Positions 1-64,000 of a DNA stretch of 64,000 bases are shown piece by piece. This DNA comes from an uncultured Flavobacteriaceae bacterium (GTDB lineage: Bacteria > Bacteroidota > Bacteroidia > Flavobacteriales > Flavobacteriaceae). The stretch lies in assembly GCA_947497145.1 (NCBI GenBank), contig CANMFQ010000001.1:248001-312000 (forward strand). The letters run 5' to 3'. Under the pieces are notes generated by a model, which saw nothing but the letters and a program-made list of their open reading frames with translations, did no database searches and was not told the origin of the DNA. Within the stretch, counting starts at the first letter, position 1; the number at the start of each line of letters is the position of its first letter. The position numbers and the translations under genes were made by a program.

Positions 1-131
1 GGTATTTTTAATAAATTTTCTTCTTTGCATCTTGTATATCTATTGGATTTAGTTTCGGGCAATGAATATACAAAAAAGAGTAAGACTAAGGATGATTTTA
101 AGGTTGTTTGTTGCGCTGTTTAGGTGGTAAA

Positions 132-797
132 CTAGCGCGTACCCACCCATTCTTGGTTAAATTGTTCCAAATATTCAAGCATAAAGGCATGTCTTTGCTG
201 CGCTAGTTTTTTACCTGTTTCGGTATTCATTTTGTCTTTTAATAAAAGTAGTTTTTCATGAAAATGATTGATGGTGGGTGCAGTAGAATTTTTATATTCT
301 TCTTTGCTCATGTGAAGATTTGGCGGAATGGCTGGGTTGTACAGTTCGCGGTTTTTAAAACCGCCATAATTAAAAGCACGTGCTATACCAATGGCACCAA
401 TAGCATCTAACCTATCGGCATCTTGCACTATTTGAAGGGCTTTAGAAGTAAATATTTTTGTGTTACTTTCTTTGTTCAAAGTAGACTTAAAAGAGATATT
501 TTCTATTATTTGAACAACATGGGTGATTATATCGGTATCTATTTTCAGCGATTTTAAAAAAGAAGCCGCCATTTTTGGGCCAACAGTTTCATCGCCATCA
601 TGAAATTTAGCATCTGCAATATCATGTAGTAAAGCGCCTAGGGAAACTACCAGCGTATCGGCTTGTTCATGTTTTGCAATTTCTTGGGCAGTAGTGTAAA
701 CACGTTGAATATGAAACCAGTCATGTCCACCTTCAGCTCCTTGTAACGTTTCTTTGACAAAAGCAATGGTACGACTTATTATTTCTGAATGATTCAT
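132..797 (-). CDS. HD-domain metal-dependent phosphohydrolase
   Basis: The 221-aa protein has an HD-superfamily layout: an early H25-D26, the HD pair H58-D59 in LLHDIAD, and a later aspartate in QDADRLDA near residue 127. These would bind the divalent metal of a phosphohydrolase. The family (YedJ/YpgQ-like) hydrolyses phosphate esters, often nucleotides, but the substrate cannot be read from sequence. No signal peptide is present, so it should be cytosolic. Its start overlaps the end of the upstream plsC-like gene by four bases (ATGA), which suggests translational coupling in a two-gene operon. Family assignment is secure; function is open. Confidence 0.85.
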   Translation of the reverse strand: MNHSEIISRTIAFVKETLQGAEGGHDWFHIQRVYTTAQEIAKHEQADTLVVSLGALLHDIADAKFHDGDETVGPKMAASFLKSLKIDTDIITHVVQIIENISFKSTLNKESNTKIFTSKALQIVQDADRLDAIGAIGIARAFNYGGFKNRELYNPAIPPNLHMSKEEYKNSTAPTINHFHEKLLLLKDKMNTETGKKLAQQRHAFMLEYLEQFNQEWVGTR

Positions 798-1531
798 TTG
801 AAAGAGTTTATGGCACTGGTGATAGTGGTTTCGGTTTTTGCAATTAGAGCGTCCAAATCACCATCTATGGGTATTGGCTCATGTGCTTGAAATGTAATGC
901 TATTGCAAATGCCTAATGGAAATTTACCATAAGGCGACATTTTCCATGAGTTGTTGATAGAAATGGGAACAATCAATGCTGAGGGAGCGTTTTTCATTAA
1001 TAATTTTAAGCCTGTAGTTTTAAACGGTTTCGGATGTCCTGTTCTGCTTCGCGTGCCTTCTGGAAAAATCACAGCACTTCTGCAGTGTTTTTCAATATAC
1101 TTGCCCAGTTTGGCAATTTCTCTTAGTGCTTGTTTGTTGTCATTTCTGTCAATAAGCACTGAGCCACCGTGTCTTAGGTTATACGAAACGCTAGGGATGC
1201 CTTTGCCTAGTTCTTTTTTGCTTACAAATTTTGGGTGATGTTTACGCATATACCATATGATAGGCGAGATGTCATGCATGCTTTGATGATTGGCCACAAT
1301 AATCAAGGGGCGATCGGTAGGTATGGGATGACTTTTTTTAAAGGAAAAGGTAGTGCCTAAAAAAATGCTACATCGCATAAGGCATAGGTTCATTAAGGCA
1401 ACACTTTTGCCATGAAGTGCATAACCAAATACATTAAAACACAACCATTGAATAGGATGAAAAACCAAAAGCGTCAGTCCAAAAAAGAAGACGTAAATGA
1501 TAGATAAAGGGTAAGATAATAGTTTTTTCAC
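794..1531 (-). CDS. 1-acyl-sn-glycerol-3-phosphate acyltransferase (PlsC-like)
   Basis: The 245-aa protein carries the two acyltransferase motifs of the PlsC family: NHQSMHD (N81, H82, D87; the HX4D catalytic pair) and FPEGTRS (156-162, acceptor binding). A hydrophobic N-terminal segment (about residues 7-35) should anchor it in the inner membrane, where it would add the second acyl chain to lysophosphatidic acid. The start codon is GTG at 1531; there is no ATG before residue 47, too late for the motifs. A perfect TAnnTTTG element (1536-1543, minus strand) sits only four bases upstream of the GTG, so the message may be nearly leaderless. It is first in a pair with the HD hydrolase. Confidence 0.88.
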   Translation of the reverse strand: MKKLLSYPLSIIYVFFFGLTLLVFHPIQWLCFNVFGYALHGKSVALMNLCLMRCSIFLGTTFSFKKSHPIPTDRPLIIVANHQSMHDISPIIWYMRKHHPKFVSKKELGKGIPSVSYNLRHGGSVLIDRNDNKQALREIAKLGKYIEKHCRSAVIFPEGTRSRTGHPKPFKTTGLKLLMKNAPSALIVPISINNSWKMSPYGKFPLGICNSITFQAHEPIPIDGDLDALIAKTETTITSAINSFK

Positions 1532-1535
1532 ACTA

Positions 1536-1543
1536 CAAAAATA
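1536..1543 (-). promoter_or_regulatory. -7 promoter element very close to plsC start
   Basis: Read on the minus strand this is TATTTTTG, a perfect match to the Bacteroidota -7 consensus TAnnTTTG. It lies only four bases before the GTG start, so a transcript starting here would have almost no leader. No matching -33 TTTG was found at the right distance. Confidence 0.35.
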
Positions 1544-1838
1544 AGATTCTATTTATACTCTTACTACTTTAAAATCTTAGAATTTTAGGAATTTTATTTT
1601 TTATAATACTGAGGTAAAAAGCTTAGCATAGCGTTGGTTGCGAAATTATTTTCTATAGTTTTAGCTGGATTTAATGCAGGTAGAGAAAAAAGTAAGCGAT
1701 AAAAGTGCGTCTTTTAAGCAGGTATGTACATGCATAGTGAAATGGAAAAAATAAGAAGCGCTATTGTGTAATTGAATTTTAGTTAGGTTAGCATGAGTTG
1801 CTGCGGTGATTTCACGTATAAAGCTATTGTAAAAAACG
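1544..1838. other. Intergenic stretch without a recognised gene
   Basis: About 300 bases between the plsC promoter and the bacilliredoxin terminator. I see AT-rich sequence with no ORF resembling a protein, no RNA-gene motif and no clear repeat. Confidence 0.4.
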
Positions 1839-1868
1839 CAAAAACCGTACTGTAAAGCACGGTTTTTG
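1839..1868 (-). terminator. Intrinsic terminator of bacilliredoxin gene
   Basis: A perfect 10-bp stem (CAAAAACCGT / ACGGTTTTTG) with a 10-nt loop lies about 50 bases beyond the stop codon of the 1919-2329 gene. It is A-rich on one arm and T-rich on the other, so it could work in both directions. Confidence 0.75.
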
Positions 1869-1918
1869 TATAGCTATTAACCTAGTGTTTGGCAACACTG
1901 CTCGTGTTATCTCAATGA

Positions 1919-2329
1919 TTAACAGAACTCGTTATAGGCTTCTGTTAAGTTTTCTGCAATTAATTCTGCTGGTCTTCCTTCAATATGGTGACGCTCAATC
2001 ATATGAACCAATTCACCATCTTTAAATAAGGCCATGCTTGGCGAAGATGGAGGAAAAGGAATCATAAGGTTTCTTGCCGCATCAACAGCTTCTTTGTCTA
2101 CACCGGCAAAAACGGTAACCGCATGATCAGGTCGTTTTTCATTTTGTAAACTCATTTTCGCTGCGGGTCTAGCATTTGCTGCCGCGCATCCACAAACAGA
2201 ATTTACAACTACAAGGGTAGTGCCTTCTTTATTAATTGCTTTTTCGACTGCTTCAGCCGTATATAATTCTTCAAACCCGGCTTGAGCCAAGTCGTCTCTC
2301 ATTGGTTTTACTAATTCTGCAGGATACAT
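1919..2329 (-). CDS. BrxA/BrxB family bacilliredoxin
   Basis: The 136-aa protein is a thioredoxin-fold member of the YphP/YqiW family with the diagnostic CGC motif (C46-G47-C48 in NSVCGCAAANARPA). In Firmicutes these proteins remove bacillithiol from mixed disulfides; Bacteroidota also carry the family. The conserved PPSSPSMALFKDGELVHMIERHHIEGR region is present and the length is normal. It is cytosolic and stands alone. Its own promoter is likely: TATCTTTG, a perfect TAnnTTTG, sits 26 bases upstream (2355-2362), and an intrinsic terminator follows. Whether bacillithiol is made in this strain is not shown by the window. Confidence 0.92.
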   Translation of the reverse strand: MYPAELVKPMRDDLAQAGFEELYTAEAVEKAINKEGTTLVVVNSVCGCAAANARPAAKMSLQNEKRPDHAVTVFAGVDKEAVDAARNLMIPFPPSSPSMALFKDGELVHMIERHHIEGRPAELIAENLTEAYNEFC

Positions 2330-2354
2330 AGTTTATCTGTTTTAATTCAGAGTG

Positions 2355-2362
2355 CAAAGATA
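2355..2362 (-). promoter_or_regulatory. -7 promoter element of bacilliredoxin gene
   Basis: Minus-strand TATCTTTG matches TAnnTTTG exactly. The predicted transcript would start roughly 15-20 bases before the ATG at 2329. No good -33 element is visible. Confidence 0.6.
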
Positions 2363-2440
2363 CGTGTTTTGTAGTGTTTTTTAATACACCTTAACTTTTC
2401 GTTTGTATATAAGAGATTTATTTGAAGGGCTTTAAAAAGA

Positions 2441-2469
2441 AAAGGGGTTGTACAATGCACAACCCCTTT
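2441..2469 (-). terminator. Orphan intrinsic terminator hairpin
   Basis: A perfect 11-bp stem (AAAGGGGTTGT / ACAACCCCTTT) with a 7-nt loop is followed on the minus strand by a T-rich tail (TTTTCTTTTT). No coding gene ends just upstream of it on that strand: the nearest minus-strand stop is at 3195. It may end a non-coding transcript coming from the 2470-3194 gap. Confidence 0.65.
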
Positions 2470-3194
2470 CCGACCAAACCAACTTGATACAAAACAAATT
2501 ACTCAAGTTTTCTCTTAAATATCAATTCAATTTCCTTCCGTTTTGCAAGAAAATTTTGTTTCTATACTATATTTATTCGTGTATGCTGTGTAAATACCGT
2601 TAGCATCAGTGCTGTTACTACCCCTTCAACAGTTTTTGTACTCCACATGCAGTAATTGCTATTTCAGCTGTTACTACTTTTTTTGATAGCGGTGGTTTCG
2701 AGACTGTAATGGTGTCATGCCTAATGAAAATATGATGCCAATACTGATATTGTTTTTAATACGCTTAAAATCAGCTTTTTGATTTTTTTTGACGCATGTG
2801 AAAAGTGTGTAATTTTGGGTAATACGATGTAAAACTGTGTAAAAAAGATACATCCACTAATCTTGTTGCTAGTGCGTTATGTTTGTGAAAAAAGTAACAA
2901 AAGACACCTTGTTACGGTGTGTTGGTTTTGTTTAATCTAAAATAGGTGTTAAGTTGATTTACAATACGTTGGTTGGCTTTGAAAAGTATTTTTTTAATCC
3001 GCTTTATGCACTAGCGCTTGGGGGTGAGATTTAAAAACACGATAAAATAAGTCGATTTCTTAATTTAAGCATCCTGATAGTTATCGAGATTACTATGGTT
3101 AAATTAAAAAACGAATCAGTACGTTTTAATTTTAAGTGATTTTAAGGTGTAATAGATTGTCTATTGCATAAAGCGGGTTTACTTAATGTTTTGA
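2470..3194. other. Gene-poor gap of about 725 bases
   Basis: No convincing ORF on either strand. It ends on the left at an orphan minus-strand terminator and contains a 12-bp perfect inverted repeat, CCGCTTTATGCA (2999-3010) and TGCATAAAGCGG (3165-3176), enclosing about 154 bases. A non-coding RNA or a decayed small element is possible; the sequence alone does not decide. Confidence 0.4.
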
Positions 3195-4766
3195 CTATAA
3201 CGCATCAGAAGCACGTATTAATCGAGCACTTAAATCGGGGTCTTTCATGTTTGCATCAAGAGGAAACATGGGGCGTTTAATATTTTTGTGGCCAAGTCTT
3301 TCTAAGTCTTGATCTACGCCTCCGGGAGTTAAAGCCATGACCCAGCCTTTTCTCATGTTGTACAGTTCTGGAACCAAATAACCTATTTTAACAACGACAA
3401 TAGCTGATTCTCTTGGGTTTAAGCCCAAATTGGTGAAATCACTTTCATGGTGATATGGTTTTCTTTTTTTAGTTACAATAACGTGCACGCTTCCTACTTT
3501 GACAACAACTTCAATTTCTGCGTCACGATCACCCTTGTAAATTGCTTCAATAGTTCCGCTTAATTTTACAGGCGGAGCAAAACGATTGTCAACAGCTGCA
3601 CCAGCGGTAGCACTTATTTTTCCGCCAACACCTATTTTGACAGCTTCTTCAACAAATTCTGGTCCTGGAATAGAAGCGTATATTAATGATGGGCCGTTGG
3701 GCGTTTTAAATTCTTTTCGTTTTAATATTTCGTGCAGTGTATGGGTAACATCTCCGGCGCCGCCTGCTGTGGGGTTGTCTCCGGTGTCACTAATAATAAA
3801 GGGGTGTTCTTTGCTAGCCAGGGCCATTTTAAGGCTTTCATCAAGAGTTGCTACAGGTGCTACAAAATCAAAATCATTGCGAACAGCCCAAAAAGCATTG
3901 GCTAATTTTTCTGCTCCAGCGGTTACTTTTTCTTTATCGTCACCAGTTACCATTACTACGGCATGGTTTCTAGGCTCGTCTGCCCAAGCATAACCAATCC
4001 AAATTGCGGCATCGATAACCCCTTCTTGCGCTGTTATAGCGGGAATTTTAGCATAAAGGCTTTTGCCTGGCTCAATACGAGTGCTGGTTTTTTCTCCTGG
4101 AAGTAAAATGGGTACGGGTATCCATGCTTTGTATTTTGGTTTTCCTGCCCCGTTTTCTAGTCGGTCTAGTAAATTTGTAATGGCTCTTTCTTTTGACTCT
4201 AAAGCATCTTCATGTGGTGCCATTCGGTAACAGGTAATCAAATCAGAATGTTCTGCTAAGATTTTTGAAACGTTACCATGTAAATCCATAGAAGTAGAAA
4301 TTACAACATCGGTACCAATAACCGCTCTTATTCTTGTTATTAAATCTCCTTCCGCATCGGTTAAGCCAACAACGCTCATTGCGCCATGAAGGTCTAAAAA
4401 GAGACCGTCATATGGGCCGTTTTCTTTTAGCATTTTCAGGGTTTTATTTACCATTGATTCATAAGCTTCACGAGTAACAATGCCGCCAGGCAGTGATTTG
4501 CCTAAAAGTGTAGGTATCCATTCTGCACGTTTGCGTACACTTGTGCCTTCGGCAAAAAAAGGATAGCGCCCAAAAATTGAATCCCCAATACGCGCATGAA
4601 AGGCGGCTTCATTAGATTGGGCAGGTGAAAAAGTACTCGATTCTATGCCAATGCCAGCAATGGCTATTCGTGGTAATTTTGGTTTTACTTCTTCGTTTTT
4701 AGCTTTTGGCTTGCAGCTAAAAATTAATAACGTAACTACTGCTAATGTAAGGGTGATTTTTTTCAT
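3195..4766 (-). CDS. MlrC-family (M81) metallopeptidase, lipoprotein
   Basis: The 523-aa protein matches the MlrC family: IAGIGIESSTFSP at the start, LDLHGAM and MDLHGNVS metal-ligand motifs, then SDTGDNPTAGGAGD and the C-terminal half. MlrC from Sphingomonas linearises microcystin products, but most relatives act on unknown small amides or sugars. The signal peptide ends in LLIFSC with the lipobox cysteine at residue 18, so it should be a lipoprotein. It lies 9 bases downstream of the sugar-isomerase-like gene in the same direction, which points to a joint catabolic task. Family call is strong; substrate unknown. Confidence 0.85.
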   Translation of the reverse strand: MKKITLTLAVVTLLIFSCKPKAKNEEVKPKLPRIAIAGIGIESSTFSPAQSNEAAFHARIGDSIFGRYPFFAEGTSVRKRAEWIPTLLGKSLPGGIVTREAYESMVNKTLKMLKENGPYDGLFLDLHGAMSVVGLTDAEGDLITRIRAVIGTDVVISTSMDLHGNVSKILAEHSDLITCYRMAPHEDALESKERAITNLLDRLENGAGKPKYKAWIPVPILLPGEKTSTRIEPGKSLYAKIPAITAQEGVIDAAIWIGYAWADEPRNHAVVMVTGDDKEKVTAGAEKLANAFWAVRNDFDFVAPVATLDESLKMALASKEHPFIISDTGDNPTAGGAGDVTHTLHEILKRKEFKTPNGPSLIYASIPGPEFVEEAVKIGVGGKISATAGAAVDNRFAPPVKLSGTIEAIYKGDRDAEIEVVVKVGSVHVIVTKKRKPYHHESDFTNLGLNPRESAIVVVKIGYLVPELYNMRKGWVMALTPGGVDQDLERLGHKNIKRPMFPLDANMKDPDLSARLIRASDAL

Positions 4767-4775
4767 CTTTTAGTA

Positions 4776-5747
4776 TTAAATGATGCCTGAAAGGGCTTTT
4801 GATATGGTGTTGTATGTTTTGTTGTAGCTTGTTTGTAAGAGTGTTTTGGCATCCATAGTTTGCCAGTATTCTTTATTGAAAAGTTCAACCGAAAAACCTC
4901 CTCTGAAGCCAGCCTCATATAATTTTGGAAGTACGGTTTGAAATGGACAGATGCCTTCTCCAGGCAATACCCTATCGGCATCAGTTAGCTTATCATAGCT
5001 AGGTGAAGCGGGGTAATCATTGATGTGTATAACAGGTAAGCGTTTGCCATTTAAAATGTCAAGAGTATCCCAGTCATTACCACCCCTATGGATGTGATAG
5101 AAATCTAATAACATGGTCGCTTTGGGATGCCCTGTTGCAATAACTATTTGAGCACAATCGGCTATTTTATGTAAGGCGCCCATGCCCCAAAGTTCGATAA
5201 TTGGGGTTACGCCAGTGGTGTCTCCTAGTGCTAAAATAGCAGTATAGCGTTCCGCATATGCAGTGTATTTGGTTTTGTCTAATTCTTTTATGCCTTGTAC
5301 TGGTGCTGCGATAAATTTTCCACCCAATTCGGCGGTTATGAGCATTTCTTCTCGTAGTTGTTCAATTGCTTTTTTTCTTTCAAAAGCATCATCACTACAC
5401 CATTTAGAAAAACCGATAATATTTTCAAGAACAAGGGAATTGCTTTGTAGTTTGTTTCTTAAATGTGAGGTGCTTCCTCCGTTTTTGAGATATGTTTTTA
5501 TATCGCTCATCCATAATTCAATACCATCAAAACCCGCTGCAGCAACCATGTCTATTTGCAAATCAACCGGAAGTTTGTAATGTAACAACGTTGAGGTGTT
5601 TAGACTTATGCGAACGGGCAATTTTTTCTTATTGTTTTTTTTAGGCGTGCTGTTTGACTTTGTTGTAAAGGCATAGCCGCCAAGGGCAGCAAGTGAAACT
5701 TTAAGGCTGGTTTCAAGGGCTTTCCTTCTAGAAATGGTGTTTTTCAT
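4776..5747 (-). CDS. Sugar phosphate isomerase/epimerase (xylose-isomerase-like TIM barrel), Tat-type signal
   Basis: The protein has an AP-endonuclease-2/xylose-isomerase-like TIM barrel: early FDGIELW, then GGKFIAAPVQG, TPIIELWG, MLLDFYHIHRGGND, VIHINDYP, LPGEGICPF and FSVELFN, i.e. the usual E/D/H/E metal ligands. I start it at 5747 (MKNTISRRK) rather than 9 codons upstream because the twin-arginine segment then sits at the N-terminus before a hydrophobic stretch, typical of periplasmic members. It precedes the MlrC gene by 9 bases. Related pairs in Bacteroidota process unusual sugars or inositols; the substrate here is not known. Confidence 0.82.
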   Translation of the reverse strand: MKNTISRRKALETSLKVSLAALGGYAFTTKSNSTPKKNNKKKLPVRISLNTSTLLHYKLPVDLQIDMVAAAGFDGIELWMSDIKTYLKNGGSTSHLRNKLQSNSLVLENIIGFSKWCSDDAFERKKAIEQLREEMLITAELGGKFIAAPVQGIKELDKTKYTAYAERYTAILALGDTTGVTPIIELWGMGALHKIADCAQIVIATGHPKATMLLDFYHIHRGGNDWDTLDILNGKRLPVIHINDYPASPSYDKLTDADRVLPGEGICPFQTVLPKLYEAGFRGGFSVELFNKEYWQTMDAKTLLQTSYNKTYNTISKALSGII

Positions 5748-6059
5748 CTTTGGTTTTACGTCTACTGTGCACAAGTTAGTATTCTAAATATGCAATTTAG
5801 GATGGTGTTTTGAGCTCGTTTAGAATAGGACAATACTATTGGTTAACATACTTTGCGTGTTAGAAAATTTACTGGTTTTTAAAATAGTACTTATCTTCAT
5901 AACGAAGCTGCAACACAAAATTTGAGTTAAAGATAACACGAATTTTCTTTTGACGAAAAGTCATTTATTGGTTAATGGGTGATTGTTAATGAAAAGGTGA
6001 AGTAGCGTTTAGGGGTGTCAGGGATATTTGCTTATTGTTGCTGGGGGTATAAAAATGAA
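5748..6059. other. Intergenic region upstream of isomerase/mlrC operon
   Basis: About 310 bases with no gene-like ORF. On the minus strand a TATCTTTA (one mismatch to TAnnTTTG) around 5926-5933 could be the operon promoter, leaving a leader of about 170 nt. I see no riboswitch-like structure. Confidence 0.35.
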
Positions 6060-6083
6060 AAAACCCTGCTTTTGCAGGGTTTT
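6060..6083 (-). terminator. Intrinsic terminator of acidic PepSY-like gene
   Basis: A perfect 10-bp stem, AAAACCCTGC / GCAGGGTTTT, with a TTTT loop lies 34 bases past the stop of the 6117 gene. Flanking A and T runs would let it work in both directions. Confidence 0.8.
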
Positions 6084-6116
6084 TTACTTGAAATTAGAAA
6101 AGGTACTGTGGGGATT

Positions 6117-6557
6117 TTACATGTCAATCCAGTTGCCTTCAGCATCTGAATATAGTGATATGCTAGTACCATCTTCTTTTGTAACTTCTAATTTGTATTC
6201 AGAAGCTTTGTTCATATGTGCTTTTGAAATAGTTGTTCCTGGGTGATCTTTAGCTAAAGCTTCAGTTATTGCAGCAGGTACTTCTTCAAGAGTTACTTCG
6301 TTAAAAGCGTCTTGTGTTGCAGCAACTTCTTCCATAGCTGTTTCTTCTTTAGCTTCTTGTGCTTCAGCTGCAACCGCTTCTTCAACCACTGTTGCTTCTT
6401 CTTTCACTTCTTGAGCTTCAACAGCTACCGCTTCTTCAACAACAGCTCCTTCTTCTTGAACTTCTGTTGCTACAGCTGCCTCAACAGCTTTTTCTTCTTG
6501 TGCAAATGCAGTCATTGTTCCTAAAGATAGTGCGGCTACTAAAAATACTTTTTTCAT
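6117..6557 (-). CDS. Secreted Glu/Ala-rich protein with PepSY-like C-terminus
   Basis: I start at 6557 (MKKVFLVAALSLGTMTAFAQ), a clean signal peptide; the longer open frame upstream is promoter sequence. The 146-aa product has a highly acidic, near-repetitive middle (units like VEEAVAVEAQEVKEEATV, about residues 25-85) and a C-terminal domain of about 55 residues (EVPAAITEALAKDHPGTTISKAHM...YKLEVTKEDG...SDAEGNWIDM) that looks like the PepSY-like/DUF2874 fold seen in small Bacteroidota periplasmic proteins. The acidic tract could bind cations, but this is a guess. It is monocistronic with its own terminator. Confidence 0.75.
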   Translation of the reverse strand: MKKVFLVAALSLGTMTAFAQEEKAVEAAVATEVQEEGAVVEEAVAVEAQEVKEEATVVEEAVAAEAQEAKEETAMEEVAATQDAFNEVTLEEVPAAITEALAKDHPGTTISKAHMNKASEYKLEVTKEDGTSISLYSDAEGNWIDM

Positions 6558-6720
6558 TTTAATGTGTTTTTTAAATATTATTATCAATATGTTTTGTTGA
6601 TAGGTGTAAAGGAAAAATAGTGCCATTGACGCATGTGAATGATAAATTGCATATAAAATACTGATTATCAATATTTTAACATAAAATAGACATGCGTGTA
6701 TTGTGTATACCGATGTGTAA

Positions 6721-6763
6721 AAGCCCAAAAAAGTGTGTAATAATGATACACTTTTTTGGGCTT
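6721..6763 (-). terminator. Strong terminator of DUF4301 operon
   Basis: A perfect 16-bp stem (AAGCCCAAAAAAGTGT / ACACTTTTTTGGGCTT) with an 11-nt loop, about 70 bases beyond the DUF4301 stop. On the minus strand it is followed by TTTT. Confidence 0.8.
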
Positions 6764-6833
6764 GCTGTAGTTTCTTGTGCTAGGTTTTGAAATTACCTTT
6801 ATGAAAACATAAACTAGATAGAGGTAAAAACGA

Positions 6834-8375
6834 CTACTTTACTTGATGTGTAGGTTTTAATAAATCATTAACTGTTTTAACAGGGTTAAAAGTAAGTAAA
6901 GGCACCTCTACAAAAATGGTATTCCAAAAAGCCATAGCGCCGTTCCATAATCCTGGTAATTCGAGCGCTTTTAAAGCCCTACCATCTTTGGTTTTTTCAG
7001 TGATGAAGCCTTGTTTGTGGTCAACAAAATTTAGTAAATCATATTTTTCTCCCTTGTAATTGCGAATACCACATATCAAATCTACTGGATTGAAATGTGT
7101 AGCGTTTGATACAATATCCATTTGACTTTTGTTGTTGGCATCAATTTGAGCAGATTCTATAATTTGCAAGGAGGTGTTTCCTTCTTTTGATACTATCCAA
7201 AAAGGACCACCACCAGGTTCACCTTCGTTTTTAACCATTCCACAAACGCGAATAGGTCTGTTTATTTTATCGCTTAGTATTTTAGCTTGTGCTGCTGCAC
7301 TAGCTGTTTCAAAAGTGTTAGAAAACCTCACATTAAGTGTGTTTTCTAAAAATTGCTTTATTTCATTGCGTTGTTCATCGCTTAAGGTTGCTTCGTCAAG
7401 AAGTTTTGCATATTCAAACGCTTTTTGTTGTGCCTGAATAAGAACTCCGGCAAGTGTTTTTTTACTTCGGGTAACTACATCTAAATTTTCAGGGACTACC
7501 ACGTTATCGATATTTTTAATAAAAATGATATCGGCATCCTGTTCATTTAGGTTTTCAATAAGGGCTCCATGACCACCTGGTCTAAAAAGCAATGAGCCGT
7601 CTTCATTTCTAAAAGGTTCGTTGTTCATATCAACAGCGATGGTGTCGGTAGCTGATTTTTGAAAAGAATATCCAATATTGAAACTGCAACTTGTAGTAGC
7701 TGAAACTCGGTCTTTTATGCTGTTAAATTCGGTGTGAAACAAAGTGTTGTGCTGTTCTGAAATGGTAAAATGTAGTTCAGCGCTATCACCTGTTTTAGCA
7801 TATAGCGAACCTTCTTTCAAATGCTCTTCAAAAGGTGTGGCGGTATGATCGGCGTATTTGTGAAAGGGGAGGAGTCCTTTTGGATAAAAGCCATAGTTAA
7901 GTGCATCTGCTGATAATAACTCTTTAACGAATAGGGATACTTCTTCTCCTTTACTTGAAAATTTACCAGCAATTCTTTTTTGAACAATATCGTAAAACGG
8001 AAATTGATCTATATGCGTGGTAAATACCTTTAAGTCGGTATCTCCTGTTCTTTCAAAATAGGCTTCTAGTGTTTCTTTGGCAGGCTGGTATGCATCTAAG
8101 AAATTAAATAAGGCCTTAAACATACGAGAAGCTGCTCCTGAGGCAGGAACGAATTTCAACAGCGATAGGTCTTTTTTGGCAGCTTCATACGCGCCAATTA
8201 GTTGCTGTTCTTCGGTATCTGAGAATTTTGATATGCCATCACCAACGATAGCAGCTTTTTCTAGTGTAACAAACGGAATACCTTCTTTAAAGGTTGCTAT
8301 CTGGTCATAGACTTTTTCTTTTGATATTCCTTTGGTTTCAAGTTGGTTTAAATCGGTTTCTGATAGTACACTCAT
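6834..8375 (-). CDS. DUF4301 family protein
   Basis: This 513-aa cytosolic protein matches the Bacteroidota-specific DUF4301 family: KFVPASGAASRMFKALF near residue 75 (a glycine/serine-rich phosphate-loop-like turn), LPFHKYADHTATPFEEHL, FRPGGHGALIENLNEQDADIIFIKNIDNVV and KNEGEPGGGPFWI. The GASRM...KALF and IIFIKNIDN parts recall sugar nucleotidyltransferases, but no activity has been shown to my knowledge. It is the last gene of a five-gene operon and its start overlaps the end of the NadR-like kinase by four bases. Family identification is good; function is unknown. Confidence 0.85.
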   Translation of the reverse strand: MSVLSETDLNQLETKGISKEKVYDQIATFKEGIPFVTLEKAAIVGDGISKFSDTEEQQLIGAYEAAKKDLSLLKFVPASGAASRMFKALFNFLDAYQPAKETLEAYFERTGDTDLKVFTTHIDQFPFYDIVQKRIAGKFSSKGEEVSLFVKELLSADALNYGFYPKGLLPFHKYADHTATPFEEHLKEGSLYAKTGDSAELHFTISEQHNTLFHTEFNSIKDRVSATTSCSFNIGYSFQKSATDTIAVDMNNEPFRNEDGSLLFRPGGHGALIENLNEQDADIIFIKNIDNVVVPENLDVVTRSKKTLAGVLIQAQQKAFEYAKLLDEATLSDEQRNEIKQFLENTLNVRFSNTFETASAAAQAKILSDKINRPIRVCGMVKNEGEPGGGPFWIVSKEGNTSLQIIESAQIDANNKSQMDIVSNATHFNPVDLICGIRNYKGEKYDLLNFVDHKQGFITEKTKDGRALKALELPGLWNGAMAFWNTIFVEVPLLTFNPVKTVNDLLKPTHQVK

Positions 8376-8935
8376 TTTTTCAATAGTTTATCAATATGTT
8401 GGACTGCGGTTTGAAGACGTTCTTTTTTATTTCCTTTTAAAGTAACAAAATTTCGTTGATACTTCTCTAGCGTTTCTTGAAAATATGTAAACATGCGTTC
8501 TCTTTCGTTTGGTTTATCGCGCAAATCATCACCAATCCAAGGAACGTCGATATAGGTTAGCAAATACAAGTGATATGTATTTTTTATAGCATATTTTTCT
8601 AAGGTAGGGTCGCAATGACCTACATAGTAAGCCTCTGAGTACACCTTGGTTTCAAGCAAATCGGTATCACATATGAGCACATCAGTAGCTTTTTTACTCA
8701 AGCTGTTTTCTAGTTTCATTTGCCCCTCTGCAATAGGTAAAAGATCGTGAGGTTCACATGTTTTTCGCTCGTTATTCCATTTGGTTTGTAAATATTCACG
8801 GGCATATTCGGGTACCCAAACCGTGTTGTAATGGCGGGCAAGTTGCTCTGATAAGGTGGTTTTTCCTGTAGATTCAGGGCCAAAAAGCACCACTTTTACG
8901 ATATCTGAGGGTTGTTGTCTAAACTTTTTTTCCAT
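8372..8935 (-). CDS. NadR-like nucleoside/nucleotide kinase
   Basis: The 187-aa P-loop protein begins its fold with VVLFGPESTGKTTLSEQLA (Walker A around residues 19-26), followed by WVPEYAREYL, the signature of the ribosylnicotinamide-kinase domain of NadR, and ICDTDLLETKVYSEAYYG-type Walker B. It lacks the N-terminal adenylyltransferase domain of full NadR, so it is a stand-alone kinase. Its 5' end overlaps the PnuC-like gene by 40 bases. Inferred role: phosphorylating nicotinamide riboside (or a similar vitamin) as it enters, trapping it in the cytosol. Confidence 0.82.
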   Translation of the reverse strand: MEKKFRQQPSDIVKVVLFGPESTGKTTLSEQLARHYNTVWVPEYAREYLQTKWNNERKTCEPHDLLPIAEGQMKLENSLSKKATDVLICDTDLLETKVYSEAYYVGHCDPTLEKYAIKNTYHLYLLTYIDVPWIGDDLRDKPNERERMFTYFQETLEKYQRNFVTLKGNKKERLQTAVQHIDKLLKK

Positions 8936-9528
8936 GCAAAATAGGCCTGTATGGCTATAATTGTAAATATAATATATTGTACTGATAACATACCCCAGCC
9001 TCTATAGGCGTAAAGCGGTATAGTGATAATGTCGGCTACAATCCATAAGGTCCAATTTTCTAGTTTCTTTAATGCCATATACCACATGGCGGTAAAAAAT
9101 AGACCCGAAGTAAAGATATCGATATAGTTAGATGTAGCTATTTCATTTCCGAAAATACGGTATACAGCGTAATTAATTAACATAGTGCCCATAAAAAGAC
9201 CAATACCAATGCCTTTTTCTTTGGTAGTAGTACGAGAAATATGAACTACTTTTTTGTCGTCTTTTTTTCGTGCCCAGTTCCACCATCCGTAAATACTCAT
9301 GGCCGACCAATAAAAATTCATCATCATATCGCCCAAAAGACCATCTTTAAAAAATAGGTAAACGGTTATTATGGTAGCTACAAGTCCGGTTGGAAAAACA
9401 AGAATATTTTCTTTCTTCGCATACCAAACACTTAAAATACCCGCTAAAAAAGCAATGGCTTCTAAAACAATTACATCAGTTTGTTTGTTTTGATATGATG
9501 CGAGGAAAAAATCAAAAATGTGGTTCAT
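8896..9528 (-). CDS. PnuC-family vitamin transporter (nicotinamide riboside or thiamine)
   Basis: The 210-aa membrane protein has about seven hydrophobic segments and PnuC-family features: LEAIAFLAGILSVWYAKKENILVFPTGLVATIITVYLFF, MMNFYWSAMSIYGWWNW and NWTLWIVADIITIPLYAYRG. I start at 9528 (MNHIFDFF); the longer frame would overlap the preceding gene more. PnuC proteins are facilitators that depend on a downstream kinase, and a NadR-like kinase follows directly, favouring nicotinamide riboside. The preceding gene is a thiamine-binding-like domain, so thiamine (PnuT-like) is the alternative. No TPP riboswitch was seen upstream. Confidence 0.85.
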   Translation of the reverse strand: MNHIFDFFLASYQNKQTDVIVLEAIAFLAGILSVWYAKKENILVFPTGLVATIITVYLFFKDGLLGDMMMNFYWSAMSIYGWWNWARKKDDKKVVHISRTTTKEKGIGIGLFMGTMLINYAVYRIFGNEIATSNYIDIFTSGLFFTAMWYMALKKLENWTLWIVADIITIPLYAYRGWGMLSVQYIIFTIIAIQAYFAWKKSLDNNPQIS

Positions 9529-9772
9529 AGTCACTGCGGTCTGATTTAACAATTTTCATGAAAAGCAAACCCCTGTCCATCAATTCAAAAGCTTCTTTAA
9601 TTTCATTTTGTAGTAGTTGCATAACGTCGTCATACGGGCCATACACTTGTGTGCTTAACGGATTTTCTAAAACGGTGAGTTTAGATGCTCTTAGCTTTTT
9701 GATAAACGTAATGATATGTTGTTCAAAATCGTTTTGTAAGGGCGAAAAAGTGAGTTCAACAGAAATGTTCAT
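9512..9772 (-). CDS. Small thiamine-binding-like (YkoF/DUF77-type) protein
   Basis: The 86-aa protein has the ferredoxin-like pattern of the thiamine-binding/DUF77 group: ISVELTFSPL, a helix with HIITFIKKLRAS, LTVLENPLSTQVYGPYDDVMQLL and a second helix EIKEAFELM. It overlaps the PnuC-like gene by 17 bases and lies 15 bases after the phosphopantetheinyl-transferase gene, so the five genes form one operon. Its presence beside a PnuC transporter makes a vitamin-binding role plausible. The family match is by overall pattern only. Confidence 0.6.
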   Translation of the reverse strand: MNISVELTFSPLQNDFEQHIITFIKKLRASKLTVLENPLSTQVYGPYDDVMQLLQNEIKEAFELMDRGLLFMKIVKSDRSDYEPHF

Positions 9773-9787
9773 AGGTTTTGTGCTGTT

Positions 9788-10435
9788 TTAATCTGTATTT
9801 TTAGATGTTTCAATAGCATATACGGTAGTGAAGCCTTCAAATTCGGTAAAGGTGATATGGTAGTTGCTAATTTTTCCTTGGTATAAAATTTCGCCAGCGG
9901 TGGTACCATCTGATAGCGAAAAATCTTTGATACTTATATGGTTTAGAAAACTCAAACCGGGTTCGGCATAAATTTTATAAAGTGATTCTTTACAGCCCCA
10001 AACGATGGTTAATTTGCGAATTAGAGCATCAGTATTTGCTATTGTTCGGTACTCTTCAATGGGAGTAAATTTATGGGCTATTCGTAAAATTTTACTACGC
10101 TGCATTTCAATATCAATACCTACTTCTTTAGTATCGCTTATAATAATACCGGTGAATTGATTGGAGTGGGTTATAGATATTTTTTTGCCGTCTTTAAGGT
10201 GTGGCTTTCCGTGTTCATCATAAAACAAATCAGCATCTACGTAGCCTGCTTCAGCCATCAAATGGCGAATACTTAAAAATCCTTTGCGGTGCATTTCAGA
10301 TTTCATCCTATGCATTCGACCTTGACAATAGGGGGTGAGTTGAATGTCTTGGGCAAGTGTTGCTTCTGATTCCGTTATTTTCCAAATGTAAACGCACGTG
10401 CCTGCGTCAACCGTTAATGTATTGTAAAGAGGCAT
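9788..10435 (-). CDS. 4'-phosphopantetheinyl transferase (Sfp type)
   Basis: The 215-aa protein has the superfamily's two motifs, GIDIE (D108, E110) and WGCKESLYK (W146 to K154), which bind magnesium and CoA. It would transfer phosphopantetheine from CoA to a carrier-protein serine. I start at 10435 (MPLYNTL): the 32 codons further upstream overlap the ahcY promoter and are unlike the family. Sfp-length size suggests broad use (acyl carrier protein or secondary metabolism), but no carrier protein is encoded nearby. First gene of the operon, divergent from ahcY. Confidence 0.9.
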   Translation of the reverse strand: MPLYNTLTVDAGTCVYIWKITESEATLAQDIQLTPYCQGRMHRMKSEMHRKGFLSIRHLMAEAGYVDADLFYDEHGKPHLKDGKKISITHSNQFTGIIISDTKEVGIDIEMQRSKILRIAHKFTPIEEYRTIANTDALIRKLTIVWGCKESLYKIYAEPGLSFLNHISIKDFSLSDGTTAGEILYQGKISNYHITFTEFEGFTTVYAIETSKNTD

Positions 10436-10456
10436 CTCTTTTATTTTAGTATTTCG

Positions 10457-10464
10457 TACCTTTG
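10457..10464 (+). promoter_or_regulatory. -7 promoter element of ahcY
   Basis: TACCTTTG is a perfect TAnnTTTG. It lies in the 88-base divergent gap and would give an ahcY leader of about 50 nt. The -33 region is poor. Confidence 0.65.
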
Positions 10465-10523
10465 CCCTCACGAAAAAAGCAAGTAATTTACGCTGTAACG
10501 AAAGTAAAAAATAAATAAAGAAT

Positions 10524-11840
10524 ATGAGCACTAAAACTGTTACTTACCTGCCCTATAAGGTAAAAGATATTTCTCTGGCTGATTGGGGAAGAAAGGAAAT
10601 CAACTTGGCAGAAGCTGAAATGCCAGGTTTAATGGCGCTTCGCGAAGAATACGGTGCAGAACAGCCACTTAAAGGAGCGCGAATTGCAGGTTGTCTTCAT
10701 ATGACTATTCAAACGGCGGTTTTGATAGAAACCTTAGTCGCTTTGGGTGCTGAGGTGACTTGGAGCTCATGTAATATTTTCTCAACACAAGACCATGCGG
10801 CGGCGGCAATAGCAGCAGCAGGAGTGCCTGTATATGCTTGGAAGGGAATGAATGAAGAGGAATTTGATTGGTGTATTGAACAAACCTTATTTTTTGGTGA
10901 AGAACGGGAGCCTTTAAATATGATCTTAGATGATGGGGGAGATTTAACCAATATGGTATTAGATCGTTATCCTGAATTAACCAGTGCAATAAAAGGACTT
11001 TCAGAAGAAACGACTACTGGCGTACATCGTTTGTATGAAAGGGTAAAAAATGGAACGCTTCCTATGCCTGCAATCAATGTGAATGATTCAGTAACCAAAT
11101 CTAAATTTGATAATAAATATGGGTGTCGTGAAAGCGCTGTAGATGCTATTCGTAGAGCAACTGATACGATGCTCGCTGGTAAGAAAGTAGTGGTTGCAGG
11201 ATACGGTGATGTAGGTAAAGGTACTGCTGCTTCTTTTAAAGGAGCTGGCGCTATTGTTACCGTAACCGAAATAGACCCTATTTGTGCGCTGCAAGCTTGT
11301 ATGGATGGTTTTGAAGTTAAAAAATTAGAAAATGTTGTCGGTAATGCTGATGTGGTGATTACCACTACAGGTAATAAAGACATTATTCAATCACGTCATT
11401 TTAAGGCGATGAAAGATAAAGTTATCGTTTGTAATATAGGGCATTTTGATAACGAAATTGATATGGCGTGGTTAAACGAGAACTATGGTAGTACTAAAGA
11501 TGAAATAAAACCTCAGGTAGATAAGTATACTATTGATGGTAAAGACATCATCATTTTGGCAGAAGGTAGATTGGTGAATTTAGGCTGCGCTACGGGGCAT
11601 CCTAGTTTTGTAATGAGTAATTCATTTACCAATCAAACCCTAGCGCAGATTGAGTTATGGAAAAACGGTGAAAACTATAAGAATGAAGTGTATATGCTAC
11701 CTAAGCATCTTGATGAAAAAGTAGCGAAATTACATTTATCACGTTTGGGTGCTGAACTTACCGAATTGCGTGAAGATCAAGCCGAATATATTGGGGTAAC
11801 TGTCGAAGGTCCCTTTAAACCTGAATATTACAGGTATTAA
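10524..11840 (+). CDS. ahcY: Adenosylhomocysteinase (S-adenosyl-L-homocysteine hydrolase)
   Basis: The 438-aa protein is a full-length SAH hydrolase: [39 protein letters not shown], the NAD-binding loop [12 protein letters not shown] with a Rossmann fold, [18 protein letters not shown], and the C-terminal [10 protein letters not shown] with the lysine and tyrosine that close over NAD. It splits SAH into adenosine and homocysteine, relieving product inhibition of methyltransferases in the cytosol. It is monocistronic, with a TACCTTTG promoter upstream and an intrinsic terminator downstream. Confidence 0.98.
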
Positions 11841-11867
11841 GAAGGTAGTAAGTAGTACTATGAATAT

Positions 11868-11896
11868 AAAGCCTCAATTAAAATAATTGGGGCTTT
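11868..11896 (+). terminator. Terminator of ahcY
   Basis: A 13-bp stem with one G-T pair (AAAGCCTCAATTA / TAATTGGGGCTTT) and an AAA loop, 28 bases after the ahcY stop. The T tail is short. Confidence 0.75.
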
Positions 11897-12352
11897 ACTT
11901 AAATAGAAAAGGGGTTAAAAGCAGCAAATTTACTTTTGGGTATTTTTGGCCAGATACTAAAAAATACTTGTATGGCTTGAGAACCAAAAGCGGCGAGTCA
12001 CGTCAGAAATTTGAGATATAAGCACAAGTAACTTTAGTAGTAAAAAAATAATGTTTAATGTTTGTTGTAAATATGTAAACATTTTGTAACTTACATTGTA
12101 ATTAAAAAAAATAAGTATATAAAAGTAGGTTTAAATTGTCAGTATTTATGGTTCTGTAGGAAAAATCTATATAACCATATGAAAAATTGATAGAAAAAGC
12201 TTGAGTTTATCTGCTTGAATTTGTACTCTTGGGTACATAAGTGACCTTAAGTTAAGAAAGTTATATACAAAAGAAGGATTAATATTGACTTTGCATATTT
12301 TTTTATCTTTATTTAGGGTGTATTTAAAATTTATTTGAAAAATTAGTAGTAT
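11897..12352. other. Intergenic region of about 455 bases
   Basis: AT-rich sequence with no convincing ORF, RNA gene or repeat. The last 60 bases presumably hold the promoter of the 12353 gene, but no perfect TAnnTTTG is visible. Confidence 0.35.
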
Positions 12353-12574
12353 ATGGATTTAATGGAAAGAGTTGCGGAATTTGAAGGAAGAAAAATGTCC
12401 GGAATGACAACAAGTGATAGAGTTACTTCTTCAAGAGAGGTGAAAGCCTTGATTTTGGAAATAAACGAGATTTATAAAGAGACGAAGGAAGTTGAGTTAA
12501 TGGATACAATGAAGAGACTTACGGTCTTAAAAAAGAAAATTGAAAAACGTTTAAAAGGTAATCCTACGGCTTAA
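12353..12574 (+). CDS. Small conserved-looking helical protein
   Basis: The 73-aa product is charged and helical (EFEGRKMSGM, REVKALILEINEIYKETKEVELMDTMKRLTVLKKKIEKRLKG). It has no signal peptide, membrane segment or cysteine. The heptad-like pattern of the second half suggests a short coiled coil. I do not recognise the family. Support for coding comes from its regular amino-acid make-up, a clean ATG and an apparent terminator hairpin 44 bases downstream. It stands alone between two long intergenic gaps. Confidence 0.6.
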   Translation: MDLMERVAEFEGRKMSGMTTSDRVTSSREVKALILEINEIYKETKEVELMDTMKRLTVLKKKIEKRLKGNPTA

Positions 12575-12617
12575 GGCATATTAGGTTCTTTGTAGCCTAT
12601 GCGATATTTAAATAAAT

Positions 12618-12654
12618 CTTCCTACTATTTCATTTCAATGAAGTGGTTAGGAAG
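12618..12654 (+). terminator. Hairpin after 12353 gene
   Basis: Two nested stems, CTTCCTA / TAGGAAG outside and TTCATT / AATGAA inside, followed by GTTTGTATTTTT. It probably ends the small-protein transcript. Confidence 0.55.
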
Positions 12655-12854
12655 GTTTGTATTTTTAGCCCATGCCTAAGGCTGTTTGTTGTTATAATGT
12701 ATAGGTTTTAATCAGTAACTAGGCTCAAGAGAAGTGAATACGATAAACTACGGTTATTGAAGTATATTGTGCTTAATAGTTCTGTGATAGCTGTTTGATA
12801 AAGCGTTATTACTACGTAATCGTAGGTTAACATACTATTGAAATAATCAGAATA

Positions 12855-13271
12855 ATGGATGCTCTTTTTGTAATTTTTTCACGTTTTCTGTTCGATTTCG
12901 GACTGGTAGTTTTAATTTGGATGGTGCAGCTAGTGGTGTATCCTAGCTTTGTGTATTACAAGAAAGAAAATCTTATCAGCTGGCATAAAAAGTATACCAA
13001 GGGTATTTCGTATGTCGTTATTCCATTGATGTTTGGGCAATTGATCGTCGTCATATGGCAGCTTTTTAAGCAGCAATCAATATATACGCTACTAAGCGTG
13101 TTGCTGGTTATTGTGGTTTGGTTAATTACCTTTTTGATTTTTGTACCCATTCATAATAAAATAAGTGCTGGCGATGCAAATGAAATGCTTTTGCAACAAT
13201 TGGTACAACGCAATTGGTTTAGAACCATATTGTGGACTGTTATTTTTGTGTTGTCGCTTATTGAATACTAA
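12855..13271 (+). CDS. Small four-helix membrane protein
   Basis: The 138-aa product has four predicted membrane segments (about residues 7-29, 50-68, 76-97 and 120-137) joined by short charged loops such as YYKKENLISWHKKYTKG and HNKISAGDANEMLLQQLVQRNWF. The layout resembles DUF1772/DUF4149-like small membrane proteins, but I cannot name the family with certainty. It stands alone, about 195 bases before an SDR gene; a copy of a dispersed intergenic element (13281-13402) begins 10 bases after its stop. Confidence 0.65.
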   Translation: MDALFVIFSRFLFDFGLVVLIWMVQLVVYPSFVYYKKENLISWHKKYTKGISYVVIPLMFGQLIVVIWQLFKQQSIYTLLSVLLVIVVWLITFLIFVPIHNKISAGDANEMLLQQLVQRNWFRTILWTVIFVLSLIEY

Positions 13272-13280
13272 GTCGTTTCA

Positions 13281-13402
13281 ACTTTTTGTTTGAAACCGAG
13301 AACTATGGCTTTTGTACGGTAATGAAGTCATTTTTGAGTTACGTAGTCAAAGCTGCGGTGTTCAAAAACGACCAAATTGGGGTGTAAAATGTATCATTTG
13401 CA
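13281..13402. repeat. Dispersed intergenic element, copy A
   Basis: About 122 bases homologous to copy B at 62980-63099: 41 of the first 50 bases and about 36 of the last 42 are identical, with a divergent middle. Both copies can fold a stem from TCATTTTT and its complement around a loop of 20-30 nt. Orientation given by the shared sequence is plus in both. Function unknown. Confidence 0.7.
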
Positions 13403-13466
13403 AGTGTCAAGATGAATTCAAGGTGTAAAAACGCCTATCTTGCACATTTTTTATAGCTTATAAATA

Positions 13467-14567
13467 ATGAATATTCTACTTACAGGAGCGACGGGAACAT
13501 TAGGATCTCGTATTTTATTTTCTTTGCTTGAGCAAAAATTTGATCGTATCGAACAGCTATATCTTTTTGTAAGAAAAAAGACAGCAACTTCTCCTCAGCG
13601 ACGTATTGAAAATATGTTGTCAAGTAACAATGTTCCTAAATTTATCAAAGAAAACAGCACAGCAATTTCAAAAAAAATACGGGTTATTGATGCAATGCAT
13701 ATTCTTGAGCCTACTTCTTTTTTAAAAGAAGTACAAATAGATTATTTTATTCATTCGGCTGGCTATGTGAATTTATCGGTAAATCCTGCAGCTAAGGAAG
13801 AAATTTTTAAAGAAAATTTCGAATTCACTAAGGCTATTTTTCAAACTTACAGCAGTCATATTCGCAAATTCGTATATATCAGTACGGCTTTTTCTTCGGG
13901 TGATATAGGAGGAGTGATGACTAATGATTTCAAAAACCATTCGGGTAATTACCGCAATCACTATGAGGCTTCAAAACACGCTGCCGAAAGTTTTTTATTG
14001 AAACAAAGTAAAGAGCGTGATATCGCTATTCAAATTTTAAGGCCTAGTGTGCTGGGTGGTAATATTGAAGATGCACCTAATTTTTTCATTTCGAAATATA
14101 TGGTGTTTTATCTGTTTGCTAAATTTTTTCATAATACTGCCGCCGCTGATAGCGTGCGTATTACGGCAAATGCACAAACAGGTCTCAATATTATTCCTAC
14201 GGACTATGCGGCAAATGTCATTGCAAAAGTTATCGAAACCGATATTGAAGAACTTAATATAGTACATGGTAAAGAAACCAATATGATGGCGGGCATTGCT
14301 AAAATTTTAGAAGTGGTTGGTTTTTCAAATTACAGTTTTACACAAGAGCAAATTACTGCAGCTACAGGTTTTACTTCTAGGTTAGAGCAGTATTATTATG
14401 AAACCATTGGCGTGCATTTACATCCATATATGACCTCAAAACCTAGTGAATGGGATACTACCCTCTTAGAAAGTATTTTGCCATTGCCTAAGTACAACCT
14501 TGAAGATTATTTGTTGCAAACGGTGACTTTTGCTAAGGCAGCTAATTTTAAAAATCAAAAGTGGTAG
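13467..14567 (+). CDS. NAD(P)-dependent SDR, thioester-reductase-like domain
   Basis: The 366-aa protein is an extended short-chain dehydrogenase: NAD(P)-binding GATGTLG (7-13), RRIENML, and a catalytic Y166-x3-K170 in HYEASKHAAE. The spacing and LYLFVRKKTATSPQRRIENML segment match the thioester-reductase/NAD_binding_4 group, which reduces acyl thioesters or acts on large lipid or polyketide-like substrates. No carrier or adenylation domain is attached or encoded nearby, so it may act on acyl-CoA or acyl-ACP. No signal peptide. Substrate is unknown. Confidence 0.8.
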   Translation: MNILLTGATGTLGSRILFSLLEQKFDRIEQLYLFVRKKTATSPQRRIENMLSSNNVPKFIKENSTAISKKIRVIDAMHILEPTSFLKEVQIDYFIHSAGYVNLSVNPAAKEEIFKENFEFTKAIFQTYSSHIRKFVYISTAFSSGDIGGVMTNDFKNHSGNYRNHYEASKHAAESFLLKQSKERDIAIQILRPSVLGGNIEDAPNFFISKYMVFYLFAKFFHNTAAADSVRITANAQTGLNIIPTDYAANVIAKVIETDIEELNIVHGKETNMMAGIAKILEVVGFSNYSFTQEQITAATGFTSRLEQYYYETIGVHLHPYMTSKPSEWDTTLLESILPLPKYNLEDYLLQTVTFAKAANFKNQKW

Positions 14568-14842
14568 TCATTTTAAACACCTGTTAAAACACATTTACAG
14601 CGGTAGCCGTGCTACTTTTGGTTTAAATTATTTTTCAGATTTTGACATAAAGCATGGTTTTTTAGCCATGATTGAATGTAATTATTCATGATTTACGCTA
14701 GCTATAGCATCAATATTTCTTAAAATCGTTGGGGTATTTAAACAGGATGGCTACATTTATACTTCAAATGCGAAAGCTAAGTAAACAAACAAACCGTTAT
14801 GCGGTATTATTTCAGACAGCATTTTAATTTTAAAAAGTACGT

Positions 14843-15319
14843 ATGACTGCAACAAAAAAATCAGAATTTGACAATATTTCTCAACGTTTACAAGAACCGC
14901 CTATCGATTGGCAAGAGCTCATTGTTGCTATTGTTGCAAGTTTTGATTGCGCTACGGGTACGCTTCATTTTTTGAATAAAGAAACCAATTTATTACAGTT
15001 AGAAGCACAGATAGGGATTCCTGATTTTTTAATTCCTAAACTCTCTCAAATTCCTATCGGAAAAGGAATGGCAGGCATAGCGGCTGAGCGTCGTGCTCCT
15101 GTAGAAATGTGTAATCTGCAAACCGATGATTCAGGTGTTGCTCGTCCTTCGGCTAAAGAGACCAAGGTTGAAGGCTCTATTGTAGTGCCTATGATGCTCA
15201 ATGATGAATTGTACGGCACATTAGGTATAGCTAAGCCTGTTACCTATGATTTTACTACGGAAGAAGTGGCACAGCTCTTAAAATTTGGTGAAGAAATTAG
15301 CCAAGTGTTACAACAGTAA
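14843..15319 (+). CDS. GAF-domain protein
   Basis: A single GAF domain fills this 158-aa protein: FDCATGTLHFLNKETNLLQLEAQIGIP, PIGKGMAGIAAERRAPVEMCNLQTDD, EGSIVVPMMLNDELYGTLGIAKP and DFTTEEVAQLLKFGEEI. GAF domains bind small ligands or sense redox state; the cysteine in PVEMCNLQ could be a redox site as in fRMsr-type GAF proteins, but the usual three cysteines are not seen. No output domain is attached. It starts a plus-strand group of small genes that includes a zinc-finger membrane peptide and an unknown secreted protein. Confidence 0.85.
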   Translation: MTATKKSEFDNISQRLQEPPIDWQELIVAIVASFDCATGTLHFLNKETNLLQLEAQIGIPDFLIPKLSQIPIGKGMAGIAAERRAPVEMCNLQTDDSGVARPSAKETKVEGSIVVPMMLNDELYGTLGIAKPVTYDFTTEEVAQLLKFGEEISQVLQQ

Positions 15320-15354
15320 ATTCATGATTTTTTAAACGTTTATTGGTAAGAAGT

Positions 15355-15537
15355 ATGATTTTTAGACTTATTGTTATTGCGGCTGTAATTGGTTTGGGGT
15401 ACTATATTTTTAACTATATACAGGTGCATAATAAATGCCAAAAATGTGATGGCAAAGGTTACTGGCGTGCCATGCGAGGTGAGAAAGAAAAATGTGATAT
15501 GTGTAAAGGCACAGGTAAAATTTCAAAAGGAAAATAG
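15355..15537 (+). CDS. Membrane-anchored DnaJ-type zinc-finger peptide
   Basis: The 60-aa product has one N-terminal membrane helix (MIFRLIVIAAVIGLGYYIF) followed by two CxxCxGxG elements, CQKCDGKGYW and CDMCKGTGK, as in the DnaJ zinc-binding domain, with a Lys-rich end. I use the ATG at 15355; an in-frame TTG four codons upstream is less likely. It may be a small zinc protein with chaperone-like or redox role, facing the side opposite its N-terminus. It lies 35 bases after the GAF gene. Confidence 0.72.
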   Translation: MIFRLIVIAAVIGLGYYIFNYIQVHNKCQKCDGKGYWRAMRGEKEKCDMCKGTGKISKGK

Positions 15538-15568
15538 CCGCAGTCAGCCAAACTAATGAATAGAGGGT

Positions 15569-16336
15569 ATGGGTAAAATTAGTATGTTTTTTCTTTTGTG
15601 CAGCTTCTTTGGTGCTGCCCAAGATATGGTACAGCCCAAAACCATTCATGTCTTTGTTGCATTATGTGATAATGTAAACCAAGGTATTGTTCCAGTGCCA
15701 AAGCGTTTAGGTAATGGTCAAGATCCTAAAAACAACTTGTATTGGGGAGCGCTTTATGGAGTGAAAACCTATTTTAAACAAAGTAAAGACTGGACATTTC
15801 TGCAAACTATAGCAGTAACCAATACTCAAATTCTCGAACGCGTATTGTATAAACATAAAACCTCAAATACCTATCTGTTAGCCGATGCGTATGATGGCAG
15901 GTATATTAAGCAAACAACAATCGATTTTTTAAAGGCAGCCAGCGGTAGTCATGGACAGAAAGTTACATATTTAAACAAAGAATTGTGCTTTGGAGGTGAC
16001 GCTGATTTAACGGCCTATGTAGGTCATGATGGTCTAATGGAGTTTCGTTTGCAAGAATCTTTTGTGTCTCAAAACGAGCAACAACGAGATGCTATCATGC
16101 TAGCGTGTGCAAGTAAGGACTATTTTAAACCTTATTTAGCACAAACAGCTGCCCGCCCGTTGGTATGGTCAACAGGTTTGATGTCACCAGAAGCGTACAC
16201 GCTAAAAGCGGCTATTGATGGCTGGATAGTAAAAGAAACAGCAGCCCAAATACGTGAAAGGGCAGCGCAGGCATATCATAACTATCAAAAATGTGGTATT
16301 CGTGGTGCGCGTAATCTGTTAGTGACTGGTTTTTAA
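15569..16336 (+). CDS. Secreted protein of unknown function
   Basis: The 255-aa product has a short signal-like N-terminus (ISMFFLLCSFFGAAQ) and then a globular domain beginning KTIHVFVALCDNVNQGIVPVP. Notable segments are LGNGQDPKNNLYWGALYGVKTYF, YLLADAYDGRYIKQTTIDFL and a C-terminal YHNYQKCGIRGARNLLVTGF, which look conserved rather than random. Four cysteines are spread over the mature part. I recognise the type only as a conserved hypothetical; no catalytic motif can be named. It lies 31 bases after the zinc-finger peptide gene and probably shares its transcript. Confidence 0.72.
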   Translation: MGKISMFFLLCSFFGAAQDMVQPKTIHVFVALCDNVNQGIVPVPKRLGNGQDPKNNLYWGALYGVKTYFKQSKDWTFLQTIAVTNTQILERVLYKHKTSNTYLLADAYDGRYIKQTTIDFLKAASGSHGQKVTYLNKELCFGGDADLTAYVGHDGLMEFRLQESFVSQNEQQRDAIMLACASKDYFKPYLAQTAARPLVWSTGLMSPEAYTLKAAIDGWIVKETAAQIRERAAQAYHNYQKCGIRGARNLLVTGF

Positions 16337-16673
16337 TCCGCTTTTTATGACTTCGTGATAAAACTTCTACTGCCTACGACAGGTTAAAATGAATGTGATA
16401 AAATTACGTGGGTGCATAAAATAAGTATCGCTTTTTTTCATATTGGCGGTATGCCATTTGTATACGCTGTCCTAATATGGTGGCTTGTTGGTGTACTTTT
16501 GAAGCTGTTTTTGGGTGTGATTACTTTTAAACATCTGAATTAAGTTGCATGCGTTACCTAATCAATATAACCTATCGATTTACTTCCTTGTAAGCAATAG
16601 TCTATAAGCGGTAGTTTGGCGTAAAATACGGTCAGTATGGCGTATTCCTAAAATCAGTATTCGCTATTTTTGT
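16337..16673. other. Intergenic region with a possible 30-aa hydrophobic ORF
   Basis: No gene of normal size. One open frame, 16451-16543 (+), would encode a 30-residue single-helix peptide, MPFVYAVLIWWLVGVLLKLF and ten more residues. It has no visible promoter and may be chance. Confidence 0.35.
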
Positions 16674-16681
16674 TATATTTG
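16674..16681 (+). promoter_or_regulatory. -7 promoter element of response-regulator gene
   Basis: TATATTTG is a perfect TAnnTTTG. It predicts a leader of about 85 nt for the 16775 gene, which includes a 17-codon upstream ORF (16710-16763). Confidence 0.55.
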
Positions 16682-16709
16682 CCAGCACTACAAACCAAAA
16701 AACCTAAAG

Positions 16710-16763
16710 ATGTCCCCTCATTTTACAGCAATCAAGTTTTTTAGTTGGTTTGTGCTGATTTAA
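16710..16763 (+). CDS. Possible 17-codon upstream ORF
   Basis: An ATG about 22 bases after the predicted transcript start opens a frame of 17 residues (MSPHFTAIKFFSWFVLI) that stops 11 bases before the response-regulator ATG. It could be a leader peptide or chance; there is no attenuator hairpin. Confidence 0.25.
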   Translation: MSPHFTAIKFFSWFVLI

Positions 16764-16774
16764 TCTATTGTTAT

Positions 16775-17179
16775 ATGGAGTTAAATGTTTGGATTATTGA
16801 TGATGATATGGTGTCGCAATTTGCTACAAGGTACTCCATTCAACAATCAAATACACCCTGTAGAGTTGTCACTTGCGACGGGGGCGAAGAGGCTTTCGAG
16901 ATGTTTTCAGAGCAATTTTCGCTTAACTCAAATACCCACAATATTATTTTTCTTGATCTGGTAATGCCAGGTATGGATGGTTGGCAGTTTTTAAATCAAT
17001 TATCGCGCATCAAAGGTTGGCGTAATTCAACAGATGTTTATGTTTTGTCGGCGTTCGCAAATTCTAAGGATCGCGTGCGTGCAAAAGAACACCCAGAAAT
17101 TCACGGTTTTTTTGACAAGCCGCTTTCTCGAAGTGTAGCTAATAGAATTATGCACGCTAAACGTGTTTCAAACAGCTAA
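16775..17179 (+). CDS. Single-domain response regulator
   Basis: The 134-aa receiver domain stands alone, CheY-like: acidic pocket D9-D10-D11, phospho-acceptor D61 in FLDLVMPGMDGW, conserved threonine/serine region YVLSAF and K115 in GFFDKPLS. The ORF continues upstream but I start at 16775 (MELNVWIIDDD), the usual distance before the acidic pocket. In Bacteroidota such regulators of the Rcp type serve hybrid kinases; no kinase is encoded in the window, so its partner is elsewhere. Confidence 0.92.
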   Translation: MELNVWIIDDDMVSQFATRYSIQQSNTPCRVVTCDGGEEAFEMFSEQFSLNSNTHNIIFLDLVMPGMDGWQFLNQLSRIKGWRNSTDVYVLSAFANSKDRVRAKEHPEIHGFFDKPLSRSVANRIMHAKRVSNS

Positions 17180-17213
17180 TAAAATCATTTTTACATTAAA
17201 GTCGCTGACAGCG

Positions 17214-18041
17214 CTAGGCAAGTATAGCATCAATAATTGTGTCTAGTGTATGGTGTTCTTCCTTATAGGTATTTAGCCAAACTGCCGTTTCATCATGGTC
17301 TAAAAAACTGTTTAAGGCTTCTGTAATTTCATTTTTGTGTGTTGCTGGCAAATGGGTGATAACATGAGTGAGATTGTGTACCAATTCTAAGGGTGATACA
17401 TGATTTTCACACAGCTTAAAGGCAATTTTTCCTGTGATGTCTAAAAATTTTATGTAATTCACTTTTGTAGTAATGGGGGTTTTAATGCCCAAGCGTTTAA
17501 AAATTTTGGTAACAGCCGTATTTGTTTGCCTACCCCAAATACCATCGATTAAAATTTCTTCTTCGTAAATATAACGCAATACCATTTGTACATATAGGGT
17601 TTCTGATTTGGCACCTTTGTCATAATCAACAGCCACGCTGGTATCTACATGCCAATGATCGCGGTGGTTTGGGTAATTGTAGTTTAAAACAATACCAAAA
17701 TGCTTACGTAAAAAAGATTCAATACCTAAATAGAGGGTTTTGTTATGCGGAAATTTTGAAGTCACCAAAGAAAGGTCATCTTTCCAAAAAATGGCATCCA
17801 AATCAAAGGCTTTGCCATGCCCATGTTGCCCCGGTTTGTTTACAAATATGCCAGCGGTGGTAATTACTTCTGGTTTGCCGTAAGGGCAGTATTCAAAAAC
17901 CTCTTGCAATGCACGTTCAAGCACCTTTAAAAAAGTAGTGTCAATTAAAAAATCACGTTGTATGCCTCTGGTGCCATACGGGTGGTTGGTTAATCGTGCA
18001 TAGTGAAGGGGAATGTTGTTGATGGTGTTAATTTTTTTCAT
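17214..18041 (-). CDS. Extensin-like/M15-type peptidase domain protein
   Basis: The 275-aa protein has an extensin-C/peptidase-M15-like zinc site: H73/H75 and D80 or D82 in GQHGHGKAFDLDAIFW, and DHWHVD near residue 130. This fold usually cleaves peptidoglycan peptides (D,D- or L,D-carboxypeptidase). A helical segment follows (LIDGIWGRQTNTAVTKIFKRLGI), which resembles a peptidoglycan-binding unit. No signal peptide is seen, so it may leave the cell by another route or act inside during lysis or recycling. It converges with the response regulator and stands alone. Confidence 0.75.
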   Translation of the reverse strand: MKKINTINNIPLHYARLTNHPYGTRGIQRDFLIDTTFLKVLERALQEVFEYCPYGKPEVITTAGIFVNKPGQHGHGKAFDLDAIFWKDDLSLVTSKFPHNKTLYLGIESFLRKHFGIVLNYNYPNHRDHWHVDTSVAVDYDKGAKSETLYVQMVLRYIYEEEILIDGIWGRQTNTAVTKIFKRLGIKTPITTKVNYIKFLDITGKIAFKLCENHVSPLELVHNLTHVITHLPATHKNEITEALNSFLDHDETAVWLNTYKEEHHTLDTIIDAILA

Positions 18042-18566
18042 TTCCTGTTAATTTTTGAGCATCCTCGGGTCATCATAATAGTCATAAATTAAGAAGACGG
18101 AAGTATATCGTATAGTTTTGGTTAAAAAATAGATACGCCATTATTTTAGTTTGGTTAGCACCTAAATGCAAGCTTGGTAAAGCAGCTATTTTATATTAGT
18201 TTGTACATTGGGGGGAGTAATATATAGCGCTTTGGGGGACAGAAAAATGTATTAAAAATACAACTAAGCTACAGTGAATGAAAGATATGGTACAAACAAG
18301 ATACGAATTTAAAAGATGTCAAGGGTAAATTATGGAACTTTTAATCACAGGTGATAGTCAAGAGATTAATTTTTTTAGCCAGCTTGGTAGTAAAAGCTAT
18401 TTTCTTAAAAGGGCAGTTCGTATCCTTAGTTAGTACTTCTTGCTTCTTTTTTTTGGTCAAAAAACGGGTGTCGTTTAGTGTTGTAGGATGATTTTTTAAT
18501 ACTCGCAAAAGGAAAAGAAAGAGTACACAGGTCAGTTTTAGGGGAGCCGAAGCTACACAAAAGCCA
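18042..18566. other. Intergenic region of about 525 bases
   Basis: No convincing gene. The best small frame (18332-18433, plus) would encode 33 residues beginning MELLITGDSQEINFF; nothing supports it beyond being open. No repeat or hairpin stands out. Confidence 0.35.
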
Positions 18567-19895
18567 CTAATTCTTTTTAACTCTAAAGGTTGTGTTTCTA
18601 TTCGTAATTATGGTGTGAAAACCAAAGGCAAATGTAAACCTCATATTATTTGTAATAGCGGTTACCCCAGTATATTTGTATTGATTTCCTCCCAATTTTA
18701 CAGGGTTTTTAATAGGGGTTTCATCGTCAAAATTACCGTCATTGTCCGTATCAATCAGTAAGTATATTGGGTATGATGGGTTAAAGCCTACTACCCCAGT
18801 CAAATCTACTGTCATGTCAATAGCGCCTACATCTACCGCTGTATTACTCATATTCACTTCGCTTACTCGCCATACCCTGTTTAATCTCGCTTTTACTGAA
18901 GAGGTAGGTATGTCAGTGGTGTTGCCAAAAACCAAAGCTTCATTATTATGCCCCCATATAAAAAACTCATTGTTGTTTAAATCAGCTGGTGCTGAAACGC
19001 TAATGATTCCTGTGCCTTGGGCGTTATCATGGAGATTTTGAGTATCAATTCTTCCTATTCCAGCAACCTCAAAATCAAAATTGCCATTTACGGCATCGTC
19101 TTCGTTGTACAAATCATTTGCCGCACTATTTAAGCCATATTTTGCAGCGAGATAGTTCTCTATAATTATTCTTTGTGCTGCGTTCACTTTGCTGTTGTAA
19201 ACAATAAGCTCGGTAACATCGCCCTTAAAGCCTGTTGTTCCTGACGTGTTTCCGCCTATATTGAAACGCTGTGAAGCATGATGGCTGTAGGTAGAACTAT
19301 TGGCCCTGCTTTGCAATAGGCTTCCGTTTCTGTAGAGTTGTTTTCCTGTTGTAGGGTGTGCATTATAGGACCAAAAAGAATAGCTCGTTAAATTGCTTAG
19401 CCCTCCTACTTGTATTCTTGCGCTGTTACTACAGCAGGTGCCAATATCATAATACACCGTTCCGCCCCACGGTACATGGTTTGAAAATCGCGTAGCCCCC
19501 ACAAGCGGGTCGGTAGTATATACAGAAGTGAATTGTGTAGTGAGGTCTGCCTTAACCACCAAAAAGGTAGATGCCTCATTGGTGACAAAATTTGTTGCTG
19601 TTAAAGTCAGTCCTGTGCGCAGCCTATTGGTGCCTGAAAAACTAATTTCAGCAAAGCCGTTAACAGCGCTGCTAATAAGGGTGGGTCTTTGACCTCCTGT
19701 CTCGCCCATATCAAAAGCTGTTACTCCTGCCAAATTTTTAAGCGAATCAATCAAAGCGCCTGTAGTGGTAACGACGGCAGAAGTATTGTACCACATGCGT
19801 AAGGAAGATGTGCCATTGCTATTGCCAACGCCTCCTGGGCCTGTCTGTGAAAATGCGCCTATAGTGATAAGGCAAAGAAATAGCGTACAACGCAT
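18567..19895 (-). CDS. Surface jellyroll (LamG/DUF8202-like) protein
   Basis: The 442-aa secreted protein starts with a signal peptide (MRCTLFLCLITIGAFSQ) and LRMWYNTSAVVTTTGALIDSLKNLAG, a common opening of Bacteroidota surface proteins with a concanavalin-like jellyroll. The first half has LamG features (GLTLTATNFVTNEASTFLVVKA, KGDVTELIVYNSKVNAAQRIIIENYLAAKYGL); the second half ends in FTFAFGFHTIITNRNTTFRVKKN, the usual terminus of this group rather than a truncation. A role in binding or displaying polysaccharide at the surface is inferred. No type IX sorting domain is visible. Confidence 0.72.
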   Translation of the reverse strand: MRCTLFLCLITIGAFSQTGPGGVGNSNGTSSLRMWYNTSAVVTTTGALIDSLKNLAGVTAFDMGETGGQRPTLISSAVNGFAEISFSGTNRLRTGLTLTATNFVTNEASTFLVVKADLTTQFTSVYTTDPLVGATRFSNHVPWGGTVYYDIGTCCSNSARIQVGGLSNLTSYSFWSYNAHPTTGKQLYRNGSLLQSRANSSTYSHHASQRFNIGGNTSGTTGFKGDVTELIVYNSKVNAAQRIIIENYLAAKYGLNSAANDLYNEDDAVNGNFDFEVAGIGRIDTQNLHDNAQGTGIISVSAPADLNNNEFFIWGHNNEALVFGNTTDIPTSSVKARLNRVWRVSEVNMSNTAVDVGAIDMTVDLTGVVGFNPSYPIYLLIDTDNDGNFDDETPIKNPVKLGGNQYKYTGVTAITNNMRFTFAFGFHTIITNRNTTFRVKKN

Positions 19896-20061
19896 TTTTT
19901 TTTAAGTTTATGATAAGCAATTGGCGTGATAGATTCATGTGTCATTGCATGTTATTATAAACTTAAACAAAAAATAAAATTTAGAAAAATTATTGCGGTG
20001 CTAAGTGCGATTACTTTCTTGTGCATTCATTTTATGCTATGTTGCAGGGTGCATTTGCAGA

Positions 20062-20094
20062 TTTGCATTTAGGTTCATTAATTTTTTATCTTTA
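20062..20094 (+). promoter_or_regulatory. Promoter of GH28 gene (-33 TTTG, -7 TATCTTTA)
   Basis: TTTG at 20062-20065 and TATCTTTA at 20087-20094 are 21 bases apart, the Bacteroidota spacing, with one mismatch in the -7 box. The predicted start is about 60 bases before the GH28 ATG. Confidence 0.55.
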
Positions 20095-20158
20095 AGATAT
20101 TAAAAAGTCATTCTCAGCAGTTTTTTTATAGTATTTGACCAACTAATTTTATCAAGCC

Positions 20159-21634
20159 ATGCGAACACCATTATTTTTTAGTACCTTATTTTTTTTATGT
20201 GTCCTTTGTACTGTAGAAGCCAAGGATTACAAGGCTTCTTTTTTTGGGATAAAGTCCAATGGAACTACCTTGAATACAACTTCGATCCAAAAAGCGATTG
20301 ATCATATTCACGAAAATGGAGGGGGTCGCTTGGTCTTTTACGTAGGACGTTACCTCACGGGTACTATTTATTTAAAATCAGATGTTACCCTACACCTTGA
20401 AGAAGGGGCTGTTTTGGTAGGGTCTGAAAACCCGTTTGATTACGACCGACACGGCTATTGGACGGCTCTTATTTTTGCATTTGACCAACAAAATATCGGC
20501 ATTACTGGAAAAGGGGTTATCGATGGGCAGGGGTATAAGGTGGCCAACAATATATTAGATATGGTACATAGAGGGGTGATTAAAGACCCTAATGATCTTT
20601 TGTATGATCGCCCTCGTGAGGGTATACGTCCACAGAATATTTATTTTAAGGGCTGTAAGCAGGTAACAATCACAGGCATTACCCTCAAGGATCCTGGTAG
20701 TTGGAATCAGCAGTACGATCAGTGCTCAGGAATACTGGTTGATGACATTACCGTAGACAGTAAGTCATATTGGAACAATGATGGAATCGATATTGTGGAC
20801 TGTGATGGAGTGGTCATCAAAAATTCTTATTTTGATGCAGCCGATGACGGTATCTGTTTAAAATCGCACGACGCTAACAAGGTATGCAACAATGTAGTAA
20901 TCAAAAATAACGTTGTTCGTTCTAGTGCCAGTGGCATCAAGTTTGGTACTGCAAGTCGGGGAGGGTTTAAAAATATTAAAATTATCAATAATACCGTTTA
21001 TGATACCTATCGATCGGCTATCACTTTTGCTGCTGTAGACGGAGGGTTTATTGAGAACGTTTTGGTGGATAGCCTACGGGCTTACAATACTGGAAATCCA
21101 ATATTTTTAAGAATTGGTGAGCGTAAGCCACCACATAAAGGAAGACTTGAGAATATCGTTATTTCTAATTTCTATGCCGAGGTGCCGGCCAATAAACCAG
21201 ACGCTGGTTATCGTTTTGAAGGGCCCGTAGAGGATCTTCCCCGAAATATTTCACCGTCGGTAATTACCGGAATGCCAGATGCCCCTATAAAGAACCTACT
21301 ATTTAAGAATGTGGAGTTCCGTTATCCGGGAGGAGGAGATTCCTTATATGCCAAAGTCAATCTGAATGATCTTGATAAGATTCCTGAACTGCCAAAAAAA
21401 TATCCAGAGTTTTCCATGTTCAAGGAGCTTCCAGCCTGGGGTTTTTACCTGCGCCATGTACAAGGAGTCCGTTTTGAAAACCTACGTCTGGTATGTAAGG
21501 AAAAGGATTATCGGCGTGCTATTGTACTTGATGATGTTCATAATGCCAACTTTAAGTCCTTGGGTGTACAAGACCCCGTACAAAACCGAGAACCTATCTA
21601 TGAGCACCAATCATCTGCGGTTCTGGTGGAATAG
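20159..21634 (+). CDS. GH28 polygalacturonase-family glycoside hydrolase
   Basis: The 491-aa secreted enzyme has a signal peptide (residues 1-21) and a right-handed beta-helix with the GH28 catalytic aspartates: NND at 206-208 (YWNNDGIDI) and DD at 229-230 (AADDGICLKS), then SGIKFGTASRGGFKNI. GH28 enzymes hydrolyse alpha-1,4-galacturonan or rhamnogalacturonan by inversion. It is not inside a SusCD-type locus; neighbours are a jellyroll protein and the CRISPR array. Its base composition looks somewhat richer in G and C than the flanking genes, which could mean recent transfer, but I did not compute this. Confidence 0.9.
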   Translation: MRTPLFFSTLFFLCVLCTVEAKDYKASFFGIKSNGTTLNTTSIQKAIDHIHENGGGRLVFYVGRYLTGTIYLKSDVTLHLEEGAVLVGSENPFDYDRHGYWTALIFAFDQQNIGITGKGVIDGQGYKVANNILDMVHRGVIKDPNDLLYDRPREGIRPQNIYFKGCKQVTITGITLKDPGSWNQQYDQCSGILVDDITVDSKSYWNNDGIDIVDCDGVVIKNSYFDAADDGICLKSHDANKVCNNVVIKNNVVRSSASGIKFGTASRGGFKNIKIINNTVYDTYRSAITFAAVDGGFIENVLVDSLRAYNTGNPIFLRIGERKPPHKGRLENIVISNFYAEVPANKPDAGYRFEGPVEDLPRNISPSVITGMPDAPIKNLLFKNVEFRYPGGGDSLYAKVNLNDLDKIPELPKKYPEFSMFKELPAWGFYLRHVQGVRFENLRLVCKEKDYRRAIVLDDVHNANFKSLGVQDPVQNREPIYEHQSSAVLVE

Positions 21635-21800
21635 AAAGTGATGCACAAAATGACGCCAAGATGTTACAATCTGGACGGTCTATAATTGGTGGTAGGCAAT
21701 TTTGCCATGCCTTGGTACGCATACCGAAAATAACCTGATAATATCTCAGGGAGTCCTACACTGTTAGCCCTTGCTTTTACTTAAGGTTGTTCGTATGAAT

Positions 21801-21846
21801 GTTTAGAATAGCTTTCAGTTTAGTATTTTTAGTGATGATTCACAGG
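21801..21846 (+). repeat. Solitary degenerate CRISPR repeat
   Basis: This 46-bp stretch matches the array repeat at 41 positions (changes at repeat positions 4, 5, 10, 26 and 46). It lies 166 bases upstream of the first perfect repeat and is not followed by a spacer-sized gap. It keeps the TTTCAGTTTAG core that pairs with the tracrRNA, and a terminator-like hairpin follows at 21919-21940. Confidence 0.9.
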
Positions 21847-21918
21847 AAGGAAGTACTTGTGATAAGTGCTTACAAAAAAACAGTACAGCAATTTATTGGT
21901 GAAAGGCTAAAAAATGAA

Positions 21919-21940
21919 AAAGCAACCCTAAAGTTGCTTT
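21919..21940 (+). terminator. Terminator-like hairpin between degenerate repeat and array
   Basis: Perfect 8-bp stem AAAGCAAC / GTTGCTTT with a 6-nt loop, followed by ATTTTC. It could end a transcript from the GH28 gene or a short RNA starting near the degenerate repeat. Confidence 0.6.
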
Positions 21941-22012
21941 ATTTTCTGTGGGGAACGTTCTTGCAGTTAGTCGCGAACTTAGTCACAGAACAACAAAGAT
22001 AGTAAAATGGCA

Positions 22013-23500
22013 GTTGTGAATTGCTTTCAGTTTAGTAATTTTAGTGATGATTCACAGTTAATACTAGGCGATTGCCTTTGTTTAATGGTTGTGAATTGCT
22101 TTCAGTTTAGTAATTTTAGTGATGATTCACAGTATCCATGACCTAGATGAAGGAGACGACTGGGTTGTGAATTGCTTTCAGTTTAGTAATTTTAGTGATG
22201 ATTCACAGTGCGTGTCGTCAATGGATGGCCACTCGATGTGTTGTGAATTGCTTTCAGTTTAGTAATTTTAGTGATGATTCACAGTTTATTGATATAGACT
22301 ATGAAAAAGAAACTGGGTTGTGAATTGCTTTCAGTTTAGTAATTTTAGTGATGATTCACAGTCAAGGAATACGCAAGGATCAAACGAACGTTGTTGTGAA
22401 TTGCTTTCAGTTTAGTAATTTTAGTGATGATTCACAGTAATAAGTATGTGTACAATTACAAGGAGTCTGTTGTGAATTGCTTTCAGTTTAGTAATTTTAG
22501 TGATGATTCACAGTCGGTAAGAAAGTCTCAGATGCTGAATTGTCGTTGTGAATTGCTTTCAGTTTAGTAATTTTAGTGATGATTCACAGTTTATTTTAAA
22601 AAATTGCTCTGCATAATTATGTTGTGAATTGCTTTCAGTTTAGTAATTTTAGTGATGATTCACAGTTAATTATGGAACGTTGGGTAATTCTGTAATGTTG
22701 TGAATTGCTTTCAGTTTAGTAATTTTAGTGATGATTCACAGTTAACCGCCTTTGGTGACGAGAATGTCACCAGTTGTGAATTGCTTTCAGTTTAGTAATT
22801 TTAGTGATGATTCACAGTCCCGCATTGGGTCCTTCGTAGACGTACATGTTGTGAATTGCTTTCAGTTTAGTAATTTTAGTGATGATTCACAGTGTACGCT
22901 ATGCAAAATGTTCATTAACTTGTGTTGTGAATTGCTTTCAGTTTAGTAATTTTAGTGATGATTCACAGTTTAAAGGCGCTTTTATTGTTAATCGATGGCG
23001 TTGTGAATTGCTTTCAGTTTAGTAATTTTAGTGATGATTCACAGTATATACATAAAATGTGTCTTTTCTTTCTTTGTTGTGAATTGCTTTCAGTTTAGTA
23101 ATTTTAGTGATGATTCACAGTAAAAAAGGCTGAAATAAAACGACTCCAACAGTTGTGAATTGCTTTCAGTTTAGTAATTTTAGTGATGATTCACAGTGTA
23201 ATCTTCAAACTCTTCAGGAGGAACTACGTTGTGAATTGCTTTCAGTTTAGTAATTTTAGTGATGATTCACAGTTTGCTTTGTCAACTCTATTCTCTATCG
23301 TAGTTGTGAATTGCTTTCAGTTTAGTAATTTTAGTGATGATTCACAGTTAGATATATTGGTTTATGATATGTTCGTATGTTGTGAATTGCTTTCAGTTTA
23401 GTAATTTTAGTGATGATTCACAGTAAAAGCCCGAGTTTACAAAAATGCGGCTACGTTGTGAATTGCTTTCAGTTTAGTAATTTTAGTGATGATTCACAGT
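22013..23500 (+). CRISPR. Type II-C CRISPR array, 20 repeats, 19 spacers
   Basis: Twenty 46-bp repeats, identical on reading, start at 22013, 22088, 22164 and so on to 23455. Each begins GTTGTGAATTGCTTTCAG and ends GATGATTCACAGT. The 19 spacers are 30 nt except three of 29 (spacers 1, 11, 17) and one of 31 (spacer 4). The crRNA sense is the plus strand, because the tracrRNA anti-repeat at 29391-29416 complements repeat positions 1-26; processed guides would be spacer followed by GUUGUGAAUUGC. The array is convergent with cas2-cas1-cas9. The TTG at repeat positions 2-4 and TAATTTTA at 24-31, 19 nt apart, look like a promoter inside each repeat. No spacer was matched to a target; that needs a database search. 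Confidence 0.98.
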
Positions 23501-23528
23501 ATACCAGTTGTAAAAGGCTGGTATACTG
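23497..23528 (+). terminator. Terminator at the end of the CRISPR array
   Basis: An 11-bp perfect stem, CAGTATACCAG / CTGGTATACTG, with a 10-nt loop and an ATTTTT tail. Its first four bases are the last four of the final repeat. A second stem (23526-23536 with 23552-23562, CTGATTTTTAA / TTAAAAATCAG) shares bases with it, so the two exclude each other. Confidence 0.7.
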
Positions 23529-23705
23529 ATTTTTAAGAGGTTTGTTGTGATTTAAAAATCAGGATGATTTTTGTTGAAGAGATTGGTGCTTTACGTGATT
23601 TTTTTATCGTAGAGCGATAGCAAAAGGTTTAATTCGTTGCGGCTTGTTTTGAAATCAGTTTTTTTTATAGCATAGGCCATACGTTTAGGTTGTACTTGTT
23701 GATTT

Positions 23706-24062
<357 letters not shown>

Positions 24063-24103
24063 TTAGGTGTGTTTATCGCTTTCAATAATTATATTCTTTA
24101 TGT

Positions 24104-25021
24104 TTATGCAGGTGTCCAAGTACGTTGAAATTCGGGGTACAGTATCTTTCTGCTACTGCCCAAAAAGCATTCGTACAAGCTGTTGGTGGTGCGACTCATG
24201 GCCACCATTAACGGACTCCATTTTCCATCTAAAAAAACATCCAAGGCGGGGATACTTAGTAGTTGTGCTTTTAGTGTTGTGTTGAGTTCGCTAATATTAC
24301 CGCCTGTGGCTACCATTTCATACACTACAGCATCTACGTAAATACGATAAGGTTCCATAATATCATCAGCCAAGCAAAAGGCATTGTATTTATTGCGGTG
24401 AAAGATACCTGCTGATGGGAGCATGCCACTGCCTACGATGGCTCGGGCTGTTACCGCTCTTAAAATGGCATAGCCATAGTTGAGCAAATTGTTAGGCGGT
24501 ACGCCTTTTTGGTTACGGCTAAAACCAGCCACATCATCAAAAAGGGATTGAAAATAATGGGCAGCGGCAATGGCTTCATGGTTGCCCGTATCCCCACTTT
24601 TTACACTTGTTGCCCAGCGTTTTAATTTGAGCGCCTTTTTCTCACGCCGCAAAAGGTGGTTTGCTTGATTGTCAATTTTAGCTGCCACAGTCTGTTGCCA
24701 AAGGTTCTTCTTTAGGGGCATGCTAGCGTTTAGTTGATGCCGCATGCGTTCGGTCTGTTCGCTATGCCCAACCAAGGGCTGCACCAAGGAGCAGGGTAAA
24801 TGCTGTTGGTCGCAGGTGATTATGGCGGTTTTGTTGGCTACAAGTTTTCTTATGAGGCCGTTGGTAATGGTAATTTGAGGGTCCTCTAAAACTATATAGC
24901 CCAAATCTTCAATAGGGGTGGTTTTCTCTTTTTTGGAGGCGTCAGGAAAACGCACCACCAATTGTTCGTTTTTGGTACTCAAATAGGCTGGGTTGCCGAA
25001 AAAGAGTGTGCGCTTTATCAT
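24104..25021 (-). CDS. cas1: CRISPR-associated integrase Cas1 (type II)
   Basis: The 305-aa protein is a type II Cas1 with all metal ligands: E149 in GNHEAIAAAHYF, H208 in PSAGIFHRN and the acidic pair D219-D220/E223 in CLADDIMEPYR. It catalyses integration of new spacers at the array with Cas2. Its ATG overlaps the cas9 stop by one base (TAATG), so translation is probably coupled. The intact site and the lack of variation among the array repeats both fit a system able to adapt. No csn2 or cas4 is present, as expected for subtype II-C. Confidence 0.98.
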   Translation of the reverse strand: MIKRTLFFGNPAYLSTKNEQLVVRFPDASKKEKTTPIEDLGYIVLEDPQITITNGLIRKLVANKTAIITCDQQHLPCSLVQPLVGHSEQTERMRHQLNASMPLKKNLWQQTVAAKIDNQANHLLRREKKALKLKRWATSVKSGDTGNHEAIAAAHYFQSLFDDVAGFSRNQKGVPPNNLLNYGYAILRAVTARAIVGSGMLPSAGIFHRNKYNAFCLADDIMEPYRIYVDAVVYEMVATGGNISELNTTLKAQLLSIPALDVFLDGKWSPLMVAMSRTTNSLYECFLGSSRKILYPEFQRTWTPA

Positions 25022-28000
25022 TATAATTGTATGTTGTTAATCGCAACTATTCTTCCTAAACGATCTAAATGAATAGGGAAGCAGTGATCTACAATTTTTC
25101 TACCGTTGGAAAATTCTTCCATATTTTGCGACCCCAACTCTAATTTCTTCTCTATAACCTCGGAAATTGTGTGTTTTATAAAGTAAATTTGCTTTCCACT
25201 AAATTTCTTAACAACATAAATATTATTGTTTCTATTTGGATTGCTCCAAAAAGCATTGAATAGCGGACTTTCTCTATCTAAAATTAAATCTTCATTTTCA
25301 TTGGGTAGATATACTAAATCGAGTATTTTGAGCGAAAACAGAAATTTACTGTCATTATTTTTTTCAAAATAATTTTTAAAAAGCTCTTTCTTGCTAAAGC
25401 TATGTTTGTCAATACTTTTTTTAAATTCGTCTTTAAGATATTGAGTTGCTTGAAAAAGAGAAATAATATCATAAATGCGTTTTCCTTTTTTTTCTAGAAT
25501 GGCAAATAAGTAATTACTGCCAGAGTTGACATAAAGTGATTGGTTATAACTGCTAGAGCGTTCCATTTTTTGAAGACTTATAGAGTCTTTTCCATTTCCT
25601 TTTGGCTTTTTTCTATATATTTTTAGTGAGGTAATTGGCGGATGTGGAGCGGGAATTTTTTTTCCGTTTTTGACTTTTGTTCGTTCTTTTAACCTTTTGT
25701 TTAATCCTAGAAGACCTTCAGCACTGAATGCACTAGACTTGTCTTCATTGTACGTGTTGTAAAAATGGTCGTGAATTACTTCTTGGAGAAAAGGATTGCA
25801 TATTTTTTCAATGTTTGTTTTAGCAGCGGTTACTGTCATTTGCCTGCTTGCAAAATCGGAAAGTGAGATGCGTTTACTTTCTAGACCAGACGAAAGACCA
25901 TAAATCTTTTCTTCGTGTAGCGCTCCTCTTATTTTTATAACACGTTCCTTAGGTACCTTATCATTCTTCTTGCTTGTTTCATATTGCAGTAATAACCTGT
26001 CTTTAGGTTTGTGGGACACAATAATATTTTCAAGCGCAACCTTTGCATCTGCCTTAAAACTCTTCCAAGGTATTTCTATATTTCTAAACCGCTCTATTTC
26101 TTTTAATGCATTATTTCTAATGGTACTTTCTTCTGCTAAAAATAGAGTTAAAACATCTTCGCCATCTTCAAGTTCAAAATTAAACTTGCCTTCATCGTGC
26201 TTTTGCTTAACCCAATCTCTAAGATGTTTGTTTAAATCGTTTAAACGTTTAACAGCTTCTGCGTCTGTACAAGCAACGATAAGAGCATCCATTGGATGAT
26301 GTCGATGGTCATACCGTTTGCTATAACCTTTAATTATTTGGTTGTTTCCTTTTTTGAAAATATGTTCTTTTAGATAGTTTTTTCGAAAGATGTCATATGG
26401 TATTAGTTCTTGTTCACTGTTTTTGTCATCTTTAAAGAGTTTTGAATATTCTTTTTCAGCTTTTAAAGTGTAAAAATCAACAAAACGTTTATGTAATAAA
26501 TCTTTGAAGACGTCGGTTATGCCCCAGTGGTTTCTTAAATAATGTGTAACACCGCCTGTGGAGGTTTTTACATTTGTTGAACCTACTATTTTTGCCAGTT
26601 CTTCCCGCACTTTAACGCTTATAAATTGAGTCTCTTTTTTCTGACGCTCAATTGGATTGTCCGGAATTTTTGTTGCAAGTAAGAGCTTTAGTTTTTTGCC
26701 ATAAAAGTTATTGCTAACACTTTCGGTAAATTCTTCAGGTGAGAGTATCTCACAAACTGTAGAACCAGCTTCTATATACTCCAAAGCTGTCCTATTAGCT
26801 TTGTCCTTATTTACTTTTTGTGCGCACACAATTTTATTTGCTAATCCATCATCAAAATATCTCGATTGAGGTATGATATGGTCGATATCATAGAGCCCTT
26901 TGTCAAAAAGTTTACTTAATGGTATTGGTTTGTTCGTATACGGGTCAATATTTCCCTGTTCTTCCCAAAGGCGCATTTTTTCAATTTCATTTTTAGTAGC
27001 CTCGAATTTTGCAATATATTTAGGATCCTTATTTTTTTGATTTTTCCAAAGTTTGTAACGCTCAATATTACTTTTGGTTAGTTCTTCATTAATTTCTTTA
27101 AGACGAGATTTTATATAGGAATTGGTTTTTTGGTTGTTCTCCATATTCTCATGCATGCGAATACGCTCTTTGATACTGCTTTTTAACTCTCTGGCGAGCT
27201 CAACTTTTATTTCATTTGGTTTGCCGTACGTTTTCCAAATATCTTTTACAATCATTAAAGTTTCGTTAATCATTTGTTCTACCAGCGGATTTCGAACTGA
27301 ATGACGTTCTAGTGCCTTGATTTGTTTAAATGATGTATAAATATCTTCTTCTGAAATTTCAGTTGCAGTGTGTTTTCCATATACCAATATCAATGCATAG
27401 GCATTTTTAAAACCCCCATTTGATAGTATCTGATTTTCATTTAGGTCTAAGTATTTTTGTACCGAAATATCATAATCATTGCTAAGATTACTATTCAGTA
27501 TTTTTAAGATACGTTCATTTATTACTTTTTCAATAGTGTTCTCATCATAATATTTCCCAGCTCTTACAAGGGGTAGTACTCTTTTGATTGCTTTGAGAGA
27601 AACCGAGGCATAATCTCTTGGAAATTTTATGCACGATATAGCAATTACTATTTTGTCAAAATCAGGGCTGTCGATTTGTTTATTCTTAAGAAATTGAATC
27701 AAGGCTTTGTTACGAGGACTTTCCAAATCATACTCATTTCCTTTTCCATGATATAGTAGATTCCAAAGTTCAATTTGACTCGCAACATTATTTATGTTTA
27801 ATTTCTCCCAATAAATTCCCAAACGTTTTTTAAGTATAATTTGGGTTGTATTTCCTTTCAATTTTGTTTTAGAACTCATTCCATTGAAAAAATCTTGTTC
27901 CTCGTCAAAATCTTGGCTCTTTTTTAGAATGTTAAATACAGTTGAAAATGCCAATTCATTTTTTTCTTGTAAAAGCTTGAACAAATGTTCTTTAAACTCG

Positions 28001-29328
28001 ACAGGTACATCACGCTCTTCATACTTAAATTTCGCTTTTCCTAATTTTGTATAACCATTTGGAATTTTACGATTTATAGATAGTTTGTTGATTTGTTCCC
28101 ATATTTTGAATTCTTGAAATAAGGGATGGCTTTTAGCGGTAGACTTTTCACTGGGCTCAAATCTACAATCTGAAATGAGATGACTTTGATCTTTTAAATC
28201 GCGCTGAAAATAGATTACTTGGTCTCTAATGATATGTTTTAATCCTTTTTCTTTTGCTAAATTTTTTAAATTTTCTTGGGTGCTAGATTTGCCTGGAAAT
28301 AAAAATGCGGCTATTTCTTCGATTTTATCTTGAGAAATATTTGCTAAGTGATGTTTAAATTGTTCATCCCAAATAACATTAAATTCTTCAATATAATGTG
28401 AACGGAGAATGACATTATCTCTAATTTTTTTCCATCTATTTTCATTTAGCGTTTTAAGAAGGTATTCGCTAAGATAGATTTTTCTATTTTTTTCGTTGGA
28501 ATAAGAAGCGAGCGCATCTTCAAAATTTTCCATTTGCTTGCGCCAGCCTGATTTTTTAGGGATTGAAAATTCGATACTAGTTATCTCACCTGTTGTTGTC
28601 TTGCGCCTTATTAGTTGCTTTAACTCTAAAGTATCGTTAACCGTGATGTTTTGTACTAATGTTTCTCCTGACCAAATTTTGTTATCTGTATCACTTACCT
28701 TTATCGAGTAAACAGTTTTTTTCTTCTTTTTTTCTTCCGTGGGTTGATAGTCGATAATTTTAAATTGCGAAATCTTGGTTTCTTGTGATGGAAAATTCTT
28801 AGCAGATTTTTCTATTCCTAAAATGGCAGCGGTATTAACTTCATTGTCCTGCTCATCTCCTCCGGCATATCCGCGTAGTTGATTAAACCTCAAAAGTATT
28901 TTTCCAAATTCTTCCGCAGATACTTTTTCAGTTAATGCCTTAACTCGTAATTGCAGAAATTCTTTTCCTGTAAGTTGTTTGGCGTTTTTGTCAATTGGAA
29001 GAATATTGACCTTCTGTAGTTTTAGAGGATTGTCAAAAGGCTCAGATAGACGTATTTGATGTGGCAGCAAGTCAAGTTGCTGTAAACAATAGACTAGTTT
29101 ATTGCGCCTTTGTTTAAACCGCTTGTTGCCAACTCTAGCTCCTTTTTTTTCCCGCCTAGTAGCATTTTTCGTTTGGGGTAGCCCTTTTTTGAAGTCCGAC
29201 ATTTCTGCGCCATCCATTGGAACTATTCTACTGCCTAGTTTTATAATCCGTTTTTGTTCACTTGAAACTTCAATCAACGCCCATCCTATAGAGTTGGTGC
29301 CTAAATCTAATCCTAAAATTCTTTTCAT
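25021..29328 (-). CDS. cas9: CRISPR-associated endonuclease Cas9, subtype II-C
   Basis: The 1435-aa protein has the complete Cas9 nuclease set: RuvC-I D8 (ILGLDLGTNSIGWA), bridge helix rich in Arg (ATRREKKGARVGNKRFKQRR), RuvC-II E710 (IKVELAREL), HNH D816-H817 with N831 and N840 (DIDHIIPQSRYFDDG), RuvC-III H1011 and D1014 (HHPMDALIVA). It cuts DNA guided by crRNA and tracrRNA. Size is typical of long Bacteroidota II-C Cas9s. The C-terminal PAM-interacting region (after about 1150) cannot be used to predict the PAM by eye. It starts a cas9-cas1-cas2 operon, and the tracrRNA is encoded on the other strand just upstream. No frameshift or lost residue was seen. Confidence 0.99.
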   Translation of the reverse strand: MKRILGLDLGTNSIGWALIEVSSEQKRIIKLGSRIVPMDGAEMSDFKKGLPQTKNATRREKKGARVGNKRFKQRRNKLVYCLQQLDLLPHQIRLSEPFDNPLKLQKVNILPIDKNAKQLTGKEFLQLRVKALTEKVSAEEFGKILLRFNQLRGYAGGDEQDNEVNTAAILGIEKSAKNFPSQETKISQFKIIDYQPTEEKKKKKTVYSIKVSDTDNKIWSGETLVQNITVNDTLELKQLIRRKTTTGEITSIEFSIPKKSGWRKQMENFEDALASYSNEKNRKIYLSEYLLKTLNENRWKKIRDNVILRSHYIEEFNVIWDEQFKHHLANISQDKIEEIAAFLFPGKSSTQENLKNLAKEKGLKHIIRDQVIYFQRDLKDQSHLISDCRFEPSEKSTAKSHPLFQEFKIWEQINKLSINRKIPNGYTKLGKAKFKYEERDVPVEFKEHLFKLLQEKNELAFSTVFNILKKSQDFDEEQDFFNGMSSKTKLKGNTTQIILKKRLGIYWEKLNINNVASQIELWNLLYHGKGNEYDLESPRNKALIQFLKNKQIDSPDFDKIVIAISCIKFPRDYASVSLKAIKRVLPLVRAGKYYDENTIEKVINERILKILNSNLSNDYDISVQKYLDLNENQILSNGGFKNAYALILVYGKHTATEISEEDIYTSFKQIKALERHSVRNPLVEQMINETLMIVKDIWKTYGKPNEIKVELARELKSSIKERIRMHENMENNQKTNSYIKSRLKEINEELTKSNIERYKLWKNQKNKDPKYIAKFEATKNEIEKMRLWEEQGNIDPYTNKPIPLSKLFDKGLYDIDHIIPQSRYFDDGLANKIVCAQKVNKDKANRTALEYIEAGSTVCEILSPEEFTESVSNNFYGKKLKLLLATKIPDNPIERQKKETQFISVKVREELAKIVGSTNVKTSTGGVTHYLRNHWGITDVFKDLLHKRFVDFYTLKAEKEYSKLFKDDKNSEQELIPYDIFRKNYLKEHIFKKGNNQIIKGYSKRYDHRHHPMDALIVACTDAEAVKRLNDLNKHLRDWVKQKHDEGKFNFELEDGEDVLTLFLAEESTIRNNALKEIERFRNIEIPWKSFKADAKVALENIIVSHKPKDRLLLQYETSKKNDKVPKERVIKIRGALHEEKIYGLSSGLESKRISLSDFASRQMTVTAAKTNIEKICNPFLQEVIHDHFYNTYNEDKSSAFSAEGLLGLNKRLKERTKVKNGKKIPAPHPPITSLKIYRKKPKGNGKDSISLQKMERSSSYNQSLYVNSGSNYLFAILEKKGKRIYDIISLFQATQYLKDEFKKSIDKHSFSKKELFKNYFEKNNDSKFLFSLKILDLVYLPNENEDLILDRESPLFNAFWSNPNRNNNIYVVKKFSGKQIYFIKHTISEVIEKKLELGSQNMEEFSNGRKIVDHCFPIHLDRLGRIVAINNIQL

Positions 29329-29387
29329 CGCTAGTTCGTTTTTTATTTTGTTGGCATTAAGGCTTGTATGCTACTTATCTTTTTATA

Positions 29388-29480
29388 TCTTTACTATACT
29401 GAAAGCAATTCACAATAAGGATTATTCCGTTGTGAAAACATTTAAAGTGGCATACATGAATTTGTATGTCACTTTTCAGT
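29388..29480 (+). ncRNA. tracrRNA of the type II-C system
   Basis: The plus strand at 29391-29416 (TTACTATACTGAAAGCAATT, then CACAAT) is complementary to CRISPR repeat positions 1-26 with one mismatch and one G-U pair. The anti-repeat is followed by AAGG, as in other II-C tracrRNAs (the Neisseria RNA has ACAAUAAGG at this place), a small GGA/TCC nexus stem (29419-29428), and a 13-bp terminal hairpin with one G-U pair (29444-29456 with 29463-29475) running into TTTT. It is divergent from cas9, whose ATG is about 60 bases away. Ends are estimates; the 5' end needs RNA data. Confidence 0.9.
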
Positions 29481-29724
29481 TAGGGGCATTTCAAAATAAA
29501 TAGCGTGTAATTGCTAATCGGTTTTTTGCATTACATATAAGCACCAATTTCACCGTATTTATGGCGTATGTAGGGGAAGAAACGCCGCATATATTCCTTG
29601 GCTATTTGGCGAAATAGGTATGCTTATTTTGGTTGCTAGGGTTGAAGATACGTAAAAAGATGGAGTTGTAAAAAACGGTTGCTATCAAAGTAGCAGTGCT
29701 ACGCACTCTTTTATACCAACAAAA

Positions 29725-29758
29725 AAAATCCCGCTTCAATTAATTGAAACGGGATTTT
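29725..29758 (-). terminator. Terminator of rplU-rpmA
   Basis: AAAATCCCG / CGGGATTTT with an inner TTCAA / TTGAA stem, 22 bases after the rpmA stop, flanked by an A run that reads as a T tail on the minus strand. Confidence 0.85.
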
Positions 29759-29780
29759 AATACGATTAAGAAAGTAATTC

Positions 29781-30041
29781 TTAAGCCTCAAAAGGCTCAA
29801 TAGAAACATACGATTTTCCGCCTGCTTTCTTTTGAAATTTTACCATGCCATCAACTTTAGCGTGTAGCGTATGATCTTTACCTAAGTATACGTTTTCGCC
29901 TGGGTTGTGCTTGGTACCTCTTTGTCTTACGATGATGTTACCTGCAATTGCAGCCTGACCACCAAAAATCTTAACGCCTAAACGTTTTGATTCTGACTCT
30001 CTACCGTTTTTAGAACTACCTACACCTTTTTTATGTGCCAT
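29781..30041 (-). CDS. rpmA: 50S ribosomal protein L27
   Basis: An 86-aa L27 beginning [24 protein letters not shown], with the conserved [36 protein letters not shown] core. L27 reaches the peptidyl-transferase centre with its N-terminus. This one begins directly with MAHKK and has no cleavable Firmicutes-type extension. It follows rplU by 42 bases in the standard rplU-rpmA order and is closed by a strong terminator. Confidence 0.99.
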
Positions 30042-30083
30042 TTTTGTACGGTTTTATATGGTTATACGTTAAGTGGGTTGCAA

Positions 30084-30731
30084 TTATGCTTTACCACCAT
30101 CTAATTCATCTTGCCATTTTTTTAACTCATCCCATTTGCCATCAGCAGCTAATTGTGCTTGTGCTGGCCATGTGTCAGTTACGTGATTTCCACGAACGTC
30201 AGCGATGATTTCGGCAATTTTTTCTGCTTTTGTTTTTGCTAAATCAGCATAGGTGTTGATACCTGCTGCTGCTAAAGTTTCTGCAATTTTAGGGCCGATA
30301 CCTTCAATTTTTTTCAAATCGTCGGCTTTAGCAGTTTTTGGTGCTGCTGCTTTTTTTGGTGCTGCCTCTTTTTTGGCTTCTGCCTTTTTAGGTTCAGCTG
30401 CTTTTGCTTTTTTGGCACCTTTCGCAACGATACTTTCAATTACGATTTCAGTCAATGACTGACGATGTCCGTTTTTCTTTCTGTAACCTTTACGTCTTTT
30501 CTTGTGAAAGACAATTACTTTGTCACCTCTAAGGTGCTTAATGACTTTAGCCTCAACAGCGGCTCCGTCTATAGCTGGGGCGCCAATAGTTACGTTCTTA
30601 CCATCAGCCAAAAGAAGTACATTGTCAAAAGTTACCTTTTTTCCTTCTTCTGCTTGCAAACGGTGAACATACACTTTTTGGTCTTTTGCAACTTTAAATT
30701 GCTGCCCTGCCATCTCTACAATTGCGTACAT
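30084..30731 (-). CDS. rplU: 50S ribosomal protein L21 with C-terminal helix-hairpin-helix extension
   Basis: Residues 1 to about 103 are L21 (MYAIVEMAGQQFKVAKDQKV ... KVIVFHKKRRKGYRKKNGHRQSLTEIVI). A Lys/Ala/Pro linker (about 107-135, KAAEPKKAEAKKEAAPKKAA) leads to a helix-hairpin-helix domain (DDLKKIEGIGPKIAETLAAAGINTYADLA, about 136-165) and an acidic/Trp-containing tail. The total of 215 aa is double a normal L21. Such fusions are known among Bacteroidota L21 annotations; the extension could bind rRNA or DNA. A perfect TATATTTG promoter lies 52 bases upstream. Confidence 0.97.
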   Translation of the reverse strand: MYAIVEMAGQQFKVAKDQKVYVHRLQAEEGKKVTFDNVLLLADGKNVTIGAPAIDGAAVEAKVIKHLRGDKVIVFHKKRRKGYRKKNGHRQSLTEIVIESIVAKGAKKAKAAEPKKAEAKKEAAPKKAAAPKTAKADDLKKIEGIGPKIAETLAAAGINTYADLAKTKAEKIAEIIADVRGNHVTDTWPAQAQLAADGKWDELKKWQDELDGGKA

Positions 30732-30782
30732 AGCGTGTATATTAATTTATATTTATCGCCTAAGCTTTTCTTTAAGCGGATG

Positions 30783-30790
30783 CAAATATA
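30783..30790 (-). promoter_or_regulatory. -7 promoter element of rplU-rpmA
   Basis: Minus-strand TATATTTG, perfect TAnnTTTG, preceded by CTTG 19 bases upstream as a partial -33 element. It gives a leader of about 45 nt. Confidence 0.65.
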
Positions 30791-31008
30791 CGTGTTAATG
30801 GGTAATGTACAAGTGTTTTAGTCAGAATTTCGCCCTAAAACATACTTTATATATTAAGTAATGTGATTGCGTGACAATTTATACGGTATAAAAAGCCTAA
30901 AAAACACCTGAAACGGCTAGTTTTTAATCGATAAGTATGATACAACTGTTGTTAGGGGGCAAAACATCCTTTGTAAATAGGCCTGTGTGCTGCGTGTTGT
31001 GCTCCTAT

Positions 31009-31101
31009 TTAGTTGGGTGAGGCAGCAGGGGGCGTATTTGTTTTTAGCTGCATTCCATCTATTTCTGCTTTAACATCGTATGTTATGGTATACGTGTACA
31101 T
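31009..31101 (-). CDS. Possible 30-aa small ORF
   Basis: The frame starts MYTYTITYDVKAEIDGMQLK and continues for ten residues rich in Thr, Pro and Ala. The make-up looks protein-like (acidic strand, Pro-rich end) rather than random AT-rich translation. A TATCTTCG, one mismatch from TAnnTTTG, lies upstream. It could also be the C-terminal remnant of a lost gene. Weak evidence. Confidence 0.25.
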   Translation of the reverse strand: MYTYTITYDVKAEIDGMQLKTNTPPAASPN

Positions 31102-31257
31102 AGGTTTGTTTTACGAAGATATAGTTGCTAAAAGTGTGGTGTTTAGTAATTAATCTTTTTAACCAGTGCGTATTTGATGAAATGTCCTACAAAATAATGT
31201 TAAATATAAATTGATGCTACGCGGCTGAATGAAATAAAGATATTTTTGAATGATCTT

Positions 31258-31301
31258 GTCTTTACTTTTTGTTTGACACTGATAAACAGGGCTTTTGCAC
31301 C
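31258..31301. repeat. Dispersed intergenic element, partial copy C
   Basis: 36 of 44 bases match copy B (62974-63017) without gaps, including an identical 18-mer GTCTTTACTTTTTGTTTG and GGCTTTT 20 bases later. The rest of the element is missing or too diverged. It lies 94 bases upstream of the M16 operon. Confidence 0.5.
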
Positions 31302-31394
31302 CTAACTTTCAGCAAAGAGAAAAAGTTAATATAAATTTAATGTAACAAATGAGCCTGAAAAGGTACGAATAATAACATTTGGTAAATAAACACT

Positions 31395-32723
31395 ATGACT
31401 ATGAAACAAATTTTAGGTTTTACCTGCACCGCACTTTTTGCGGGTATGGTAATGCAAGCCCAAGAAGTGGCTTATGAGGAGTATGATTTGGCAAACGGCC
31501 TTCATGTAATACTCCATCAAGATAATACGGCACCCTTGGTGACTACATCGGTAATGTATCATGTAGGGGGAAAAGACCGTACAGAAGGGCGTACCGGTTT
31601 TGCCCATTTTTTTGAACACCTGCTTTTTGAGGGTACAAAAAATATTGAAAAAGGCGCATGGTTTAAAATAGTATCATCAAACGGTGGAAAAAACAATGCC
31701 AATACCTCTCAAGATAGAACTTATTACTACGAGGTTTTTCCATCAAACAACCTGCAATTGGGTTTGTGGCTAGAGTCTGAGCGTATGCTACACCCTATTA
31801 TAGATCAAACGGGCATCGATACCCAACAAGAGGTGGTGAAAGAAGAAAAACGACTGCGGTATGACAATAGTCCGTACGGGCAATTTATATATGCAATAGG
31901 AAAAAACTTGTTTAAAGTACATCCGTATAAAGACCCTAATATAGGGTATATGAAAGATTTAGATGCGGCTACCTTAGATGATGTTATTGCCTATAACAAA
32001 AAGTACTATGTGCCTAATAATGCCGTACTTGTAGTGGCAGGTGATTTTGAAACGGCGAGTACGAAAAAAATGATTGCTGATTATTTTGCTGATATTCCTA
32101 GAGGAAAAGATATTGTGCGCAATTTTCCAAAAGAAACACCAATAACAACGCAAATTAATGCCAAGTTTCACGACCCAAACATACAGATACCAGCAACCAT
32201 GATTGCGTATAGAACACCAGGTTTTAGCACACGAGAGGCCTATGTTTTAGATATGTTATCAACCTACCTTAGTGATGGTAGAAGCTCTAAACTGTACAAA
32301 AAAATGGTCGATGATCAAAAGCAAGCCTTGCAGGTAGGGGCTTTCAATATAGGTCAAGAAGATTATAGTATTTATGTGGCTTTTGCTTTGCCTGTTGGTG
32401 ATACCTCTTTAGAGGTGTTGAATACCGAAATGGAAGAAGAGTTTGCCAAGGTGCGAACCGAATTAATTTCTGAAAATGATTACAAGAAATTACAAAACAA
32501 ATTTGAAAACCAATTTGTGAATTCAAATTCGGGTGTTGAAGGTATTGCCAATTCTTTGGCACGCTATTATTTGTTGTATGGTGATACGGCACTTATCAAT
32601 AAGGAAATAGAAATTTATCGCTCTATTACTCGTGAAGAAATTAAAGAAGTTGCCAACAAGTTTTTGAATCCGAATCAAAGACTGGTATTATCATATTTAC
32701 CTGAAGAAACAGCACAAAACTAA
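31395..32723 (+). CDS. M16-family zinc protease, catalytic subunit
   Basis: The 442-aa secreted protein (signal peptide to AQE, about residue 23) has the inverted zinc motif HxxEH at 71-75 (HFFEHLLFEG) and the distal glutamate in QQEVVKEEKR near residue 150. It lacks a clear R/Y substrate-binding pair in its second half (KMVDDQKQALQVGAF). The next gene has the opposite features, so the two should form a heterodimer with a split active site in the periplasm, as known for paired M16B proteases. The 6-base gap to the next gene supports joint expression. Confidence 0.9.
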   Translation: MTMKQILGFTCTALFAGMVMQAQEVAYEEYDLANGLHVILHQDNTAPLVTTSVMYHVGGKDRTEGRTGFAHFFEHLLFEGTKNIEKGAWFKIVSSNGGKNNANTSQDRTYYYEVFPSNNLQLGLWLESERMLHPIIDQTGIDTQQEVVKEEKRLRYDNSPYGQFIYAIGKNLFKVHPYKDPNIGYMKDLDAATLDDVIAYNKKYYVPNNAVLVVAGDFETASTKKMIADYFADIPRGKDIVRNFPKETPITTQINAKFHDPNIQIPATMIAYRTPGFSTREAYVLDMLSTYLSDGRSSKLYKKMVDDQKQALQVGAFNIGQEDYSIYVAFALPVGDTSLEVLNTEMEEEFAKVRTELISENDYKKLQNKFENQFVNSNSGVEGIANSLARYYLLYGDTALINKEIEIYRSITREEIKEVANKFLNPNQRLVLSYLPEETAQN

Positions 32724-32729
32724 ATAACG

Positions 32730-34805
32730 ATGAAAAATATATATAGCATACTCCTATTTACTGTATTTGCATTTGCAAGTACTATAAATGCCCAAATAGA
32801 TCGCTCTCAGATGCCAAAACCTGGGCCAGCACCAGTGATTAATTTAGATGAGCCACAGCGTTTTGAACTTAAAAACGGCCTTAAAGTATTGGTTGTAGAG
32901 AATCATAAATTACCACGAGTTTCAATACAGTTACGTATTGATAACCCACCCATTTCAGAAGGTGATAAATCGGGTGTTTCGTCACTTACCGGAAGTCTTT
33001 TAGGTAAGGGATCGCAATCAATTTCTAAAGATGATTTTAATGAAGAAGTAGATTTCTTAGGTGCACGTATCAATTTTGGTTCGCAAAGTGCTTTTGCTAG
33101 CTCGCTGTCCAAGTATTTCCCTAGAATTTTGGAACTGATGACTGATGCCGCCATCAACCCCAATTTTACGCAAGAAGAATTTGAAAAGGAAAAAAACAAA
33201 TTGCTAACAGGTCTTAAGGGTGAAGAAAAGGATGTAAAAGCGATTGCAGGTCGTGTACAAAGTGCACTTGCCTATGGTAAAAAGCACCCTTACGGTGAGT
33301 TTACAACTGAAGAAACGGTGAATAATGTGACCCTTGCAGATGTAAAACAATTCTATGCGAATTATTTTGTGCCTGCCAATGCCTACTTGGTGATTATTGG
33401 CGATGTGAAATTTGATGAAGCGAAAGCTTTGGTTGAAGAGCATTTTACACTCTGGACAAAAGCTGTACCCCCATCACTAGAGTTTTCAAATCCTTCTGAT
33501 GTGCAGTATACTCAAATTAGCTTTGTAGATGTGCCCAATGCGGTGCAGTCTGAGATTTCGGTACAGAATCTTGTTAATTTAAAAATGAAAGACCCTGATT
33601 ACCTTTCGGCGCTCATGGCGAATGAAATATTAGGTGGTGGCGGTGAAGGTCGCTTGTTTTTAAACCTGAGAGAAGATAAGGCCTATACCTATGGTTCTTA
33701 TGCGCGAATAGGGAATGATAAAAATGCTGTTTCGCGGTTTAGAGCAGTAGCAAGTGTCCGCAATGCAGTTACCGATAGTGCCATAGTAGAAATATTGAAA
33801 GAGATTGATAAAATTCGTCAAACCCCCGTAACTGAAGAAGAGCTTAAAAACACGAAGGCAAAATATATAGGCAGATTTGTAATCGCTTTAGAGTCACCAG
33901 CGACGATTGCTCGTTATGCTCTTAATATTGAAACGGAAGGTTTACCAAAAGATTTTTATAAAACCTATTTAGAGCGCATCAATGCTATTACTGTTGACGA
34001 TGTGCAAAAGGCAGCTCAGAAGTATTTTAAATTAGATAACGCTAGGGTAGTGGTTACTGGAAAAGGAAGTGAAGTGCTTGAAAACCTTACCAAAGTGAGT
34101 TTTAAAGGAGCTAGTGTGCCAGTTAAGTATTTTGATAAGTATGCAAACCCTGCCGAAAAGCCAGATTATAATGCAGCTACACCAGCGGGCTTAACCGTTA
34201 CCGATGTATTGCAAAAATATATGACTGCAATTGGTGGTAAAGAAAAGCTAGAAGGAGTTACTTCATATGTGCTTATGGCAGAAGCAGAAATGCAGGGCAT
34301 GAAATTGAATTTGGAGCAGAAAAAGACTTCAAAAAATCAATTGATGCAAGATGTAAAGGTGATGGGTAATTCTATGAGTAAACAGGTGTTAAATGATGAT
34401 GCTGGTTATGTAGTAGCCCAAGGACAACGTACCGATATGGATGAGGCGATGGTGAAAAAAATCAAAGAAGAGGCTGTTCCTTTTCCTGAATTGAAATACC
34501 TCGCTAGTGGCGCAACCTTAGAAGGTAGTGAAAATGTCAACGGAAAAATGGCGTATAAAGTAAAAGTTTCTGATGAAAAGACCGTTTTTTATGATGCCGA
34601 AACAGGTTTGAAAGTACAAGAAGTTACCCAAGCCGAAATGCAAGGGCAGCAGTTTACAAGTACAATCAACTACGAAGATTATAAAGCCGTTGGTGGTATT
34701 TTATTTCCTTATGTGATAAAACAAACTGTAGGACCTCAAAGTTTTGAGTTTATGGTTACGGATATTAAAATTAATGAGGGTGTAACCGATGCCGATTTTG
34801 AATAA
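32730..34805 (+). CDS. M16-family non-catalytic partner with C-terminal extension
   Basis: The 691-aa secreted protein has the M16 fold in its first 450 residues, but the HxxEH place reads SLTGSLLGKGSQ, so zinc cannot bind. It keeps the R/Y pair in NLREDKAYTYGSYARIG near residue 310, which in M16 enzymes holds the substrate carbonyl. A further 200-residue domain (from about 485, YMTAIGGKEKLEGVTSYVLMAEAEM ... INYEDYKAVGGILFPY) resembles the lipoprotein-carrier (LolA/LolB-like) beta sheet seen in Bacteroidota proteins. It would be the second half of the split active site. A strong terminator follows. Confidence 0.88.
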   Translation: MKNIYSILLFTVFAFASTINAQIDRSQMPKPGPAPVINLDEPQRFELKNGLKVLVVENHKLPRVSIQLRIDNPPISEGDKSGVSSLTGSLLGKGSQSISKDDFNEEVDFLGARINFGSQSAFASSLSKYFPRILELMTDAAINPNFTQEEFEKEKNKLLTGLKGEEKDVKAIAGRVQSALAYGKKHPYGEFTTEETVNNVTLADVKQFYANYFVPANAYLVIIGDVKFDEAKALVEEHFTLWTKAVPPSLEFSNPSDVQYTQISFVDVPNAVQSEISVQNLVNLKMKDPDYLSALMANEILGGGGEGRLFLNLREDKAYTYGSYARIGNDKNAVSRFRAVASVRNAVTDSAIVEILKEIDKIRQTPVTEEELKNTKAKYIGRFVIALESPATIARYALNIETEGLPKDFYKTYLERINAITVDDVQKAAQKYFKLDNARVVVTGKGSEVLENLTKVSFKGASVPVKYFDKYANPAEKPDYNAATPAGLTVTDVLQKYMTAIGGKEKLEGVTSYVLMAEAEMQGMKLNLEQKKTSKNQLMQDVKVMGNSMSKQVLNDDAGYVVAQGQRTDMDEAMVKKIKEEAVPFPELKYLASGATLEGSENVNGKMAYKVKVSDEKTVFYDAETGLKVQEVTQAEMQGQQFTSTINYEDYKAVGGILFPYVIKQTVGPQSFEFMVTDIKINEGVTDADFE

Positions 34806-34836
34806 TCACAGAGGTTAAAACCAATTACATATGCTA

Positions 34837-34864
34837 AAAAGCCCACCAAATTTGGTGGGCTTTT
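34837..34864 (+). terminator. Terminator of M16 operon
   Basis: A perfect palindrome (AAAAGCCCACCAAA / TTTGGTGGGCTTTT) followed by more T residues, 31 bases after the stop. Confidence 0.9.
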
Positions 34865-34952
34865 TTTTAGAGCTATTATGGCTTAAAATAGGACGATTTA
34901 AAACAGTAGTGTAAAGAACACATCAGTAAGTAATGGTTGTGTTAACTAACAA

Positions 34953-35702
34953 TTATCCTATTTTATGAATTTCGGCTTCACCAATTACAATACCATTATC
35001 TAGTTCGGGGTCGCCTTTATAATTAATTGTTGATTCGCCAAAGCAGCTTATTTTTAACCGATCGGCTACACTAATTCTAAAATTACTCTCGCCATAGGCT
35101 GTTATTTTGGTAGCCTTGTTTTGCATTTCAAGCGTGTTTACCTCACTTTGTCCGTAGGCACGATATACTTGGCGTTGTACTAAGCCACCTTTAATTTCTA
35201 AATAGCTTTCGCCATAGATGGCAACCGTCAATTCTTCGGTATTTAGCGCATTAAAATACACCTTTGATTCACCGTAAATAGTAAGTTTTAATTTCTCTTG
35301 GTTGATAGGGCTTTTGCAGGTAACAATTTCTTCACCACGAATAGAGAGGTTTTTAAGTGTTTTATATTTGATAACAGCGGTTACCATTGTGCCCTTGTAA
35401 ATAGGCTTTTTTTGTTTCCATTTGCCGTAATTTACGAGTTCTGATTTGGTGATTATTTTGGCACCTTCTAAATACAAACGGAGTGTTTTGCCTACCACTT
35501 CTATATGTATTTTGTGCTGCGGAACTTTTGCATTTTCAATACGAACAGATTCTTCTTCTCCTTCTTCTAAAATAACATTAATATGCGGACTAATAATGAC
35601 CTTTTCAAAGCTTTTTACGGGTGTTGTTTCTTGGGCTTTAGCCCCTTTAGGCATACATAAAGTTAGGCAGCAAATAAGCCCTGCAAAAATTGATTTTTTC
35701 AT
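34953..35702 (-). CDS. Head-GIN (DUF2807) putative adhesin
   Basis: The 249-aa secreted protein (signal peptide to KAQE) is a DUF2807 beta-solenoid: repeated strands with the motif YGES/FGES (KLTIYGESKVYF, TVAIYGESYLEI, RAYGQSEVNT, KITAYGESNFRI, KISCFGESTINY). DUF2807 proteins in Bacteroidota are annotated as putative autotransporter-like adhesins, without firm function. The N-terminal part (SFEKVIISPHINVILEEGEEESVRIENAK) is typical. It stands alone and converges with the M16 operon. Confidence 0.88.
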   Translation of the reverse strand: MKKSIFAGLICCLTLCMPKGAKAQETTPVKSFEKVIISPHINVILEEGEEESVRIENAKVPQHKIHIEVVGKTLRLYLEGAKIITKSELVNYGKWKQKKPIYKGTMVTAVIKYKTLKNLSIRGEEIVTCKSPINQEKLKLTIYGESKVYFNALNTEELTVAIYGESYLEIKGGLVQRQVYRAYGQSEVNTLEMQNKATKITAYGESNFRISVADRLKISCFGESTINYKGDPELDNGIVIGEAEIHKIG

Positions 35703-35911
35703 GATGTTATATTTTTTTGATTAAAGTAGTGTTTTGCTATTAGTGTTTTAATATCAATGTAATACGCTAAAAATTGTAGTGCATGATGTTGATTTTACTG
35801 ATAAGCGGTATCGCTACTAAAAATGATACCACAGCAATTAATTTGATGAAAAATTATTAGGGTGTCACAAACTAAAGAGTACACCACTTAAGAATTGTTA
35901 CAGTTTGGCTG

Positions 35912-36787
35912 CTATTTTCGTTTTTTATTTACTAGCCAAACGCCAAATAGAATGATGAGACCGCCTATGATTTGATAGGCATTGATGTTTTCTCCATCCC
36001 AAACGCCCCATAATACGGCAACAATAGGAATAGTATAGGTAACCGATGCAGCAAATACAGGGCTGGATAAGTAAATTAATTTGTTGAATAATATATTGGC
36101 GATGGCAGTGCCAACAATAGCTAATGCTAATAAATACCACAAGGCATCATTGATAAGACCATTTGCAGCGACCGAACTGAAAAAACCTGAATAGGTAAGC
36201 AGGATTAGCGCCGGTATAAAAGCGACACCAAAACTACCTGTGGCAATGGCCAAAGGACTTAAATGAGAAAGATGCTTTTTGATGATATTGATGTTTAAAG
36301 CATAGCCAAAAGCGGAGAGTAGGATAAAAATGGCATACCAATAATTCTGGTTTGGGCTAAACTCCATACCCGCTACAATTAAGGCTGCGGTACCAAAAAG
36401 ACCTATAAAAACCCCTAAAATTTGCCGTTTGGTAATAAGTGCACCAAAAAGGGCAATGCCTACCAAGGTGGTAAATAGGGGGGCAATAGAATTAAAAATA
36501 GCGGTGATGCCGCTATCGAGTTCTGTTTGGGCTAAAGCAAATAAAATAGGCGGAAAAAAGGAACTGAGCATCCCTGCCCAAAACAACCATTTCCAATCAC
36601 GCCACCGAATATTAAATAAGGTTTTAGGAGCAAAGCAAAATAGCGTAATAGATGCTATAATAATGCGCAAACCACCAAGTTGTAGGGCTGTGTAGTCTAA
36701 AAGCGCTCTTTTTATTAAGATAAAAGAGGAACCCCATATTAGCGAGAGGAGTATTAGGTACAACCATTTCTTTTGATAGTCTGACAA
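35912..36787 (-). CDS. EamA/DMT-family transporter
   Basis: The 291-aa inner-membrane protein has ten hydrophobic segments in two EamA repeats of about 140 residues; the first begins WLYLILLSLIWGSSFILIKRAL and the second includes YWYAIFILLSAFGYALNINIIKKHL. EamA proteins export or exchange small metabolites such as amino acids. The substrate is unknown. It stands alone and is divergent from the CxGKC protein gene. Confidence 0.92.
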   Translation of the reverse strand: MSDYQKKWLYLILLSLIWGSSFILIKRALLDYTALQLGGLRIIIASITLFCFAPKTLFNIRWRDWKWLFWAGMLSSFFPPILFALAQTELDSGITAIFNSIAPLFTTLVGIALFGALITKRQILGVFIGLFGTAALIVAGMEFSPNQNYWYAIFILLSAFGYALNINIIKKHLSHLSPLAIATGSFGVAFIPALILLTYSGFFSSVAANGLINDALWYLLALAIVGTAIANILFNKLIYLSSPVFAASVTYTIPIVAVLWGVWDGENINAYQIIGGLIILFGVWLVNKKRK

Positions 36788-36879
36788 GGTGCTTTATTTT
36801 TGGCAAAAATCGTGTTTTTTTATGAAGATGACTAGTGTATTTTGTATTGGCATCTGTAACTTTGTAAAAAAATAGCACT

Positions 36880-37266
36880 TTGAAATCCGTTTCGGCCATA
36901 TTTTTTGTTTTTCTATATCTTTTGGCAATGCTGCGCCCTGTCTTGCCATTGGTGGAATATGTGGTTTATCAAGATTATATTGCCGAGTTTTTATGTGTTA
37001 ACTCCAATAAGCCAGAACTGCAATGCGATGGTAAGTGTTATTTAATGCAACAAATAACAAAGCAGAACGAAGATAAAAAACAAAACCTGCCCCAGATTTC
37101 AATGAAGGAGTATCCTATTGGTTTTGTGTATATTATGCGATTTGTAGTGCAAAAAAAGCTAAGTGATACTTCACAAACTACGCTGGTCTATCGCAATAAT
37201 TATCATTTTATGTATAGCGATAGTAGCTTTCATCCCCCTAACTACTATTTTAAGTTTTTCGCTTGA
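36880..37266 (+). CDS. Small membrane protein with CxGKC motif
   Basis: The 128-aa product has a membrane/signal helix (SAIFFVFLYLLAMLRPVLPLVEYVV), then two or three cysteines, C39 and C50-DGK-C54 (LQCDGKCYLMQQI), a Lys/Gln-rich stretch and a tail rich in aromatic residues (YHFMYSDSSFHPPNYYFKFF). Proteins with this CNGKC/CDGKC motif are common in flavobacteria but unnamed. The two cysteines with nearby methionines and histidines could bind a soft metal such as copper; the next gene is Met-rich, supporting that idea. Function unproven. Confidence 0.68.
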   Translation: MKSVSAIFFVFLYLLAMLRPVLPLVEYVVYQDYIAEFLCVNSNKPELQCDGKCYLMQQITKQNEDKKQNLPQISMKEYPIGFVYIMRFVVQKKLSDTSQTTLVYRNNYHFMYSDSSFHPPNYYFKFFA

Positions 37267-37543
37267 TTTTGATTTTGCCCTTGTGGTATATATGATCAAG
37301 AGTGCGTTATGCTTTACCCTTTTAGAGGTCTAATCAATCTTTACATCATTTCAGCATACGTGGCTGTGTGTTTTTTTTAATCGTAACCACTGTGATACTA
37401 TGCTGCATATTTGTAAGGGTTATTTTGTAGTGGACGTTACATGCGCATTACAAAGTAAAGTATAAATGCATAAGGCGATTTAAAAAAATAGCTTTGGCTA
37501 TCTCCAAAAAATCAGTTTACAATACTTTTTAAAATATAACACT

Positions 37544-38566
37544 ATGAAAATTCAATTAACAGCCTTTTTTATAATGGCTACAATAGCACTTTGTGCACAA
37601 GAAACTACCGACAAAACAACGGAAAAATGGTCAGCAGGAAGGCCAGATGGTCATGCGCCTATTGCTGTAATGGGCGATCATATGCACGGTAAAGGAGAAT
37701 GGATGTTTAGTTACCGGTATATGGCCATGAATATGGAAGATTTAAAGCAGGGTGCTGATGACGCTTCGTACGCCGATGCGTTTGCTAATTATATGGTGAC
37801 GCCTACTAAAATGCCCATGAATATGCATATGTTGGGGGCTATGTATGCGCCTTCGGATAAGCTGACCGTGATGGCAATGGTTAATTATATGGGTATGACT
37901 ATGGATCATATTACCCGTATGGGTGGTGTGTTTACTACCGAGGTTTCGGGTTTTGGCGATGTTCAGCTTTCAGGTTTGTATCGCTTTTTTAATAGCAATA
38001 AGCAAACTATGCATGGGCAATTGAGTATTTCTATACCTACGGGTAGTGTTACCAAAAAAGACGTGATTCCAGCTTCAGCGCCCAACGAGGTGGTACTGCC
38101 TTACCCTATGCAGTTCGGTAGCGGTACTTTTGATGTTACTATGGCAACCACCTATCGCTGTCAAGGCACACTATTTTCTTATGGTGCACAGCTTAAAGGT
38201 TTGGTGCGCTTAGGGAAAAATGAACGAGATTACAGCTACGGAAATCGACTTAGTGTTACTAATTGGGTGGCTGTAAAAGCTACGCCTTGGTTGAGCTTTT
38301 CAACCCGGTTAGAAGGATTGTTGGTTGGCGAAATCAGTGGGCAAGATGCTAATTTAAACCCAAATATGGTCATTACAGCCGATACAAATAACAGTGGTGG
38401 AACATACCTGAATTCTGGCTTAGGCTTTAATGTTTATGCACCCAACGGGGCGCTTAAAAATCTTAGGTTTGGCTTTGAATTTGGCTATCCGTTGTATCAA
38501 AATCTAAAAGGCATACAATTAAAAAGCAAAGAAACAGTAACGCTAGGTTTGCAATATTCGTTGTAA
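37544..38566 (+). CDS. Met/His-rich outer-membrane transporter-like protein
   Basis: The 340-aa secreted protein (signal peptide to CAQE) looks like an outer-membrane beta barrel: alternating strands and a final aromatic residue pattern TVTLGLQYSL. The N-terminal third is unusually rich in Met and His (GDHMHGKGEWMFSYRYMAMNMEDL, TKMPMNMHMLGAMYA, MVNYMGMTMDHITRMGG), like copper-binding segments. Homologues are annotated only as transporter. I infer copper or another soft metal as the ligand. It follows the CxGKC gene by 277 bases. Confidence 0.75.
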   Translation: MKIQLTAFFIMATIALCAQETTDKTTEKWSAGRPDGHAPIAVMGDHMHGKGEWMFSYRYMAMNMEDLKQGADDASYADAFANYMVTPTKMPMNMHMLGAMYAPSDKLTVMAMVNYMGMTMDHITRMGGVFTTEVSGFGDVQLSGLYRFFNSNKQTMHGQLSISIPTGSVTKKDVIPASAPNEVVLPYPMQFGSGTFDVTMATTYRCQGTLFSYGAQLKGLVRLGKNERDYSYGNRLSVTNWVAVKATPWLSFSTRLEGLLVGEISGQDANLNPNMVITADTNNSGGTYLNSGLGFNVYAPNGALKNLRFGFEFGYPLYQNLKGIQLKSKETVTLGLQYSL

Positions 38567-38580
38567 GCTGGCTCAGGCAT

Positions 38581-38664
38581 TACAATTTTGTAATGAAAAA
38601 TTGTAGAATAAAAAAATGCACTGTTGCGAAGTTGGCTAAAATGAAGGGTTGAACGCTTCATTTT
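38581..38664 (+). terminator. Two tandem terminator hairpins
   Basis: TACAATTTT / AAAATTGTA (38581-38605) and AAAATGAAG / CTTCATTTT (38638-38664), both perfect 9-bp stems, follow the Met-rich protein gene. Confidence 0.65.
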
Positions 38665-38816
38665 GGTCAACTATCCATTTTAAATAGTAGCCAAAAAAAT
38701 GTGTTTAGTTTTACTGTTTGAAAAGGTGATGATGAGGCGAAAAGTTATATTATTCGTATTTTTCAACTTTTAAAGCAAGGTGTAGTAATATTGGTAAAAA
38801 ATAATTTAAAAATAGA

Positions 38817-39251
38817 ATGATGATTTTAAAAAGAGCTTTTGTAATAGGGATGCTATTAATGGCTACTGTAGTGATTTCATGTAAAGAGCAGGCAAAAGTT
38901 GATGATAGCCAAATGAAAAAGGTTATGGCTATACATGATGAGGCCATGCCAAAAATGAGTAAAATAGGCAGCTTGGTAGCGCAATTAAAAAAACGCATAG
39001 ATACCGATCAAGGTGGTGTCGCAGAAAAAGAGGCGATGGAAGATTTGCAAGAAGCTCATGAAACTATGATGGAATGGATGCGTGGTTTTGGAGGTAAGTT
39101 TGATTCTGATGAAATTTTAAATGGTAAAGAACTCACTGCTGAAAAGAAGGTATTGCTTGATGAGGAAGAAGCAAAGGTGAAAATTGTGAAGGAAAAAATT
39201 GAAACAAGTATAGCCAATGCAGAAGCATTGTTGCATAAAAGTAAAGAATGA
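38817..39251 (+). CDS. Met-rich helical lipoprotein
   Basis: The 144-aa product has a lipoprotein signal (IGMLLMATVVISC, cysteine at 22) and a helical body with many methionines in the first half (DSQMKKVMAIHDEAMPKMSKIGSL, HETMMEWMRGFGGKF) and charged coiled-coil-like helices at the end (EKKVLLDEEEAKVKIVKEKIETSIANAEALL). Similar flavobacterial proteins are annotated as inclusion-like or hypothetical. Its Met/His helix and its position after the Met-rich barrel gene suggest a linked role in metal handling, by inference only. Confidence 0.7.
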   Translation: MMILKRAFVIGMLLMATVVISCKEQAKVDDSQMKKVMAIHDEAMPKMSKIGSLVAQLKKRIDTDQGGVAEKEAMEDLQEAHETMMEWMRGFGGKFDSDEILNGKELTAEKKVLLDEEEAKVKIVKEKIETSIANAEALLHKSKE

Positions 39252-39303
39252 TTTATTTTAAGGTATGCTTATTTTGATAAGTAGCCAGATTTGTGTTAAA
39301 CTT

Positions 39304-39534
39304 AATACTCAATAAGAAAAGAGAGAGACAAGAATCAAGAGCCAAGACCGCGCTCATGAACAAAGAACAAAGACATACAAGTTTCTTTAGTCCTGTTTCT
39401 TGGTTCCTGTTTCCCCAAGAAAATAATACCTATGAGAAACAATCCAAATAGTACTGTTTTTAACAATGAAATGCATCACTAAAAACGGTCAACTGTAATC
39501 AGTGACATTCAATACTCAATTCTGAATACTCAAT
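39304..39534. repeat. Intergenic block with AATACTCAAT repeats and purine/pyrimidine arms
   Basis: AATACTCAAT occurs three times (39304-39313, 39511-39520, 39525-39534), at both ends of a 230-bp block. Inside, a purine-rich tract (about 39314-39347) and a pyrimidine-rich tract (about 39381-39415) form an imperfect inverted repeat, 13 of 16 positions pairing around CCAAGA / TCTTGG. No ORF is present. Confidence 0.5.
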
Positions 39535-39554
39535 ACTAATAACAGCGTATAGTA

Positions 39555-39836
39555 ATGGTTGAAAATAGAAAGAAACGGACAAGAATACGGTACTTAGTAC
39601 TACTCATTGTACTGGCGTCAATTGCGGCTATAGCCTATGGTTTTAGTTTAGATGAGTCGCAGGAAATACTGGCGAACAAGTATATTGGTTCTGGTACATT
39701 GGGTTTGTTTTTAGTAGCGATGCCACTTTTTTTATTTACCGAAAGTAAGGGTAAGAATTTTAAAGATTATATGCTTACCGATGAAAGTGTACGAAGAATG
39801 CAGGGTAAGCCCCCAAAGGAAACAAAAGAAGATTAA
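39555..39836 (+). CDS. Small two-helix membrane protein
   Basis: The 93-aa product has a basic start (MVENRKKRTRIR), two membrane helices (YLVLLIVLASIAAIAYGF and IGSGTLGLFLVAMPLFLF) and a charged tail with KDYMLTDESVRRMQGKPPKETKED. I recognise it only as a flavobacterial hypothetical protein. It ends 4 bases inside the convergent tadA gene, so the two stops overlap. Confidence 0.65.
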   Translation: MVENRKKRTRIRYLVLLIVLASIAAIAYGFSLDESQEILANKYIGSGTLGLFLVAMPLFLFTESKGKNFKDYMLTDESVRRMQGKPPKETKED

Positions 39837-40282
39837 TTCAAGTTTCTTTTTTTTGTAAAAAATCGCTTTAGTAGTTGTGCAGCTTCATTTTCTTGTATAC
39901 CACCAACGATAGTCGTTTTCGGGTGCAATTTGGTACCCATGGCGATAAATCCGCGTTTAGGGTCTTTTGCGGCGTAAACAATTTTTGAAATTTGACTCCA
40001 ATACAAAGCCCCGGCACACATTTGACAGGGTTCTAAGGTTACGTATAAGGTGCAATTTTTTAAATATTTCCCTCCTAAGAAATTGGCAGCAGCAGTAATG
40101 GCTTGCATTTCTGCATGGGCGGTAACATCATGTAACTGCTCAGTAAGGTTGTGCGCACGAGCAATAATACGATTGTCAATCGCTATGACAGCGCCAACAG
40201 GCACCTCTCCTTTTTCATAAGCAGCCTCAGCCTCTTGCAAAGCCTTTTTCATAAAATAATTGTCATCGTAGGGTAAAAGCAT
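39833..40282 (-). CDS. tadA: tRNA-specific adenosine deaminase
   Basis: The 149-aa protein has the zinc deaminase motifs HAE (H56-A57-E58) and PCQMC (P85 to C89), plus ALYWSQISKIVYAAKDPKRG and the flap region typical of TadA. It converts adenosine 34 to inosine in tRNA-Arg(ACG). I start at 40282 (MLLPYDDNYFMKKAL), as in homologues, seven codons inside the longest frame. It is convergent with a small membrane protein gene, and the stop codons overlap. Confidence 0.93.
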   Translation of the reverse strand: MLLPYDDNYFMKKALQEAEAAYEKGEVPVGAVIAIDNRIIARAHNLTEQLHDVTAHAEMQAITAAANFLGGKYLKNCTLYVTLEPCQMCAGALYWSQISKIVYAAKDPKRGFIAMGTKLHPKTTIVGGIQENEAAQLLKRFFTKKRNLN

Positions 40283-40329
40283 CGTATGTGTTTGAAAACA
40301 CAATAGTATTTAATATTCTGGTATAAAAA

Positions 40330-40361
40330 AACCCCTTTTGCTTTTTTTAGCAAAAGAGGTT
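40330..40361 (-). terminator. Terminator of DUF5723 gene
   Basis: AACCCCTTTTGCT / AGCAAAAGAGGTT with one mismatch and a 6-nt loop; on the minus strand it runs into seven T residues. Confidence 0.85.
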
Positions 40362-40406
40362 GGTGTTGGTTAGTCAATTTTTTGTTCAAATTACACTAGC
40401 GCTAAT

Positions 40407-41792
40407 TTAATTTGTTGCTGTCTTGCCTGTATTTGCACTAGTTATTTTCTTATACAGTGGTATTTTTAAGCCTAAGTGGATATCTAAATTCTTGCTTTCT
40501 TTTTTAAATAAATTGGTTAACATTGACCCCGAACCTATAGTTAGTGGTCCAGCTCTAAAACCAAATCCCCATGCAAAACCACCGTACTGACGCACACCAA
40601 TTGGTGAGTAAACACTCAAAAATTTCGATTCCCATCTAGGTACTAAAGTAGTCGTGTTGATTGTTGTATTGGTATAACCCTTAGAGGCGTTGCGTAGTGA
40701 TAACGAAGATTGTAACCCTACATACCAGCGATTACCTATATAATAATCAGCCATAAGCTGTAGAGCTGTAGGTAGATTTATTTTTTGTTTTACGGTGGTG
40801 GTAAGGCTACTGTAGTTGTCGTCTAAAACTTCTTCAGTGCTTTTGTTTTCAAATTCATCAGCATCAATAGTAGCATTTAAATCGTAGGTTGTACTCTCAC
40901 TATTTGCATAATTAATGCTTCCTATATCGGTAATTGCAAGTGCGCCTTTAAATTTATATTGCTGAATTCTCTTTCCTTGTACCGTACCATCTAACATACG
41001 TGGTCGGTACTCGTAAACAACACCAAGGTCTGCACCAAAACCACCTTGTCGGTTGTCAAATTGAGGCGAATCAAAATCAAACCCCGGAGTTGAGCCGTAA
41101 TTTACAGTACCTTGTGTAGTAAGTGTATTTGTTGTGCTGTTGAAATCGCCATTTATTTTATCAGACTTGAAAAAGAGTCCCCCAGCTCCTGATAAATATT
41201 TAAGCGTTATGCCACCCTTTAAAAACTGGTCTTGGGTTTTTAGTAATTCTCTACCATAGGTGATGCCTATTTCAGCATATAAATGTGCTGTAGTGTTTAA
41301 ATTTTCAAATTCAAAATTTAAATCTTCTTCCATGTCAAAACCATCGTCAATACCTTCGTAGACGGTTCCGTCAATATTGTTGAGGTTAAATAGGCCACGT
41401 ACTCTTGTTGTAAAGCCAAAACTTTGCTTATCACCTACATTGAACATAAATGATGGCCCTAGTACGTCAATATTGGTAAAGAAATGATTGCTGTTAGAAG
41501 GGTATCGATGCGTGCTTTCGTCAAATTCAAAGTTGCCAGCGGCTACATCAGACAACGACACACTGATAAAATCATTACCCAAATAACTACTGAACGAGAC
41601 AAGGTTAATATCAGTTCTAAATGGAGAGTCAAAAACATTAGCAGGATTGTAAATGACTGAATGAATACCTGCATAATTATCCATAGCAGTACCCATATAG
41701 CTCTGTGCTTTTACAGCTACATGGCTAAAGAAAACACCAAAAGAAAGAAATACGTAAAAAAATGAAGAGGTCTTTTTGAGTTGTTTTTTCAT
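40407..41792 (-). CDS. DUF5723 outer-membrane-associated protein
   Basis: I start at 41792 (MKKQLKKTSSFFYVFLSFG), giving 461 aa with a signal peptide ending AQS. The mature part reads like a porin-type beta barrel and matches DUF5723: GTAMDNYAGIHSVIYNPANVFDSPFRTDINLVSFSSYLGNDF, GFTTRVRGLFNLNNIDG, GFGADLGVVYEYRPRM and a late AWGFGFRAGPLTIGSGSMLTNLF. These proteins are common in Bacteroidota and may be linked to surface secretion or lipid handling; no role is proven. Closed by its own terminator; divergent from dxs. Confidence 0.82.
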   Translation of the reverse strand: MKKQLKKTSSFFYVFLSFGVFFSHVAVKAQSYMGTAMDNYAGIHSVIYNPANVFDSPFRTDINLVSFSSYLGNDFISVSLSDVAAGNFEFDESTHRYPSNSNHFFTNIDVLGPSFMFNVGDKQSFGFTTRVRGLFNLNNIDGTVYEGIDDGFDMEEDLNFEFENLNTTAHLYAEIGITYGRELLKTQDQFLKGGITLKYLSGAGGLFFKSDKINGDFNSTTNTLTTQGTVNYGSTPGFDFDSPQFDNRQGGFGADLGVVYEYRPRMLDGTVQGKRIQQYKFKGALAITDIGSINYANSESTTYDLNATIDADEFENKSTEEVLDDNYSSLTTTVKQKINLPTALQLMADYYIGNRWYVGLQSSLSLRNASKGYTNTTINTTTLVPRWESKFLSVYSPIGVRQYGGFAWGFGFRAGPLTIGSGSMLTNLFKKESKNLDIHLGLKIPLYKKITSANTGKTATN

Positions 41793-42142
41793 AAGATTTG
41801 ATTTTGGGTGCATAAAATTTAGATTGTGTTTGTATGTTATTAATAATATGCTAATCTGTTTCTAACGAATTGTGGTACATAAAATTGTTTTACTTGTAGT
41901 ATTTTTACTACAAAAACACAGATTTTTTTCGATGAATTGCCATTTAATGAAGGTGAAATGATGATTTTTAGGCGTTTAATCCATTTTATAGGTGATTTTT
42001 GTTTTTGACATAAATACTGTATCCGCTGATTTAGGTGCTAAGCACATCGGTAATGGAAAGAAGGAGTTGCCGCATAAAGTTATTCCTCAAATGCTATGCA
42101 ATAGGGATGAAAATTGTAGTTTTACCGTAATATTTTGTTTTC
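41793..42142. other. Divergent gap between DUF5723 and dxs
   Basis: About 350 bases with no ORF. It contains a perfect 8-bp inverted repeat, TTGTAGTA (41894-41901) and TACTACAA (41906-41913), separated by four T, which could be an operator or a hairpin. Confidence 0.4.
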
Positions 42143-43921
42143 GTGGCTACCAGCATTCTTAAAGGTATTGAATCTCCTAAAAATCTTCGCCAGTTAAAAC
42201 CGAGCGAATTAGCGCAACTTGCCCAAGAGTTGCGCAGATTTATTATTGATATAGTAGCAACCAAAGAAGGACATTTAGGGGCGAGTTTGGGGGTGGTTGA
42301 GCTCACTATCGCTTTACATTATGTTTATAATACACCTACAGATAATCTTATTTGGGATGTGGGCCATCAGGCGTATGGACATAAGATTTTAACAGGCAGA
42401 AAGGAACTATTTGATACCAACCGTCAATTGGGTGGTATTAGCGGTTTTCCAAAAATTGCAGAAAGTGAATATGATGCTTTTGGTACAGGTCATAGTTCTA
42501 CGGCTATTTCTGCCATTTTAGGAATGGCAATTGCAGCTGAGCTACAAGGCGATGTTGAAAAGCAGCATATTGCCGTAATAGGTGATGCATCTATAGCCAG
42601 CGGAATGGCGTTTGAAGGGCTTAATCATATGGGGGTTGCTGGTGCTAATGTATTGGTTGTTTTAAACGATAATGCTATTGGTATTGACCCCAGTGTAGGA
42701 GCACTAAAAAAATACCTCACCAATGTAAAGAAGGGAATCGCAAAAGATGAAAATATTTTTGAATGCCTTAATTTTAATTATTCAGGTCCCATAGATGGGC
42801 ATGATTTGAATGTGCTGCTTGCTGAGTTAAATAGATTAAAATCTATTTCAGGGCCTAAGCTTTTACATGTAATTACCACCAAAGGTAAAGGACTAAAACA
42901 GGCCGAAGAAAACCAAGTAGTCTACCATGCTCCGGGAAAATTTGACAAACAAACAGGAGATTTAATTCAAACAACAATTAAAAATCAAGCTGCAAAATAC
43001 CAAGATGTTTTTGGGCACACGCTAGTAGAACTAGCAACAAAAAATAAAAAAATTGTGGGAATAACACCTGCAATGCCTACTGGTAGCTCGTTAAAATTTA
43101 TGATGGAGAAAATACCCAATCGTGCTTTTGATGTGGGTATTGCTGAGCAACATGCCGTAACTATGGCAGCTGGTATGGTTACTGAAGGGCTAGTGCCTTT
43201 TTGTACTATTTACTCCACTTTTTTACAACGTGCTTATGACCAAGTAATACATGATGTTGCCTTGCAAAATTTGCCTGTCATTTTTTGTTTGGATAGGGCG
43301 GGGCTGGTAGGGCATGATGGGGCAACCCACCATGGAATTTATGATATTGCGTATTTACAATGTATTCCTAACCTAATTATTTTTGCTCCTATGAATGAAG
43401 TTGAATTGCGAAATATGATGTATACTGCTCAATTGGGCTTGAAGCATCCTATCGCTATTCGATATCCCAGAGGTCGGGGGGTACTTTCGCAATGGAAGCA
43501 AGAATTTGAAAAAATTGACATAGGAATTTCTGTAGAACTCAAAAAAGGTACGAAAATTGCGGTCTTGTCGATAGGACATATTGGCAATATGATTACTGAT
43601 ATATTAACAGAAATTGGCAACCCACCAGAAATAGGTCATTACAACATGCGTTTTGTTAAACCGCTTGATAAAAAGCAGTTAAAAAATATTTTTGCTACCT
43701 ATACGCATATTCTTACCATCGAAGATGGTTGTAAAATTGGTGGTTTTGGAAGTGCGGTATTAGCATTTGCAAACGAAATGAGTTATCTTCAAAAAATAAA
43801 CATATTTGGTATTGAAGATGTTTTTATTGAACATGGTACAACCAATGAATTACATCAAATTGCTCAAATAGATAAAACTACAATAAGAAACCACATAAAT
43901 TTTTTAATGAATGAAAAGTAA
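42143..43921 (+). CDS. dxs: 1-deoxy-D-xylulose-5-phosphate synthase
   Basis: The 592-aa thiamine-diphosphate enzyme shows DXS motifs in order: KEGHLGASLGVVELTIALHYVY, IWDVGHQAYGHKILTGR, GTGHSSTAISAILGMA, the cofactor-binding VIGDASIASGMAFEGLN and FDVGIAEQHAVTMAAGM, and DRAGLVGHDGATHHG. It makes DXP from pyruvate and glyceraldehyde-3-phosphate, the first step of the MEP isoprenoid pathway. The start is GTG at 42143 (GTG GCT ACC AGC). It overlaps the DUF3078 gene by 11 bases. Confidence 0.97.
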   Translation: MATSILKGIESPKNLRQLKPSELAQLAQELRRFIIDIVATKEGHLGASLGVVELTIALHYVYNTPTDNLIWDVGHQAYGHKILTGRKELFDTNRQLGGISGFPKIAESEYDAFGTGHSSTAISAILGMAIAAELQGDVEKQHIAVIGDASIASGMAFEGLNHMGVAGANVLVVLNDNAIGIDPSVGALKKYLTNVKKGIAKDENIFECLNFNYSGPIDGHDLNVLLAELNRLKSISGPKLLHVITTKGKGLKQAEENQVVYHAPGKFDKQTGDLIQTTIKNQAAKYQDVFGHTLVELATKNKKIVGITPAMPTGSSLKFMMEKIPNRAFDVGIAEQHAVTMAAGMVTEGLVPFCTIYSTFLQRAYDQVIHDVALQNLPVIFCLDRAGLVGHDGATHHGIYDIAYLQCIPNLIIFAPMNEVELRNMMYTAQLGLKHPIAIRYPRGRGVLSQWKQEFEKIDIGISVELKKGTKIAVLSIGHIGNMITDILTEIGNPPEIGHYNMRFVKPLDKKQLKNIFATYTHILTIEDGCKIGGFGSAVLAFANEMSYLQKINIFGIEDVFIEHGTTNELHQIAQIDKTTIRNHINFLMNEK

Positions 43922-45011
43922 CTATTTCGCTCAACACGTTTTTCTTTTTTTTGTTTTTTGCGTTGTTCAACTAAGCTGGAGTCAAGATAATACCGGTGAC
44001 AAAACAGCTGATGATTCTGCTACTATAGTCATAAGGCAAACACAAGAAAAAACGAAGATAATACCGAGGGGAGTAAATCTCGTAAATCCAAAACTATCTT
44101 TTAAGCATACCAAACCCTTAGAGAAACCCTTTAAGCGTTTTAGCGTGCCATCATTTTGGGAACGAATAAATACCATTGGGTTAACGGCGAGTGAAGTGGC
44201 TTTTGTGAATTGGAATGCAGGGGGTAACAATTCTATTTCGGCAATTGCCAATGCCAAATTTGAACGTAATTATAAGTTTAGGTATATACAATGGGATAAT
44301 AATTTTGAATTGAAATATGGTGCTAACCTTCAAGAGGGGCAAAAGCCTCGTAAAACTGATGATGCTATTCGGTTTAGTTCAACCTTTGGCTTTCGTAGAG
44401 ATACCATTAGCAACTGGTATTACTCGGTGAGGGCAAATTTCAACACACAATTTTATCAAGGTTTTAAATATCCAGATCGCAGTAATCCGGTTTCTCGTTT
44501 TATGGCACCAGGATATGCCTTTTTAGGTGCTGGTACGTCCTATATTCCAGCAGGTAAAAAATTCAATATGTATATATCTCCATTAACCTTGAAAGCAACC
44601 TTTGTATTGGATGAAACCTTAGCAGATAAAGGGGCATTTGGGGTGAAAAAGGCAATTCTTGATGAAGAGGGTAACGTTTTGGTTCACGGCGAAAAGAAGT
44701 TTATTGAGCTCGGGTTTTTGATTAGTAATAAATGGGAAACTACCGTTGCTAAAAATGTAAAAATGAAACACCGTCTCAACCTCTATACCGATTATTTGGC
44801 GAGCTTTGGAAATATTGATGTTGATTGGGAGCTCAATTTTGATTTTGTTGTAAATAAATATGTGAAAGCAAACATTGGTACTCACATTATTTATGATGAT
44901 GATATCTTATTTGATTCGGTAAAAAATGACAAGGGTATCGTTATTTCAGAAGGCGTACAGCGAATACAATTTAAGCAATTGCTTGGTGTTGGCGTAGCCT
45001 ATGATTTTTAA
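43911..45011 (+). CDS. DUF3078 domain-containing outer-membrane protein
   Basis: The 366-aa product has a signal peptide (FFVFCVVQLSWSQ) and then DUF3078: PSFWERINTIGLTASEVAFVNWNAGGNNSISAIANAKFERNYKFRYIQWDNNFELKYGANLQEGQKPRKTDD, with beta-barrel-like alternation to the end (FKQLLGVGVAYDF, terminal F). DUF3078 proteins occur next to dxs in many Bacteroidota, and function is unknown. The 11-base overlap with dxs implies coupling. Confidence 0.87.
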   Translation: MKSNYFAQHVFLFFVFCVVQLSWSQDNTGDKTADDSATIVIRQTQEKTKIIPRGVNLVNPKLSFKHTKPLEKPFKRFSVPSFWERINTIGLTASEVAFVNWNAGGNNSISAIANAKFERNYKFRYIQWDNNFELKYGANLQEGQKPRKTDDAIRFSSTFGFRRDTISNWYYSVRANFNTQFYQGFKYPDRSNPVSRFMAPGYAFLGAGTSYIPAGKKFNMYISPLTLKATFVLDETLADKGAFGVKKAILDEEGNVLVHGEKKFIELGFLISNKWETTVAKNVKMKHRLNLYTDYLASFGNIDVDWELNFDFVVNKYVKANIGTHIIYDDDILFDSVKNDKGIVISEGVQRIQFKQLLGVGVAYDF

Positions 45012-45062
45012 AAAATGGTTTGCTTTAAGCATACTGTCTGGTAACAAAAAAGAACGTACTGC

Positions 45063-46406
45063 TTATAGTTGCTTGCCCATTATTTTATTATGAATATGCA
45101 CCGCTGCACTATCTGATAGACTGGCTACATAACAACATGAATTTAAGAGTAACTGATAGGTTGAAATGTTTGTTTGACTATAAAATTCAGGCAGTGTTTT
45201 AAGCATAAGTCGGTCATAGTTAGAAGCCTTGCCTTCCTTTTTTCTCATTAAAGCAGTAATGTAAACATCTAATATGTCTGAAATAATTTTGTAACCTGCA
45301 ATTTCTTTTTCAATAACCTCTTGCGATTGATACACTTGTTTTACGCTTAATGCAATAATGTCAGCTATTTGAGCTTTATAGTTGCTCTTATCTAGCAAAG
45401 AAACATCAAAAGTGCCTTTTAAAATAGCTTCTTCATTGGCAATAAAAATAGCAATGGCATCAGTAATTAGCGTGTTTATGGCTAATGCACGTAAATAGCT
45501 AAGTCTATCTTCCTTATACTTTAAAGCGTTGTATTTTTTGATGTTTATAGTGTCTTTAACCAGTTTTATTAAATATTCTAAAGCGTAATCTTCAGAGATT
45601 AACCCCAAATTGATACCGTCTTCAAAGTCGATAATGGTATAGCAAATATCGTCGGCAGCTTCTACCAAATACGTTAAAGGATGCCGTGAGAAGCTGATGT
45701 CTTTTCCATTACGTGTTTGAATAAGCCCCAGTGTTTGGGCTACTTCTTGAAAGCTTTCTTTTTCTGATTGAAAAAAGCCAAATTTTTTGTCGGCAATATG
45801 TGGTGTTGGTTTTTTTGGTAGTGATTCTTTGGGGTATTTCATAAATGCGCCCAGAGTGGCATAGCTCAATCGTAGACCACCCGCAACACCTTGGCGGGTT
45901 TCGGTAAGTAGTTTAAAGCCATTAGCATTTCCTTCAAAATCAATAATATCACGAAATTCTTTATCAGATAGTAAAGATTGGTATTGTTGCCCGTTTCCAT
46001 TTTTAAAATACTCGCCAATAGCTTTTTCACCACTATGACCAAAAGGAGGGTTTCCTATATCATGCGCTAAAGCAGCAGCGGCAACAATAGCACCAAAATC
46101 ATTAAAACCATAACCGTGCATTTCTTTTAAATGGGGGTGCTTTTCTAGTATTTTTTTACCTGCTATTCTGCCGAGACTTCTACCTACAACAGATACTTCG
46201 AGGCTGTGCGTTAATCGCGTATGAACAAAATCGGTTTTTGAAAGTGGAATTACTTGGGTTTTATCTTGCAGACTTCTAAAAGCGGTCGAAAAAATGATTC
46301 TATCATAGTCTACATCAAAGCCCAGGCGGGTTTCATCTTGCTCTTTTCGTAATCTTTTATGTGTGTCTCCAAATCGTTTTAAGGAAAGAAGTTGCTCCCA
46401 ATTCAT
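45063..46406 (-). CDS. dgt: Deoxyguanosinetriphosphate triphosphohydrolase
   Basis: The 447-aa cytosolic HD protein matches Dgt: FSTAFRSLQDKTQVIPLSKTDFVHTRLTHSLEVSVVGRS (metal-binding H), AALAHDIGNPPFGHSGEKAIGEYF (HD pair and next histidine), and later EAADDICYTIIDFEDGINLGLI (metal D). It removes triphosphate from dNTPs, limiting the dNTP pool. It stands alone and is divergent from the TonB-receptor operon. Confidence 0.95.
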   Translation of the reverse strand: MNWEQLLSLKRFGDTHKRLRKEQDETRLGFDVDYDRIIFSTAFRSLQDKTQVIPLSKTDFVHTRLTHSLEVSVVGRSLGRIAGKKILEKHPHLKEMHGYGFNDFGAIVAAAALAHDIGNPPFGHSGEKAIGEYFKNGNGQQYQSLLSDKEFRDIIDFEGNANGFKLLTETRQGVAGGLRLSYATLGAFMKYPKESLPKKPTPHIADKKFGFFQSEKESFQEVAQTLGLIQTRNGKDISFSRHPLTYLVEAADDICYTIIDFEDGINLGLISEDYALEYLIKLVKDTINIKKYNALKYKEDRLSYLRALAINTLITDAIAIFIANEEAILKGTFDVSLLDKSNYKAQIADIIALSVKQVYQSQEVIEKEIAGYKIISDILDVYITALMRKKEGKASNYDRLMLKTLPEFYSQTNISTYQLLLNSCCYVASLSDSAAVHIHNKIMGKQL

Positions 46407-46480
46407 ACCGTTTATTTAAATAGGCTGCAAGATACTATTTTTTATATCCAAGGCGACCCTTCATTGATGTGTAAAATGAC

Positions 46481-46579
46481 TTAACACTGTGTTAACATGC
46501 TAACATTTACCTAACACTTTTACAATACATACTTAACATAGAGCTAACTCGACTTTTACAAGAGCGGAGTTTATTTGCG
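46481..46579 (+). promoter_or_regulatory. 11-bp-phased TTNACA array and promoter (Pho-box-like), TonB receptor
   Basis: Hexamers like TTAACA start at 46481 and 46492 (TTAACA both), and, in a second register, at 46500 (CTAACA), 46511 (CTAACA), 46533 (TTAACA), 46544 (CTAACT) and 46555 (TTTACA): steps of 11 or 22 bp. The last box is 15 bp upstream of TTTATTTGCG (46570-46579), the likely -7 region. PhoP of Bacillus binds TTNACA repeats at 11-bp spacing and PhoB boxes also repeat every 11 bp. Assignment to a phosphate regulator is inferred. Confidence 0.7.
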
Positions 46580-46610
46580 GCGGTATTTAATAACATAGTA
46601 AACTTATAAA

Positions 46611-49457
46611 ATGAAACAATTTTTGACCCTACTGCTCCTTGCAGTAATCGGAAACTTAAGTGCTCAAGATACGGGTAGTATTGTGGGTAAATTAACCGAT
46701 AAAGAAGTGAATAATGAGCCGCTGGCTTTTGCAAACGTACTTTTAAAAGGCACTACCAAAGGAACAACATCAGATTTTGATGGTCTTTATGAAATAGCGA
46801 ATATTACCCCAGGAAGCTATACTGTGGTTTTTAGCTATCTAGGTTATGAAACAGTAGAAGTTCCTAATGTAACTGTTGAAGCAGGTAAGGTGACAACTAT
46901 CAATATTCCAATGGCTGCTAATGCAGGGGTTGAGCTTGAAGGGGTTACCGTTACTACGGTGGCACGTAAAGATTCTGAAACAGCATTGCTTTTAGATCAA
47001 AAGAAAGCATCAACCTTAGAAACTTCAATTGGTGCACAAGAACTTATTAGAAAAGGTGCTGGAGATGCAGCAACTGCGGTAGGTAAAGTTACAGGGATAT
47101 CTAAAGAAGAGGGTTCTGGTAACGTATATGTACGAGGTTTGGGAGATCGCTTTAATATAACTACCTTAAATGGTTTGCCGCTACCATCAAACAATACTTC
47201 AAAAAAGAATATTGATTTAGGTATTTTTACAACCAGCATCATTCAGTCTATTGGAATTGATAAGACCTACAATGCAAAGAATTATGGTGATTTTGGAGGT
47301 GCTAATATTAATATTGTTTCTAGAAATTATGTAGGTTCTGGCTTTTTAGAGCTAGGGGCGCAATCAGGAGGAAATTCTGAGGCTATAGGGGTAAATCAGT
47401 TTTACTTAAACGATGGGCCAAACTTTTCAGGATTTTATGATCAGTCAATAGCTGATAACCCTTTTTCAAATAGCTTTACTACTAGCTGGGATAGGCAAAA
47501 AGCAGGAACTCCTTTAAACTCTGGTATTTCTTTAAAAGGAGGTGACTCGTATACTTTAGGAGAAAACACGCGGTTAAATTTCTTTGCTGTTGGTAGTTTT
47601 AGTAATAAATACGGTTACAGGCAAGGTGTGAATAGAGGTGCTCCAAATGTGGGTAATGGCTTAGCAAATTCAGATTTTAACTATGAGCGATTTAGCTATA
47701 AAACTGCTACAACGCTTATGGCTAATGCCGGTCTTAGATTAGGAGAGTCACATGCATTTAAATATAACTTTTTGTTATTAAATAATTCAGAGCAGAAGCA
47801 AGAAGAATTTTTAGGGATTATAGATAGAGAAGATGATGCGCCTGAGGGAGGTGGTTTTATTCAAAGAGCCACTTTTGATAGAACATCATTATATATACAT
47901 CAGTTGCTTGGTGAGCACGATCTTTCAGATAATGTTGAAGTTAATTGGGGTGCGGCATATAATTATGTTTTAAACGTAGTTCCTGATAGAAGGCAAAACA
48001 CCTTGTTGCCTGTTAGAAATAGTGAGCCTAATGGGCCCAAATCATTTGGTTTAGTTTCTGCAGCTTCAGAAAATCATCGATTCTTTCAAGATTTAGAAGA
48101 GGAAGAGATTGCAGCAAATATTGCAACAACATTCAAGTTTAAAGAGAACGAAGATGATGAATTTGATGGGAAATTAACCGTAGGATACAATGGTAGATTT
48201 AAGAATGTTGCTTTTGAGGCTGTACAATTTAACTATCAGTTTTTAGATGTAACTAATCAGCCAGAAGTTGATCCTAGAAATATAGATGCGTATTTTGAGC
48301 AAAATCCCTTGAGTTCAGGTCTTTATCAAATAAGAACTTTTCGTGGTCCGGCAACATTTGCAGATGCTCTTTTACCACAAACTTTTGGAGGAGAACAGCA
48401 AATAAATGCAGCCTATATCACTTTGGATTATAAATTCACTCCAAAACTTACACTTTTAGCAGGTTTTAGAGGTGAGCAAATAAACCAAGATATTAACTGG
48501 AATACCGTAATACAGGGTGAAGATGGAAATACCTTAAACGTATTTGAATTTTTGCCTTCATTAGCACTTAAATATGCACTTAACGATAAGCAGAATTTAA
48601 GATTTGCTTCAAGTAAAACCTATACGCTTCCTCAATTTAAAGAGCGCGCTCCTTTTCTTTTTCAAGAAGAAATTAATCAAGATTCTTTTGGTAACCCTTT
48701 CTTAAAAAATTCAATCAACTACAATTTTGATTTGCGATGGGAGCTGTTTCCAACAGCTAGCGAAATTGTATCACTGGGAGTATTTGGTAAGTTAATAGAA
48801 GATCCAATTAACACGTTCTTGGTGGTATCAGCCGCTAATGATTTGAGTTATGCAAATACAGGTGATAAAGCAACGGCATTTGGTGCAGAGCTTGAGGTTA
48901 GGTTAAACGTGTTTGAGAATGAAAAAGAAGTTGGTGAAAATTTGTTGAAAGAAAGATTTACTGTAGGAGGAAATGTGTCTTACCTCAATACCAATCAAGA
49001 GTTAGATTCTGAAAAGGTATCTTCAGAAACTGGTTTGTCTGCGGCATTCACAAATACTGAAGCTCCGCTGCAGGGGGCGTCTGATATAATTTTAAATGGA
49101 GATGTAAGCTATTTAAAGGAATTTGGTAAGGATAAAATTTTCAGCTCAACCATTGCTGCAAACTATTTTTCAAGCCGCTTATTTGCTTTAGGAAGCACAG
49201 GACGTGGGCATTTGATAGATCAAGGATTTTTGACTTTAGATGTAATTTCAAAACTGGAGTTTAATAAGCATTTTGCACTTGGTTTAAACCTTAAAAACTT
49301 ACTTAATCCATTAGTAGAAAGGGTCAATGAGAATGCTAAAGGTAATTTGGATGAAAATAACCCTGCGATACCAGGCTTTTTAGAAGATGGGCCATTAACA
49401 GTATTGTCTTACAAAAAGGGTGTTGATTTTTCACTCTCGCTTTCTTATAAATTTTAA
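46611..49457 (+). CDS. TonB-dependent receptor with carboxypeptidase-like N-domain
   Basis: The 948-aa outer-membrane protein has a signal peptide (to about 18), a carboxypeptidase-like regulatory domain (about 22-100, GSIVGKLTDKEVNNEPLAFANVLLKGTTKGTTSDFDGLYEI), a plug domain (about 140-225, VRGLGDRFNITTLNGLPLPS and YGDFGGANINI) and a barrel ending in KKGVDFSLSLSYKF. It moves a ligand across the outer membrane with TonB energy. It is not SusC-type (no SusD follows); the next gene is a beta-helix lipoprotein 47 bases downstream. The Pho-box-like promoter and the PiT transporter 4 kb away suggest a phosphorus source, but this is inferred. Confidence 0.92.
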   Translation: MKQFLTLLLLAVIGNLSAQDTGSIVGKLTDKEVNNEPLAFANVLLKGTTKGTTSDFDGLYEIANITPGSYTVVFSYLGYETVEVPNVTVEAGKVTTINIPMAANAGVELEGVTVTTVARKDSETALLLDQKKASTLETSIGAQELIRKGAGDAATAVGKVTGISKEEGSGNVYVRGLGDRFNITTLNGLPLPSNNTSKKNIDLGIFTTSIIQSIGIDKTYNAKNYGDFGGANINIVSRNYVGSGFLELGAQSGGNSEAIGVNQFYLNDGPNFSGFYDQSIADNPFSNSFTTSWDRQKAGTPLNSGISLKGGDSYTLGENTRLNFFAVGSFSNKYGYRQGVNRGAPNVGNGLANSDFNYERFSYKTATTLMANAGLRLGESHAFKYNFLLLNNSEQKQEEFLGIIDREDDAPEGGGFIQRATFDRTSLYIHQLLGEHDLSDNVEVNWGAAYNYVLNVVPDRRQNTLLPVRNSEPNGPKSFGLVSAASENHRFFQDLEEEEIAANIATTFKFKENEDDEFDGKLTVGYNGRFKNVAFEAVQFNYQFLDVTNQPEVDPRNIDAYFEQNPLSSGLYQIRTFRGPATFADALLPQTFGGEQQINAAYITLDYKFTPKLTLLAGFRGEQINQDINWNTVIQGEDGNTLNVFEFLPSLALKYALNDKQNLRFASSKTYTLPQFKERAPFLFQEEINQDSFGNPFLKNSINYNFDLRWELFPTASEIVSLGVFGKLIEDPINTFLVVSAANDLSYANTGDKATAFGAELEVRLNVFENEKEVGENLLKERFTVGGNVSYLNTNQELDSEKVSSETGLSAAFTNTEAPLQGASDIILNGDVSYLKEFGKDKIFSSTIAANYFSSRLFALGSTGRGHLIDQGFLTLDVISKLEFNKHFALGLNLKNLLNPLVERVNENAKGNLDENNPAIPGFLEDGPLTVLSYKKGVDFSLSLSYKF

Positions 49458-49504
49458 GTATAAACAGTAAACTTTTCATTTTTAACTAGAACAAATTTAA
49501 AACT

Positions 49505-51730
49505 ATGAAAAAAACAATTTTTTCTTTGATGTTGGCCCTTACTGCCGCGGTATTTATTGTCGCTTGTAGTAATAATGATGATGCGCCTTTAAACAATCCT
49601 ACTTGTAATGATGGTGTTCAAAATGGTGATGAAACAGGTGTTGATTGTGGTGGTTCATGTGAGGCATGTTCGGCTGATCAAGTTGAAATTTCTGGTAATG
49701 TAACAGAAAATACTACCCTAGATGCTACCAAAACTTATAATTTAACGGGAGCTTACATTGTAAAAGCTGGTGCTAAACTTACTATTCCGGCAGGAACCTT
49801 GATCAAAGCTGCTGGTGGTACAGCTGCTTTTATTGGTGTAGAAAAAGGAGCACAAATTGATATTCAAGGTACTGCTTCGGCGCCTGTTGTAATGACATCA
49901 GGAGCTGCTTCTCCTGCTGCTGGAGATTGGGGAGGGTTAGTAATTGCAGGTGATGCTCCTACCAATAAAGGCGATAATGTTGCTACTGAAGTTGGTGGCT
50001 TAATTTATGGAGGTTCTAATCCTGCTGATAATTCAGGGTCTATTCGTTATTTACGTGTAGAATACTCGGGGGCTACTTTTTCTAATGACAAGGAATTTAA
50101 TGGTGTGTCGTTATTCGGTGTAGGTTCAGGTACTACTTTTGAGTATGTGCAGTCATATAATGGAGGTGATGATGGTATTGAGTTCTTTGGAGGTACTGTA
50201 AATGGAAACAACCTTATATCAATTGGTAGTGGTGATGATTCTATCGATTTTGCTGATGGTTGGACGGGTAATGGTTCTAACTGGTACATTGCTGGAGGAG
50301 CAAAGGCTGGTATAGAAGGGTCAAATAATGGCGATGATGGAAACGCTATTCCTTTAACTACCACTACATTGTCTAATATTACCGTTGTTGGGCCAGTAAC
50401 TGAAGGGGCGCTTTATTTCAAAGAAGGTGGAGGAAACTTTACTGTAAACAACTTTTATACTAGTGGCATAGATTTAGGAATTCGTGTAAAAAGTACCGAT
50501 ACTGAAGCTAATGCAAGAATAGATGGAGATGACTTGACTATAAGCAATATTCAATTTGCTGACGTTGCTGAAGGGTTTGAAGCAACAAATTATGAAGGTG
50601 ATAATACTGATTTTTATACCGAAGGTGTTGCAACAGGTGCTGGTAATGGTGCTGATGCTCCTGATTGGGCTGCCGGATGGACTATAGGTTTAGATAATAG
50701 TGCTCCAGCTACTAGCGAGAATTTAGCTGGCGAAATTACGACTGATGTTACTTTGAGTGCGACTACAGCATACTTGCTTACAAGTGGTTTAGTTATTAAA
50801 TCTGGTGGTTCTTTAACCATACCAGCAGGAACAACAATAAAAGCTTCTGGCGGTACAGCTGCTTTTATTGGAGTAGAAAGAGGAGCGCAGATTTTTATCA
50901 ACGGTACAGCTTCTAATCCAGTGGTAATGACATCTTCATCTGAGAATCCTGCGCCGGGTAACTGGGGTGGATTGGTTATTGCTGGTAATGCACCAACAAA
51001 TAAAGGAGTTGATGTTGTTACAGAAGTTGGAAACCTTATGTACGGAGGTACTGATGCTGCTGATAACTCTGGTTCTATTCGTTATTTAAGAATAGAGTAT
51101 ACGGGAGCTACTTTTTCAAACGACAAGGAGTTTAATGGTGTTTCGTTATTTGGTGTCGGATCGGGTACAACTTTTGAGTATGTGCAGTCATTACATGGAG
51201 GTGATGATGGTATTGAGTTTTTTGGTGGTACGGTATCAGGTAATTACCTAGTTTCTATAGGTAGTGGTGATGATTCTATTGATTTTGCTGACGGTTGGCA
51301 AGGTAATGGTACTAACTGGTATATTAAAGGTGGTGCAAAAGCCGGTATAGAAGGATCGAATAATGGAGATCAAGGAAATGCCACTCCATTAACTACAACA
51401 ACACTTAGCAATATTACCGTTGTTGGTCCTGTTGCTGAAGGGGCTCTATACTTTAAAGAAGGTGGTGGTAAATTTACTATCGATAACTTTTATACAAGTG
51501 GCATTGATTTAGGTATAAAGGTAAAAGATACCGATGCGGAAGCTAATGCGAGAATAGCTGGAGGTGACCTTGTAATTACCAATATCAAGTTTGATGCTAC
51601 AGCATCAGGTTTTGAAGAAACAGATTATACAGGAAGTGAATCTTTTTATACGACAGGTAATGCAACTGGTGCCGGAAATGGTGCTGATGCACCTGATTGG
51701 GCTGCTGGTTGGACAACTGGTTTGGAATAA
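49505..51730 (+). CDS. Duplicated beta-helix surface lipoprotein
   Basis: The 741-aa product has a lipoprotein signal (VFIVACSNND, cysteine 21), a cysteine-rich CNDGVQNGDETGVDCGGSCEAC segment (about 33-56), and two right-handed beta-helix halves of about 340 residues. Each half runs from TLDATKTYNLTGAYIVKAG or TLSATTAYLLTSGLVIKSG to NGADAPDWAAGWT and includes FEYVQSYNGGDDGIEFFGG and GSGDDSIDFADGW. The duplication is visible in DNA. Such lipoproteins follow TonB receptors in many Bacteroidota and may bind the imported ligand at the surface. Substrate unknown. Confidence 0.85.
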   Translation: MKKTIFSLMLALTAAVFIVACSNNDDAPLNNPTCNDGVQNGDETGVDCGGSCEACSADQVEISGNVTENTTLDATKTYNLTGAYIVKAGAKLTIPAGTLIKAAGGTAAFIGVEKGAQIDIQGTASAPVVMTSGAASPAAGDWGGLVIAGDAPTNKGDNVATEVGGLIYGGSNPADNSGSIRYLRVEYSGATFSNDKEFNGVSLFGVGSGTTFEYVQSYNGGDDGIEFFGGTVNGNNLISIGSGDDSIDFADGWTGNGSNWYIAGGAKAGIEGSNNGDDGNAIPLTTTTLSNITVVGPVTEGALYFKEGGGNFTVNNFYTSGIDLGIRVKSTDTEANARIDGDDLTISNIQFADVAEGFEATNYEGDNTDFYTEGVATGAGNGADAPDWAAGWTIGLDNSAPATSENLAGEITTDVTLSATTAYLLTSGLVIKSGGSLTIPAGTTIKASGGTAAFIGVERGAQIFINGTASNPVVMTSSSENPAPGNWGGLVIAGNAPTNKGVDVVTEVGNLMYGGTDAADNSGSIRYLRIEYTGATFSNDKEFNGVSLFGVGSGTTFEYVQSLHGGDDGIEFFGGTVSGNYLVSIGSGDDSIDFADGWQGNGTNWYIKGGAKAGIEGSNNGDQGNATPLTTTTLSNITVVGPVAEGALYFKEGGGKFTIDNFYTSGIDLGIKVKDTDAEANARIAGGDLVITNIKFDATASGFEETDYTGSESFYTTGNATGAGNGADAPDWAAGWTTGLE

Positions 51731-51780
51731 TTCTATGTTTGATTGGGCTACAGGAAACTAAGCCTTAATTAAATACCACT

Positions 51781-51808
51781 GAAAGCCCTGCTGAAAAGCG
51801 GGGTTTTC
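51781..51808 (+). terminator. Terminator of TonB receptor operon
   Basis: A 12-bp stem with two G-T pairs (GAAAGCCCTGCT / AGCGGGGTTTTC), GAAA loop, followed by a run of T, 50 bases after the stop. Confidence 0.8.
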
Positions 51809-51880
51809 TTTTTTTTAGTATAGATGACTGTGCCCATTATTAGAAAATATTACCACGCTTACATTTCTCAATAAGAACAC

Positions 51881-51949
51881 TTAACCTTTTGGTTAAATAC
51901 AATTAATGTGCGCTTAACGGTAATTTTACATTACGGGCTTTTATTTGCG
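51881..51949 (+). promoter_or_regulatory. 11-bp-phased TTNACA array and promoter (Pho-box-like), CarboxypepD gene
   Basis: In an exact 11-bp register lie 51881 TTAACC, 51892 GTTAAA, 51903 TTAATG, 51914 TTAACG and 51925 TTTACA. The last is 15 bp upstream of TTTATTTGCG (51940-51949). The TTTACA box, the spacing and the 10-mer are all identical to the promoter at 46555-46579; the nine bases between differ. Confidence 0.7.
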
Positions 51950-51970
51950 CAACGAAAAATGTATCACTAG

Positions 51971-52363
51971 ATGAAAAATGTATTTTTAACGGCTGTTTTT
52001 CTATTTGCGACAACCTTCTTTTTACAAGCACAAGGTACAATAAAGGGTAATGTAGTGGATACTGCTTTGAACAATGAACCTATATTGTTTGCGAATGTGC
52101 AATTAAAGGGTACAAATATTAGTCAACAAACAAACTTTCATGGAAATTTTGAATTTTCAGAAATCACCCCAGGGAAGTATATAGTGATGATTAGTTATAC
52201 GGGTTATGAAACTAAGGAAATAGCTGTTGTTGTAAAAGACAATACAATCAACAAAGTCGAAGCAGGTTTGGCGCCAATAACAATAAATTTTGAAGATGTT
52301 TCAGGCTTAGAAACAATAGTAACTAAGAATGAAAACGTGGTTTCTTTTGTTGAGAAAGAATAA
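51971..52363 (+). CDS. Orphan carboxypeptidase-like regulatory domain protein
   Basis: The 130-aa secreted protein (signal peptide to QAQ) is just the CarboxypepD_reg-like domain normally found at the N-terminus of TonB receptors: GTIKGNVVDTALNNEPILFANVQLKGTNISQQTNFHGNFEFSEITPGKYIVMISYTGYE. It resembles residues 22-100 of the receptor encoded 5 kb upstream (DKEVNNEPLAFANVLLKGTT). No plug or barrel follows. It may bind a partner or be a truncated receptor copy. It has its own Pho-box-like promoter, so it seems to be expressed on purpose. Confidence 0.82.
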   Translation: MKNVFLTAVFLFATTFFLQAQGTIKGNVVDTALNNEPILFANVQLKGTNISQQTNFHGNFEFSEITPGKYIVMISYTGYETKEIAVVVKDNTINKVEAGLAPITINFEDVSGLETIVTKNENVVSFVEKE

Positions 52364-52414
52364 ATTAGAATTATAAACTACTGCTATCATTTGTAAATGT
52401 TAGCAATATGAATA

Positions 52415-52455
52415 AAAAAGGCGAACTACATAGCTAAAATGTAGTTCGCCTTTTT
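52415..52455. terminator. Bidirectional terminator
   Basis: A perfect 17-bp stem (AAAAAGGCGAACTACAT / ATGTAGTTCGCCTTTTT) with a 7-nt loop serves the convergent genes on both sides. Confidence 0.92.
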
Positions 52456-52484
52456 TTGTATGGTCTAGAAAAGATTATAGTCTA

Positions 52485-52844
52485 CTAATCGCGACTTACA
52501 ATGCCTTCTGTACTTTTAGTTTCATTAACCGCTGCAATGGCATTGTTGCTATACTCCACTTCTTTAAGTGTATTATTTGCCCAAAACAACCATTTTCCTG
52601 TTTTTACACCATTTTCATAAGACCCAGTAGAAATGGCTTTGCCTTCTTCATTATAACTTATCCATTCGCCATGTAACTTTTTATTAAGATTAAAAGTTCC
52701 TTTTTGACTAATTTTTCCGTTAGGGTGAAAATAGGTGGCTTCTATTAAATTTGTTTCCTTATTTAGCTTCATTTCTGGTTTTGATTGAGCAAAAGACGCT
52801 GCGCAAACAAATAGTAAAGCTAGGAGTATTATATTTTTTTTCAT
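52485..52844 (-). CDS. YwqK/MORN-like small secreted protein
   Basis: I start at 52844 (MKKNIILLALLFVCAASFAQ), a clean signal peptide; an ATG three codons upstream is possible. The 119-aa product has MORN-like strands as in the YwqK antitoxin family: YFHPNGKISQKGTFNLNKKLHGEWISYNEEGKAISTGSYENGVKTGKWLFWANNTLKEVEY. A toxin partner is absent and the protein is exported, so antitoxin function is unlikely. A perfect TATATTTG promoter (52870-52877) is next to a cluster of TTNACA boxes. Confidence 0.78.
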   Translation of the reverse strand: MKKNIILLALLFVCAASFAQSKPEMKLNKETNLIEATYFHPNGKISQKGTFNLNKKLHGEWISYNEEGKAISTGSYENGVKTGKWLFWANNTLKEVEYSNNAIAAVNETKSTEGIVSRD

Positions 52845-52869
52845 GATTTGCATTTTTAGTATGATGTTA

Positions 52870-52921
52870 CAAATATAGGTATTTTACATTAAATCTACTA
52901 TTTGTTAACGTTAAATTTACA
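52870..52921. promoter_or_regulatory. Third TTNACA cluster, next to a minus-strand promoter
   Basis: Minus-strand TATATTTG (52870-52877) is a perfect -7 element for the YwqK-like gene. Directly beside it, plus-strand hexamers at 52883 (TTTACA), 52894 (TCTACT), 52905 (TTAACG) and 52916 (TTTACA) keep an exact 11-bp register. The boxes point towards the phosphate transporter, so which gene they control is unclear. Confidence 0.5.
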
Positions 52922-53053
52922 TTGATAACGTAATTATCTTATATGTAGTATGCTTGACTACTATTTTTATTGGTCAATTTTATTTGGTGTAATTTAAATT
53001 GTAATTTACAACTCGACATTATGCAGTGTTTTAGCGAAATTTTCCTTTATTTC

Positions 53054-53070
53054 ATAACATTAATTTAACG
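53054..53070 (+). promoter_or_regulatory. Possible two-box TTNACA site before PiT gene
   Basis: ATAACA (53054) and TTAACG (53065) are 11 bp apart, about 65 bases before the transporter start. No TTTATTTGCG follows, so this is weaker than the other sites. Confidence 0.3.
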
Positions 53071-53133
53071 CATAAAATGAATTATAGTGTCACTTTTGTC
53101 ATCACCTAATTTTAGGTTTTAGAATTGAATGTA

Positions 53134-55377
53134 GTGGGAGAGAATATATACCTTTTTATGATCATTGCATTGGCTGCACTAGCGATTACCGACTTGGTAG
53201 TGGGAGTGAGTAACGATGCCGTTAATTTTTTAAATTCAGCAATAGGTTCTAAAGCTATTTCTTTTAAAACCATTATGATTGTTGCTAGTGTTGGTATTGC
53301 ATTTGGTGCGATGTCCTCTAGCGGTATGATGGAAGTTGCCAGGAAGGGTATTTTTACCCCTTCTGAATTTGTTTTTGCAGAAATCATGATCATCTTTATG
53401 GCAGTTATGATTACCGATATTTTGCTGCTCGATTTTTTCAATACATTAGGTATGCCTACGTCTACTACGGTATCGATTGTATTTGAGCTTTTGGGTGCTG
53501 CTGTGGCTATTTCGTTGGTGAAAATAATAGGTGCTGATGCTAGCTTTAGTGAATTGAGTAATTATATCAATACAGAAAAGGCTACACAAATTATTCTTGG
53601 CATTCTGTTGTCTGTAGTAGTTGCTTTTTCTGTAGGTGCTGTTGTTCAGTTTGTTTCGCGTATTCTTATTTCTTTCAGGTTTACAGAACGACCAAAATGG
53701 GTAGCTGCTTTATTTGGTGGCTTTGCAATTACTTCCATTATCTATTTTATTATTGTAAAAGGTTTAAAAAGTGCGGCTATTTTTAGTCCTGAAATTTTAG
53801 GATTTATTGGAGAAAATCCAGCGCTTTTTTTAGGGTTAAACTTTTTGTTTTGGTCTTTAGTATCGCTACTGCTTACGAGTTTGTTTAAAATTAATATTTA
53901 TACCCTTATTATTGTGCTAGGTACTTTTGCCCTTGCAATGGCTTTTGCTGGTAATGATTTAGTCAATTTTATAGGTGTACCATTAGCTGCTTTAGAGTGG
54001 TATAACTCATGGTCACAGTCAGGTGTAGATGCTGCCAGCTATACCATGGAAGACCAACCTATTCAAACACCTACCATCCTGTTATTGGCTTCAGGTATTA
54101 TTATGGTGGTTACCTTATGGTTTTCATCAAAGGCTAAAAACGTTGTTAAAACTAGTGTTGATTTATCGCGACAAGATGAAGGTGACGAGCGTTTTGAGCC
54201 AAACTTTTTGTCACGCATAATTGTAAAATTTTCCATACAAGCTTCAGAAAGTCTTGGAGGTTTGGTGCCAAAAGTAATCACAAAAAAAATAGATAACCGA
54301 TTTGAAAAGCCGTATGTATATGTGCCTAAGAGTCGAGTACAAGATATGCCTGCCTTTGATTTGGTAAGGGCTGCGGTAAATTTAATGGTAGCGAGTGTGC
54401 TAATTTCTTTAGCAACCTCAATGAAATTGCCTTTATCTACAACCTATGTTACCTTTATGGTTGCTATGGGTACTTCGTTGGCAGATCGTGCATGGGGATC
54501 TGAAAGTGCCGTATATCGTGTTGCTGGTGTGCTTAATGTGATTGGTGGATGGTTCTTTACTGCCATAAGTGCTTTTGTAGCTGCTGCTATCATAGCGTAT
54601 GTTATTCATTTGGGTGGAATTTTGGCGGTTTGTACCCTGTTAATTATTGCCTTTTTATTAATTGTGAGAAATTATTTGTCGCACAATAAAAAAATAAAAG
54701 AAACCAAGCTCGAAGCAAAACTTAAAAAATCGGAGAGCAATTCTATCATGGAGATTATAGAAGAGAGTTCTTCAAATATGTCACTTGCTTTTGATAGAGC
54801 TAACAAAATATATACTCAGGCTATCGATGGCCTAGCGAAACATGATATTGATAGACTTAAAAAGAGTAAAAAAGGAATCAAAAAATTGAATGACGAAGTA
54901 GAAGATCTTAGAAATAATATCTTTTATTTCATCAAAAACCTTGATGAAGCTAGTGTGGGAGCAAGTAATTTTTATATTACTGCATTAAGTTATTTACAAG
55001 ATATGACACAGTCTTTAGACTATATTTCTAAGGCCAGTTACAAGCATGTGAATAATAACCACAAAAAGCTACGCTTTAATCAAATCAAAGACTTAAAAGA
55101 GACGGATCAATTCATAGAGAATCTCTTTGTTGATATAAAAGCTATTTTCGATACTAAAAATTACGAAGAGCTTACCAAGATAATCATGAATAAGCAGGAA
55201 CTTGTTGAAAAGCTTGATCAAAAAATATTAAAGCAAATTGAACGTACTCGTACCGATGAATCGAGTCCAAAAAATACAGCGCTATATTTTAGCTTATTAC
55301 AAGAGACTAAAGATTTATTGCAGGCGACTGTGAATTTATTAGAAACCTACGACCAAAACGTTAACCTTCCTAGCTAG
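53134..55377 (+). CDS. PiT-family phosphate transporter with PhoU-like domain
   Basis: The protein (about 747 aa) has the PiT signature twice (ITDLVVGVSNDAVNFLNSAIGSKA near the start and PLSTTYVTFMVAMGTSLADRAWG around residue 435), with about twelve membrane segments, and a cytosolic C-terminal PhoU-like helical domain (about 545-735, SNSIMEIIEESSSNMSLAFDRANKIY). It imports inorganic phosphate using an ion gradient. The start is non-ATG: GTG at 53134, three codons into a frame opening with TTG at 53125, is my choice because homologues start close to ENIYLFM. The PhoU-like part may gate transport. Confidence 0.9.
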   Translation: MGENIYLFMIIALAALAITDLVVGVSNDAVNFLNSAIGSKAISFKTIMIVASVGIAFGAMSSSGMMEVARKGIFTPSEFVFAEIMIIFMAVMITDILLLDFFNTLGMPTSTTVSIVFELLGAAVAISLVKIIGADASFSELSNYINTEKATQIILGILLSVVVAFSVGAVVQFVSRILISFRFTERPKWVAALFGGFAITSIIYFIIVKGLKSAAIFSPEILGFIGENPALFLGLNFLFWSLVSLLLTSLFKINIYTLIIVLGTFALAMAFAGNDLVNFIGVPLAALEWYNSWSQSGVDAASYTMEDQPIQTPTILLLASGIIMVVTLWFSSKAKNVVKTSVDLSRQDEGDERFEPNFLSRIIVKFSIQASESLGGLVPKVITKKIDNRFEKPYVYVPKSRVQDMPAFDLVRAAVNLMVASVLISLATSMKLPLSTTYVTFMVAMGTSLADRAWGSESAVYRVAGVLNVIGGWFFTAISAFVAAAIIAYVIHLGGILAVCTLLIIAFLLIVRNYLSHNKKIKETKLEAKLKKSESNSIMEIIEESSSNMSLAFDRANKIYTQAIDGLAKHDIDRLKKSKKGIKKLNDEVEDLRNNIFYFIKNLDEASVGASNFYITALSYLQDMTQSLDYISKASYKHVNNNHKKLRFNQIKDLKETDQFIENLFVDIKAIFDTKNYEELTKIIMNKQELVEKLDQKILKQIERTRTDESSPKNTALYFSLLQETKDLLQATVNLLETYDQNVNLPS

Positions 55378-55436
55378 TAGTTGTTTAGTCTATTTGTATT
55401 TCATTACCAGCGCTATATCTATGAAGAAATGTGAGC

Positions 55437-57023
55437 TTATTTTTCTTTAAACAAAAGCCAAAGTTCAGGATCGAGTATAATTTTATCAGGGCGGTCAGTT
55501 TTTATTTCAAAATGGTTTAATTTTTTATCGACATAGACGGTTGTTAAGGTGGTTTTGCCTTCTTTTACAATACCGATCTCTAAAGGGAATTTAAATACAT
55601 GATGTGCTTGTAACTGATTTACTTCAAGCTTCAACTTTCCTTTGTTGTACGTCCAATTAGATGTGATTTCTGGATACCCTTTTGTAAATATCCATTGGTT
55701 AAAAAAACTGTCTAATTGTTGGTTAGCCACCTTTTCCATTGTGTTTTTAAAATCCTCTGTCATGGCATTACTATTTTGAAAGGTTTCGTAATAGGCTCGT
55801 ATGCCTTTCCAGAAAATTTTATCTCCCAATTTATGACGTAACATATTTAACACCCAACCACCTTTTTGGTAGGTATTTGTACTTAATACTTTCATAGGGT
55901 CGGTAATACTTATATCTACTATTGGTGCAGGATTCTTTTTGTAGTACTCGATAATTTGAGTGCGGTCAAGCGCTAATTCTTCTTTTCTTTTTGCATTGCC
56001 ATATATGTGCTCTTGATATAAAATGGCAAAATAGGTCGCAAAACCTTCACTCAACCATACATGATTCCAGTCATTTTCGCTTGCAGAATTACCAAACCAT
56101 TGATGCGCAATTTCATGGGCAATTAAGCCTTCAACAGCATTTTTTCCAGTAACAGAATTTTCAAAATAGGAGATTGTACCAGCATTTTCTAAACCACCCC
56201 ATTGCGTTTTTGCTTGCATATTTGCCAGTTTGGCATAGGAATAAGGGCCAATGGTATCAATAAAATATTTTAACACCTTGGTAGCTACGTGGTAATCAGA
56301 AAAGCCAGCGAGTCTATTTTCAGGATACACCCATGCAGTTACCGGAATATCATAAACCTCACCTAAGAGGGTACTTGCGAATTTTGTTACACCAATAGTA
56401 ATTACCTTGGTAGCAACTGGAGCGGGTTCTTTATAGGTGGTTAGTTTGTAGCCGTTGCCTAAATTGCTTTCTTCTATCTTTTTGCCGGTGGCAACCACAT
56501 CATAATGCAATGGAGCTGTTATTCGAAATGCCACAGCAGCTTTGTCATAAGGGTGGTCTACGCAGGGTAGCCAATGCCTAGCTAAATTGGGCCAGTTATC
56601 ACCAAAGAAAGAACGTGTGCCGTATTTTGTCGTATCAATGACTAAACCTCGTTCAGGAATACCATGATACTGTACCTTATAGGTTCTGGTTTTTAATGTT
56701 GAGTTTGCTGGGGTTATGTAAATCTTATTTTGGGTAAACGTATAATCCGCAGGTATATCATCTTCAAACACCTTGGTGATAGTCATTCCATAGGTGTCAG
56801 ATTTGGCAATAAGGTCTAGGTTAAAAGGCGTGATTTCATTTTTAAAATCGACTGTAATTAATGATTCGCCTTTAATTTCATTAGTGTCATCGTTTAAGGA
56901 TAGGTTGAAAATATAGCTTTGTACATCGACCGACGGATTACGTTGATATTGGTCTTGTGCAAAAGAAGTAGCTGTAAGGAGAAGCGCTGTTAGCACTTGG
57001 ATAATGTGGGACTTAGTTTTCAT
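55437..57023 (-). CDS. M1-family metallopeptidase (aminopeptidase N type)
   Basis: The 528-aa secreted protein (signal peptide to FAQD) has the zinc site H303-E304-x2-H307 with the distal glutamate in HEIAHQWFGNSASENDWNHVWLSEGFATYF, and the exopeptidase-type WGGLENAGTISYFE in place of GAMEN. It lacks the long C-terminal domain of aminopeptidase N, so it is a short M1 form. It probably trims peptides in the periplasm or outside. It stands alone; the 60-base gap to the PiT gene is convergent. Confidence 0.92.
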   Translation of the reverse strand: MKTKSHIIQVLTALLLTATSFAQDQYQRNPSVDVQSYIFNLSLNDDTNEIKGESLITVDFKNEITPFNLDLIAKSDTYGMTITKVFEDDIPADYTFTQNKIYITPANSTLKTRTYKVQYHGIPERGLVIDTTKYGTRSFFGDNWPNLARHWLPCVDHPYDKAAVAFRITAPLHYDVVATGKKIEESNLGNGYKLTTYKEPAPVATKVITIGVTKFASTLLGEVYDIPVTAWVYPENRLAGFSDYHVATKVLKYFIDTIGPYSYAKLANMQAKTQWGGLENAGTISYFENSVTGKNAVEGLIAHEIAHQWFGNSASENDWNHVWLSEGFATYFAILYQEHIYGNAKRKEELALDRTQIIEYYKKNPAPIVDISITDPMKVLSTNTYQKGGWVLNMLRHKLGDKIFWKGIRAYYETFQNSNAMTEDFKNTMEKVANQQLDSFFNQWIFTKGYPEITSNWTYNKGKLKLEVNQLQAHHVFKFPLEIGIVKEGKTTLTTVYVDKKLNHFEIKTDRPDKIILDPELWLLFKEK

Positions 57024-57200
57024 GGTTTTATGAGTGTTTTTTTTGAGTATGTCTTGGTCGTTTGTTCAACCTGTTTTAAGTATTGAAAAAATACTATTTT
57101 TTGTTTATAATTAGTCCCAATGCAATGTTTTTTGAGGTAACGTAAGGGTGTTAAGCTGTAATTAATGAATTAGTTGATTAAATGATACGTTGTTTTTCAA

Positions 57201-58712
57201 TTACGATTGAGATACTTGTTTATAGTGTAACAACCATGGATCTTTTTTCTTTTTCAGGCTTTGAAACAACTGCTTTTTTAATGTGTTTTCTATATCCTTT
57301 TGTTGGTCTGCTAAATTGTAAAGCTGCCATGGGTCTTTGATATTGTCGAATAATAAAGTGCGAACCTGATCATTATCATCAATAGTCACCACGTAGGTGT
57401 GGGTCTTTGTGCGTATACCTCTATGGCCAGAAGCAGGTTTACCTTCCTCAATATAATAGTATAGTGCAGTATCAGGCTTTTGTCCTTGCCCATTAAGAAT
57501 AAGCGATGAAAGATCTTGCCCATCAAGGTTGAGTGGTATTCCGTCTGTAGCACCAAGCATGTTTAACAATGTCGGCATGATATCTGTAACGCTGATGAGG
57601 TAGTCCTTTTTTTGACCAGCTGCTATTTTTTTAGGCCATTTGATGATGAAGGGGACATTTATTGCCTCTTCATACCATACGTTTTTAGACATCAAGCCAT
57701 GACTGCCCATCATTTCACCATGGTCTGAAGTGATTACAACTATGGTGTTATCTGCTAGCCCTTGCTCTTCTAAGGTTTTAATTACGCGTCCTATTTGCTC
57801 ATCAACACCCGTAATCATTGCAAAATAATCTCTAACATGCTTCTCTGCCAATGCTGTACGATTCCTCGTTGCACCATTATGAAAAGCTAGTGCATCAGTT
57901 TTACCTTTTAAATTAACATTTTTCCTGAGTAATAGTTCTTTTAAGGGCTTGTTTTTATAAGCTTCTAAATAGTTTTCAGGAACATATTGGTAGGGTGGGT
58001 GTGGAGGGTTTACAGACCAAAAAAGGGCAAAAGGTTTTGAATCGTCTCTAGTGTTTTGCCCTTTGTTTTTTATGTAATCGATGATGACGTCGGCCTCATG
58101 CTTGGGAGACCATTCGTTTACCTCAAAAACTTCTTCTTCCTTTGCATCGTTTATCCAATAATGTGGTTTGTTATGCTGATCAAAAGTTCCGTAGGAATAC
58201 CAAAAATTAAACCCATGACGTTCTTCTTTTGGGGTATAGGCATCCCATATTACGGTATCTTTATCGGCGATTGGAGGAGGTGAAGTTAGGTGTAGTTTCC
58301 CCACATAGCCAGCATCATAACCATTTTTTACTAATACATCAGAAAAACTAATATCACTTTTTTGCCAAGAGTTATTGTATTTGTATCTATTAGAATTTGC
58401 ATTGCTCAATACTGAATTACGATACGGTAAAACCCCTGTCATTAACATTGCTCTATATGGACTACAAAGAGGGAAATTACTGATAGCGTTAGAAATTAAC
58501 ATACCTTCTTTAGCCAATTGATTAATATGGGGGGTGTAAACAGGGTCTTGTTTGTTGATGCCAACTGCGGCATTGCGAAACTGGTCAGGAAAGATGAATA
58601 ATAAATTAGGAGCATTTGCTGTATTTTTTTCATGTGAAGGAGCACATGAGACCAATGCAATTACCAGAGATTTTATAAAGAATAAATAAATACTTTTTTT
58701 TAAACAACGCAT
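57201..58712 (-). CDS. Type I (formylglycine) sulfatase, lipoprotein
   Basis: I start at 58712 (MRCLKKSIYL), giving 503 aa with a lipoprotein signal (IALVSC, cysteine 23). The sulfatase signature C83-S-P-Y-R87 (SNFPLCSPYRAMLMTG) carries the cysteine that is changed to formylglycine, and metal ligands appear in LLFIFPDQFRN (D43) and VVITSDHGEMMGSHG. It removes sulfate esters from sugars. It is divergent from a large PL8-type lyase gene, so sulfated glycosaminoglycan-like polymers are the likely substrate. An anaerobic or FGE-type maturase is not in the window. Confidence 0.92.
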   Translation of the reverse strand: MRCLKKSIYLFFIKSLVIALVSCAPSHEKNTANAPNLLFIFPDQFRNAAVGINKQDPVYTPHINQLAKEGMLISNAISNFPLCSPYRAMLMTGVLPYRNSVLSNANSNRYKYNNSWQKSDISFSDVLVKNGYDAGYVGKLHLTSPPPIADKDTVIWDAYTPKEERHGFNFWYSYGTFDQHNKPHYWINDAKEEEVFEVNEWSPKHEADVIIDYIKNKGQNTRDDSKPFALFWSVNPPHPPYQYVPENYLEAYKNKPLKELLLRKNVNLKGKTDALAFHNGATRNRTALAEKHVRDYFAMITGVDEQIGRVIKTLEEQGLADNTIVVITSDHGEMMGSHGLMSKNVWYEEAINVPFIIKWPKKIAAGQKKDYLISVTDIMPTLLNMLGATDGIPLNLDGQDLSSLILNGQGQKPDTALYYYIEEGKPASGHRGIRTKTHTYVVTIDDNDQVRTLLFDNIKDPWQLYNLADQQKDIENTLKKQLFQSLKKKKDPWLLHYKQVSQS

Positions 58713-59006
58713 GGTGTTACTATTCTTTGTTATGAATTTTTTGTATAAATAATACCTCAATATAAGCATAATTAGTATGAGGTAGGGGAACATCACTTTC
58801 AAATCTAAAGGTTTTGGCCTAGTACAAAGTAGCAAAAATAAACCCGATTTCACTGCCAACGGATATACCCGTAATAGGAACAAAAAAAAATAAGATGTTC
58901 AAAGTAAGGATAGTGCATTTCATATGCTGTAAGAATTTTGTATATTCAAGCGTTGCTAAATTCTGTTATAAAAACTGAAAATACGTACTAATTTAATATA
59001 TGTGAT

Positions 59007-62000
59007 ATGAAAAAATGTATACTTGCTTTGGCTTTTCCGTTCATGAGTCTTTTTGCTGTTCATGGGCAGATAGCTTCGTTAGGTAATAATAATTGGGAGC
59101 CTATTGGTAATGCAAATATTGTTACCATTAATTCAGATGGTGATAATGGAGACGGTGTAAGTGATGGAGCGCAAATGGTACGTAACTTATCGTCAGGCGT
59201 AGGGCATGGCATGCGTTATACTTTTGATGGAAGTATGAAGGAAGGTGAGCAACTTAATTTTGAAACGTATGTGTTTAACCCGCAAGCATCATATGTAAAA
59301 ATTCAAATTGACCTCTATAATAAAACAGATGATATAGTGCTGACCAGTTCTGAAGGCGTCGTCATGACGTCTGGCGTAGTGAAGCATATTATTTTAAATT
59401 ACACACCTTTGGCTGCTGATGAAGGTGATCAACTTCAAGTTCGATATATACGTGTTGATGATGGTAATACTGCTCGTTCGTTTGCAATAGATAATGCTCA
59501 ATTAAATGAAGCATACCTTTTTCCTGAAGCACCCCCTGCCGCTTCTTGTTTTGATGATACTGGAGCTGAAGCAGGATGGGATAGAATTGGCGATGTATCG
59601 CTTACCAAAGTTACCAACGATGGAGATAATGGCGATGGTCAAAATGATGGTGCTTTGGCATTAGTTTCTTTATCATCTGGCGCAGGTGTAGATCAAGGTT
59701 CTTTTTATGCTTTTGATTGCCTTATGTCAACAAATCAAACTTTACAAATAGAGACCGTTGTTTATAATAACAGAAATTCTTACGTAAGGGTAGATGTGCA
59801 ATTGTATAATAGCACAGATGATGTAGTTATTGCAAGCACAGGAGCTACGCCAGTTCTAGCTAATGCTACCAAAACAATGGGGTTGACGTATTTAACTGAA
59901 GGAACTGATGACGGAGACCAATTACAATTACGTTATTTAAGGGCTGATGATGGCAATCCAGTACGCAGTTTTAATATTGATTGGGCTACTATTAATGGAA
60001 CTAGCTTGAATATGAATGTTATAGCCCCTCCTTTGAACCCATTATGTGCTCTTGGTATCGATGTTCAGCCAGATATAGCTTTAGAAGCGGTCACTGCGCA
60101 AGAAGTTGCGCAGGCTGAAAAAGTGTACAATACGCTTAGCGATACCTATTTAGGAACAGAGGTTACGGATGATTTTCAGGATCAAATGGATCAGGCTTTA
60201 TTAGATTATGATGGTTTAAATATTACAAAAGAGGGTGTTAATATCAACGGAGAAGATACTTCTTTTCGAAATGCAGGAAGTATTGTTTCTGCATTTGCAA
60301 AATATCTCAAGTTTGTTAACCCAAACGACACTCTTGTGGCTCAAAAGGCTGCTAAGGTTGTTGAACTGGTCTCACAGCAATTTTGTAAAGGTATTATTTT
60401 GCTAGATGGAAACGCCTATGATTTTAGACGTTTTGCTCGTCCTGTCATGTATTTAAAAGACTATCTTTCAGATAGTGTAAAAGACCAGTTTGGCTATGTG
60501 CTCGATGCTCAAACAAGAAATTTTCAGAATTTTTGGGGTGATTATCAAGAAGGTCAAGAGTATAATACAGATTGGATGTATAATATGGGTGAGCTAATGG
60601 TGCTGTACGGTATTTGGAGATACCCAAACAATGATGAAGAAAAAGTGCGATATTTAAAAGGAGGTAAGCGCTATATTGAACGTTTTCTTACCTATTCTGA
60701 TGGCACTGGTGATGGGGTAAAACCTGATGGAACCGGCTTTCATCATTGGACTGCTTATGATAATTACATGTACTCATTTTCTACAACAATAAATATAATA
60801 GCGGCTTTTGATGATACAAATTATCAGATTGATAAACCGTATTATTTTGTGATGAGAGATGCGATTTTTGCACAAAAAATGATAGCTAATGATGCCGGAA
60901 TGAGAGCGTTTTCAATGAGTGGAAGATCTCCTGGTACTAGATATGTTAGTACTGGACAAAATGAGGTAAGAAAGCTGGCTATCAGTGGTGGTAAAATCTT
61001 AGGCCTTTCAACGGCTGATCCAATATTGGCAGGGTATCATAACCGTGTATGGGGAAACGAATCTGATTTTAATTATACGACTGTTGCTCCCTATGAGGAG
61101 GGATTTTTACAATTGAATCACGGTCATGCAGGGGTTTTTAGAAAAGACAATTGGACGGCTGTTTTTAAAGGATTTAGTAATAATATGTGGGGTGCAGAAC
61201 TTTATAGTAACGCTAATAGGTATGGTCGGTATCAAAGCTATGGCGCGGCAGAGATCTTATATCCCGGAGGAATTGAAATGGATGGAAATGGTTTCGATGT
61301 AGAAACTTGGGATTGGAATCACAACCCGGGAACCACAGTGATTAAGCTTCCGTGGGAAAAACTTCAGGGTGAACGTTCTAGAATAGACGAGCTACAACAA
61401 AAGCGTTTTGTGGGGGCATTAGCATTTGATAATAAAGGTGAAGATTTGGGTGCACTCAAAAAAACATACGGTACTTATGGTGTTTTTGCCATGGATTTTC
61501 AGGAAATGGAGAATCAGGGGTTTGGAATCTCATACGGACCCAATACCCATAATGGCTCCTTTACGTTTAAAAAATCATATTTTACTTTTGATGATATTAT
61601 TGTTTGCCTAGGGTCGGGCATTTCCAATAATGATGCCGACAACCCTACAGTAACTACACTGTATCAGCGTACAGCAAACAACCAAAGTGGCGTAACGGTA
61701 AATTCAGCCTTTTATGGTACTGGTGAGCACAGTTTTTTTGATGCTCAAGATAATTGGGTAGTTGATGATTTTAATACCGGCTTTTATGTAGTTTCAGGAA
61801 GTGGAGATTTAAAAATAAGAAAGGGCAATCAGCAAACACCAAACCAAAATGAGATTGATTCAAATGGGTATTTAGATAATGCTATTGGTATGTATACCCT
61901 GGGTTATATTGATCATGGTACAGAACCTGTTGATGCCGCTTATGAGTATGTGATAAAGCCTAACGCAATAGCAAGCGATATGGAGGCAATGGCTGCAAGA

Positions 62001-62900
62001 AAGCCGTATACCGTTTTAGAAAAATCTGTTAATAGACATGTGGTCAAACATAATACTGATAACATATGGGGCTATTCACTTTTTGAACCTTCGACTGATT
62101 TAGATTATGAAGATGGACTCATAAAAGCAAATGATGCTCCTTGTTTAGTTATGTATAAGAAGCAATATAACAGGCGCATCTTGTTGTCTATGACCGATCC
62201 TGATTTGGGGTTTAAATCAAGAGCGAATGATCCTGCGCTTGTTAAAAACGTATTATTAACGTTACATGGTCAATGGTCACTTTCTCAACCGCATAAACAG
62301 GTAACTAAAGTGGCTATCACAGATAGTACTACGACACTTCAGTTTACAGTTGAGGATGCCTTGGCAGTTGAGGTCAGTTTGGTGAAGCGTAAAGCGGTTA
62401 AAAAAATACATTTGATACCCTCTGTTGTCCGAAATTTAAAAGTAGATGACACCTATAGACTTAAAGGATTTGTGATTCCACATAATGCAACTGATGTAAA
62501 TTTGGTTTGGAATTCAGAAGATGAAACTGTTGCGACTATTGATCAAAAAGGGCTAATTACGGGAGTAACTCCAGGAAATACCCTTATTACACTTAGCGAT
62601 ACAGGAACTGGAAAATTTGATACTGTAGAAGTAATTGTGAGTCCTCGTAATGGTGGCGCATCAGGAGGGACACTAATTGTTTATCCAAACCCAACAAGAT
62701 TTATTCTTTTTGCAAAAACGCAAAAACATATAGCAAAATACGAGATTTACGACCATGCAGGCAAAGTGAGACTGTCTCGGTCAAACCTTAGAGGAAAAAG
62801 AATAATTATTCCGGTTTATAGTTTAAAAAGAGGAATTTATATACTTAAAGTTACAGATAAAAAAGGACACACCATTTCTCAACAGTTTATTAAAGAGTGA
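59007..62900 (+). CDS. Secreted PL8-superfamily polysaccharide lyase, type IX secretion cargo
   Basis: The 1297-aa protein has a signal peptide (to about 20), two related modules of about 150 residues (NSDGDNGDGVSDGAQMVRNL... and TNDGDNGDGQNDGALALVSL..., probably carbohydrate-binding), then the lyase. Catalytic residues match the PL8 plan: N526 (WMYNMGEL), H580 and Y589 nine residues apart (FHHWTAYDNYMYS) and R640 (SMSGRSPGTR). A Big2 domain (KKIHLIPSVVRNLKVDDTYRL ... GVTPGNTLITL) and a Por-type sorting domain (LIVYPNPTRFILF ... RGIYILKVTDKKGHTISQQF) end it. PL8 enzymes cleave hyaluronan, chondroitin, xanthan or alginate-like uronic polymers by beta-elimination. Confidence 0.9.
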   Translation: MKKCILALAFPFMSLFAVHGQIASLGNNNWEPIGNANIVTINSDGDNGDGVSDGAQMVRNLSSGVGHGMRYTFDGSMKEGEQLNFETYVFNPQASYVKIQIDLYNKTDDIVLTSSEGVVMTSGVVKHIILNYTPLAADEGDQLQVRYIRVDDGNTARSFAIDNAQLNEAYLFPEAPPAASCFDDTGAEAGWDRIGDVSLTKVTNDGDNGDGQNDGALALVSLSSGAGVDQGSFYAFDCLMSTNQTLQIETVVYNNRNSYVRVDVQLYNSTDDVVIASTGATPVLANATKTMGLTYLTEGTDDGDQLQLRYLRADDGNPVRSFNIDWATINGTSLNMNVIAPPLNPLCALGIDVQPDIALEAVTAQEVAQAEKVYNTLSDTYLGTEVTDDFQDQMDQALLDYDGLNITKEGVNINGEDTSFRNAGSIVSAFAKYLKFVNPNDTLVAQKAAKVVELVSQQFCKGIILLDGNAYDFRRFARPVMYLKDYLSDSVKDQFGYVLDAQTRNFQNFWGDYQEGQEYNTDWMYNMGELMVLYGIWRYPNNDEEKVRYLKGGKRYIERFLTYSDGTGDGVKPDGTGFHHWTAYDNYMYSFSTTINIIAAFDDTNYQIDKPYYFVMRDAIFAQKMIANDAGMRAFSMSGRSPGTRYVSTGQNEVRKLAISGGKILGLSTADPILAGYHNRVWGNESDFNYTTVAPYEEGFLQLNHGHAGVFRKDNWTAVFKGFSNNMWGAELYSNANRYGRYQSYGAAEILYPGGIEMDGNGFDVETWDWNHNPGTTVIKLPWEKLQGERSRIDELQQKRFVGALAFDNKGEDLGALKKTYGTYGVFAMDFQEMENQGFGISYGPNTHNGSFTFKKSYFTFDDIIVCLGSGISNNDADNPTVTTLYQRTANNQSGVTVNSAFYGTGEHSFFDAQDNWVVDDFNTGFYVVSGSGDLKIRKGNQQTPNQNEIDSNGYLDNAIGMYTLGYIDHGTEPVDAAYEYVIKPNAIASDMEAMAARKPYTVLEKSVNRHVVKHNTDNIWGYSLFEPSTDLDYEDGLIKANDAPCLVMYKKQYNRRILLSMTDPDLGFKSRANDPALVKNVLLTLHGQWSLSQPHKQVTKVAITDSTTTLQFTVEDALAVEVSLVKRKAVKKIHLIPSVVRNLKVDDTYRLKGFVIPHNATDVNLVWNSEDETVATIDQKGLITGVTPGNTLITLSDTGTGKFDTVEVIVSPRNGGASGGTLIVYPNPTRFILFAKTQKHIAKYEIYDHAGKVRLSRSNLRGKRIIIPVYSLKRGIYILKVTDKKGHTISQQFIKE

Positions 62901-62979
62901 GAAAATGAAAAGGTGATAACTCAAAAAAGATTCGCTTTCTTTTTTCCGCTGGCTTGAAATAGTAATAAAACCCGTCTTT

Positions 62980-63099
62980 ACTTTTTGTTTGGAACCGAGA
63001 ATCATGGCTTTTACGCCGTAATGACATCATTTTTTGTTGCACAGCCATAGCAATGGGACTCAAAAATGACAAAATTAGGGGTAAAATGTATAATTTGCA
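62980..63099. repeat. Dispersed intergenic element, copy B
   Basis: About 120 bases matching copy A (13281-13402) in its first 50 and last 42 bases. It can fold TCATTTTT with AAAAATGA around a loop of about 26 nt. It lies 79 bases past the lyase stop and before the cyclophilin stop. Confidence 0.7.
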
Positions 63100-63156
63100 G
63101 GTAAAAGAAAAGTCAAAACTAGTTAATTGTCAAACCATTCATATTGACATATATAA

Positions 63157-63807
63157 CTAGAAATTTTGTTTCGATTTTTTTGAACCTTGTTTGTAAATAC
63201 GATGTATTTTGATGGGTGTTTTTAAAGATTGTTCATTGGTTTCGCCAGCTTGAATCTTTTTTACGATATCCATACCTTTTATAACCTCGCCAAAGGCTGC
63301 AAAACCCTGCCCGTCAGGGTTGCGTTTGCCGCCGTAATCTAATGCTGGTTGGTCGTTTATACAGATAAAAAATGCAGCTGAAGCAGTGCCTGGCTCAGAT
63401 CTTGCCATGGAAACAGTACCGTTTTTGTGTAAAATACCTGTTGTTTTTGTTGTTTCATGAGGTATAGGGGGTAGGGCTTTATCTTCTGCAATAAAATTAC
63501 CTTGAATGACGGCTATTTTAACGGGGTTTATCGGTTGGTTGTCCATGCGTACAACCCTATAAAAAGTGGCTCCTTCAAAATTAGAAAGCTGCACGTATTT
63601 GATGAAATTACCAACAGTAATAGGTGCTTTTTTTGGATACACTTTAATCGTAATGTCTCCTAAATCAGTTTCAATTATGTAGCAGTTTTTTGTGAAATAG
63701 TCTTTGCTGTTGGTATTTGAAATATCGCTATGAGTAGTTTTTTTATAGACTAGTAAGACAGAAATAAACAAAACGGCTATCAGCAGTAGTTTGTCAATGT
63801 ACTTCAT
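63157..63807 (-). CDS. Cyclophilin-type peptidyl-prolyl isomerase, membrane-anchored
   Basis: The 216-aa product has an N-terminal hydrophobic anchor (LLLIAVLFISVLLVYKK) and a cyclophilin domain: YIIETDLGDITIKVYPKKAPITVGNFIKYV, FYRVVR, GILHKNGTVSMARSEPGTASAAFFICINDQPALDYGGKRNPDGQGFAAFGEVIKGMDIV. It would speed proline isomerisation in exported proteins. The insertion AVIQGNFIAEDKALPPIPHET replaces the usual FxIQGG. It stands alone near the window edge. Confidence 0.92.
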   Translation of the reverse strand: MKYIDKLLLIAVLFISVLLVYKKTTHSDISNTNSKDYFTKNCYIIETDLGDITIKVYPKKAPITVGNFIKYVQLSNFEGATFYRVVRMDNQPINPVKIAVIQGNFIAEDKALPPIPHETTKTTGILHKNGTVSMARSEPGTASAAFFICINDQPALDYGGKRNPDGQGFAAFGEVIKGMDIVKKIQAGETNEQSLKTPIKIHRIYKQGSKKSKQNF

Positions 63808-64000
63808 GTTAATTAATTATAGTTAAACATTTTGTTAAGATGCTGTAATGTGAAATAGTTGTGAGCAATGAACTATTGTTTTCATATACAGGTTATTGTT
63901 AGCTTTGAAATAACCTGATAGTCGTACCAGTTATGTTTTTTGATTGCCATTTTTTAATACTTGGTTTAGGGTATTGCAAAGGAGTTATAGTAATTAAAGC

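Follow-up and report, generated by a model that had tools for sequence, protein, structure and literature searches.

A shared array of 11-bp repeats before a TonB-dependent receptor and a CarboxypepD gene as a probable flavobacterial Pho box

The window (the whole 64-kb stretch of DNA that was analysed, GC 36%) contains a receptor-lipoprotein pair, a related free-standing gene and a phosphate transporter, with three repeat arrays in their upstream regions. The features considered here are as follows:

46481..46497, + strand: upstream pair TTAACA-N5-TTAACA, starting at 46481 and 46492 (11 bp apart) and 3 bp off the register of the main array
46501..46560, + strand: main Pho-box-like array, half-sites at 46501, 46512, 46523 (weak), 46534, 46545 and 46556
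46570..46577, + strand: putative -7 promoter box TTTATTTG of the receptor, by the consensus and position given in the promoter passages of PMC9723704
46611..49457, + strand: TonB-dependent receptor of the Fjoh_0545 type, 948 aa, with an N-terminal CarboxypepD domain
49505..51730, + strand: lipoprotein of the Fjoh_0546 (FII) type, 741 aa, with two similar strand-rich (beta-helix-like) repeats
51882..51930, + strand: second Pho-box-like array, half-sites at 51882, 51893 (weak), 51904, 51915 and 51926
51940..51947, + strand: putative -7 promoter box TTTATTTG of the CarboxypepD gene
51971..52363, + strand: free-standing CarboxypepD-like secreted protein, 130 aa, a relative of the receptor's N-terminal domain
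52485..52853, - strand: MORN_2-repeat secreted protein, conserved beside PiT
52884..52921, + strand: third, weaker array before the PiT gene, half-sites at 52884, 52895, 52906 and 52917
53125..55377, + strand: PiT-family phosphate transporter (PF01384)

The lipoprotein is duplicated, as the earlier note on this DNA had proposed, its two halves sharing 76% identity. The predicted fold of the first repeat is confident (pLDDT 96.2) and strand-rich; in Foldseek its top matches were a pectate lyase (E = 0.004) and tailspikes, with nothing at E ≤ 0.001, and a PDB sequence search with the lipoprotein returned nothing at E ≤ 0.01. The receptor is followed by an FII-type lipoprotein in the window and in 78 of the 80 named loci. 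The window pair lies beside dxs, dgt and PiT and away from phoBR, the genes to which a pair of the PUSIV type is expected to be adjacent. It is plausible that receptor and lipoprotein import or capture a phosphorus compound.

The two main arrays share a precise geometry. The window holds just two copies of TTTATTTGCG (46570-46579 and 51940-51949) and, as had been claimed, a final TTTACA (46555-46560 and 51925-51930) starts exactly 15 bp 5' of each copy, leaving a 9-bp gap before the -7 box that places both arrays just upstream of the core promoter. On both strands of the 64 kb, YTNAC-N6-YTNAC-N10-TNNNTTTG is matched twice, at the two promoters, against a mean of 0.02 in 100 dinucleotide shuffles of the window, none of which reached two, so the shared architecture is real. 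The direct repeats at 11 bp that mark a Pho box are present in both arrays, but the TTNACA hexamer formerly ascribed to them does not hold throughout: in the CarboxypepD promoter TTNACA proper is confined to the last repeat, with TTAACG, TTAATG and TTAAAT at the others, and what the promoters have in common is therefore a single 11-bp register of T(A/T)A(C/T) cores rather than the hexamer. An E. coli-type -10 identity was rejected for the downstream element; instead, TTTATTTGCG resembles the flavobacterial/Bacteroidota -7 box TAnnTTTG, differing at the second base, which the promoter passages of PMC9723704 locate at -12 to -5. Transcription would then start near 46582 for the receptor and near 51952 for the CarboxypepD gene. 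The third array, before PiT, has no TTTG at the 15-bp spacing and scores 14.3 bits (E = 0.235) in a model search of the own genome; in a separate scoring its region ranks second among the 45 window ORFs (99.4 percentile).

The arrangement is conserved among relatives. With ten fixed bases, of which two were allowed to mismatch, the element, covering the end of the array, is present before 23 of 30 receptor orthologs (30 of the 50 receptor matches found in 49 genomes) at the same spacing to the -7 box, where 0.08 would be expected. A half-site model trained on these 23 receptor promoters only was used to score the 250 bp before 1267 ORFs in the 80 named loci, with 868 "other" regions supplying the cut-off for class counts at their 99th percentile, a cut-off raised by some mislabelled relatives of target genes in that class (e.g. 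L076, L108, L147). Regions above this cut-off were found for cpd (9/11), porin (11/17), lipoprotein (9/27 and 13/56) and PiT (5/28) genes, against a shuffle expectation of 0.02-0.2 per scored class, and for none of the dxs (0/23), kinase (0/44), morn (0/28) or dgt (0/29) genes. Fifteen pstS-type loci were mixed, five lying at the 99th percentile, seven above the 97th and four at or below the 43rd. A second porin type had the array in 0 of 5 cases and the regulator's own promoter in 2 of 42 loci; in the window's own genome the region facing phoB carries no array (35.6 percentile). When the period was varied, 11 bp brought 80 of 144 test regions to the 95th percentile, compared with 32 for the next best (14 bp) and 9-32 for each of the periods 7-10 and 12-16; of the 29 dgt regions, which share intergenic DNA with the receptor, eight exceeded the 95th percentile.

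Genome-wide searches bear on the prediction that the element would recur before phosphate genes. With a model built from receptor promoters only (R1, best 150 candidates per genome scored), the CarboxypepD promoter is the second-best site of the 5.1-Mb own genome at 24.2 bits, the next reaching 14.4; among the own genome's best 150 candidates strong matches occur only at the two window promoters, and two further matches (E about 0.01) precede no phosphate gene. In F. hibernum, the receptor promoter alone is strong among the best 150 candidates (50.2 with the full matrix, weaker matches ≤ 4.7). A second model (R2), trained on receptor, cpd and four porin sites, was applied to 59 related genomes with the best 95 candidates per genome scored; as with the 150 above, this depth means that weak sites may be missed. 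At E ≤ 0.02, 66 of the 78 matches among these candidates fell in the phosphate gene set (receptor, beta-helix lipoprotein, free-standing CarboxypepD protein, porin-PiT, pst operons and Na/Pi transporter); with the limit at 1e-3 it was 53 of 57, and at 7.4e-6 all 40. These counts are partly circular for the receptor, cpd and porin classes because such sites were in the training set. Four of the 66 were counted leniently: one site 728 bp upstream of PiT (G027), one 378 bp upstream of a porin gene (G009), and two before proteins whose Pfam matches were below threshold or lacking, next to pst and phoBR-like genes (G080, G084). The top match among the best 95 candidates per genome lies upstream of porin-pstSCAB-phoU, and across other genomes the element precedes porin-PiT, porin-pstSCAB-phoU and Na/Pi cotransporter genes, the uptake genes before which a Pho box is expected.

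The 12 matches counted outside the phosphate set comprise sites before another TonB receptor (L285), unknown proteins of 190 aa (L290) and 283 aa (L309), a DUF4056 protein (L310), a recX-like gene (L291) and aspS-like genes that neighbour a MORN gene (L294, L312), the last two kinds named by eye; two without a downstream gene (L308, L313); the own-genome sites C9:187655 and C1:282913; and an unassigned one at G084:C48. Recurrence before phosphate genes was thus seen for pst, PiT and Na/Pi transporter genes in relatives, but the hits before phosphatases that the earlier note anticipated did not appear: none of the 10 PhoA-type promoters scored (12 loci) exceeded the 99th percentile, and none of the four PhoX promoters scored (5 loci, one with too short an upstream region) had the array. 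Among the promoters scored, the element thus lacks the position before alkaline phosphatase genes looked for in a Pho box. Such a position is not taken to define every Pho regulon. Two further Flavobacterium lipoprotein groups, which going by their number we take to be Fjoh FI and FIII, also lacked the full element (0/8 above the 98th percentile), and the own genome has no match to PhoU (E ≤ 1e-3), PF12849 (PstS type, E ≤ 1e-10) or PF05787 (PhoX, E ≤ 1e-20).

The candidate regulator, G000:C5, has TIGR02154 and NF053854 as its two best models, scoring 205.6 and 202.4 bits, below their respective cut-offs of 296.2 and 270; across 14 control genomes TIGR02154 was matched in 12 and its cut-off passed in two. 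Linkage ties regulators of this type to phosphate genes. In 35 of the 80 named loci a PhoB/PhoR-like pair adjoins the receptor in divergent orientation, homologs of G000:C5 lie beside a pst cluster in genomes of two other families (G080, G084) and beside PiT in Aquimarina loci (e.g. L076, L109, L116, L118, L135, L141), and PstS-type genes lie 3-9 kb from the receptor in G016, G020 and G071.

We consider it very probable that both promoters carry a flavobacterial Pho box through which a PhoB-type regulator activates uptake genes under phosphate shortage, and the shared element is most likely a phosphorus-scavenging switch. At the sequence level, control by a PhoB-type regulator is well supported, since in other genomes the element precedes transport genes and in many the receptor stands beside a PhoB/PhoR-like pair, as in F. 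johnsoniae; the original assignment of these genes to Pho control gains from both observations, but finds no backing at phosphatase promoters. On this reading, phosphate shortage would lead to phosphorylation of G000:C5, which has an adjacent PhoR-like kinase. The phosphorylated regulator would line up in tandem along one face of the DNA on the four to five half-sites, whose common 11-bp register stops 9 bp short of the -7 box, and would substitute for an upstream promoter element in recruiting RNA polymerase. The operon of receptor and lipoprotein would thereby be switched on, as would the CarboxypepD gene and probably PiT. The data show the array, how it is conserved and recurs upstream of phosphate-transport genes, and the receptor's linkage to phoBR-like, PiT and, in some relatives, pst genes; binding by G000:C5, activation in this organism and capture of a phosphorus-bearing ligand by receptor and lipoprotein are inferred. 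We would give even odds to a more specific proposal: a Pho box particular to the Flavobacteriales, with four to five 11-bp half-sites locked 15 bp from the -7 box, a narrow core regulon confined to transport (TonB receptor, beta-helix lipoprotein, free-standing receptor N-terminal domain, porin, PiT or Pst, and Na/Pi transporter), phosphatases under other control and a CarboxypepD protein that acts in trans on its co-regulated receptor. Phosphate limitation shapes marine and soil Bacteroidota, and a defined element would let their phosphate regulon be predicted from sequence, connect the uncharacterised pair of receptor and lipoprotein with phosphorus scavenging, and set the transport core apart from phosphatases.

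The strongest competitor, which we regard as unlikely, is another OmpR-family regulator with a similar half-site and a different signal, for which phosphate genes would be only part of the targets. The own genome does encode other such regulators (G000:C33 scores 208 bits for PhoB), and for the flavobacterial OmpR-family protein PhoP of R. anatipestifer DAP-seq gave 583 peaks and a TTTAACA core that was compared to E. coli ArcA (motif section of PMC9603813), while deletion of phoPR raised pstS 8-fold rather than lowering it (expression results in PMC5399024). Linkage nevertheless points to the C5 type, which is encoded divergently from the receptor in 35 of 80 loci and next to pst clusters in two other families, whereas C33 has no close homolog adjoining the receptor in the loci compared. 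Less probable still is duplication of upstream DNA along with related receptor and CarboxypepD genes: the CarboxypepD protein is indeed 41% identical to receptor residues 4-112, the N-terminal domain, but the sites differ outside the repeats and -7 box, and matches before non-homologous porin, PiT, pst operon and Na/Pi cotransporter genes make this origin unlikely. Chance occurrence of TAAC words, common in AT-rich intergenic DNA, has a negligible probability and is refuted for the promoters as a set, despite the GC content of 36%, a window ORF without a known phosphate role at the 99.0 percentile (63157) and two of 150 sampled other regions above the cut-off against 0.43 from shuffles, given shuffle expectations of 0.02 in the window and 0.08 in 30 receptor loci and the prominence of period 11; single weak sites may be chance.

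The Pho-box reading can be set against known systems. The Pho box of E. coli PhoB and its relatives consists of two 11-nucleotide direct repeats (PMC4415409, relevant passages), and the window arrays resemble it in having 11-bp direct repeats that end just before the core promoter of phosphate-uptake genes. They differ from it, as described there, in their T(A/T)A(C/T) core, four to five in-register half-sites, constant 15-bp distance to the -7 box of Bacteroidota type and targets, which are uptake/transport genes and no PhoA or PhoX promoters. In the portions of the literature covered, no Pho-box sequence or logo for Bacteroidota was found beyond the R. anatipestifer PhoP core; that TTTAACA core is alike, and the comparison is by core, the motif section of PMC9603813 giving no array length, -7 box spacing or phosphate regulon. 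Pho boxes have been predicted at plcP clusters of marine bacteria, in passages that give no sequence (PMC4796936). A functional parallel is B. fragilis PhoB, a Bacteroidota regulator that binds the pst promoter (EMSA, 512-bp fragment) and is required for pstC expression in low Pi, according to the sections of PMC3547664 concerned; "motif" and "consensus" are absent from its text. Another related system is F. johnsoniae PUSIV, comprising phoBR, the TBDT Fjoh_0545 and the FII lipoprotein Fjoh_0546 in the arrangement Fjoh_0543-0546, where Pi depletion induced Fjoh_0545 and Fjoh_0546 with log2FC of 8.02 and 9.91 (PMC8115612; "pho box", "motif" and "promoter" are all absent from its main text). The window pair is like it, by description rather than by sequence, and unlike it, as there described, in lying beside dxs, dgt and PiT instead of phoBR and in its duplicated lipoprotein. 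In F. hibernum (L085), the gene order is porin-PhoR-PhoB-receptor-lipoprotein, and the receptor has the three Pfam families listed for Fjoh_0545, plus two more.

We read the 11-bp-spaced half-sites upstream of the receptor and CarboxypepD genes as a probable Pho box. The earlier note had described TTNACA repeats; the register stands, but the hexamer asks too much of the second promoter, and what both promoters share is a core T(A/T)A(C/T). Its further observation, that TTTACA lies exactly 15 bp (start to start) ahead of an identical element in both promoters, is confirmed by direct reading; this element, TTTATTTGCG, occurs within the window solely at the two positions below (sequence search).

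46501, 46512, 46523 (weak), 46534, 46545, 46556: half-sites, single 11-bp register, before the TonB receptor gene (46611..49457, +)
46570: TTTATTTGCG, receptor promoter
51882, 51893 (weak), 51904, 51915, 51926: half-sites, single 11-bp register, before the free-standing CarboxypepD gene (51971..52363, +)
51940: TTTATTTGCG, CarboxypepD promoter

The joint pattern of repeats and TTTATTTGCG matches twice in the window, whereas 100 dinucleotide shuffles gave a mean of 0.02. Apart from its second base, TTTATTTG agrees with the -7 consensus TAnnTTTG of flavobacteria (reported in PMC9723704), so that transcription would start near 46582 and 51952. By repeat score among the 45 window ORFs, the receptor ranks first and the phosphate transporter gene PiT second; an unrelated gene at 63157 comes next, ahead of the CarboxypepD gene in fourth place.

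Sought in the 300 bp before the gene as TAAC-N6-TTTACA-N9-(T/C)nnnTTTG, with up to two mismatches in the TAAC-N6-TTTACA part, the element precedes the receptor in 23 of 30 listed loci (0.08 expected), and these 23 promoters align with repeats at columns 2, 13, 24 and 35 plus the -7 box; receptor orthologs (E ≤ 1e-100) occur in 49 of 118 related genomes. A model built from receptor promoters alone scored the receptor promoter of the window's own 5.1-Mb genome at 39.8 bits and the CarboxypepD promoter at 24.2, with the following match at 14.4; this genome holds only two strong sites. A wider model of 57 sites, trained with receptor, CarboxypepD and porin-PiT sites but without lipoprotein-first operons or the pst operon, was run over 59 genomes and gave 78 hits (E ≤ 0.02), spread over 37 of them. 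Judged by their location and the genes that follow, 66 of the 78 fall in a phosphate set, four of them on lenient criteria (genomes G027, G009, G080 and G084); the share is 53/57 at E ≤ 1e-3 and 40/40 at E ≤ 7.4e-6. Receptor promoters supply 20 of the 66, and the other hits lie upstream of CarboxypepD genes, lipoprotein-receptor operons, PiT (with or without a preceding porin), a Na/Pi cotransporter, porin-pstSCAB-phoU or genes neighbouring pst and phoBR-like genes. The strongest hit, at E 6.6e-10 in G020, stands in front of a gene run coding for Porin_O_P, a PstS-type protein, PstC, PstA, an ABC ATPase and PhoU.

Half-sites trained on the 23 receptor promoters were also scored on the 250 bp upstream of 1267 ORFs in 80 loci, the best 80 of 557 relatives in a contig scan, with the 99th percentile of 868 other upstream regions as cut-off. 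It was exceeded by the receptor (52/70), its paralogs (11/11), CarboxypepD (9/11), porin (11/17), lipoprotein (9/27 and 13/56) and PiT (5/28), shuffles predicting 0.02-0.2 hits for each of the last four classes, and by 2/42 regulator promoters. None of the controls in these loci did so (dxs 0/23, kinase 0/44, morn 0/28, dgt 0/29), nor did a second porin type (0/5), that of Fjoh_0542, a gene reported as not induced in F. johnsoniae (PMC8115612). With the cut-off set at the 95th percentile, a repeat period of 11 picks up 80/144 test regions, against 32/144 for period 14, the next best. Unlabelled high scorers include PstS-like and PstC-like proteins (L096, L088, L134; named by eye) and more porin-like proteins. 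Some of the highest repeat scores obtained for any upstream region belong to a gene of transporter-like type, ChrA-like by eye, that lies ahead of porin-PiT in Aquimarina loci.

Position of the ChrA-like gene relative to the receptor
L119: -6805
L120: -6842
L141: -2026

Hits had been anticipated before pstS and phosphatases; the array is absent from the phosphatase promoters scored (PhoA-type, PhoX), and pstS is mixed: of 15 loci, five reach the 99th percentile (two of them in a single genome), seven exceed the 97th and four score no higher than the 43rd. In the window's own genome, upstream scoring found no array facing phoB, and searches gave no match to PhoU (E ≤ 1e-3), PF12849 PstS-type (E ≤ 1e-10) or PhoX (E ≤ 1e-20). 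Near the receptor pair of Zobellia russellii (L072, 16342-18147, -) lies an alkaline phosphatase that also matches GDPD_2, the combination of domains reported for F. johnsoniae PhoA1.

The free-standing CarboxypepD domain (51971-52363) resembles the receptor's own N-terminal domain and would be co-regulated with it; its gene lies directly before the receptor (just upstream in L105, L124, L130, L131, L132 and L144) or after the lipoprotein. Structure prediction gives the first repeat of the lipoprotein, with high confidence, a strand-rich fold, pectate lyases and tailspikes being its closest, weakly matching, solved folds. A small secreted MORN_2 protein (52485-52853, -) is kept beside PiT in many relatives, and in G023 and G043 (L294, L312) a wider-model hit falls between its gene and an aspS-like gene. 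Just past the phosphate cluster, at 57201-62900, come genes for a sulfatase and for a PL8 polysaccharide lyase that bears a T9SS sorting tail.

The candidate regulator and kinase of the window's own genome (G000:C5) best match PhoB and PnpS/PhoR models, both below cut-offs. Regulator homologs are divergent from and adjacent to the receptor in 35/80 loci, and the regulator or PiT is found in 63/80. In G080 and G084, regulator homologs flank a cluster that contains a PstS-type gene of PF12849 and, by eye, pstCAB and phoU. Upstream of the own phoB (L064, 10402-10671), 27 bases equal the Zobellia russellii phoB-receptor intergenic DNA but for one base, possibly a relic of a receptor that once lay beside phoB and has since moved.

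For Riemerella anatipestifer a PhoP binding motif with core TTTAACA is reported (PMC9603813), the link of this PhoP to phosphate being unclear because pstS rose in a phoPR deletion (PMC5399024); beyond that core, a literature search covering few full texts found no Pho-box sequence for the phylum. PhoB of B. fragilis is reported to bind the pst promoter, and pstC expression in low phosphate to require it (PMC3547664). In F. johnsoniae, phosphate depletion is reported to induce Fjoh_0545 (TBDT, log2FC 8.02) and Fjoh_0546 (lipoprotein FII, log2FC 9.91), which sit in the phoBR operon (PMC8115612). The F. hibernum locus (L085) has the order porin-PhoR-PhoB-receptor-lipoprotein; by Pfam families, the receptor there resembles Fjoh_0545, with all three of those listed for that protein and two further ones.
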